Positions 1-32,792 of a DNA stretch of 32,792 nucleotides are shown here, one piece after another. Below the pieces are notes generated by a model, which saw only the letters and a list, made by a program, of their open reading frames with translations, searched no databases and was not told the DNA's origin. The translations under genes and the position numbers were made by a program. Origin of the DNA: Dehalococcoidia bacterium (GTDB lineage: Bacteria; Chloroflexota; Dehalococcoidia; Lucifugimonadales; UBA3495); assembly GCA_022821365.1 (NCBI GenBank), contig JAJEDS010000150.1, positions 1 to 32,792 on the forward strand, read 5' to 3'. Every line of letters starts with the position of its first letter. Position 1 is the stretch's first letter.

Positions 1-435
1 GTACTGGATAGGAAAATAATCGCCCTGCTGCAACTGGACGGTCGAGCTTCCAACGCCAAAATCGCCAGGGAAGTGGGGGTCAGCGAAGGCACCGTGCGCC
101 GCCGGCTGCGGAAGCTGCTGGATGACGACGTGGTGCGGGTGGTGGCCGTGCCTAACCTCGAAAAACTTGGCTTCTCTACCACCGCCCTTATCGGCATGCA
201 GACGGGCCCTGGCAAGTCGGACCTGGTCGCAGAATCACTGATCAGCCTGCCCGAGGCCCACTACGTCGCCGTTACCACCGGCGCCTACGACGTTTTCGTC
301 TGGGCCGGCCTGGAATCGGCGGAAAACCTCGGCCAGTTCCTCCGCACCAAGATCGGCCCCATCGACGGCGTACAGCGCACCGAAACCTTCGTCAACCTGT
401 CCATCAAGAAACGGACCTACGGCCTCGTCCTCTAG
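1..435 (+). CDS. Lrp/AsnC-family transcriptional regulator, 5'-truncated by the window edge
   Basis: The frame is open from base 1, so the start lies upstream; 144 residues are visible. They begin with the LDRKIIALLQLDGR helix that opens Lrp/AsnC proteins, continue into a helix-turn-helix (about residues 15-40, ending SEGTVRRRLRKLL) and then a RAM-type effector domain with the pattern LPEAHYVAVTTGAYDVFVW. Family knowledge: such proteins form octameric rings and sense amino acids or other small metabolites. Only a few residues are missing, since the HTH begins close to the N-terminus in this family. A GTG inside the HTH at 73 is an internal codon, not the start. The regulated genes cannot be told from this window. 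The family call is secure; the ligand is unknown. Confidence 0.88.
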   Translation, partial: VLDRKIIALLQLDGRASNAKIAREVGVSEGTVRRRLRKLLDDDVVRVVAVPNLEKLGFSTTALIGMQTGPGKSDLVAESLISLPEAHYVAVTTGAYDVFVWAGLESAENLGQFLRTKIGPIDGVQRTETFVNLSIKKRTYGLVL

Positions 436-461
436 ACCCGCCAGCGTACTGAAACCAAAAG

Positions 462-490
462 ACCGGGGCAACCTGCAAGGCTGCCCCGGT
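462..490 (+). terminator. Hairpin downstream of the AsnC-family gene
   Basis: A perfect 9-bp stem (462-470 ACCGGGGCA with 482-490 TGCCCCGGT) encloses an 11-nt loop 27 nt after the stop codon. No T-run follows, so it is a hairpin with terminator position but without the full intrinsic signature. The rest of the 436-818 gap holds no gene that I can support; it contains this hairpin and the ferredoxin promoter. Confidence 0.5.
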
Positions 491-690
491 GCTGCACTGC
501 CTTTGGGACAGCAAGGGACACCGCCTCTACTCCCGTCAGTCCTTCTCCGTGCCCGCGCCATCAGAGATCCGCTCATCGTGATATTGCCGGACCAAGCGCC
601 ACTTGGGCGCACTTTCTTCGACGGGTTGGGATGAGCGGTAGTGCCGCACTGCCTGGACTCAGGATTCCTCCTGCTGACAGGCCGCCGTTA

Positions 691-718
691 TTGCAAACCC
701 GACGGGCTATGCTATAAT
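691..718 (+). promoter_or_regulatory. Sigma-70-type promoter of the ferredoxin gene
   Basis: TTGCAA (691-696), a 16-bp spacer, and a perfect TATAAT (713-718) that is also preceded by TG at 710-711, giving an extended -10. Transcription would begin near 725 and leave a leader of about 95 nt before the ferredoxin ATG. The same TGC-TATAAT arrangement occurs upstream of tig. Confidence 0.7.
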
Positions 719-818
719 TTCGTTGCCTTCCCATTGGGCCTGCTCTTGACGGCTTGGGAAGGTGGCCCCAGCGGCCGGGAAACTCAAGAACCGTTAGTTC
801 AGAGGAGCAAGAAAGAGA

Positions 819-1103
819 ATGGCCTACATAATTACCGAGCCCTGTGTTGGTGTGAAGGACGCCGCATGCGTGGATGTCTGCCCGGTTGACTGCATTTACA
901 CCACCGACGACGACGACATGTACTTCATCAGCCCGGACGAGTGCATCGACTGCGCCGCCTGCGAGCCGGTCTGTCCCGTCACCGCCATCTTCGCTGAGGA
1001 TGCCGTTCCCTCCCAGTGGGGCCCCGATGGCGAAGTGGACTACATCGCCATGAACTACGACTACTTCAAGAACACCGACCCCAACGCCCTCAAGCGCAAG
1101 TAG
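819..1103 (+). CDS. fdx: Ferredoxin, 7-iron ([3Fe-4S][4Fe-4S]) type
   Basis: A 94-residue soluble electron carrier. The first cluster site has Cys9, Cys17, Cys21 and Cys25, with the long C-x7-C-x3-CP spacing seen in Thermus-type seven-iron ferredoxins, where the position otherwise taken by a fourth ligand is lost from the first motif. The second site is the classical CxxCxxCxxxCP at Cys42, 45, 48 and 52. The C-terminal extension (VPSQWGPDG..., then a Tyr/Asp-rich stretch) also matches that family. An AGAGGAG ribosome site at 801-807 supports the ATG at 819. The gene stands alone between its own promoter and terminator, which suggests it serves several redox enzymes. Proximity to the suf operon, which builds Fe-S clusters, may be coincidence. 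Confidence 0.93.
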   Translation: MAYIITEPCVGVKDAACVDVCPVDCIYTTDDDDMYFISPDECIDCAACEPVCPVTAIFAEDAVPSQWGPDGEVDYIAMNYDYFKNTDPNALKRK

Positions 1104-1133
1104 TCACAAAACCCCAACAGTGCAAGTCAAGAG

Positions 1134-1181
1134 ACCTCCCCGGGCACGGCAGGAAAGCGCCAGGTCCGGGGAGGTTTCTTT
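1134..1181 (+). terminator. Intrinsic terminator of the ferredoxin gene
   Basis: A perfect 10-bp stem (1134-1143 ACCTCCCCGG with 1166-1175 CCGGGGAGGT) followed directly by TTTCTTT. It lies 30 nt after the ferredoxin stop codon. Confidence 0.75.
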
Positions 1182-1415
1182 ACGCACTCAACAAGAGGGC
1201 CGGGCACAGGCCCGGCCGCAAGTTTGTAGTAGCAAGAAATGCGCTTGGTCAGCCCGCTTTCAGCTTGTTGAACCATGCGCGGTCGAACCGTCGACAAGGT
1301 CGGGGTGAGCAGACCAATTAACCGGCGCTTCGAAGTTATCCCGCCCCAACTCGGCAGCGCGTCGACAGATTCTGGAATGAGTTTAATGTACCTTTACTAA
1401 CTACTGACTCATTGG
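1182..1415. other. Intergenic stretch without a supported gene
   Basis: About 230 bases between the ferredoxin terminator and the 3' end of the minus-strand TA-like pair. A second compact hairpin (8-bp stem, 1198-1205 with 1210-1217, 4-nt loop) is visible. The part near 1255-1310 has short scrambled inverted pieces (GGTCGAACCGTCGAC) that look like a degraded repetitive element. No coding signal with a ribosome site is seen. Confidence 0.4.
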
Positions 1416-1616
1416 CTAAGCAGAATGTTGCGAAAGAAGTGCCCTGACGGCGGATACCAACTCATTGGGAATTAGCATGACCGTATGATTCTTATCTTCG
1501 AACGCTGCCTCATCTTCTGCTATGGCCTCATCCTCAGATTGCGATTCGTAATGCTCTATTACACGGCGAACTCTTTCCTCATCCCAACCGGGTGGAAAGT
1601 ATCCTGAGCTTGTCAT
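1416..1616 (-). CDS. Small acidic protein, putative antitoxin partner of the DUF4258-type gene
   Basis: A 66-residue protein, very rich in Glu/Asp in its middle (EHYESQSEDEAIAEDEAAFE), ending in a short helix (NELVSAVRALLSQ). The start is set by an AAGGAGGA ribosome site at 1621-1628 just ahead of the ATG at 1616; an in-frame start further upstream (1634) would place that site inside the gene. The ATG overlaps the stop of the preceding gene by one base (TGATG), so the pair is translationally coupled. Size, acidity and coupling fit an antitoxin, but the order here is toxin-like gene first. I recognise no DNA-binding motif. The function is inferred from context. Confidence 0.6.
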   Translation of the reverse strand: MTSSGYFPPGWDEERVRRVIEHYESQSEDEAIAEDEAAFEDKNHTVMLIPNELVSAVRALLSQHSA

Positions 1617-1897
1617 CAGTTCCTCCTTTCCCACCTTAAGCGGAAGGCTCTCAACGCTCTGCCCGTCAGATCGTATGCTGTGATGACGAAGAAACTATCG
1701 GGCGCGGGGTCTCGCGAATATATTACTCGCAGGTACCGCCCATCCCCGGTGATTCCGGTAGCAACACACGCCCCATCTCTTCCCGGTCGATCTTCCCCAG
1801 GTGAGATCAACACTTGCTCAACTTCCTGCTCAGAAACCCCGTGACCATATATGTGCGGGAGATTTGTTACCGGGTCAACGTAGTAGCGAAAATTCAT
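1616..1897 (-). CDS. DUF4258-type small protein, putative toxin
   Basis: A 93-residue protein that starts MNFRYYVDP, has a HIYGHGVSEQEVEQVL helix, a YLRVIYSRDP strand and ends in FRLRWERR. This pattern (N-terminal His-containing 'H-x-x-x-H-G-V-S-x-x-E-V' helix, then a beta sheet with a basic end) resembles DUF4258/BrnT-like proteins, a group with an RNase-like RelE-type fold. It lies 64 nt behind sufU and is coupled to the acidic gene downstream. A TATTAT (1926-1921, minus) 23 nt upstream could give it its own short-leader promoter. It is visibly less GC-rich than the suf genes, which fits acquisition. Toxicity is an inference. Confidence 0.6.
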   Translation of the reverse strand: MNFRYYVDPVTNLPHIYGHGVSEQEVEQVLISPGEDRPGRDGACVATGITGDGRYLRVIYSRDPAPDSFFVITAYDLTGRALRAFRLRWERRN

Positions 1898-1961
1898 ACT
1901 GGGCTTATTTCAGCACAGTCATAATAACAAATGCGGCCACACAGAAACGGTATCGCCGCCC

Positions 1962-2411
1962 CTACTCCGTCGTAACCGAGTCTTCCTTGCCCTCTATGGC
2001 GGCGTTCAGGGTGTGCCAGGCCAGGACGGCGCACTTGATGCGGGTGGGGAAGGCGGAGACGCCGGACAGCATTTCCAGGTCCCCCAGCAGGTCGTAGTCC
2101 ACGTCGGCGTCGGGATCGGTGATCAGGGCGTGGAAACCGTCGAAGATTTCCTCGGCTTTGGCCAGGGTCTCCCCCTTGACGCTCTGGGTCAGCATGGACG
2201 CCGACGCCCTCGAAATGGCGCAGCCATGACCCTGGAACGCCACGTCGGCGATCACGTCGTCCTCCACCTTCAGGTACAGGGTTATCTGGTCGCCGCACAG
2301 GGGATTGTAGCCGTCGGCCTTGCGATTGGCGTCCTCCAACTTGCGGAAGTTGCGGGGCTTGTTGTTGTGTTCCAGCAGGATTTCCTGGTAAAGCTCGTGC
2401 AGGTTGGACAT
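1962..2411 (-). CDS. sufU: SufU iron-sulfur assembly / sulfur-transfer protein
   Basis: A 149-residue IscU-like protein. The ligands Cys39 (NPLCGD), Asp41, Cys64 (GHGCAIS) and Cys127 (IKCAVLAWHTL) are all present, and the insert between the second and third cysteines is the SufU, not IscU, type. Family knowledge: in Firmicutes SufU is a zinc-bound acceptor that takes persulfide sulfur from SufS and hands it to the SufBCD scaffold. Its ATG overlaps the sufS stop by one base (TGATG), so the partner enzyme and acceptor are made together. This is the last suf gene of the operon; no SufE or SufT is seen. Full length and intact. Confidence 0.95.
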   Translation of the reverse strand: MSNLHELYQEILLEHNNKPRNFRKLEDANRKADGYNPLCGDQITLYLKVEDDVIADVAFQGHGCAISRASASMLTQSVKGETLAKAEEIFDGFHALITDPDADVDYDLLGDLEMLSGVSAFPTRIKCAVLAWHTLNAAIEGKEDSVTTE

Positions 2412-3649
2412 CAGCGGCTGAATACCTCGATTACCCGGTCAATGCCTCTGACCAGGGTGTCTATTTCCTCTTTGGTGTTGTAGAAGGCCAGCGACGCTCG
2501 GACGGTGGCCGGAACGCCGTACCGGTCCATCAGGGGCTGGGCGCAGTGGTGGCCCGTGCGGACGGCGATACCCTCGGCGTCCAGGATGGTCCCTACGTCG
2601 TGGGGATGGGCGTTCTCCATCACGAAGGACAGGATGCTGCCCTTGTGGCGGGCGGTGCCGATCAGCTGTACCAGTTCGATTTCAGACAGGCGTTCCGTTC
2701 CGTAGGCCAGCAACTCCTTCTCCCAGGACGCGATGTTGTCCATGCCCACGCTGTTCACGTAGTCAATGGCTGCCCCCAGGCCGACGCTTCCGGCTATGTT
2801 CTGGGTCCCTGCCTCGAACTTGTTGGGTATGACGTTGTACAGGGTCTTCTCGAAGGTAACCGACCGGATCATCTCGCCGCCGCCCTGGTAGGGGGGCATG
2901 GCGTCCAGCAGGTCGGCCCGCCCGTACAGGACGCCCACGCCGGTGGGGCCGTACAGCTTGTGGCCGGAGAAGGCGTAGAAGTCGCACCCCAGCTTCTGAA
3001 CATCAATGGGCACGTGGGCCACCGCCTGCGCCCCGTCCAGCAGCACGGGAATGTCCCGGGCGTGGGCCAGCTCGATTATCCTCTCTACCGGGTTGATGGT
3101 GCCCAGGGCGTTGGACTGGTGGACCACGGAAACGAACCTGGTGCGGGGACTGAGCAGACTCTCGTACTCGTCCAGCAGCAGTTCGCCGTCGTCGTTGATG
3201 GGTATGACCTTCAGGCGGGCGCCCTTCTCTTCGCACAGGATCTGCCAGGGAACGATGTTGGAATGGTGTTCCATGGCCGTGATGATTATCTCGTCGCCGG
3301 GGCCGATGTTGGCCCGGCCGTAGGTCTGGGCCACCAGGTTGATGCCCTCGGTGGTGCCCCGCACGAAGATGATCTCCTTGTCGTGCTCGGCGTTGATGAA
3401 CTGGCGCACCTTCTCCCGCGCCCCCTCGTAGGCGTCGGTGGCAAGCTGGCTCAGGGTGTGGACGCCCCGGTGGACGTTGGAGTTCTCGGTCACGTAATAG
3501 TTGACCAGCGCGTCGATGACGGCCTGGGGTTTCTGGGTGGTGGCGGCGTTGTCCAGGTACACCAGCGGCTTGCCGTGGATCAGTTTCTTCAGGATGGGGA
3601 AGTCCTCCCGTATCCTGGCCACGTCAAAGGGATTCACGGATGTCGTCAA
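2411..3649 (-). CDS. sufS: SufS cysteine desulfurase
   Basis: A 412-residue PLP enzyme that converts L-cysteine to L-alanine and leaves a persulfide on its own cysteine for SufU. The PLP lysine is Lys231 in SGHKLYGPTG, and the catalytic cysteine is Cys369 in RTGHHCAQPLM. The THR-loop signature RGVHTLS is at about residues 61-67. The frame stays open up to 3796, but that stretch lies inside sufD. I chose a TTG at 3649: it sits one base after the sufD stop and 8 nt behind a GGGAGG ribosome site, and gives the normal family length. A GTG four codons later is the alternative. Type II (SufS) desulfurase rather than IscS, in agreement with the suf context. Confidence 0.93.
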   Translation of the reverse strand: MTTSVNPFDVARIREDFPILKKLIHGKPLVYLDNAATTQKPQAVIDALVNYYVTENSNVHRGVHTLSQLATDAYEGAREKVRQFINAEHDKEIIFVRGTTEGINLVAQTYGRANIGPGDEIIITAMEHHSNIVPWQILCEEKGARLKVIPINDDGELLLDEYESLLSPRTRFVSVVHQSNALGTINPVERIIELAHARDIPVLLDGAQAVAHVPIDVQKLGCDFYAFSGHKLYGPTGVGVLYGRADLLDAMPPYQGGGEMIRSVTFEKTLYNVIPNKFEAGTQNIAGSVGLGAAIDYVNSVGMDNIASWEKELLAYGTERLSEIELVQLIGTARHKGSILSFVMENAHPHDVGTILDAEGIAVRTGHHCAQPLMDRYGVPATVRASLAFYNTKEEIDTLVRGIDRVIEVFSR

Positions 3650-3650
3650 T

Positions 3651-5048
3651 CTAGGCACCTCCCTGACCAGGGCGGGAATTGGGACTGCTGCCGGCATAGC
3701 CGGCCAGCGCCTTGCCGCTAACCGTGTCCAGGAACAGGCTGTCCAGGTACTCCCGCACCAGCTCGTGTTCCACGGTGTCGATGATCTCGCTGGCAAAGGC
3801 GTGAATCAGGATCTGGCTGGCGGTCTGTGGGTCAAGCCCCCGGCTCCTCATATAGAAGAGGGTGTCTTCGTCAATGTGGCCGGCGGTAGCCCCGTGGCCG
3901 CACTTCACGTCGTCGGCGTAGATCAGCAGGCTGGGCTTGCTGTCCACCTCGGCCCGGTCCGACAGGATCAGGTTCTTGTCCGTCTGCTGGGCATCGGTCT
4001 TTTGCGCGTCCTCCCGCACCAGCACCGTGCCCCCGAAGACGGCGCGGGAGCGGCCGTCCAGGATGCCCTTGTAGTAAAGGCGGCTGGTACCGTGGGGATG
4101 GGCGTGGTCGATGGAGACCAGGTTGTCCACGTGTTCCGTGTTATCCGTCAAATACAGTCCGTTCAGCGAACAATAGGCCCCCGTCCCGTCCAGCAGCACC
4201 GACAGGTCGTGGCGGCCCAGGGCGCAGCCCATGGCAAAGGAACCCGACTCATAGTTGCTGTCCCTGGCCTGGGTTACGCGGGTCGTGCCAACGTGGTAGG
4301 CGGCGCGGCTTTCGTTCAGCAGGCGGTAGTGATTAATCTTGGCCCCTTCGCCCACCACAACCTCGGTAACGGCATTGGTAAAGTACTGGGGTGCATTAAC
4401 CGGGTCGACGTTAGCGTAGGACTCAAACAAGGTCAGCCGGGTGTTGCGTCCCGCGACTATCAACGTGCGGGGGTAGACCGCTGAATCCGCGCTATCCTGC
4501 ACGTACACCAGGTTCAGGAAAACCTCTTCCTCGTAATCATCGGGCAACCTGATATACGCACCGTCGCTGAGGAAGGCAGTATTTAAGGCGACAAAGGCAT
4601 CTTCGCCAATGGTGGCGTGACGGCCCAGGTTCTCGTGGGCAACGTTCCCGTCGTCGGTACCCGCTGTCCACTCCGGCGCCAGGGTGCCTACAATGCCAGG
4701 GCGGGTCTCGGGAGTAACCACCGGCTTGCCGTCGACAAAGATCAGATTCAGCCACTCCGGTTCGAAACCGGTAGAAGGCAACTTCCTGCCTGGGCCGAGC
4801 AGCAATTCTATGGGGTCCCTGCCCATCGCGGGAGAATCGAACCGACCCTGGGCTATGGGCCTGACGTTGGTGTACTTCCAGGGCTCGTTGCCCCGGCGGG
4901 CGGTGGGAAAACCGCTGGAATCAAACCGCTCCCAGGCTGCGGCGCGCAGGTCGTTAAGCCAGGCAGGGCTGTTGCCCGAAAGCTGTTCCCGCAAGGCCAG
5001 GTAGTCCTTGTAGTAGGACGGGTGGTTTATGGTAGGCGCGGTGCTCAT
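3651..5048 (-). CDS. sufD: SufD, Fe-S cluster scaffold subunit
   Basis: A 465-residue protein with the SufD N-terminal segment (residues about 45-65: PTARRGNEPWKYTNVRPI) and the right-handed beta-helix core typical of SufB/SufD. The C-terminal block resembles SufB (DDVKCGHGATAGHIDEDTLFYMRSRG), with Cys and His at the SufB-SufD interface. Family knowledge: SufD pairs with SufB in the SufBC2D complex; it has lost most of SufB's active residues but keeps an essential His in the interface. The ATG lies two bases after the sufC stop, so translation is coupled. Normal length, no disruption. Confidence 0.93.
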   Translation of the reverse strand: MSTAPTINHPSYYKDYLALREQLSGNSPAWLNDLRAAAWERFDSSGFPTARRGNEPWKYTNVRPIAQGRFDSPAMGRDPIELLLGPGRKLPSTGFEPEWLNLIFVDGKPVVTPETRPGIVGTLAPEWTAGTDDGNVAHENLGRHATIGEDAFVALNTAFLSDGAYIRLPDDYEEEVFLNLVYVQDSADSAVYPRTLIVAGRNTRLTLFESYANVDPVNAPQYFTNAVTEVVVGEGAKINHYRLLNESRAAYHVGTTRVTQARDSNYESGSFAMGCALGRHDLSVLLDGTGAYCSLNGLYLTDNTEHVDNLVSIDHAHPHGTSRLYYKGILDGRSRAVFGGTVLVREDAQKTDAQQTDKNLILSDRAEVDSKPSLLIYADDVKCGHGATAGHIDEDTLFYMRSRGLDPQTASQILIHAFASEIIDTVEHELVREYLDSLFLDTVSGKALAGYAGSSPNSRPGQGGA

Positions 5049-5050
5049 TG

Positions 5051-5818
5051 TTAGTTGCCGGCCTCCACCGCTTCCTTGATCCAGTCGTAACCCTTCTCCT
5101 CCAGTTCCAGGGCCAGTTCCGGGCCGCCGGAGCGGACGATGCGGCCGTCCAGCAGCACGTGCACCTGGTCGGGGGTGATGTAGTTGAGCAGGCGCTGGTA
5201 GTGGGTTACCAGGACGATGGCGTTTTCGGAATTGCGCAGGCTGTTCACGCCGTCGGAGACGATGCGCAGGGCGTCGATGTCCAGGCCCGAGTCGGTCTCG
5301 TCCAGCAGGGCCAGGGTGGGTTCCAGGATGGCCATCTGCAGGATTTCGTTGCGCTTCTTTTCGCCGCCGGAAAACCCCTCGTTGACGGAGCGGCGCACCA
5401 GCTCCGGGTCGATCTCCACCAGCTTGACCTTCTCCCGCAGCATCCGGTCAAAGTCCCGGGCGCTGTACTCCTCCTCGCCCTGGTGGACCCGTTTGGCATC
5501 GGCGGCGGCTTTCAGGAACTGCCAGGCCCGCACTCCGGGCAGTTCCATAGGGTACTGGAAGGCCAGGAACACGCCCTCCCGGGCCCGTTCCTCGGGTTCC
5601 AGCGCCAGCAGATCCATCCCACGATAGACGGCCTCGCCGGCGGTAACTTCATAATCGGCGCGCCCCGCCAGGGTACTGGCCAGGGTGCTCTTGCCGGAGC
5701 CGTTGGGCCCCATAATGGCGTGGACCTCGCCCGCATTGACGGTAAGGTTCACCCCGCTAAGTATTTCCTGCTCATCAACGGAAACGTGGAGATTCTTGAC
5801 TTCAAGAATGGGTGGCAT
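5051..5818 (-). CDS. sufC: SufC, ABC-type ATPase of the Fe-S assembly complex
   Basis: A 255-residue soluble ATPase: Walker A GPNGSGKST (residues 37-45), signature SGGEKKR (150-156), Walker B LALLDETDSGLD (169-180) and a late switch His (VLVTHY). SufC powers the conformational change of SufBC2D that exposes the cluster-building site. Its ribosome site (AAGGAGC) begins at the stop codon of the toxin-like gene that stands between sufB and sufC, so this gene is presumably read on the sufB transcript through that TA pair. The protein is full length. Confidence 0.96.
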   Translation of the reverse strand: MPPILEVKNLHVSVDEQEILSGVNLTVNAGEVHAIMGPNGSGKSTLASTLAGRADYEVTAGEAVYRGMDLLALEPEERAREGVFLAFQYPMELPGVRAWQFLKAAADAKRVHQGEEEYSARDFDRMLREKVKLVEIDPELVRRSVNEGFSGGEKKRNEILQMAILEPTLALLDETDSGLDIDALRIVSDGVNSLRNSENAIVLVTHYQRLLNYITPDQVHVLLDGRIVRSGGPELALELEEKGYDWIKEAVEAGN

Positions 5819-5835
5819 TTTTGGGTTATTGCTCC

Positions 5836-6183
5836 TTAAATTGGCATTCGCTGTTCATCGAGGAACCGTACAGCCTCATCAACAATTGAACTGAAAACAT
5901 CTGGTTTGAGTGTGCCTACTGTGCTTCTGACTATTCTGGGACTCGCGGTAAAGAGCTTCGCTGGCCGGACGTAGCTGGCGACCTCCAAAGAGCCTCCCGC
6001 GAAACTGTCATCGTTCAATGCAACTACACGTTCATCTCCAAATGGATTGCTCGTGATCTGACTCAGCAGCCAATCACCGTATCCTGCTGGCGCCAATACC
6101 AGGGCGGGCCTTGACTTGGAGCGAGACAAATCCGAAAAAGGAAACCGCACCATCACCACTGGTCCTGTTGCAAGTGGGCCCAA
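5836..6183 (-). CDS. PemK/MazF-family toxin, inside the suf operon
   Basis: A 115-residue protein with the MazF/PemK pattern: an opening strand GPVVMVRFPFSD, then SRPALVLAP, a middle LLSQITSNP, and a C-terminal SIVDEAVRFLDE helix. Family knowledge: these toxins are sequence-specific endoribonucleases neutralised by the upstream-encoded antitoxin. The start is uncertain: a TTG at 6183 has an AGAGGA site six bases ahead and keeps the whole first strand; a GTG at 6159 and an ATG at 6153 that overlaps the antitoxin stop (TGATG) are alternatives. It lies between sufB and sufC and ends 17 nt before sufC. The family assignment is good; activity is not shown by sequence alone. Confidence 0.8.
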   Translation of the reverse strand: MGPLATGPVVMVRFPFSDLSRSKSRPALVLAPAGYGDWLLSQITSNPFGDERVVALNDDSFAGGSLEVASYVRPAKLFTASPRIVRSTVGTLKPDVFSSIVDEAVRFLDEQRMPI

Positions 6184-6365
6184 GCCTCATCCTCTTCCGG
6201 CCGCAGCCAGTCTTTTGCCAGGGCTTCTTCACTAAGCAAAGCGCTCTCCGGCTCTTCGTCGTCAAGAATTGTAACCAGTGCCTTGCAAGTAACTCCGATC
6301 TCTACCGGTTCCAGCAATCTCACGTTGCCTTGGGCGTCAACCATAGCTCTGACGGTGCGAATCAC
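6153..6365 (-). CDS. Antitoxin-like protein paired with the MazF-family toxin
   Basis: A 70-residue protein (GTG start). The N-terminus has a short swapped-strand motif (TVRAMVDAQGNVRLLEPVEI) of the kind seen in AbrB/DUF104-like antitoxins; the C-terminus is acidic with Trp residues (SEEALAKDWLRPEEDEAW), the usual toxin-binding tail. The GTG at 6365 follows GAGGGG and gives the family-like N-terminus; a GTG at 6422 would add 19 unremarkable residues. It begins about 96 nt after the sufB stop and overlaps the toxin gene. More AT-rich than sufB and sufC, which suggests insertion into a pre-existing operon. Confidence 0.7.
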   Translation of the reverse strand: MIRTVRAMVDAQGNVRLLEPVEIGVTCKALVTILDDEEPESALLSEEALAKDWLRPEEDEAWAHLQQDQW

Positions 6366-6461
6366 TGTCCCCTCGCTTTCTGCTCTGACTCTTGCCAAAT
6401 ACTGGATACTCTCAGGTCGCACGCCCTACCCCACCGTGCCTTCCAGACTGACCTTCATCAA

Positions 6462-7883
6462 CTACCCCGCCTCCATGGCGAACTCAAAGGGCAGTTCCTG
6501 GAAGATGCCCCGGCAGAAGCCGTTGATGATCATGTAGTTGGCTTCCTCGGGCGATATTCCCCGCTGCTGGCAGTAGAAAAGCTGGTCGTCGCTCACCTTG
6601 GACGTGGTGGCTTCGTGCTCCAGCTGGGCCGTGGGATTCTGCACCTCGATGTACGGGACGGTGTGGGCCCCGCACTTGTCGCCGATAAGCAGCGAATCGC
6701 ACTGGGTGAAGTTCCGGGCGTTGGTGGCCGACGGCATAATCTTCACCAGGCCCCGGTAGGTGTTCTGGCCCTTGCCGGCGGAGATGCCCTTGGCCACGAT
6801 GGTGCTCTTGGTGTTCTTTCCCAGGTGAATCATCTTGGTGCCGGTATCGGCCTGCTGGAAGTTGTTCACCAGGGCCACCGAGTAAAACTCCCCGGTGGAG
6901 TTGTCGCCCTGAAGGATTACGCTGGGGTACTTCCACGTGATGGCGGAACCCGTCTCCACCTGGGTCCAGGAAATCTTGGAGTTGCGCCCCTGGCACTTTC
7001 CCCGCTTGGTTACGAAGTTATAGACGCCGCCGTTCCCTTCCTTGTCGCCGGGGAACCAGTTCTGCAGGGTGGAATACTTGATCTCTGCGTCGTCCAGGGC
7101 CACCAGTTCCACCACGGCGGCGTGAAGCTGGTTGGACTTGCGCATGGGGGCGGTGCAGCCCTCCAAATAGCTGACGTAGGCTCCCTCTTCGGCCACAATC
7201 AGCGTACGCTCGAACTGGCCGCTGTCCATGGCGTTGATGCGGAAATAGGTCATCAGCTCCATGGGGCACCGCACGCCCTTGGGGATGTAGGCGAAGGAAC
7301 CGTCGCTGAACACGGCGGAATTGAGCGCGGCGTAGAAGTTGTCGGCATAGGGCACCACCGAACCCAGGTACTTCTGCACCAGCTCCGGGTGGTTGTGGAT
7401 GGCCTCGCTCATGGAGCAGAAGATGACCCCCGCCTTCTCCAGAGTATCCTTATAGGTGGTGGCCACCGAGGAACTGTCCAGCACGGCGTCCACCGCCACG
7501 CCGGCCAACTGCTTCTGCTCCTCAAGGGGAATGCCCAGCTTGTCGAAAGCCTCCAGCAGTTCCGGGTCCACCTCGTCCATGCTCTTGGGCCCGTCCTTCA
7601 GGTTGGGCGAGGCGTAGTAGCTGATGTCCTGGAAATCGATGCGGGGATGCTGGATGTTGGCCCACTTGGGCTCCTCTTCGTTCAGGGTTACCCAGTACTG
7701 GTAGGCCTTCAGCCGCCACTCAAGCATCCATTCCGGCTCTTCCTTCTTGGCCGAAATGAAACGGATAATGTCCTCGTTCAGGCCCTTGGGGGCTATGTCC
7801 TGCTCGATGTCAATGGTAAAGCCCCACTTGTATTCGGTGTCGATGTCCGTGGACTCCCGGGAAATGACCCGTTGGGTGGTCAT
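6462..7883 (-). CDS. sufB: SufB, Fe-S cluster scaffold subunit
   Basis: A 473-residue protein, the first gene of the suf operon. The SufB hallmarks are intact: Cys404 in [14 protein letters not shown], the [21 protein letters not shown] block (His423, Glu424), and an N-terminal YKWGF segment. Family knowledge: SufB receives sulfur and builds the nascent cluster together with SufD, driven by SufC. The ATG at 7883 has an AGGAGG site eight bases upstream. In many bacteria sufC precedes or directly follows sufB; here they are separated by a TA pair. A 27-nt inverted repeat 87 nt upstream of the start may be the control site. Confidence 0.96.
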
Positions 7884-7969
7884 GAGGCGCCCCTCCTGAG
7901 GTTGCTTTTACGTTGGCGGGCTTCTTCTCGAAAACCTTGCCGTAGAATGCGGTGCATAGGCAGGTCAAT

Positions 7970-7996
7970 AATTGTTGACTCTTTCAGTCAACAATT
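7970..7996 (-). promoter_or_regulatory. Perfect inverted repeat upstream of sufB, candidate operator
   Basis: Two perfect 11-base arms (7970-7980 AATTGTTGACT; 7986-7996 AGTCAACAATT) around a 5-base spacer, far more AT-rich than the surroundings and 87 nt ahead of sufB. No T-run follows in the direction of sufB, so a terminator is unlikely. TTGACT/TTGACC hexamers inside and beside it could serve as -35 boxes, but no convincing -10 is paired with them. An iron or redox regulator of the suf operon is the obvious user, by position only; no such regulator is encoded nearby. Confidence 0.55.
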
Positions 7997-8359
7997 CATA
8001 TTAGCGTCGCCCAGATATGATGTCAACGGGAAACTGCCGACCGATTACGGTTCAAACCGTTTGTGTAGTGCCGTGTACATAATAGATATTGACTCTTTCC
8101 CGGTGTATTGCGGTTATTAATGGCAGACAGAGTGGCTTGAATCGCAATTATTCTCGGAGAACGCCGTCGCCGGGCCTTTCGGACTGGTCGAAGCTTCCAA
8201 AAGCGGGGGTCCGGCAATCCCGTTACCCGACTGCTTCCTTCCTGACCGAATTCTACAAAAGTCCGGACAGGCAGGTCCGAAAGAACACGGAGCCGGGCCG
8301 CGAGGCGGAAATTACAGGGACTGACCGAGCAGAGAGGTGAGGGGAGAGAAAGCAGGGAC
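7997..8359. other. Intergenic region between the HPP-family gene and sufB
   Basis: About 360 bases without a supported gene. An 11-mer, TTGACTCTTTC, present in the sufB inverted repeat (7975-7985), recurs at 8089-8099. A 5-bp hairpin at 8264-8279, read on the minus strand, is followed by GAC and TTTT and may be a weak terminator of the HPP-family gene, 80 nt past its stop. Nothing else stands out. Confidence 0.4.
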
Positions 8360-8953
8360 TCAGAGCAGGTTCTTCAGCCAGGGCCGCAGGGCCATGTGTA
8401 TGCTCGAGAGCATAACCATCCCCACCAGCACGAACAGGGCCGCCGAGAAAGTCCAGTCCGCCACCACCAGGCCCAGGGCGGTCCCGGCGGCCGGCGGGTG
8501 CTCCGTGTTGGTCAAAATCATAACCAGGAAGCCCAGGCCCACTGCCAGCACGGCTATCAGGTTCTGAAAGGCCGGAGACATAACAGCCAGGTCTCCCCAT
8601 CCTGGCACCGCGTATAGCAGGGCCAGGGCCGTCCCCACGGCCACCGCGACAGCATGCCCGCCAATCACCCGGCGCGGACTGGATGCCCGGCTGTGGGGCA
8701 GCATGAAGACGATAAAGGCCGAAGACGCGACGCCGACTACGATAGCCGCCCGGAGCATCACGTCCACCACCAGGATGATGGCCAGCAGCGCCAGCATGCA
8801 AAGCGCGCTCTGGAAGATGTAGCTCCGGGGATGGTGCCGCAGTCTTCTGTCCAGCAGACGGCTTTCCAGCGCTACGCCCCGCGCCGGCCCCCTGCCCAAC
8901 TTGCGAATCGTTGTCGAAACATTCGTAGCCATGATTGGAATATATTCTTGCAT
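8360..8953 (-). CDS. HPP-family integral membrane protein
   Basis: A 197-residue membrane protein with about four to five hydrophobic segments (ALCMLALLAIILVV, AIVVGVASSAFIVFML, AVAVAVGTALALLYAV, LIAVLAVGLGFLVMIL, FSAALFVLVGMVML). The family signature HPPAAGTALG lies in the second half, and the partner motif MLPHSRASSPRRVIGGH after the second segment. HPP proteins are four-helix membrane proteins; some members have been linked to nitrite transport in chloroplasts and cyanobacteria, but the substrate here is unknown. The ATG at 8953 has a GGAG three bases ahead; a TTG at 8989 in the same frame is possible. It is transcribed alone, away from dprA. Confidence 0.8.
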   Translation of the reverse strand: MQEYIPIMATNVSTTIRKLGRGPARGVALESRLLDRRLRHHPRSYIFQSALCMLALLAIILVVDVMLRAAIVVGVASSAFIVFMLPHSRASSPRRVIGGHAVAVAVGTALALLYAVPGWGDLAVMSPAFQNLIAVLAVGLGFLVMILTNTEHPPAAGTALGLVVADWTFSAALFVLVGMVMLSSIHMALRPWLKNLL

Positions 8954-9037
8954 TCTCTCCAAATTTTCGCCCTTTCGTAGGCGGACCAATTCCGGGCATT
9001 CTGGTCTCTCTTTGTCCCAAATACTGACACCCCGTTA

Positions 9038-9067
9038 TTGTTGGCCTTTTTCGGCCTGTGCTAGAAT
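9038..9067 (+). promoter_or_regulatory. Extended -10 promoter placed for a leaderless dprA transcript
   Basis: TAGAAT at 9062-9067 is preceded by TG (9059-9060), an extended -10. A TTGTTG at 9038-9043 gives an 18-bp spacer to it. Only six bases separate the -10 from the dprA ATG at 9074, so transcription should begin at or next to the start codon. No ribosome site is visible ahead of dprA, in agreement with leaderless translation. Confidence 0.55.
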
Positions 9068-9073
9068 CGCCCT

Positions 9074-10201
9074 ATGGACAGTAACCAAACCAGGTACTGG
9101 GTGGCTTTGAACCAGGTTAAGAGACTGGGCGCCGTCCGCTTCAGGAAACTGGAAAACCACTTCGACGATTTGGGCCGTGCCTGGGTGGCCGGCCCCAGGG
9201 AACTCCACAACGCCGGCCTGGAAGACGGCATCGTCTCTGCCCTGGTGGAGGCGCGGGGCCGTATATCGCCCGATGATGAGATGGGCAGGTTGGAAAAGGC
9301 CGGGGTGCAGGCCCTCACCTGGCAAGACCCGGCATACCCGCCGCGCCTGAAACACATTGACGACCCGCCCCCGGTGCTATACGTTAAAGGGACGCTCCTA
9401 CCTGAAGACGAAAGGGCAGTGGCCGTCGTCGGCACCCGCAGCCCCACTACCTACGGCCGGGAGGCCGCCGCCGCCCTTTCCGGCGACCTGGCCCGCTGCG
9501 GCATCACTATCGTTAGCGGTCTTGCCCTGGGGGTTGACACGGTGGCCCACCGGGCCGCGCTGACCCATGAGGCCCGCACCGTTGCCGTGGTGGCTAACGG
9601 CCTGGACCTGATCTATCCCAGGGACAACGCCAACCTGAGCCGCCAGATTGCGGAACAGGGCGCGGTGGTTAGCGAGTACCCCCTGGGCACCAGGCCCGAC
9701 CCCCGGGGCTTTCCCCGGCGCAACCGCCTGATCAGCGGCATGAGCCTGGGCACCCTGGTGGTGGAAGCGGGAGAAAAAAGCGGGGCCCGCTGGACGGTTT
9801 ACCACGCCCTGGAGCAAAATAGGGAAGTCTTCTGCGTGCCAGGCAGCATTTTCTCCCCGGCCAGCCGGTTGACCAACCGCCTGATTCAAGACGGCGCCAA
9901 GCTGGTTTCCAGCCACATGGACATCCTGGAAGAGTTGAACCTGACGGTAGTAACACGACAGATAGAGATGCGGCTGGCGGAAAGCCTGCCGCCCAGCCCG
10001 GACGCTGAAGGCGAGGCGGACCTGCTCCGCTGCCTGGACCACGAACCCACACATATCGACGACATTGGACGCAGCGCAAGCCTGCCCATCGCCACGGTGG
10101 GCAGCCTGCTGACCATGCTGGAACTGAAAGGCCTGGTGAAGCAGGTGGGCGCCATGCACTACGTCCGCATCGGGGAGGCAACCCCAACCTATGGCAACTA
10201 A
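9074..10201 (+). CDS. dprA: DprA/Smf, DNA-processing protein
   Basis: A 375-residue protein. An N-terminal helical (SAM-like) region precedes the Rossmann-like DprA core with AVVGTRSPTTYG (about residue 116), SGLALGVDTVAH, and the family signature FPRRNRLISGMS (about 215). A C-terminal winged helix (about 310-370: HIDDIGRSASLPIATVGSLLTMLELKGLV) completes the long-form architecture. Family knowledge: DprA binds incoming single-stranded DNA and loads RecA during transformation. It overlaps topA by 11 bases; the dprA-topA order is common in bacteria. No other competence genes lie in the window. No ribosome site is visible, see the promoter entry. Confidence 0.95.
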   Translation: MDSNQTRYWVALNQVKRLGAVRFRKLENHFDDLGRAWVAGPRELHNAGLEDGIVSALVEARGRISPDDEMGRLEKAGVQALTWQDPAYPPRLKHIDDPPPVLYVKGTLLPEDERAVAVVGTRSPTTYGREAAAALSGDLARCGITIVSGLALGVDTVAHRAALTHEARTVAVVANGLDLIYPRDNANLSRQIAEQGAVVSEYPLGTRPDPRGFPRRNRLISGMSLGTLVVEAGEKSGARWTVYHALEQNREVFCVPGSIFSPASRLTNRLIQDGAKLVSSHMDILEELNLTVVTRQIEMRLAESLPPSPDAEGEADLLRCLDHEPTHIDDIGRSASLPIATVGSLLTMLELKGLVKQVGAMHYVRIGEATPTYGN

Positions 10202-12731
10202 GGAATCGACATCAACCCGGGCCAAATCCGGTAGCCGGAAGAAGCCCGACACCATGACGTCCAAAACGGTCAAGGCCAAGGCCACCCGCGGCAAGGCTGC
10301 GGGCAAGTCCACCGGCAAGGCCCCGGCCAAGTCATCCTCCAGGGCTGCGGCCGGCGGCAAGTCCACCCGCGCCACCGCTTCCCGCTCCCGCACGACTTCT
10401 CGGGCGTCCGGGGGACTGGGCAAAACGGCGGGAAAGCGCCTGGTCATAGTGGAGTCCCCGGCCAAGGCCCGCACCGTGGGCCAGATTCTTGGAAACCGGT
10501 ACGTGGTTACCGCGTCCCAGGGACACGTCCGAGACCTGCCCAAGAGCAAGATGGGGGTGGACCTGGAGAACGAGTTCCAGCCCACCTACGTAACCATGCG
10601 CGACAAGATGCCCCTGGTCAAGGAGATCAAGCGGGCCGGAGACGAGGCGGCCGACATCTTCCTGGCCACCGACCCGGACCGGGAGGGCGAGGCCATTTCC
10701 TGGCACCTGCAGACCGCCGCGGGGTGGGACAAGCCCAACGCCAAGGTCCCCAAGCGGGTGGTGTTCCACGAGATAACCAAAGACGCCGTGGAAGAAGCCT
10801 TCCAGCATCCCCGGGAAATAGATATGAAGCTGGTCAACGCCCAGCAGGCCCGCCGCATCCTGGACCGCCTGGTGGGCTACCAGATAAGCCCCCTGCTGGC
10901 CAAGCGGGTCCAGCGCGGCCTTTCCGCCGGCCGGGTGCAGTCCGTCGCGCTCAGGCTGGTAACCGACCGGGAGAAGGAAATCGTGGCCTTTGTGCCCGAG
11001 GAGTCCTGGACGCTGGACGCCCAGCTTCACAAGTCCGCCGACCCGGCCACCAGGGCCAACCTGTTTCCGGCGTGGCTCCATTCCATAAAGGGCAGCCGCC
11101 GGCGTTTGACCATCGGCGTTGAGGAAGAAGCCCGGGCCTACGAGGGCGAACTGAAGGATGCCGCCTACACCGTGGCCGAGGTGCGCAAGCGCGAAGTGCG
11201 CCAGCGTCCCGCTGCCCCCTTTACCACCAGCACCCTGCAGCAGGAGGCTGGCCGCAAGCTGCGCTTCACGGCCCAGCGCACCATGTCCGTGGCCCAGCAG
11301 CTTTACGAGGGCCTGGCCGTGGGCAGCGAGGGTTCCGTGGGTCTCATCACCTACATGCGTACCGACTCCACCCAGGTGGCGGAGACGGCAATCCAGGAAG
11401 CCCGCCAGTACATTCGGGGCAAGTACGGCAAGGAATACCTGCCCGACAAGCCCCGCAGCTACCGTACCCGCACCAAGGCGGCCCAGGAGGCCCACGAGGC
11501 CATCCGCCCCACGTCCATCGCCCGCACCCCGGACTCGCTGAAGGACCACCTGACCGCCGAGCAGTTCCGGCTTTATGGACTCATCTGGGCGCGGATGCTG
11601 GCCAGCCAGATGGCCGACGCCCGCTCCGATGCCACCACGGTCAACATTGACGCCGCCTGCAAGGCCCAGGCCAACGGCGAGGCGGGACGGGTCTTCAACT
11701 TCCGTGCCACCGGCTCGGTGCTCAAGTTCCCCGGTTTCCGCACCCTGTACCTGGAGGGCAGGGACGAGGGCGACGCCGAGGAAAGCTCCAACTCCCTGCC
11801 GGAATTGGCCGTCGGCGATACGCTGAACTGCCAGCAACTGGAGGCCAACCAGCACTTCACCCAGCCGCCCCCGCGCTTCACCGAGGCCACCCTGGTCAAG
11901 GCTATGGAGGAACGGGGCATCGGCCGGCCCAGCACCTACGCCCCCACCATCGGCGTGCTGTTGGCCCGCAACTACGTCAACAAGGAGAGCAACAGCCTGC
12001 ACCCCACCGATCTGGGGACCACCGTGTCCGACCTGCTGGCCCAGTTCTTCACCGACATAATGAACCCCGACTTCACCGCCCAGATGGAGGAAAAGCTGGA
12101 CGAGGTCTCCCAGGGCGAGCGGGACTGGATTCCCATGCTCCAGGACTTCTACGGGCCCTTTGCCAAGGAATTGCTAAACGCCAACGAGAATATGCCCCGC
12201 GTGAAGCCCGACGACGAGGCTACCGACGAGGTCTGCGAGAATTGCGGCATGCCCATGGTCATCAAGACGGGACGCTTCGGCCGCTTCATGGCCTGCACCG
12301 GTTATCCTCAGTGCCGCACCACTCGCCAGCTCAAGGAGGAAGGCGCCGAAGCCGCCGCCGATGAGGCGACCGACGAGGTCTGCGAACAGTGCGGCAAGCC
12401 CATGGTGCTGAAGACGGGCCGGTACGGCAAGTTCATCGCCTGCAGCAACTATCCCACCTGCAAGAACACCCATCCCATGAAGACGGGCGCCTCCTGCCCC
12501 ACCTGCGGCGGCGACCTGGTGGAGCGGGGCAGCCGGCGCGGCGTTTTCTTCGGCTGCTCCAACTACCCCGACTGCAAGTACACCAGCAACCGGCGGCCCC
12601 TGCCCGACCCTTGCCCCGAATGCCAGGGGCTTATGGTGGTCAACCGCGACGGCAGCCACGCCTGCACCGTCTGCGCCTGGAAGGTGGCAGCCCCCAACCC
12701 CGACCAGGAACTGGCGGCGGTTGGAGACTAG
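10191..12731 (+). CDS. topA: DNA topoisomerase I (type IA)
   Basis: An 846-residue enzyme that relaxes negative supercoils. Residues 1-80 form a Lys/Arg/Ser/Thr/Ala-rich, low-complexity tail unlike the usual TopA start. The Toprim domain begins at about 82 (KRLVIVESPAKA) with Asp161, Asp163 and Glu165 (ATDPDREGEA). The catalytic tyrosine is Tyr388 in GLITYMRTDST. The C-terminus carries four zinc-ribbon modules, each with four cysteines, starting at CENCG, CEQCG, CPTCG and CPECQ. The gene overlaps dprA by 11 bases and has no separate promoter that I can see. If the tail is not translated, a later start could be at Met22, but that would still leave a basic extension. Confidence 0.96.
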   Translation: MATKESTSTRAKSGSRKKPDTMTSKTVKAKATRGKAAGKSTGKAPAKSSSRAAAGGKSTRATASRSRTTSRASGGLGKTAGKRLVIVESPAKARTVGQILGNRYVVTASQGHVRDLPKSKMGVDLENEFQPTYVTMRDKMPLVKEIKRAGDEAADIFLATDPDREGEAISWHLQTAAGWDKPNAKVPKRVVFHEITKDAVEEAFQHPREIDMKLVNAQQARRILDRLVGYQISPLLAKRVQRGLSAGRVQSVALRLVTDREKEIVAFVPEESWTLDAQLHKSADPATRANLFPAWLHSIKGSRRRLTIGVEEEARAYEGELKDAAYTVAEVRKREVRQRPAAPFTTSTLQQEAGRKLRFTAQRTMSVAQQLYEGLAVGSEGSVGLITYMRTDSTQVAETAIQEARQYIRGKYGKEYLPDKPRSYRTRTKAAQEAHEAIRPTSIARTPDSLKDHLTAEQFRLYGLIWARMLASQMADARSDATTVNIDAACKAQANGEAGRVFNFRATGSVLKFPGFRTLYLEGRDEGDAEESSNSLPELAVGDTLNCQQLEANQHFTQPPPRFTEATLVKAMEERGIGRPSTYAPTIGVLLARNYVNKESNSLHPTDLGTTVSDLLAQFFTDIMNPDFTAQMEEKLDEVSQGERDWIPMLQDFYGPFAKELLNANENMPRVKPDDEATDEVCENCGMPMVIKTGRFGRFMACTGYPQCRTTRQLKEEGAEAAADEATDEVCEQCGKPMVLKTGRYGKFIACSNYPTCKNTHPMKTGASCPTCGGDLVERGSRRGVFFGCSNYPDCKYTSNRRPLPDPCPECQGLMVVNRDGSHACTVCAWKVAAPNPDQELAAVGD

Positions 12732-12804
12732 CTTGTAGTAGCTCAATGTTCATCGGTTCCGGCGTGTCCTCAATGTCAAATGCTCCCCTGGCGGGAGGAA
12801 AGCC

Positions 12805-13623
12805 ATGATTGACAAGCTAAAACAGTTGCCAGGCGACGACCGTTTGGAAGTTTTCCCTGACCTGAATCCCAGGCCAATCTTTCAAACGCCGGCGTACCTT
12901 GCCGACGGGAGCGACCGGTTGGAGGTGTTCCCTGACTTTGGACCCAGGAACGACATGCAGAATCCCATCCATCTTCACCTCGACGGCCATCAGACCATGT
13001 TGGTCCGGCACTTGGGGCAGCGGGAAACGACTATGGTGCTGTCGGAAGTACCCATATTCTGGTACTCCAGCCGCAACGCCCGCATACCCGACCTTACCAT
13101 AGCCTTCAACGTAAACCCTGCCGCCATAATAGACCGCAACGGCTATTCCTTAGAAGAAAACGGGAAGCCGCCGGAATTTGTGCTGGAAGTGGCGTCGCCA
13201 ACCACGGCTCGTAACGACTATACGCGCAAGCGGGAAGACTACGCGGTCTTTGGTATTCCCGAATACTGGCGGTTCGACCCTACGGGAGGACGCCGGTACG
13301 ACATGCCTTTGGCCGGAGACCGTCTGGTGGACGGAGTTTACCAGCCTATTGAGTTAGTGCGGATAGACGAAGAGCGGCTGTGGGGCCACAGCGCCATGCT
13401 GAACCTGGACGTATGCTGGGAGTACGGTCGCCTGCGCTGGTGGGACCCGGCAACGCAGCAATACCTGCAGACCCACGAGGAAGAAGCCGAGGCACGGGCA
13501 GCCGCAGAGCAGACCCGTTTGGCCGAAGCGTCCGCCCGCCTGGCCGCGGAAGCAGACCGGGATGCGGCCCTGACCCGCGTCCGTGAACTGGAAGAAGAAC
13601 TGCGCCGCCGGGGAGGCACATAG
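12805..13623 (+). CDS. Uma2-family (DUF820) PD-(D/E)XK nuclease-like protein with C-terminal coiled coil
   Basis: A 272-residue protein. The Uma2 core is seen as ARIPDLTIAF, then PPEFVLEVASPTT, RKREDYAVFGIPEYW: the spaced Asp, Glu-x-x and Lys of a PD-(D/E)XK fold, and the G-[IV]-x-EYW pattern. Residues about 220-270 form an Ala/Glu/Arg-rich coiled coil. The N-terminus contains an in-frame duplication: DRLEVFPD occurs twice, 25 codons apart. GGGAGG at 12798-12803 supports the ATG. Family members are abundant in cyanobacteria and Chloroflexota, usually of unknown role. It lies between topA and the xer gene, in the same direction. Confidence 0.85.
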   Translation: MIDKLKQLPGDDRLEVFPDLNPRPIFQTPAYLADGSDRLEVFPDFGPRNDMQNPIHLHLDGHQTMLVRHLGQRETTMVLSEVPIFWYSSRNARIPDLTIAFNVNPAAIIDRNGYSLEENGKPPEFVLEVASPTTARNDYTRKREDYAVFGIPEYWRFDPTGGRRYDMPLAGDRLVDGVYQPIELVRIDEERLWGHSAMLNLDVCWEYGRLRWWDPATQQYLQTHEEEAEARAAAEQTRLAEASARLAAEADRDAALTRVRELEEELRRRGGT

Positions 13624-13700
13624 CCACCGAATACCCGCCCTGCCTCAAAGTGCCCTAAATGGGGAAACTGCCAGAAACGCAGCAACTCGCCCGGCCCGAT

Positions 13701-13737
13701 ATGCTGGACCTATACCTAACCACCGGGAGTCCAGCAT
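13701..13737 (+). promoter_or_regulatory. Hairpin that buries the xer start codon
   Basis: A perfect 9-bp inverted repeat: 13701-13709 ATGCTGGAC pairs with 13729-13737 GTCCAGCAT, the last two bases being the AT of the xer ATG. The GGGAG ribosome site (13725-13729) sits at the end of the loop. Folding in mRNA would cover the start codon. Whether it regulates translation is inference. Confidence 0.45.
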
Positions 13738-14731
13738 GGCCACCCTTACCGACACTGTCGACACCGCCGCCGTTGACGTCTCTCCCCAAGTCCGCGAACT
13801 GCTGGAAAAGTACGAAACCTACCTTCGGGGGCAGCGCGGCCTCTCCGACAACACGGTCCGGGTCTACCTGGCCGACCTGGAATCCTTCGTCCGCTACATT
13901 GACGAATCGGGCCAGAGCATTACGGACATGAACCGCCGCATGGCGCGTTCCTACCTGGCCTGGCTGGCCACCGAGGCTCGGGAGACCAGGCACCCATACT
14001 CCGGCCGCAAGCAGAAGGAGGGGTATGCCCGGGTCAGCATCGTCCGCAAGCTGACAGCCCTGCGTTCCTTCTACCAGTTCCTGGTCCAGCAGGGGATGTT
14101 CAAGCATTGCCCCGTTCCGTCGGGCCGCAGCCTTCAGGTAAAAGTGGAAAAGCCCCTGCCTTCCTTCATCGGCAAACAGGAAACGGTGCGTCTGTTGGAG
14201 GCCCCCGACGAGGAAGACTTGTACGGCATCCGGGACCGGGCCATCCTGGAAGTGCTCTACTCCTGCGGGGTGCGCTTGGCCGAAATCGCCGGTATGGACC
14301 TGCCCGACGTCGATTTCGATGAGCGCCGGATACTGGTGGAAGGCAAGGGTTCCAAGGAACGCTGGGTGCTCTTCGGCCACCCCACCGCCGGCGTGCTGCA
14401 GAAATACCTGGGAGAGGCCAGGCCCCAGCTACTGGACGGCCCCACCGAGGCCCTGTTCCTGAACCGCTACGGCCAGCGCTTGTCCCGCCGCAGCATCGAA
14501 AAGCTGGTCAAGGGTTACGCCGCCCGGGCCGGCCTGAGGGACGGTGTCCACACCCACACCCTGCGCCACACCTTCGCCAGCCACATGCTGGAAGGCGATG
14601 CTGATCTGCGGGTCATCCAGGAACTGCTGGGCCACTCCAGCCCCACCACCACCCAGATATACACCCACATCACCAGGCAGGAAGCCAGGGCCGCCTACCT
14701 GAATTTCCACCCCCGGGCTAACAAAGACTAG
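13736..14731 (+). CDS. XerC/XerD-type tyrosine recombinase
   Basis: A 331-residue recombinase. The N-terminal SAM-like core-binding domain (about 17-125) precedes a catalytic domain with Arg180 (SCGVRLAEI), Lys204 (GKGSKERW), His274 and Arg277 (HTLRHTFASHML), His300 (LLGHSSPTTT) and the nucleophile Tyr309 (IYTHI). All catalytic residues are present. Family knowledge: XerC/D resolve chromosome dimers at dif. The chain ends FHPRA as in chromosomal Xer proteins, and it stands among chromosomal maintenance genes rather than integron or phage genes. The ATG at 13736 has GGGAG six bases upstream; the frame is open to 13583, but that part overlaps the Uma2 gene. XerC and XerD cannot be told apart. 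Confidence 0.9.
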   Translation: MATLTDTVDTAAVDVSPQVRELLEKYETYLRGQRGLSDNTVRVYLADLESFVRYIDESGQSITDMNRRMARSYLAWLATEARETRHPYSGRKQKEGYARVSIVRKLTALRSFYQFLVQQGMFKHCPVPSGRSLQVKVEKPLPSFIGKQETVRLLEAPDEEDLYGIRDRAILEVLYSCGVRLAEIAGMDLPDVDFDERRILVEGKGSKERWVLFGHPTAGVLQKYLGEARPQLLDGPTEALFLNRYGQRLSRRSIEKLVKGYAARAGLRDGVHTHTLRHTFASHMLEGDADLRVIQELLGHSSPTTTQIYTHITRQEARAAYLNFHPRANKD

Positions 14732-14920
14732 CCGGACAAATGGCAGTTAACTCCGGGCGGGACCTTCACCAGGCCGGAGCGTCTGTCCGACAGCAAGGGG
14801 CAGCAATACAGCAAACCGCCTCGAAATCGGAGGCAAATTAGCAAGAATTTCGGGAACAAAAACCGAACCGGGTTCGTCTTAAGGGATGTAACGAATAAAC
14901 CCACAGGAGGTTTGGTCGAA

Positions 14921-16948
14921 ATGTTCCCCGCACGACGTACCCTGGCAATCCTTGGTTTGTCCCTGTTTACCCTCGCCGCCATCGCCTGCGGCAGCCAGTC
15001 TTCCTCTGCTGAACCGGAGTTCTTTGACGAATCGGCGGTTGCCGAGCAGTCTCAATCCGCGGATTCCATGCAAGCTCCCGCCTCGATGCCGTCCAGACCT
15101 GGTTCTGGGCCCGCACCCAGCAGCTTTTCAATCTCCCCCAGTAGCCCTTACATCTCCCCAACGGCCGCGCCCCAGGCAATGAGCGAAGCGCCCGTTGAAG
15201 TAGAAAGAATGGTGGAGGTGGAGCGAGAGGCCTCAAAGGAAGCCTACGCCATGTCTGAGTCCGCACCTGCGGCGCCTGCCGCCGAACAGCAGGAGTCCTC
15301 CGGCGCACCCGCTTCCGTAAGCGCCCAGCCCCGGCCTCAGCCAACTCCCGCTCCACAGGCAGCGGCAGCGCCTGGGCGCGCCGGTCCTCCCGGTCCTCTG
15401 GGCCCTCCAGGACCGGCTTCTTCCCAGTCCAGCGGCCCCGCTCCCACGCCCGTTCCTCCCACGGTTGCCAAGGGTGGACCGACTGTCCAGTCCCAGCCCG
15501 GGGCCACCACCTTCCAGGACAACTGGCGCATACCCGCCGTCTCCACTTACGAAGACGCCGTTTCCACCTTCAGCCTGGACACCGACCGCACTTCCTACCG
15601 CCTGGCGCTGAACTGGGCCGGCCAGGGTTATGACATTGAACCCGACTCGGTACGGGCGGAAGAGTGGGTCAACTCCTTCAACTACAACTACGCCCTGCCC
15701 AGCCGCGACGATGAGTTTGCCATCTACACCGACGTCTACCGTCACCCCCTGGACGCTGGCAAGCACCTGGCCCGGGTTGCCTTCCAGGCTCCGGATCTGC
15801 GCGATGACTCCAGGCCTCTCAATGTAACCCTGGTGCTGGACGCCTCCGGTTCAATGGCCGAAGGCAACCGCATCGCCATTGCTCGCGCCGCCGCCGATGC
15901 CATCCGCGACAGCCTGCGTGAGCAGGACCGCATCGCCGTAGTCCAGTTCACCGATACCGTAATCGGCCGCCTGACGGTAGAGCACACCCGCCCCGACGAC
16001 CGCGACGTGCGCCGTTCCATCGACCGCCTGCAGCCCAACGGGGCCACCAACGTCCAGGCAGGCCTGGACCTGGGTGTGGAACTGGCCGACGATGCCCGCC
16101 GCCGCCGTCCCGACGCCTACAACTACGTCATCCTCATGTCCGACGGCGTGGCCAACGTGGACGCCACCAATCCCTTTGCCATCCTGGAAACGGCCGGAGA
16201 CAACCGAAGCCACAACCCCATCCGGCTGGTTACCATCGGCGTGGGCATTGCCAACTACAACGACTACCTGCTGGAGCAACTGGCCCAGCATGGCAACGGC
16301 TGGTACCGCTACCTGGACGACGTTCACCAGGCTCAGCAGACCTTCAGCCGCGAGAACTGGCTTAACCTGGCCGTTCCCTTCGCCGACCAGACCCGCGCCC
16401 AGGTAACCTGGAACCCCGAATACGTGCAGTCCTGGCGCATTGTGGGCTACGAAAACCGGGTTACTCCCGATGAGTTCTTCACCCAGAACCGCAAGGAGTT
16501 CGCGGAGATACCCTCGGGTGCGGCTACCACCGTCTTCTATGAGCTTGAATTGACCGGGCAGCTTGACCGCCGGACTGCCAGCACCGCCAAGCTGGGAGAC
16601 ATTGAACTCCGCTGGGTGGAACCTGACACCGGCGCTTCCCGCGAACAGTACGCCTCACTCTCCGGCCACTGGCGCCAGGATTTTGATGCTGTCTACGACT
16701 CCTACCTGAAGTTGGGTTCCATCGTGGCCCTGGCCGCCGACCGGTACAGCGCCCTGCCTTACCCCGGCCACCTCGACTACGGTTCACTCAACTGGGAACT
16801 ATCGGAATTGGACCGGCAGCTGCGGACGCTGCAGTATGACTTGGGCAGCCTGACAGCCTTTAACGACTTTGGCTACCTGCTGGACCACATGACCCGTTAC
16901 ATTCCACCCGAACTCCCTCGCCCCGCCGATTCGGGGTACAGCCCGTAG
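14921..16948 (+). CDS. Secreted VWA-domain lipoprotein, YfbK-like
   Basis: A 675-residue lipoprotein. A signal peptide (FPARRTLAILGLSLFTLAA) ends in the lipobox AIAC, so Cys23 is the likely lipidated residue. Residues about 25-205 are Pro/Ser/Ala/Gln-rich and disordered, with two short VEVER repeats and a collagen-like GPPGPLGPPGPAS segment. A YfbK-type N-terminal module (STFSLDTDRTSYRLALNW) precedes the von Willebrand A domain with an intact MIDAS (Asp307, Ser309, Ser311; DASGSM), and the C-terminal part is the YfbK-type extension. The ATG at 14921 lies 10 bases after AGGAGG; a TTG at 14912 is too close to that site. The role is unknown; the domain order suggests cell-surface metal-dependent adhesion or assembly. 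Confidence 0.87.
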   Translation: MFPARRTLAILGLSLFTLAAIACGSQSSSAEPEFFDESAVAEQSQSADSMQAPASMPSRPGSGPAPSSFSISPSSPYISPTAAPQAMSEAPVEVERMVEVEREASKEAYAMSESAPAAPAAEQQESSGAPASVSAQPRPQPTPAPQAAAAPGRAGPPGPLGPPGPASSQSSGPAPTPVPPTVAKGGPTVQSQPGATTFQDNWRIPAVSTYEDAVSTFSLDTDRTSYRLALNWAGQGYDIEPDSVRAEEWVNSFNYNYALPSRDDEFAIYTDVYRHPLDAGKHLARVAFQAPDLRDDSRPLNVTLVLDASGSMAEGNRIAIARAAADAIRDSLREQDRIAVVQFTDTVIGRLTVEHTRPDDRDVRRSIDRLQPNGATNVQAGLDLGVELADDARRRRPDAYNYVILMSDGVANVDATNPFAILETAGDNRSHNPIRLVTIGVGIANYNDYLLEQLAQHGNGWYRYLDDVHQAQQTFSRENWLNLAVPFADQTRAQVTWNPEYVQSWRIVGYENRVTPDEFFTQNRKEFAEIPSGAATTVFYELELTGQLDRRTASTAKLGDIELRWVEPDTGASREQYASLSGHWRQDFDAVYDSYLKLGSIVALAADRYSALPYPGHLDYGSLNWELSELDRQLRTLQYDLGSLTAFNDFGYLLDHMTRYIPPELPRPADSGYSP

Positions 16949-16982
16949 CCCCTGTAAGCCCCGTCAAGCCGCGACAACGCAA

Positions 16983-17012
16983 TGGGCCTGGAGATTTTCT
17001 CCTCCAGGCCCA
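16983..17012 (+). terminator. Terminator hairpin after the VWA lipoprotein gene
   Basis: A perfect 11-bp stem (16983-16993 TGGGCCTGGAG; 17002-17012 CTCCAGGCCCA) with an 8-nt loop, 35 nt after the stop codon, followed by ATTCTCTC. The strong stem and modest T content fit an intrinsic terminator; it may also serve the convergent gene ending at 17085. Confidence 0.65.
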
Positions 17013-17084
17013 ATTCTCTCAGTTGAAGCCCCGATTCAGTCAGTTAAGGCAATGGCGCTTACGGGTTCTGTTCAGGTTCCTTCC

Positions 17085-17453
17085 TTAAACGCCATTCTCG
17101 TTGGGCATCATTTCCAGCAGGCGGATGACAAAACGTGGCACAATCCTCCTGGCCCTCAACAGTTCATGGTCTTCCATGAAATCGTGGTAATAGTTGGCGT
17201 GGCATTTTTCGGCTGCTCCGAAGCCTGGCTCCAGGGTCAAATCGCCCGACTCTTCGGCCAGTCGCTCTACTGCTTGCCCCATGGCCCGGTGGCTTCCAAA
17301 ATTCCAGCCACGTACCTGGGCGTTGGCCATAATGGCGTGAGTGGCTGCGCCCCATAATTTCTCCGAGCCTTGCAGGATATCCCCTGCCTCAAACTCGGCT
17401 TCGGCCTTTTCCAGGAACTCATGGGCCGTCTGGACATGTTCCTGTATCAGCAT
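17085..17453 (-). CDS. PaREP1/HEPN-like small helical protein
   Basis: A 122-residue, almost wholly helical protein. AHEFLEKAEAEFEAGDILQGSEKLWGAATHAI and the later CHANYYHDFMEDHEL block match PaREP1-like proteins, a branch related to HEPN helical domains. No Rx4-6H RNase motif is clearly seen. It has no partner gene next to it: it is convergent with the VWA gene and divergent from aroQ. A GAAGGA site about ten bases before the ATG supports the start. HEPN-related proteins often act in stress or defence; no specific role can be given. Confidence 0.6.
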   Translation of the reverse strand: MLIQEHVQTAHEFLEKAEAEFEAGDILQGSEKLWGAATHAIMANAQVRGWNFGSHRAMGQAVERLAEESGDLTLEPGFGAAEKCHANYYHDFMEDHELLRARRIVPRFVIRLLEMMPNENGV

Positions 17454-17652
17454 ATCGAAAATGTCCTTCCGTTAACAGATAGATTCCCGCCTTGCCAGGG
17501 TAAGCGTTAAAGGTTAGTCCATTGTAGCTTTAGTATATACTTGAACATGAGAAAGTCATTACCTCGGAACGCAAGAAGGACCTGGCCATTCTCGCGTTCC
17601 TGCCAAACCAGCGCCGGTCTCAACCACCGGCCGGAAAGGAAATAAACTCACC

Positions 17653-18102
17653 ATGCCTCGAATACTCGTTCTCAACGGCCCCAACATCAACGTCCTCGGA
17701 CGTCGCAACCCCGCCATATACGGCACCTTAACCCTGGACGAAATAAATCGGCTCATTTCCGAGCAGGCCCAAGCGCTCGGGATGGACGTCGCCTTCTTCC
17801 AGTCCAATCACGAAGGCGCCCTCATCGACCGTATCCAGGAAAGCTGGGGCAACATCGACGGCATCGTAATCAACCCCGGGGCCCTGACCCATTACGGCTA
17901 CTCCCTGAAGGACGCCCTCATCGACGCCGTGGTGCCCGTCATCGAGGTACACCTGGGCAACATTCACGCCCGCGAAGAGTGGCGGCGGCACTCGGTGGTG
18001 GCCGATATCGCCCGCGGTCAAATTGCGGGCTTCGGCTGGAGAAGCTATACTTCAGCTATAGAAATCATGGCTGGCATCATCGAAGAAGAGAGCGCGCCGT
18101 GA
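17653..18102 (+). CDS. aroQ: Type II 3-dehydroquinate dehydratase
   Basis: A 149-residue enzyme of the shikimate pathway that turns 3-dehydroquinate into 3-dehydroshikimate. The sequence opens with ILVLNGPNINVLGRR, followed by the catalytic Tyr23 (NPAIYG), INPGALTHYGYS, and the active-site loop EVHLGNIHAREEWRR. Length is that of the type II, dodecameric family. A TATACT at 17536-17541 may be the -10 of its promoter, with a leader of about 105 nt; no good -35 is seen. It shares four bases (GTGA) with the following peptidase gene, an aroQ-pepQ pairing often seen in bacteria. No other shikimate gene is in the window. Confidence 0.95.
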   Translation: MPRILVLNGPNINVLGRRNPAIYGTLTLDEINRLISEQAQALGMDVAFFQSNHEGALIDRIQESWGNIDGIVINPGALTHYGYSLKDALIDAVVPVIEVHLGNIHAREEWRRHSVVADIARGQIAGFGWRSYTSAIEIMAGIIEEESAP

Positions 18103-19166
18103 AGGAACGCGTAACCCGACTGGTCGCCCACTTGCCGGAGAAGGAACTGGACGCCATCCTGATTTCCTCCCCCAATAACCGCCGCTACCTGTCGGGATTC
18201 ACCGGTTCCGCCGGTTACCTGTTTATCACCCCCCAGCGGCAGGTGCTCTTCACCGACTCCCGCTACACTGAGCAGGCGGGCAACGAATCCCCCCAATTCG
18301 AGGTTATCCGGACCGAGCCCGGCCTGGGCTGGCTGACGGACGCCCTGAAGGACACGGGTGTCAGGCGCGTCGGTTTTGAGAGCGACGTCATGACCGTCGC
18401 CTCCTACAACCGGCTGCTTGATGCCATCAAGGAAGAAGAAGGCCTGGGCGGTACCTCCCTCATCGCCACCTTCGGCATCACCGACGAGTTGCGGGCCTTC
18501 AAAGACCAGGACGAACTGGCCCAGCTTCAAAAGGCCATTGATGCCTCCGACCGTGCCATGGAGACCGTCTGCCCCGCTATCCAGGCGGGTATGACCGAAA
18601 GGGAAGTAGCCTGGCGCATGGAAGCAGCCATGCGGGAGTTCGGCGCCGACAACATCAGCTTTGGTACGATCGTGGCCGCCGGTCCCAACGGCGCCATGGC
18701 CCACCATCGGGCCGATGATACGGTAATCAGGGCCGGCGAACCCATTGTCATCGACATGGGCGCCCGGGTTAACGGCTATTGCAGTGACATAACCCGCACC
18801 GTGGTGGTGGGCGAACCCGACGAGATGTTCCACAAGATTTACAACATTGTGCTGGGCGCCCAGCTTGCCGCCATCAACACGGTGCGCCCCGGCCTGACCG
18901 GCGAGGAGTGCGACGCTCTGTCCCGGGACATCATCGCCGATGCCGGTTACGGCGACAACTTCGGCCACAGCCTGGGCCACGGCGTCGGCCTGGCCGTCCA
19001 CGAAAGCCCCCGCGTCGGCCCCCGCGCCGAAAACGTCCTCCGGCCCAACATGGTCTTCACCATCGAACCCGGCATCTACCTGAGCGGCTGGGGCGGTGTC
19101 CGAATTGAAGACATAGTAATCCTGGGCGAGGACGGGGCCACGGCGTTGAGCAAGGCGGGGAAGTAG
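18099..19166 (+). CDS. M24-family aminopeptidase P / Xaa-Pro dipeptidase
   Basis: A 355-residue metallopeptidase. The N-terminal creatinase-like domain (about 1-125; SSPNNRRYLSGFTGSAGY) is followed by the pita-bread catalytic domain with ligands in VIDMGARVNGYCSDITRT (two Asp), HSLGHGVGLAVHE (His), TIEPGIYL (Glu) and GGVRIEDIV (Glu). It cleaves peptides with proline at the second position and uses two metal ions. The GTG at 18099 overlaps the aroQ stop (GTGA), and gives the family-typical start KERVTRLVAHL; the frame is open farther upstream only inside aroQ. The gene name could be pepP or pepQ; I leave it open. Confidence 0.92.
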   Translation: MKERVTRLVAHLPEKELDAILISSPNNRRYLSGFTGSAGYLFITPQRQVLFTDSRYTEQAGNESPQFEVIRTEPGLGWLTDALKDTGVRRVGFESDVMTVASYNRLLDAIKEEEGLGGTSLIATFGITDELRAFKDQDELAQLQKAIDASDRAMETVCPAIQAGMTEREVAWRMEAAMREFGADNISFGTIVAAGPNGAMAHHRADDTVIRAGEPIVIDMGARVNGYCSDITRTVVVGEPDEMFHKIYNIVLGAQLAAINTVRPGLTGEECDALSRDIIADAGYGDNFGHSLGHGVGLAVHESPRVGPRAENVLRPNMVFTIEPGIYLSGWGGVRIEDIVILGEDGATALSKAGK

Positions 19167-19192
19167 GGGGTCTCGCCCGAGAAGGAGTCTTG

Positions 19193-19528
19193 ATGTACAG
19201 CAGGGAAGTGGCGGACAAAGTAGGTAAACTGGTAGGTGATTCGCTGCGGGAACGGTTTAAGGACGAGTTTGTCTTTGATCCGATTGTAGTTGAGCCTGCC
19301 ATTGACCACGACGGCGAAGAATACCTGGACATTTTCATAATTTACGAGGGGGACTATAAAAAGCTTGATCCTGGTTGGAGTTCCGGGTTGCCAATGTTGC
19401 TGCGGCCCGACCTGCTCGATTTGGGCGTAACTAGCGTCCCCTATCACTCCTTCGTGCCTAAGAGAGATTGGAAAGAGGTTTTCAAAGAGAAGCATCCTAA
19501 GGCGTATGGACCCTCAAGATCTCATTAG
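19193..19528 (+). CDS. Unknown small protein paired with a HEPN gene
   Basis: A 111-residue protein I do not recognise. It has an N-terminal amphipathic helix (REVADKVGKLVGDSLRERF), a two-strand segment VVEPAIDHDGEEYLDIFIIYEGD and a Pro/Leu-rich middle (GLPMLLRPDLLDLGV). Its place before a HEPN gene is that of a MNT-type nucleotidyltransferase antitoxin, but the GSxxxxxxD motif is absent; the acidic DHDGEEYLD strand might be a much degraded counterpart. The ATG at 19193 has AAGGAG five bases ahead. It starts 26 bases after the M24 peptidase and overlaps the HEPN gene by 23 bases. Less GC-rich than its neighbours. Confidence 0.65.
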   Translation: MYSREVADKVGKLVGDSLRERFKDEFVFDPIVVEPAIDHDGEEYLDIFIIYEGDYKKLDPGWSSGLPMLLRPDLLDLGVTSVPYHSFVPKRDWKEVFKEKHPKAYGPSRSH

Positions 19529-19976
19529 GATTGCCCGTGAACTTGCGGAGTCACCTTCGGCGACCGAGTCAACTGGAATACGGCAAACCTATCTCTGCCG
19601 TGCCATCAGCACTGCCTATTATGCTTTGTTCCACGCCCTGGCGCACAGCTGTGCTGATACATTGGCTGGTAGGAACAGGGCACATCCAAGTTGGGGGCAA
19701 GCATACCGGGCACTGGAACATAATCTCGCAAGAAGACAGTGCGAAAAAGTTTCCAACATACCGGAATATGGGCCGGGAGTAGTTCGCTTTGCAGATAAAT
19801 TTGTTGTGGCTCAAGGGCTTCGCCATACAGCTGATTACGATCCGTCAGCCACATTCTCCCAGCTTCAAGCGTTGACTCTGATTGACGAAATCGAAAATGC
19901 TATTGCAGAGTTTAACTCGATTGACCAGGACCAACGCCGTGCCTTCGCCATTCACGTCCTGTTCCGGACGCGGTAG
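19506..19976 (+). CDS. HEPN-domain protein (UPF0332-like)
   Basis: A 156-residue helical protein. CRAISTAYYALFHALAH (residues 31-47) is the typical first HEPN helix, and LRHTADYDPS (105-114) is the late helix motif of the UPF0332-like branch, with Arg106, His107 and Asp110. Family knowledge: HEPN proteins with Rx4-6H are RNases in TA, Abi and CRISPR systems. Here the spacing is degenerate, so catalytic activity is doubtful. The ATG lies within the end of the preceding gene, without a strong ribosome site, so translation is likely coupled. Together they look like a TA-type pair. Confidence 0.75.
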   Translation: MDPQDLIRIARELAESPSATESTGIRQTYLCRAISTAYYALFHALAHSCADTLAGRNRAHPSWGQAYRALEHNLARRQCEKVSNIPEYGPGVVRFADKFVVAQGLRHTADYDPSATFSQLQALTLIDEIENAIAEFNSIDQDQRRAFAIHVLFRTR

Positions 19977-19994
19977 CAGCAAGGAGTAGGTGAT

Positions 19995-20225
19995 ATGCGG
20001 CCAGAGCCAACCTGGGAAGAACTTGAGGCAGAGTACGAATTCATCTGGCCGTGCCACTATTGCGGCAGCAAACTTGATCCCAGGTATGATTACTTCTGTC
20101 CCAATTGCGAAATGCAAAGCTGCGACAACTGCAATCAGGCCTGCAATGAGTGTGATGAAATTACCTGTAGCCGGTGCATACTTCAGCACATGAGTACCGC
20201 CCACCCCGACAGCGAAGAATGGTAG
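19995..20225 (+). CDS. Cysteine-rich zinc-binding-like small protein
   Basis: A 76-residue protein with ten cysteines in five CxxC pairs (20/23, 35/38, 43/46, 50/53, 58/61) and His65 and His70 near the end. The pattern suits two or three zinc sites of the RING/B-box/zinc-ribbon kind. The first 18 residues are acidic and aromatic. An AGGAG eight bases before the ATG supports the start. It lies 18 bases after the HEPN gene and its stop overlaps the ATG of the next gene (ATGGTAG). I recognise no family; the role may be nucleic-acid or protein binding. Confidence 0.7.
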   Translation: MRPEPTWEELEAEYEFIWPCHYCGSKLDPRYDYFCPNCEMQSCDNCNQACNECDEITCSRCILQHMSTAHPDSEEW

Positions 20226-20764
20226 CTGATAGCAATCCACAGGAACTTGCCCAAACCGGCCGGAAGCAGATTGAGGATGCCATACTTCGCTTGTTAGATG
20301 CTAACCCTCAAGGTCTGCGGAATGTTGAAATTGCCCGCGCCCTGGGTCTGAGCTTTGAGTTCGGCGGCAAATACAAGAACCACGTAACCCACGGCATGCT
20401 GGGAAGCCTGGAATCCCGGGGCCTGGTCAGCAGGGACGAGAATAGCAAGCTGTTTTTCAGCAGGAACGGAGATACTACTGCTATAGAAACGGCACAAGCC
20501 GGACTGAAGCAAATCGAAGAAGGTGTCTTACGGCTCCTTGAAGCTCATCCTGACGGATTGAGAAATGTGGATATAGCCCGAAGCCTGGGACTAACCTCAG
20601 ATTTCCGGGGTTCCTACCGGAACTATCTGACATTTACCATCTTGACCAGCCTGACGGCTCAAGGCAGAATTAAACGGGATTCGACCACCAGGTTGTATAC
20701 GCTTCCAAATCAGGTTCCAACCTTTGATCAGCCTGTCAAGGCGACACATCGGAGCAAAACATGA
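20219..20764 (+). CDS. Tandem winged-helix protein
   Basis: A 181-residue protein made of two copies of the same domain, residues about 15-82 and 95-162. Each opens with G-[RL]-KQIE, has LRLL-[DE]-A-x-P-x-GLRNV-[ED]-IAR-x-LGL as the DNA-binding helices, and ends in a two-strand wing. Copies of this winged helix occur as DNA-recognition parts of some restriction enzymes, but no nuclease domain is attached here. The ATG at 20219 overlaps the stop of the cysteine-rich gene; the frame is open to 20174 only inside that gene. Its TGA overlaps the efp ATG (ATGA). It may be the regulator of this block or a DNA-binding subunit. Confidence 0.7.
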   Translation: MVADSNPQELAQTGRKQIEDAILRLLDANPQGLRNVEIARALGLSFEFGGKYKNHVTHGMLGSLESRGLVSRDENSKLFFSRNGDTTAIETAQAGLKQIEEGVLRLLEAHPDGLRNVDIARSLGLTSDFRGSYRNYLTFTILTSLTAQGRIKRDSTTRLYTLPNQVPTFDQPVKATHRSKT

Positions 20765-21327
20765 GCATTAACTTCAGCGACCTCAGCCGCAACATGGTCA
20801 TCGAGCTGGACGGCCAGCCCTGGCAGGTGATGGATTACGAGCGGCACAAGATGCAGCAGCGGGCCCCCGTCACCCGCATCAAGATGAAAAACCTGCTGTC
20901 CGGCGCCGTGGTCGAGCGCACTTTCCAGCGCTACGATACCGATTTCACCGTGGCCGAGATCGACAACCGGGAGACCCAGTACCTCTATACCGACGGCAAC
21001 TATTTCTACTTCCTGGACCAGGAGACCTTCGACCAATACGAGCTGACCCGGGAAACGCTGGGCGACACCCTCAACTACCTGAAAGAGAACATGATCGCCG
21101 AAATGGTGTTCTACAAGGGTTCACCCATCAACCTGAACCTGCCCACCCACGTTGAACTGGCAGTTGCGGACACCCCTCCGGCCTTTCGCGGCGACACCGC
21201 CCAGGGCGGCAACAAGCCGGCCACCCTGGAGACCGGCCTCCGCATCAACGTCCCCATGTTCATCACCCCCGGCACCATCGTGAAGGTGGATACCCGCACC
21301 GGCCAGTACACGGAGCGGGTGAGCTAG
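20761..21327 (+). CDS. efp: Translation elongation factor P
   Basis: A 188-residue protein with the three EF-P domains: KOW-like (1-65), OB (66-128) and C-terminal OB-like (129-188), the latter with GDTAQGGNKPATLETGLRINVP and the ending KVDTRTGQYTERV. EF-P rescues ribosomes stalled at proline runs. The tip loop of domain I reads HKMQQRAPVTR where E. coli has VKPGKGQAFAR; without a gap the modified Lys34 corresponds to Gln33, so the known lysine modification is not possible in that form. No modification gene (epmA/B, earP) is in the window. The ATG overlaps the stop of the winged-helix gene, so efp is read from the accessory block or from a promoter within it. Confidence 0.94.
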   Translation: MSINFSDLSRNMVIELDGQPWQVMDYERHKMQQRAPVTRIKMKNLLSGAVVERTFQRYDTDFTVAEIDNRETQYLYTDGNYFYFLDQETFDQYELTRETLGDTLNYLKENMIAEMVFYKGSPINLNLPTHVELAVADTPPAFRGDTAQGGNKPATLETGLRINVPMFITPGTIVKVDTRTGQYTERVS

Positions 21328-21331
21328 CGCT

Positions 21332-22684
21332 TTGACTCTCCCGCAGCAGGCAGTCTTCTCCGTCAGCCAGGTGGCTGTCCACCTGCGGGAGTTGCTGGAA
21401 AGCAACCCCTTCCTGTCCGACCTGTGGATCGTCGGCGAGGTTTCCAACCTCCGCGCCTCATCCTCGGGCCATTCCTACTTCACCCTCAAGGACAGCGTCG
21501 CCTCCCTGAACTGCGTCCTGTTCCGGGGCCACGGCGGGGCCGGCATGCTGGAAAACGGCAAGTCGGTCCGCGCCCACGGCCGCATGAGCTTCTATGAACC
21601 CCGTGGTTCCACCGATTTCATGGTGGACCGGGTCCTGCCCGAGGGCGAAGGGGCCCTGGCTCAGGAACTGGAACGTCTGAAGGCCCGCCTGGGGCAGGAA
21701 GGCCTATTCGAGGAGTCCCGCAAGCGCCCCCTTCCCCAGTTCCCCGAAGTTATCGGCGTAGTTACCTCCCCCACCGGCGCGGCCTGGCAGGACATCCAGA
21801 ACGTCGTCCGCCGCCGCTACCCCCTGGCCCGCCTGCTGCTCTCTCCTACCCAGGTCCAGGGCCTGGACGCCGCTCCCCAGATCGCCGACGCCCTGGACCG
21901 GCTGGACGTGGACGGCAGTTGCGACGTAATCATCGTGGCCCGGGGAGGGGGTTCCCTGGAAGACCTCTGGCCCTTCAACGAGGAAATCGTGGCCCGGGCC
22001 ATCTTCCGCAACCACATACCCGTGGTCAGCGGCGTGGGCCACGAGACCGACTTTACCATCGCCGACTACGTGGCCGACCGCCGCGCGCCCACTCCTTCCG
22101 CCGCCGCCGAGTTAGTCGTCCCCGATGGTTCCATCCTTCGCCAGACGGTCCAGGCCTGGACTGAACGCGCCTGGCGCGGGGCGTTGCGCAGCGTGGAGGC
22201 CAGCCGGGGAGACGTAGCCAACCTCGAGCGCCGCCTGGCAGCCGGCCTTCCAGACCTGGACCACCTCAAACGTCAGGTGGACGACCTGGCCGAATCCCTC
22301 GGCAGTAACTTCCAGGGCCGCCTCAGGCTCGCCCGCCTGGAAGTGGATGGCCTGGAGGGTCGCCTGCGCACCCTCGACCCCGCCGCCACCCTGCGGCGGG
22401 GCTTTGCCATGGTGCAGCGCGGAGATACGGGGCAGGTAGTTTCTGCTGTCTCCCAGGTTAGCGACGGTGAGTCTCTCACCGTAACCGTGGCCGACGGCGC
22501 CTTCCCCGCCACCGTGGGCGAACAAACCATGGCCCCGCCTGCGACAACCCCAACTGCATTACCCGCCGAGCCAGCCACCGAAGGAAAAACCGCCCCGCCA
22601 TCGCCCACCGCCGCTCCGCCCGGGACCAACCGCCGCGGCCGCCGCCGTCCACCCGAGCCGCCCGCCATGGAAAGGTTGATTTAG
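21332..22684 (+). CDS. xseA: Exodeoxyribonuclease VII large subunit
   Basis: A 450-residue subunit of the single-strand exonuclease. An N-terminal OB fold (about 1-100, SGHSYFTLKD) precedes the catalytic domain with GVVTSPTGAAWQDI, ARGGGSLEDLWPFNEE and PVVSGVGHETDFTIADYVAD, and a coiled-coil region. The last 50 or so residues are Pro/Ala/Thr-rich and end in a basic patch (RRGRRRP). A TTG at 21332, four bases after the efp stop and eight bases after GGTGAG, is the first usable start and gives the family N-terminus (QAVFSVSQV). xseB follows after 140 bases. Confidence 0.94.
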   Translation: MTLPQQAVFSVSQVAVHLRELLESNPFLSDLWIVGEVSNLRASSSGHSYFTLKDSVASLNCVLFRGHGGAGMLENGKSVRAHGRMSFYEPRGSTDFMVDRVLPEGEGALAQELERLKARLGQEGLFEESRKRPLPQFPEVIGVVTSPTGAAWQDIQNVVRRRYPLARLLLSPTQVQGLDAAPQIADALDRLDVDGSCDVIIVARGGGSLEDLWPFNEEIVARAIFRNHIPVVSGVGHETDFTIADYVADRRAPTPSAAAELVVPDGSILRQTVQAWTERAWRGALRSVEASRGDVANLERRLAAGLPDLDHLKRQVDDLAESLGSNFQGRLRLARLEVDGLEGRLRTLDPAATLRRGFAMVQRGDTGQVVSAVSQVSDGESLTVTVADGAFPATVGEQTMAPPATTPTALPAEPATEGKTAPPSPTAAPPGTNRRGRRRPPEPPAMERLI

Positions 22685-22824
22685 CGGCTCGTTATTCCCC
22701 CCCTCCTGGCCAAAAGGCTCCCTGGCATCTGTTATCCCTGCTCCCCTGCCCCTTTCCCTCAGCCCCCCGCCGCGTTACACTGTCCCTCACTAATCCATCC
22801 ACGCCCCCAAATCTATGGACTGAA

Positions 22825-23154
22825 ATGACCGAACCGCAAAGCAATGAATCCCTGCCTCACCCTGCCTCTCTCACCTTCGAGGAAGCCTTTACCCGCCTGG
22901 GCGCAATGGTTGAAACCCTGGAGACGGGCAACCTGCCCCTGGACCAGGCGGCCCAGATGTTCGAGCAGGGCATGGCCCTGGTCCGACGCTGTACCCAACT
23001 CCTGGACGAGACCGAACTGCGTATCGCCGAAATCCGGGAGAACGGCAGCGCCCCTGCCACCGCCCAGCATGACAGCCTCGCCTGGGGCGACCTGGAAATG
23101 CCCCCACCCGATGAAGAGTGGGAGCCCGAGGAGGAACTCCCCGATGGCGACTAG
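22825..23154 (+). CDS. xseB: Exodeoxyribonuclease VII small subunit
   Basis: A 109-residue protein. Its core (about 15-72: LTFEEAFTRLGAMVETLETG, then LPLDQAAQMFEQGMALVRRC) is the two-helix XseB fold that packs along the XseA coiled coil. The C-terminal 35 residues are acidic and longer than usual. No clear ribosome site precedes the ATG. It follows xseA and lies three bases ahead of the formyltransferase gene. Confidence 0.93.
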   Translation: MTEPQSNESLPHPASLTFEEAFTRLGAMVETLETGNLPLDQAAQMFEQGMALVRRCTQLLDETELRIAEIRENGSAPATAQHDSLAWGDLEMPPPDEEWEPEEELPDGD

Positions 23155-23157
23155 CCC

Positions 23158-23988
23158 ATGCTGAACATCGGCTGGTTCTCCACCGGCAGAGGTGAGGGTT
23201 CGCGTGGATTGCTGCGGTTCGTCCAGGACCGCATAGAACGCGGTCTCCTCGACGCCCGCATCCAGTTTGTGTTCAGCAACCGCGACCGGGGCCAGGCCCA
23301 GGGTTCAGACCGGTTCTTCCAACTGGTGGACAGCCACAACCTCCCCCTGGTAACCCGCTCCTCTGCCCGCTTCCGCCGGTCCCGCAGTTCATCCGGCCTC
23401 TCCTGGGCGGAGTTGCGCCCTGAATACGACCGCCTGGTCATTGATGACCTCAAGGACTTCCAACCCGATGTATGCGTGCTGGCCGGCTATATGCTGATAT
23501 TCAGCGGCGAGATGTGCCGCCGCTACCCCCTCCTGAACTTGCACCCCGCGCTGCCCGACGGCCCCATCGGCACCTGGCAGGAGGTAACCTGGGAACTGAT
23601 TCGTCAGCGGGCCACCCGCACCGGCGCCATGATTCACCTCGCCACCGAAGAGTTGGACCGCGGTCCGGTGGTCTCCTACTGCACCGCGCCGATTACCGGC
23701 CCCGATTTTGCACCGGGCTGGCAGGAGTTGGAAGGCGCGAGTCTCGAAGACGTGCGGGCAACCCGCGGCGAGGAACTGCCCCTGTTCCAGCAGATACGAC
23801 AGGCCCAATACCGGAGGGAGCCTTACCTGGTATTGGAAACCCTGCGGGCCGTGGCTGATGGCAGGATAACAATCCGGGACGGCATGGTTCTGGACCAGCA
23901 GGGCAACTCCATATCCACCGAAACGCCACCCGGGCTGTGCCTGGACAAGGAGCTAAAAGGGGCTATGGCGGAGGAGGAATTGGGATGA
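23158..23988 (+). CDS. PurN-like formyltransferase
   Basis: A 276-residue protein of the formyltransferase fold. The PurN-type catalytic triad seems present: Asn127 and His129 in LLNLHPALP, and Asp167 in ELDRGPVVSY. An opening strand NIGWFSTGRGEGSRGLL and FVFSNRDRG match the phosphate-binding start of GAR transformylase. The loop that normally reads SLLPxFxG is replaced by ALPDGPIGTWQEV, and there is an Arg/Ser-rich insert before the active site, so the substrate may differ from GAR. It begins three bases after xseB. Its last 28 codons are mirrored by a remnant at 24668-24754. Confidence 0.78.
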   Translation: MLNIGWFSTGRGEGSRGLLRFVQDRIERGLLDARIQFVFSNRDRGQAQGSDRFFQLVDSHNLPLVTRSSARFRRSRSSSGLSWAELRPEYDRLVIDDLKDFQPDVCVLAGYMLIFSGEMCRRYPLLNLHPALPDGPIGTWQEVTWELIRQRATRTGAMIHLATEELDRGPVVSYCTAPITGPDFAPGWQELEGASLEDVRATRGEELPLFQQIRQAQYRREPYLVLETLRAVADGRITIRDGMVLDQQGNSISTETPPGLCLDKELKGAMAEEELG

Positions 23989-24025
23989 GTGCAGTGTTGC
24001 GTACAAGGTGAACTGGCAGACAGGA

Positions 24026-24313
24026 CTATGCAGTAATCCGTAGCCGCATTCCCAGGGCCCGGGTAATCTGCATAACCGTGGCGAAAGAAGGATTGCCGTT
24101 TTCCGACAATGCCTTGTAAAGCCCTTCGCGGGTCATCCCGATTTCACGCGCCAGTTGGCTCATATTTTGGGACCTTGCAATGTCATTCAGGGCAGCACGA
24201 ATCAGGCTTCCGTCGCCCGGATCCTCTTCGGCGCAGGCTTCCAGGTACAGTAGCACGTCTTCCTTGCTGGTCAGGTGGTCTGCCGCGTCCCACCGGGTAA
24301 AGGTCTCACTCAT
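24026..24313 (-). CDS. HigA-type XRE antitoxin
   Basis: A 95-residue protein. The C-terminal half is an XRE helix-turn-helix (MSQLAREIGMTREGLYKALSENGNP, then SFATVMQITRALGM), and the N-terminus an acidic helix (SKEDVLLYLEACAEEDPGDG), the layout of 'addiction module antidote' proteins. It lies 24 bases downstream of the toxin gene, the toxin-first order of HigBA modules. It would neutralise the toxin and repress the pair; a palindrome ahead of the toxin gene is the likely operator. Convergent with the formyltransferase gene. Confidence 0.88.
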   Translation of the reverse strand: MSETFTRWDAADHLTSKEDVLLYLEACAEEDPGDGSLIRAALNDIARSQNMSQLAREIGMTREGLYKALSENGNPSFATVMQITRALGMRLRITA

Positions 24314-24337
24314 ACATTAGCTCCAGTCTGACGCCAA

Positions 24338-24616
24338 TCACCTGGCCCGTTCAATGTCCCGCCTCTGGCTTCCCTTGTCTCCACCACAAAGCAGTACCAC
24401 AAGTGTTGCCCCTTCGCGCAGATAATAGAGCCGGTAACCCGGGCCGTAGTGGATGCGCATTTCGAATATGCCGTCACTCACGTAGTTGGAGTCGCCAAAG
24501 TTTCCCAAAGACAGGCTTCTCAAGCGTGCGTTAATCCGTGCTGTCGCCCGCCGGTCCCGCAGACTGCCGACCCACCTTTTGAAAGTGGAGCTTTCGACGA
24601 TATCAATTTCACGCAT
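24338..24616 (-). CDS. RelE/HigB-type toxin
   Basis: A 92-residue basic protein of the RelE/ParE fold, 'addiction module killer' branch: FKRWVGSLRDRRATARINARLRSL, then GNFGDSNYVSDGIFEMRIHYGPGYRLYYLREG and LLCGGDKGSQRRDI at the end. The features KGSQ and the Arg/Tyr pairs in the central strands are those of ribosome-dependent mRNA-cutting toxins of this branch. The first gene of the pair. No ribosome site is visible before its ATG; see the promoter entry. Confidence 0.88.
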   Translation of the reverse strand: MREIDIVESSTFKRWVGSLRDRRATARINARLRSLSLGNFGDSNYVSDGIFEMRIHYGPGYRLYYLREGATLVVLLCGGDKGSQRRDIERAR

Positions 24617-24619
24617 ATT

Positions 24620-24635
24620 GTAAACTATAGTTCAC
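24620..24635 (-). promoter_or_regulatory. Palindromic operator and promoter region of the HigBA pair
   Basis: A 16-base palindrome with one mismatched pair (GTAAACTATAGTTCAC) ends four bases before the toxin ATG. Read on the minus strand, TATAGT lies in its centre and TTGAAG (17 bases before a TACAAT that abuts the ATG) lies just upstream. The transcript would have almost no leader. Autorepression by the XRE antitoxin is the expected use. Confidence 0.5.
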
Positions 24636-24667
24636 AGTTCTTCAACTGTTTTTCTGCGTCATGTCCG

Positions 24668-24754
24668 GGCAAATCCCTGCCCACCGCAACGCCACCCGGC
24701 CTGTGCCTGGACAGGGATATCGACCGTGCAGTGGTCGCCGACGGCCTGTCATAG
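24668..24754 (+). pseudogene. Remnant of a second formyltransferase gene (last 28 codons)
   Basis: Translated, this stretch gives GKSLPTATPPGLCLDRDI..., which aligns without gaps with the end of the formyltransferase at 23902-23988 (GNSISTETPPGLCLDKEL...), and both stop at the same residue count. At the DNA level GCCACCCGG and CTGTGCCTGGACA are shared. Nothing of the rest of such a gene remains; the bases ahead of it are the promoter side of the HigBA pair. Confidence 0.65.
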
Positions 24755-24798
24755 AGGCCGGTCTTCGCACGGCGATTCCACCATGAGGCGTCCCTTAA

Positions 24799-24872
24799 AC
24801 ATAGAGGCACAGAGTCCCCATAGCACCAAGGAGCATCTCTGTGAAACTCTGCGTTCTCTGCGCCTCTGTGGT
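24799..24872. repeat. Palindromic intergenic repeat, copy A
   Basis: Outer arms ACATAGAGGCACAGAG (24799-24814) and CTCTGCGCCTCTGTGGT (24856-24872) are near-complementary, and the element is followed by AAAAA. It is the same family as the better-preserved copy at 28952-29026. Such CACAGAGGCGCAGAG elements are widespread in environmental bacterial genomes. It lies downstream of clpX. Confidence 0.75.
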
Positions 24873-24985
24873 AAAAACCGCCCTTGCTTGCAAGCAGCGT
24901 AAAAGGGCTGGGAAGTTCCCACACCAAATCCACCACATTAGTGGACCTGCATTCCAATTCGTGGATGGAAAGAGGAAAAGAGGAT

Positions 24986-26299
24986 TTAAGCAGACTGCTG
25001 CAGCAGTTCGGGGTACAGGGGAACAATTTCGCCGTTCTTGCTCACCAGGGTTGGGTTGCCCCGGCCTTCAATGGCGTCCCGGTCAACGATGCACCGGCTG
25101 ACATTCTTCAGCGACGGCAGTTCGTACATTACGTCCAGCAGGGTCTCCTCGACGATGTAGCGCAGGCAGCGCGCCCCGGTATAGTGGTTCAGGGCCCGCT
25201 CTGCCGCCGCCTCCAGCGCTCCCTCCGTAAACTCCAGGTCCACCCCGTCAATGCTGAACAGGTACTGGTACTGCTTGACGATGGCGTTCTTCGGTTCAGT
25301 CAGCACCCGCACCAGTGTGGCCTTGTCCAGGTGGTCCAGGCTGGTTACCACCGGCAACCGCCCCACCATTTCGGGTATAAACCCAAAGGCCAGCAGGTCC
25401 TCCGGCGTAACCTGGGAAAGAACGCTGTCCTCCATTTCCGCCCGGTTTCGGGCGCCGCCCAGGAACCCAAGCCGCGAACCGTGGCTGGCGATGCGGCGCG
25501 ATATTATTTCGCTCAGGCCCTCGAAGGCGCCGCCGCAGATGAAGAGGATGTTGCGGGTGTTGATCTGCAGAAACTCTTGCTGCGGGTGCTTGCGCCCCCC
25601 CTGGGGCGGCACGTTGGCGATGCAGCCCTCAATGATCTTCAGCAATTCCTGCTGAACGCCCTCGCCCGACACGTCCCGGGTGATGGACCGGTTCACACCT
25701 TCCTTGCGGGCGATCTTGTCCATTTCGTCGATGTAGATAATCCCCTGCTCGGCCCGGGTTATGTCCCAGTCCGCCGCCTGGATCAGCCGCAGCAGGATGT
25801 TCTCCACGTCCTCGCCCACGTAACCCGACTCGGTGAGGGAAGTGGCGTCGCACACGGCGAAGGGTACCGCCAGGGTCCGCGCCAGGGTCTCCGCCAGCAG
25901 GGTCTTGCCGCTGCCCGTGGGTCCCATCAGCAGGATGTTGGCCTTTTGCAGTTCTACTCCGGAGCCGGCCACACCCGACCAGACGCGTTTGAAGTGGTTG
26001 TATACCGCAACGCTCAGGGTCTTCTTGGCCCGTTCCTGGCCGATTACGTAGGCGTCCAGGTTGGTGTAGATGTCCCGCGGCACCAGGGGGCCATCTGGCT
26101 TGGCGTGGTATGCAGGGGTCTGGGTAGCCTGGGGCTGAATGAGTTCACCCATGGCCCGAAGGCAGTCATAACATATGGAAGCCCGGCCCTGGCCGGCGAG
26201 GAATAATTCGCTGCGTGCCCTGCCCTTCCCGCAAAAGGAACACTGTAAGGGCCGAGTCCCACTTCTTCCTCTATTCTCCCTGCCGTCCGGACTTGCCAT
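24986..26299 (-). CDS. clpX: ClpX, ATPase subunit of the ClpXP protease
   Basis: A 437-residue AAA+ unfoldase. The N-terminal zinc-binding domain has Cys20, Cys23, Cys43 and Cys46. Walker A GPTGSGKT is at 126-133, the pore loop GYVG at 159-162, Walker B IIYIDE at 187-192, and sensor 2 in TGARCLRYIVEE; the residue after TGAR is Cys where Gly is usual. It recognises tagged substrates and feeds them to ClpP. The ATG has AGGGA six bases ahead. It is the last gene of tig-clpP-clpX, separated from clpP by 226 bases that hold a repeat hairpin, so some clpX mRNA may be attenuated there. Confidence 0.95.
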   Translation of the reverse strand: MASPDGRENRGRSGTRPLQCSFCGKGRARSELFLAGQGRASICYDCLRAMGELIQPQATQTPAYHAKPDGPLVPRDIYTNLDAYVIGQERAKKTLSVAVYNHFKRVWSGVAGSGVELQKANILLMGPTGSGKTLLAETLARTLAVPFAVCDATSLTESGYVGEDVENILLRLIQAADWDITRAEQGIIYIDEMDKIARKEGVNRSITRDVSGEGVQQELLKIIEGCIANVPPQGGRKHPQQEFLQINTRNILFICGGAFEGLSEIISRRIASHGSRLGFLGGARNRAEMEDSVLSQVTPEDLLAFGFIPEMVGRLPVVTSLDHLDKATLVRVLTEPKNAIVKQYQYLFSIDGVDLEFTEGALEAAAERALNHYTGARCLRYIVEETLLDVMYELPSLKNVSRCIVDRDAIEGRGNPTLVSKNGEIVPLYPELLQQSA

Positions 26300-26372
26300 T
26301 GGTGATCCCTGCCAGAGTGTGATTGCGCTGGGCTAAGGGGTTGCCCTGCCCCCGGTGACTATCCCGAAGGTC

Positions 26373-26396
26373 CCTTCCCCCTTTGACGGGGGAAGG
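26373..26396. repeat. Hairpin repeat between clpP and clpX
   Basis: A perfect 9-bp stem (CCTTCCCCC / GGGGGAAGG) with a 6-base loop, followed by CTAGGATGGGGGTGAAA. This is the common CCTTCCCCCTTTGACGGGGG repeat type of environmental genomes, whose translation gives the familiar HPHPSLPPSKGEGT peptide. No gene is supported in 26300-26525. Confidence 0.65.
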
Positions 26397-26525
26397 CTAG
26401 GATGGGGGTGAAATGCCACCGTACCATTCAGATATAAGGCACAAAGGATGTTTGCAGAATTTTTAACCGGTTTCCGGGACCTGCGCGCCCGCTGTGGAAC
26501 AGGACCGACGCCTGCCTTGGGTACG

Positions 26526-27266
26526 TTACTCGGTGGCCTCAGAATCCGAGTCCGAGTCACCGCCGTTCTGGTTCACCCCGAGAATTTCGTCTACCAGGCC
26601 GTACTCCATGGCCTGCACCGGCGTCAGGTAGTTGTCCCGGTCACTGTCGCGAACGATGTTCTCCATTGGCTGTCCGGTATTGTCGCAGAGGATGCCCCGC
26701 AGCAGGTCCTGGAGGCGGGTAATCTCTCGCGCGGCAATCTGGATGTCCGACGCAGCGCCCTGGGTGCCGCTCTGGGCCTGGTGCATGTGTACGGTGGAGT
26801 TGGGCAGACAGTACCGCTTGCCCCTTGTCCCGCCCGACAGCAGGACCGTGGCCATGCTGGCGGCAATGCCCACGCACACGGTGGAAACCTCTGGCGAAAT
26901 CATCTGCATCGTGTCGTAGATGGCCAGTCCGGCGGTGATGGAGCCTCCTGGGCTGTTGATGTATATATTGATTCCCCGGTCCGGGTCTTCACGCTCCAGG
27001 TATAGAAGCTGGGCTATTATGGTGTTGGCAACCTGGTCCATGATGGGCGTGCCCAGGAAAATTATGCGCTCTCTCAGCAGCAGGGAGTAGATGTCAAAGG
27101 CCCGCTCGCCCCGGGGACTGGTCTCAATCACCATCGGAATTATTCCCTGGGGGACCGTCAGCGCTGACTCCGTGGAGCCACCCAAGCTAAGCTGCCCGTT
27201 CTGCCACATGGCGGCGCTCATCGGGCGAAACTCGGGGTTGGCGGGATGCGAGGGGTTATAAAGCAT
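26526..27266 (-). CDS. clpP: ClpP, proteolytic subunit of the Clp protease
   Basis: A 246-residue serine protease. Catalytic Ser137 (GIAASMAT), His162 (VHMHQAQ) and Asp211 (SDRDNYLTP) are all present. The ATG at 27266 lies four bases after the tig stop, with AGGAG nine bases ahead; an ATG at 27284 lies within tig. This start leaves 44 residues before the usual ClpP beginning (MVIETSPRGERAFDIY): either a long propeptide or a wrong start, since a Met45 (27134) has AGGGA nine bases ahead. The C-terminus is short and acidic (GGDSDSDSEATE). Second gene of the operon. Confidence 0.94.
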   Translation of the reverse strand: MLYNPSHPANPEFRPMSAAMWQNGQLSLGGSTESALTVPQGIIPMVIETSPRGERAFDIYSLLLRERIIFLGTPIMDQVANTIIAQLLYLEREDPDRGINIYINSPGGSITAGLAIYDTMQMISPEVSTVCVGIAASMATVLLSGGTRGKRYCLPNSTVHMHQAQSGTQGAASDIQIAAREITRLQDLLRGILCDNTGQPMENIVRDSDRDNYLTPVQAMEYGLVDEILGVNQNGGDSDSDSEATE

Positions 27267-27270
27267 TGGG

Positions 27271-28722
27271 TTAAGCTCCTTCATTACTCTCTTCCGTTTC
27301 CGATTGTCCTTCCTGGTTCGTGGAGTTGTCCTCGGCCGCTTCCGGGGCGTCTGTCTCCAGGGAAGCTTCGGCCGCGGGAGTTGCGTCTTCGCTTTCGGCC
27401 TGGTCGCTGTCAGGCTCTGCCTCGCTGCCTTCCCCCGGTTCCTGGCCCTGCACTATCTCTACCAGGCGGGCCATGACCTTCTGGTTCATCAGTGAGGCGC
27501 GGATGGAGTCCCTGGTGCCCTCCGAGTTGAAAGCCCGCCGCATGGCGCCCACGTTTTCTTCGGTAGCGCCGGCCAGGATAGACTCAATCTCTGCGTCTAC
27601 TTCCTCAGGCTCAACTTCCAGCCCCTCTTCCTGCGCCAGCTTTCGCACTACCAGCATCCGGTTCAGCCGGTCTTCGGCTACCGGGCGAAGTTCGTCCTGG
27701 AACTCCTCCTCCGTTTTCCCCACATAGCTCAGGTAAGTGTCCAGGTCCAGCCGCTGGTTGCGCAGCATCCGCTCCCGTTCTTCCTGCATATTCTGGATTT
27801 CCCGCTCCAGCAGCAGGTCGGAAGCGGTAATGGTGGCCCTTTCCAGCAGGGAATTCAGGCTCTGTTTCTGGAAGGCCTGGTCGGCCTGGGATTCGGCCTC
27901 GCTGGTGATGCGTTCCAGGATGTGGGCGCGCAGGGCGGCCATATCGTCGAACCCGTCGCCCACGCCTTTTGCAAACTCGTCGTCCAGTTCGGCCAGCGCC
28001 CTTTCCTTGATGGAAAGGACGTCAACCTTGAAGGCCACGTCCTTGCCGGCGTACTCGGTCCGGGGATAGTCCTCGGGCACCGAAACGACAAATTCCTTGT
28101 GCTCCCCTTCTTCCGTTCCCTCCAGGTGTTCGGCAAAGCCGGGGAAGGGCAAAACGTTGGTGGATTCGGGAATATAGTCCACTTCCTGGTCATTGACCAG
28201 TACCTCGCCGTCCATCTCGCCCTCGACGTTCAGGTTCAGCAAGTCGCCGAACGCCACGGGTCGGGAGACCGGTTCCCAGGGCGCCATCTCGCGCCGTATC
28301 CGCTCCAGTACCTGGTCAACCTCCTCCTCGGAAATCTCCACCGGTTCCTTTTCCAGCCGCACACTGTAAAAGTCCCCCAGGTCCACAGTGGGCTCCAGGG
28401 GGACGGTGGCCGTAAAACACACGGGTTCCAGTTCAGTAACTTCAACCCGCGGCTCAACAAAGGCCTGGATTTCTTCGTCCTGCAGCGCCTGGTTAAGCGT
28501 TTCCGGAATCATGAAGTCCAGCGCGTCCTGGACCAGGGCCATGCGGCCAACGTAGCTTTCAACAATGGAGCGGGGGGCTTTTCCCTTGCGGAATCCGGGG
28601 ATGTTCAGGCGGCCAACGGTGCGGCGGTAGGATCGGTCAATGTAAGGGTCTTCGTCCGTGGTGTCCATTTCAACGTTCAGGATAATCTCGACGGGGGTGG
28701 ACGATTCCTTCGTAACTTTCAC
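27271..28722 (-). CDS. tig: Trigger factor
   Basis: A 483-residue ribosome-bound chaperone. The ribosome-binding signature GFRKGKAP is in the N-terminal domain (about 43-50); the FKBP-type isomerase domain follows (about 150-240), then the helical substrate-cradle domain. The last 60 or so residues are Glu/Asp/Ser-rich and low-complexity, longer than in E. coli. The GTG at 28722 lies nine bases after GGAG. First gene of tig-clpP-clpX, so a folding chaperone and a protease are made together. Confidence 0.95.
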   Translation of the reverse strand: MKVTKESSTPVEIILNVEMDTTDEDPYIDRSYRRTVGRLNIPGFRKGKAPRSIVESYVGRMALVQDALDFMIPETLNQALQDEEIQAFVEPRVEVTELEPVCFTATVPLEPTVDLGDFYSVRLEKEPVEISEEEVDQVLERIRREMAPWEPVSRPVAFGDLLNLNVEGEMDGEVLVNDQEVDYIPESTNVLPFPGFAEHLEGTEEGEHKEFVVSVPEDYPRTEYAGKDVAFKVDVLSIKERALAELDDEFAKGVGDGFDDMAALRAHILERITSEAESQADQAFQKQSLNSLLERATITASDLLLEREIQNMQEERERMLRNQRLDLDTYLSYVGKTEEEFQDELRPVAEDRLNRMLVVRKLAQEEGLEVEPEEVDAEIESILAGATEENVGAMRRAFNSEGTRDSIRASLMNQKVMARLVEIVQGQEPGEGSEAEPDSDQAESEDATPAAEASLETDAPEAAEDNSTNQEGQSETEESNEGA

Positions 28723-28794
28723 CGATCTTCACTCCGTAACTTGGTGCTCCGGGCAGGGCACAACTAGGGATAGCCACTACTAGCGGAAAGCCAA

Positions 28795-28821
28795 ATTATA
28801 GCATAAACCACCGGGAGTCAA
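28795..28821 (-). promoter_or_regulatory. Promoter of tig-clpP-clpX
   Basis: On the minus strand TTGACT (28821-28816), a 15-bp spacer and a perfect TATAAT (28800-28795), with TG ahead of it (extended -10). The leader would be about 65 nt. It shares ATGCTATAATTT with the ferredoxin promoter. Confidence 0.7.
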
Positions 28822-28951
28822 AAGTTTGCCGGCGGCTCGTAACCGTTCAGAACAGGGGGCAACAGGCCCCCCACAATATCGTCATACCGGCGAATTCCGG
28901 TAGCCAGGAGTCATTTTATGGCCGGGCTATCGCATTTGGAGACTTTTCTTA

Positions 28952-29026
28952 ACCACAGAGGCGCAGAGTACGCAGAGTTGCACGGAGAGTCTCTGCGCTC
29001 CTCTGTGTACTCTGCGCCTCTGTGGT
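28952..29026. repeat. Palindromic intergenic repeat, copy B
   Basis: Perfect 20-base arms (28952-28971 ACCACAGAGGCGCAGAGTAC; 29007-29026) plus a further 7-base inner pairing (GCAGAG...CTCTGC). Followed by GAAAAA, as copy A by AAAAA. A 75-bp element able to form a long hairpin or cruciform. Confidence 0.8.
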
Positions 29027-29422
29027 GAAAAATGCGTTGGAATAAAGGTAACTGAACCGGACGACCCAATTGGCGTGCGATAGCCCTGGCAACAACCCCT
29101 TGCCTCCTTGCCCGGCGCGCCCCTATCCTGAAACTGGGATTCGTGGGAGAACTCCTCTTATCCCGTGTGGCCTTAAGCGCCTCCCACCCCCAGCGTTGAA
29201 AGACCGGGGACAGCCCACAAATTGCCAGGCAACTGGGAGTGAGCCAAAATGAGCGGAAATGAGCGGAAAATTAAGAATTTCTCCCCTCCGCAAAGCTGGG
29301 TCTTATCTGGCTGCCTGCCGCCATTTTCCGCCGGAACCGGCTTTTTCGGCCCACCGCAGCCGACGGCCTCCCTTAAATGTTCCAAAATGCACTCGCCCTG
29401 CGCATTACCGTCCCGGTAACCC
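29027..29422. other. Intergenic region without a supported gene
   Basis: About 400 bases between repeat copy B and the promoter at 29423. Open frames here have no ribosome site or recognisable protein. A short direct repeat (ATGAGCGGAAA, twice near 29248-29270) is the only structure that I see. Confidence 0.4.
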
Positions 29423-29450
29423 TTGCGTCTGCGAAAGCTGGTAGTATAAT
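29423..29450 (+). promoter_or_regulatory. Promoter of the unknown gene at 29516
   Basis: TTGCGT (29423-29428), a 16-bp spacer and a perfect TATAAT (29445-29450). The leader of about 60 nt ends in an AGGAGG ribosome site. Confidence 0.6.
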
Positions 29451-29515
29451 CAAGCCAAGCAGTCCGAAAGGGCGAATAAAATTCGCAACTCAACGAAAGC
29501 AGGAGGTTTTAAGCC

Positions 29516-29959
29516 ATGACACAAGAGGTAATGCACGCTCAGATGGGAGGCTCCACCGGCGGGTCCGAAGAACTGGTCCAGGCCGGCGCCGTCACCTTTG
29601 GCCTCGAGTACCGCACCAACGTCGGCGCCATGAACGACGAGGGCATCTGCATTCACGTTTATGGCAACGAGATCGACGGCAATGACAAGGAACTGCTCCG
29701 GTTCGACTGCTTCCGCATCAACCCCCACTACCACTATCGCAACAAGCCCATGGACCAGAACGTCCGCCTGGAACTCGACTTCACCGCCGAGGGCGATCCC
29801 CTGTCCTGGACCCTGGACAAGATCCGGAACCGGCTGCCCATTATGCTGATCCGCTGCCAGGCCGACAATGTCGCCCGCTCCGTTGACCAGCGCGACGTCA
29901 ACGCCGCCATGCCCAAGATCGTGGCCTGGGCCGAAACCAAGACCCACAACCGCGGCTAG
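29516..29959 (+). CDS. Conserved-looking protein of unknown function, monocistronic
   Basis: A 147-residue soluble protein, no signal peptide or membrane segment. It contains a likely beta-rich centre (TFGLEYRTNVG, GICIHVYG, RFDCFRINPHYHYRN, NVRLELDF) and a C-terminal helical part (LDKIRNRLPIMLIRC, VDQRDVNAAMPKIVAWAE). I do not recognise the family with certainty; it may be one of the recently numbered DUFs. Promoter, perfect AGGAGG ribosome site and a strong terminator surround it, so it is probably a well-expressed single gene. NPHYHYRN has three aromatic/His residues that might bind metal or ligand; that is speculation. Confidence 0.75.
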   Translation: MTQEVMHAQMGGSTGGSEELVQAGAVTFGLEYRTNVGAMNDEGICIHVYGNEIDGNDKELLRFDCFRINPHYHYRNKPMDQNVRLELDFTAEGDPLSWTLDKIRNRLPIMLIRCQADNVARSVDQRDVNAAMPKIVAWAETKTHNRG

Positions 29960-30025
29960 GCCCTCAGCCGGTCTCGGTTATCCGCCGCTTCCGGTTTCAA
30001 CCGTAACCACGGGCTTAACGGCCAG

Positions 30026-30062
30026 CGGGGTGGGACATCGGCGCCCACCCCGATTCTTTATT
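30026..30062 (+). terminator. Intrinsic terminator after the unknown gene
   Basis: A perfect 9-bp stem (30026-30034 CGGGGTGGG; 30044-30052 CCCACCCCG), 9-base loop and the tail ATTCTTTATT, 67 nt after the stop codon. Confidence 0.78.
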
Positions 30063-30161
30063 GCGGCGCGCGGCAATGTCCCAACGTCCAGGAAAGACCG
30101 GCAGCATGTAACGCCCAGTGCTCCTGGCTAAGAGGTCCCGTCCTCTACGCCACGAGGTAGG

Positions 30162-30902
30162 ATGATGAACAAGTCCACATTTTTGCCGGCATGCCTTCTG
30201 CTGCTCCTGGCAATGGTGATTTCCTGCGCCAATCCCCCTCCCGTGAGCATTGGCACCGAAGGCGCCTATCCCCCCTTCGGTTACCTGAACGACGCGGGCG
30301 AACTGGAGGGCTTCGAAATCGACCTGGGCAACGAACTGTGCCAACGGGCAGGCCTGGAGTGCGTGTGGGTAACCAACGACTGGGACTCCATGATTACCAA
30401 TCTCCGTGCCGGCAGGTACAACACCATCATGGCCGGAATGAGCATCGCCGAGGAGCGGGACGAGTTAATCGACTTCACCCAGCCCTACTTCCCCCCTGAA
30501 CGGTCCGTTTTCGCTGCCCTGGCGGGATCCGCCGAAGACGTCACTCGCGAACGCGTGGCGGTGCAGACCGCCACAATCCAGGCGGACTACCTGGCTGGGA
30601 AAGTAACCGAGTTAATCGAGTACGGCCTGGCCGAAGAAACCATCCAGGCCGTGCTGAACGGACGTGCGGATTCCACCTTCGCCAGCCACTCCTATCTAAA
30701 GGACATCGTTGCCGCCAGCCAGGGCCAGCTTGACTTCGTAGGTCCACCCGTCTCGCTTGACTCAGGCGTAGGCATAGGCGTTCGGGAGGAAGATGATGAA
30801 CTCCGTGAAAAGTTGGACGAGGCTATTGGTTCCATGAAAGAGGACGGTTCCCTCAACGCCCTGATTATCCGGTGGTTTGGAGAGGGAGAACCAACCTTCT
30901 GA
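30162..30902 (+). CDS. Amino-acid-type ABC transporter substrate-binding lipoprotein
   Basis: A 246-residue protein. The signal sequence (FLPACLLLLLAMVI) ends in a lipobox VISC, so Cys22 is likely lipidated. The mature part is a family 3 solute-binding protein: IGTEGAYPPFGYLND, ELEGFEIDLGNELCQRAGL, and the later DWDSMITNLRAGRYNTIMAGMSI, ERDELIDFTQPYF, all typical of polar amino acid binders. No permease or ATPase gene lies beside it, so it must share a transporter encoded elsewhere or act as a sensor. ATG ATG begins the gene; GAGG lies close ahead. Confidence 0.88.
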   Translation: MMNKSTFLPACLLLLLAMVISCANPPPVSIGTEGAYPPFGYLNDAGELEGFEIDLGNELCQRAGLECVWVTNDWDSMITNLRAGRYNTIMAGMSIAEERDELIDFTQPYFPPERSVFAALAGSAEDVTRERVAVQTATIQADYLAGKVTELIEYGLAEETIQAVLNGRADSTFASHSYLKDIVAASQGQLDFVGPPVSLDSGVGIGVREEDDELREKLDEAIGSMKEDGSLNALIIRWFGEGEPTF

Positions 30903-30957
30903 ACAAGAGCCAGGCCGGGATGTGCATTTGGCGAAATGGCGCGGACCCTTCGCCGCC

Positions 30958-30991
30958 AACGCAGGGGCGGTTCGCGAATCGCCCCTGCGTT
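30958..30991. repeat. Long palindrome after the solute-binding gene, possible terminator
   Basis: Perfect 12-base arms (AACGCAGGGGCG; 30980-30991 reverse complement) around GTTCGCGAAT, whose inner TTCGCGAA is itself palindromic. Thus 34 bases are symmetric but for one G/T pair. No T-run follows. The remaining 30903-31188 shows no gene. Confidence 0.65.
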
Positions 30992-31188
30992 GGCAGGTCC
31001 TGTCCCCGATAGGCGCTGGGTTCTGGCTCGAATTTGATTCGGGGTGGGACTGGGTCACATCGGTGTTTTTCAGGCTGAGAACACAGTCCTGCCTGGGCTT
31101 TGGTTTAGTGTGGACGGTGCAGGTCCTGGGTCCCGATTACTGGATAACCGGTTAGTCGGCATGCGCTTCGGCTCGACATGGTTCCCTG

Positions 31189-31197
31189 TGTTAAACT
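31189..31197 (+). promoter_or_regulatory. Possible extended -10 of the cyclophilin gene
   Basis: TGT-TAAACT lies 35 bases ahead of the ATG at 31232. No -35 with proper spacing is seen, so the call is weak. Confidence 0.3.
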
Positions 31198-31231
31198 GGG
31201 CACTGTTCCCAGCAGGACTTTAGGAGGAATC

Positions 31232-31774
31232 ATGCCCCCCAAGCAATACGCCAGCGCCCCGTCCCTGATACTGGACCCCACCAAGCTCTACTTCGCCAAC
31301 ATCAGCACCAACCACGGCGACATGCTGGTCCAGCTATTCGCCGATGAAGCCCCCCGCACCGTCAACAACTTCGTCTTCCTGGCCCGCGAGGGCTTCTACG
31401 AAGACGGCTCCTTCCACCGGGTCATCAAGGACTTCATGATCCAGGGCGGCTGCCCCGAGGGCACCGGCCGCGGCGGTCCCGGCTACCGCTTTCAGGATGA
31501 AACAGTAACCCGCCCGTACGTCAAGGGCACGCTGGCCATGGCCAACGCCGGCCCCGACACCAACGGCAGCCAGTTCTTCATCGTCCACGGCGCCAACGTG
31601 GGCCTGCCCCCCAACTACACCATTTTCGGCATGTTGGTGGAGGGCGATGAGACCCTCGACACGCTGGCCAATTCCCCCGTGGGTTCCGGCGCCGGCGGCG
31701 AACGCTCCGCCCCCACCGAACGGTTGCAGATCCACAACATCGAAATCCACGAACGGGAAGTAACCCCCGCCTGA
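31232..31774 (+). CDS. Cyclophilin-type peptidyl-prolyl cis-trans isomerase
   Basis: A 180-residue cyclophilin. FHRVIKDFMIQGG holds the catalytic Arg and the FMIQGG motif; NGSQFFIVHG is the second active-site strand. A short N-terminal extension of about 20 residues precedes the core; no signal peptide, so cytoplasmic. The ATG at 31232 has AGGAGG five bases ahead; the frame is open to 31178 without a ribosome site. It catalyses proline isomerisation in protein folding. Confidence 0.93.
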   Translation: MPPKQYASAPSLILDPTKLYFANISTNHGDMLVQLFADEAPRTVNNFVFLAREGFYEDGSFHRVIKDFMIQGGCPEGTGRGGPGYRFQDETVTRPYVKGTLAMANAGPDTNGSQFFIVHGANVGLPPNYTIFGMLVEGDETLDTLANSPVGSGAGGERSAPTERLQIHNIEIHEREVTPA

Positions 31775-31788
31775 ACGGGACCGAAGTG

Positions 31789-31880
31789 AAACATGGATTT
31801 TCAGGATGAAGGGCTGACTGAGCAATTAACCTCACCCGGCAGCCACCAAAAAATCCTGTTCATTCTGTTAATCCATGTTT
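31789..31880. repeat. Inverted-repeat element between the cyclophilin and MFS genes
   Basis: AAACATGGATT (31789-31799) and its complement AATCCATGTTT (31870-31880) bound a 92-bp element with inner TTCAGGAT / AATCCTGTTCATTCTG pieces, a common environmental repeat type. The MFS stop codon (31870-31868) lies inside the right arm. Confidence 0.7.
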
Positions 31881-32653
31881 GAGTCCCTCCCCGCCCTCGG
31901 CTTCCGCGCAAACAGGAAAAGCACCCCGCCCAGGAAATTGAAACCGGCCAGCAGCAGGAAAGCGGGGTCGTAGATGCCCTGAACGTCTCTCATATATCCG
32001 GCCAGGGGCGACCCGATCAGCAGCAGCACATTCATTGGCACCGTGGACAGGCCCAGGATGCGGCCAAAGGATGTCCGCCCAAAGTATTCGCCGCGAATGG
32101 CGGTAGTCAAGGGGTTGCGGCCCCCGAAGCCAATGCCGAACAACACTGCAAACAGGTAAAACATCAGTATGTTTGTGGACAGCGTCAATTCCACCACTGC
32201 CGCCGCCTGGATGGTCGTGAATATGAACAGGGTTATGTTCTTGGGCCACCGGTCGCCCACGTATCCCCCCACCAGTTGAAACACCATGGCGGTCGCCGTG
32301 TACACCACCACAATCCAGCCCGTGGTCTGCACGTCGAACCCCTTGTCCTTCAGCAGCAGCCCCAGGTGGGTCATGATGGCCAGGATCACCATGGACGTGA
32401 ACCCGTGGCCGAAGGATATGAGCCAGAAAGCAGGTGTCCTCAGGGCCTGCCCGGCAGTCAAGTCTCCGTCATCCTGGGTCGGGGGTCGTCGCGGCGGGGC
32501 GGTAGCTGTTCTGGTTCCCTGTGCCTGGCCGGAGGAGGACTGGGGGTTTGACGCGGTGGCTGCCTGGGCCGGTGGTTCCGCCGGATCGCCGTCGGGAAGC
32601 TGTCCGTAGTCCTGCGGGCGGTTACGAATGAGGCGTGTCAGGGGAAAGGCCAA
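31868..32653 (-). pseudogene. C-terminal half of a major facilitator superfamily transporter
   Basis: The 261 visible residues begin in the loop between helices 6 and 7 (PLTRLIRNRPQDYG, LPDGDPAEPP), then a long Pro/Ala/Thr linker, and six hydrophobic segments (FWLISFGHGFTSMVILAIMT to FLLLAGFNFLGGVLFLF). The motif GGYVGDRWPKN is the repeat-half version of the MFS signature. The first six helices are missing: upstream in frame a TAA is met at about 32685 and no membrane-type sequence is seen. The first possible start is a TTG at 32653. The last residues (RDSNMD) are encoded by the repeat element. It may be a decayed gene; a working half-transporter is less likely. Confidence 0.65.
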
Positions 32654-32705
32654 CTGTTGTTGTCCAGCGATTCTGTCCCGTTAAATGGAAAGCGAAAATG
32701 TCACC

Positions 32706-32737
32706 ATGGTTAGTCGGCTGAGATGGTTAGTCGGCTG
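32706..32737. repeat. Tandem 15-base repeat at the end of a gene
   Basis: ATGGTTAGTCGGCTG occurs at 32706-32720 and 32723-32737. The second copy contains the stop codon of the partial gene on the minus strand. An 11-base part, GGTTAGTCGGC, also occurs at 31150-31160. Confidence 0.75.
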
Positions 32738-32792
32738 CGATCTGGACTTGGGCCAGGGCTTCGGCCTTGGCCCGCTCCTTGGCGCTGAGTAG
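32727..32792 (-). CDS. 3' end of an unidentified gene, cut by the window edge
   Basis: The last 21 codons on the minus strand: LLSAKERAKAEALAQVQIAAD, then TAA. The stretch looks like an amphipathic C-terminal helix with Ala/Lys/Glu and the codon use fits coding DNA. Too short to identify. Confidence 0.5.
   Translation of the reverse strand, partial: LLSAKERAKAEALAQVQIAAD

Follow-up and report, generated by a model that had tools for sequence, protein, structure and literature searches.

In the gap between pepP and efp, the window (the whole stretch of 32,792 nt that we analysed) carries four small genes, here called A, B, C and D (Table 1). It stems from an 83% complete assembly of a Dehalococcoidia/SAR202-type bacterium (G000). 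The coordinates confirm the view of the first-pass annotation that these genes overlap or nearly touch: all four are read from the forward strand, B and C are separated by 18 nt, C and D overlap by 7 nt, and D indeed shares ATGA with efp, an overlap of 4 nt. The reading frame of A starts with ATG, and a TTG stands one codon upstream. Equally borne out is the lower GC content of the block, which amounts to 0.49-0.52 in A to D versus 0.59 in aroQ, 0.63 in pepP, 0.61 in efp and 0.68 in xseA (GC3: 0.49-0.62 versus 0.75-0.89 in the neighbours), or 51% for the block versus 61% for the whole window. Homologues of the block genes are under purifying selection, with dN/dS values of 0.03-0.30 where dS was measurable, and A, B, C and D are therefore all real coding genes. 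A scan for promoters and terminators gave no excess over shuffled sequence.

Table 1. Genes and sequence features at the pepP-efp gap (positions refer to the window).
Feature	Position	Strand	Remarks
pepP-like aminopeptidase	18060..19166	+	Host gene upstream of the insertion site; insert starts 26 nt past its stop codon
Gene A, 111 aa	19193..19528	+	Predicted antitoxin, 5' member of A-B; ATG start
Gene B, 156 aa	19506..19976	+	HEPN-T (AF0298/UPF0332-type), predicted RNase toxin
A/B frame overlap, 23 nt	19506..19528	+	Putative translational coupling; overlap or close touch conserved
B His72 codon	19719..19721	+	Invariant; predicted alternative catalytic His, within the helix 2/helix 3 insert
B motif R106-H-T-A-D110-Y111-D-P113	19821..19844	+	End of long helix 90-111; R, D and Y invariant
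Gene C, 76 aa	19995..20225	+	Cys-rich, zinc-binding-type; first gene of C-D
Gene D, 181 aa	20219..20764	+	Two winged-helix (HTH_IclR-like) repeats; second gene of C-D
efp (elongation factor P)	20761..21327	+	Host gene downstream of the insertion site

Elsewhere in the window, a PaREP1/PaREP8-family gene (PF05942, HEPN-related, E 2e-12; 17085-17453, minus strand) lies antisense upstream of aroQ; it is conserved in the congeners G302 and G304, and a related gene is found directly before efp in the relative G307. Downstream of xseA (24026-24616, minus strand) we noted a pair resembling classical type II toxin-antitoxin (TA) systems, in which a dnstrm_HI1420-type antidote (PF21716, E 1.1e-22) is joined by a Gp49/DUF891-like toxin that narrowly misses the cut-off. 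A DUF4258 protein with a small overlapping neighbour (1416-1897, minus strand; E 2.4e-5) might be a further TA pair, and a Uma2-family putative endonuclease (PF05685, E 8e-16) is encoded at 12805-13623 on the plus strand; homologues of the latter lie close to several of the A-B or C-D loci.

Our structural model of B (AlphaFold2, 28 window and locus sequences; pLDDT 92.8) is an all-helical HEPN fold. Its best counterpart in the PDB, as judged by Foldseek, is 2hsb (AF_0298), found with a probability of 1.00 and TM values of 0.42/0.51, at an E-value of only 0.043; further HEPN chains (3o10, 4nqf, 7ae6, 5yep), among them sacsin and HepT, follow lower in the list. Searching the PDB with a profile of 40 B sequences again retrieved 2hsb (E 3.2e-5), together with 9xbd (1.3e-4) and 9xbc, both named HEPN domain-containing proteins and matched with E-values ranging from 1e-4 to 8e-4; these matches are aligned at the motifs SxAYYAxFHA and R..(A/S)DY. 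With PF05168 only weak matches were obtained (best E 1.1e-4), which do not reach the Pfam cut-off, and a single-sequence query with B returned nothing from Pfam, NCBIfam, PADLOC or the PDB. The entries 9xbd and 9xbc, for which our literature search found no paper, differ from each other at the DY motif (SDYD versus SDFD), which looks like a deliberate mutation of the tyrosine.

Eleven residues of B are invariant in our wide sequence set (S35, A40, H43, G55, Y67, R68, H72, Q103, R106, D110 and Y111), and H72, present in 100% of 89 pairs, opens a helix (72-82) that is placed between helices 23-54 and 90-111. The canonical Rx4-6H motif of HEPN proteins is absent, as R106 is followed by D110/Y111, with D in place of the histidine. 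This is compatible with the AF0298 subfamily of HEPN-T proteins, since the loss of this histidine through replacement by D is typical of that type, in which an alternative RNase site may be completed by a second conserved histidine, carried by the insert that separates helices 2 and 3 (Anantharaman et al. 2013, PMC3710099). R106, D110 and H72 of B occupy the positions given there for the alternative site. We hence predict from sequence and model that B is an AF0298-type HEPN-T RNase toxin relying on R106, D110, Y111 and the alternative H72; the RNase activity of the AF0298-type HEPN is itself a prediction (PMC3710099).

Gene A belongs to an undescribed partner family, and the A-B pair has no family of its own in Pfam, NCBIfam or PADLOC. 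None of the 34 Chloroflexota A sequences matched a Pfam family, none of the 39 in the wide set a Pfam or NCBIfam family, and a single-sequence query found no counterpart in Pfam, NCBIfam or PADLOC. The Pfam searches gave no HTH, RHH or AbrB match either, so that A has no recognisable DNA-binding domain; such a domain is common, although not obligatory, in type II antitoxins. The AlphaFold2 model of A has the topology alpha-beta-beta-alpha-beta-alpha (pLDDT 90.3), and its best match among small domains is the KH-type protein RbfA (TM 0.51/0.59, E 0.0067), followed by PrgK domain 2; the KH domain of S3 is found in the same list. We treat this likeness to RbfA/KH folds as a lead only. Acyl-CoA ligases, which also came up, were discarded as homologues: merely a C-terminal subdomain has a similar topology, and the TM to the target is low. 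Likewise rejected was an assignment as nucleotidyltransferase. No A matched an NTP_transf family (the closest is DUF294, at E 0.04 in two of the 34 sequences), no GSx..D.D motif was found (A1, A5), and no MNT occurs among the best 50 PDB fold matches. A lacks the nucleotidyltransferase signature, and A-B is therefore not a HEPN-MNT system.

The pairing of A with B is not a peculiarity of this genome. With only the B alignment as a seed, we scanned 84,980 species and uncovered 78 loci in the Chloroflexota, Alpha- and Gammaproteobacteria, Latescibacterota, Gemmatimonadota, Spirochaetota and Rhodothermota. The scan comprised 93 B genes, of which 90 have A directly upstream, two have it directly downstream and one lies at a contig edge, so that A is the 5' gene in 90 of the 92 testable pairs, with a median spacing of -8 nt (89 pairs). 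The swapped order, B then A, was seen in two Pseudomonadales assemblies (L130:5007-5751, L139:5001-5748). When scan and relatives are taken together, A was detected next to 138 of 142 distinct full-length B; of the other four, one borders a contig end, one has an A candidate of marginal significance (E 0.03), and two, which are related to each other, lack A. A and B also diverge in a correlated manner (Mantel r 0.61, and 0.77 within the Chloroflexota; p 0.001). Some relatives carry about ten copies of the pair, partly in tandem. Within the Chloroflexota the family is patchy, because in evenly drawn sets of 300 and then 400 genomes from this phylum we recovered B only from G000 and as one fragment. 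In the records that we inspected both genes are annotated as 'hypothetical protein', and our search of the open-access literature returned no description of the A-B pair, which may nevertheless have been described elsewhere.

The A-B pair is mobile. Thirty plasmid records carry B; most of them are rhizobial, and 20 are conjugative. On the one rhizobial plasmid that we inspected, A-B stands beside repABC, and on an Acidisoma plasmid it adjoins genes for replication, ParA, an integrase and RelE. The IMG/VR contig IMGVR_UViG_3300035684_000078 carries the pair between the genes for the large terminase subunit and the portal protein (L168:5223-5970). INPHARED phages gave no match, and D was not found in viral contigs. 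A tblastn search with A found nothing on plasmids, which B as a query did match, because A diverges fast.

The way in which the pair decays is asymmetric. Our census of 79 relatives comprises 85 intact B genes, 83 of them with A. In about 15 cases the neighbour of A is a B that is truncated or interrupted by a stop codon, and in about 11 cases A has no B at all; the converse, a damaged A beside an intact B, was not found in this census, because three suspect A genes with an apparent internal TGA proved to hold only their own, natural C-terminal stop codon. Among the 142 B, the putative toxin gene lacks its partner only in the two related cases mentioned above (L191/L215 and L192/L216), which are homologous loci in G334 and G338 (L215:2517-3023, L216:2352-2954). 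Both have lost H72, D110 and Y111, three of the four predicted active-site residues, and S35 as well; YRALEH has become YTALGG or HMALGG, and RHxADYDP has changed to QRxLAEEDP. Such a loss is expected if a B with an intact site were harmful without A. The association between absence of A and loss of the active site has a Fisher p of 3e-4 when two events are counted, which probably are one. Directly upstream of one of these genes (L216), we noted by eye a PIN-like ORF of the VapC type. In TA systems the antitoxin gene is usually the 5' one, and MNT is likewise 5' in MNT-HEPN (PMC3710099). A-B has this order too and shares with type II-like systems its small, co-directional and overlapping genes as well as its mobile, patchy and multi-copy occurrence; A would thus be the antitoxin of B.

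The downstream genes C and D have a different history. Across the loci that we fetched by tblastn and profile searches, A is followed by B nearly everywhere, and D has C directly upstream at 14 of its 18 sites, so that the arrangement in the window is not due to chance; the two pairs stand in different places, except at the efp site of three congeners. Among the 79 relatives, A occurs in 22 genomes, D in 17 and both in 13, but the two adjoin each other in just three genomes (G000, G302 and G304), always next to efp. Outside this genus, D is present in only five of the 45 genomes carrying A-B and is not linked to A-B there. A-B and C-D are consequently separate pairs that are joined only at efp, in three of the four readable congeners.

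C has ten invariant residues (C20, C23, C35, C38, C43, C50, C53, C58, C61 and H65), and this Cys/His set suggests that it probably has two or more zinc sites; its similarities to B-box and zinc-ribbon domains are weak and below the cut-offs. D consists of two winged-helix repeats (HTH_IclR, E 2.8e-11), and its homologues in genus g180 have a single repeat. The repeats resemble the winged helix of IclR-type regulators (PF09339), from which D differs by the tandem arrangement, by having no matched IclR effector domain and by its Cys-rich partner C. C-D is probably a small regulator pair, in which D would bind DNA, and what links it to A-B is their position. On a Hydrogenimonas plasmid, genes for an ATP-binding protein and an HNH endonuclease adjoin one for a winged helix resembling D (L169:2104-2358), a possible defence locus.

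These data also bear on the efp site itself. G301 and G307 carry A-B before efp, without C-D, and a second, distinct A-B pair after xseA (L055:7831-8599 and L054:7231-8002), which shows that both sides of efp-xseA accept insertions. In G307 a tandem duplication of A-B and a PaREP1-type HEPN gene precede efp. Given this varied content, and since no A, B, C or D was found near efp at loci fetched from genomes other than G307 and those of this genus, the pepP-efp gap is a lineage-specific site of insertion and turnover. A quick tree with two groups of efp-site B had pointed to independent insertions of A-B, but a careful tree unites those of G000, G301, G302, G304 and G307 in one clade (95/83), in which G000 and G301 are sisters; the three congeners that bear C-D are rejected as a clade (AU p 3e-5). 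Judging from this tree, A-B probably already stood at efp when this genus and G307 split from their common ancestor; the arrival or loss of C-D was probably a separate matter. Divergence between G000 and G301 at this site looks vertical. Between G000 and G304, dS values are 0.68 for efp and 0.72 for pepP, and 1.95, 3.0 and 1.35 for A, B and C, and this excess over the host genes suggests an exchange of alleles by recombination.

The first-pass annotation had regarded the four genes as one compact TA or defence-like module. Such a unit is present, with the HEPN protein as its likely effector, but it does not extend to four genes, and the DNA- and zinc-binding parts ascribed to it belong to C-D. 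The four families are mostly found apart as a block and together as the halves A-B and C-D, and we found no case in which all four, A to D, stand together away from efp, be it in the fetched loci, in the 45 A-B genomes or at the D sites. A single functional unit, in which D and C would regulate A-B, could be read from the co-directional, overlapping and equally GC-poor genes and from their identical order in G302 and G304. Yet at efp in G301 and G307, and at about 100 sites elsewhere, A-B stands without C-D; C-D in turn has no A-B at any of its other sites, and the C-D-bearing congeners do not form a clade, so that gain or loss of C-D was independent of A-B. We regard this improbable reading as already largely refuted. 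Even less credible is a service to EF-P, for instance a tuning of the translation of efp mRNA. D does overlap efp in G000 and G302, and A-B has been kept beside it in four congeners and G307, but the efp loci fetched from other relatives have no such genes, and most A-B pairs by far, like every other C-D pair, lie away from efp. The second A-B pairs after xseA are what an insertion site would predict. A general tie of the block to EF-P and exonuclease VII, as had been proposed, is thus not upheld.

In our opinion, A-B is best explained as a mobile two-gene TA-like module with C-D as a separate neighbouring pair, a reading to which we assign a probability of about 0.7. A would be translated first and coupled to B through the overlapping frames; it would then bind B and keep it inactive, and once free, B would arrest growth by cutting or blocking RNA. 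The zinc-protein/winged-helix pair C-D, probably a regulator, would merely adjoin A-B at efp in three congeners. Several points speak against a TA role: the two B without A are homologous and may reflect one evolutionary event; where B was lost and A has stayed, B could have been of no use instead of doing harm; many type II antitoxins possess a DNA-binding domain, which A lacks; and B departs from the canonical Rx4-6H, with a fold E-value of 0.043. That all four readable congeners, and G307 as well, have kept A-B at efp would equally agree with a resident role of some use.

Tentatively, A-B might serve anti-phage abortive infection, with a phage cue freeing B from A; the mobility and variability of the pair would then reflect defence instead of addiction. 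Its position inside a phage structural module, the rapid divergence and turnover at efp, a weak match of three members to PADLOC HEPN_IX and the enrichment of defence genes in sponge symbionts (PMC5649159) agree with this; congener G302 is itself sponge-derived (SAR202 bin22 (MPMM), Aplysina aerophoba bins). However, A-B was not seen inside any recognised defence system, the window proteins match no defence model, and mechanistically this would be the same pair with a different trigger. We consider it unlikely that A-B is a non-toxic RNA-processing complex, in which a KH-like A binds RNA, B cuts or binds it, and B disappears along with A since it is useless alone. The fold matches of A to RbfA and S3 and the co-divergence of both proteins would suit such a complex, but a patchy, multi-copy occurrence that extends to plasmids and phage is unusual for housekeeping functions, A is kept without B, and the only B without A have lost their active site. 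More speculative than the TA-like module as such, and in our eyes rather doubtful, is that A-B represents a new type of HEPN TA system, an AF0298-type RNase (H72/R106/D110/Y111) neutralised by a KH/RbfA-like domain, which could act via the RNA substrate or an RNA-HEPN complex and not by AMPylation or simple sequestration. We know of no antitoxin of such a fold.

Among known systems, HEPN-MNT (HepT-MntA, type VII) resembles A-B in its two overlapping genes, with the HEPN gene 3' and a small partner 5'. It differs in that A has neither the nucleotidyltransferase signature nor a Pfam NTP_transf match and B has no RX4HXY; any neutralisation by A can therefore not be the known AMPylation by MNT. 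RnlA-RnlB and LsoA-LsoB likewise consist of a HEPN RNase restrained by a small unrelated protein (PMC3710099), but B is a single HEPN-T domain of 156 aa without any RnlA-type match in our searches, its partner comes from another family, and the two genes are arranged in a different order. The partners and toxicity of AF0298-type HEPN-T proteins are mostly uncharacterised, and A-B offers a candidate TA or abortive-infection family that spans six or more phyla, occurs on plasmids and in a phage, reaches about ten copies in some sponge-symbiont genomes and is missing from Pfam, NCBIfam and PADLOC; its natural variants without A and without active site point out the key residues of B. It is these HEPN-T proteins (AF0298/UPF0332, related to PF05168; 2hsb) that come closest to B. 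B has a longer C-terminus (helices 119-137 and 141-152, with a conserved R156), and its partner A is not listed for HEPN-T in Table 1 of PMC3710099; common to both are SxAYYAxFHA in helix 2, R..(A/S)DY at the end of the long helix, the invariant histidine in the inter-helix insert and the best fold match.
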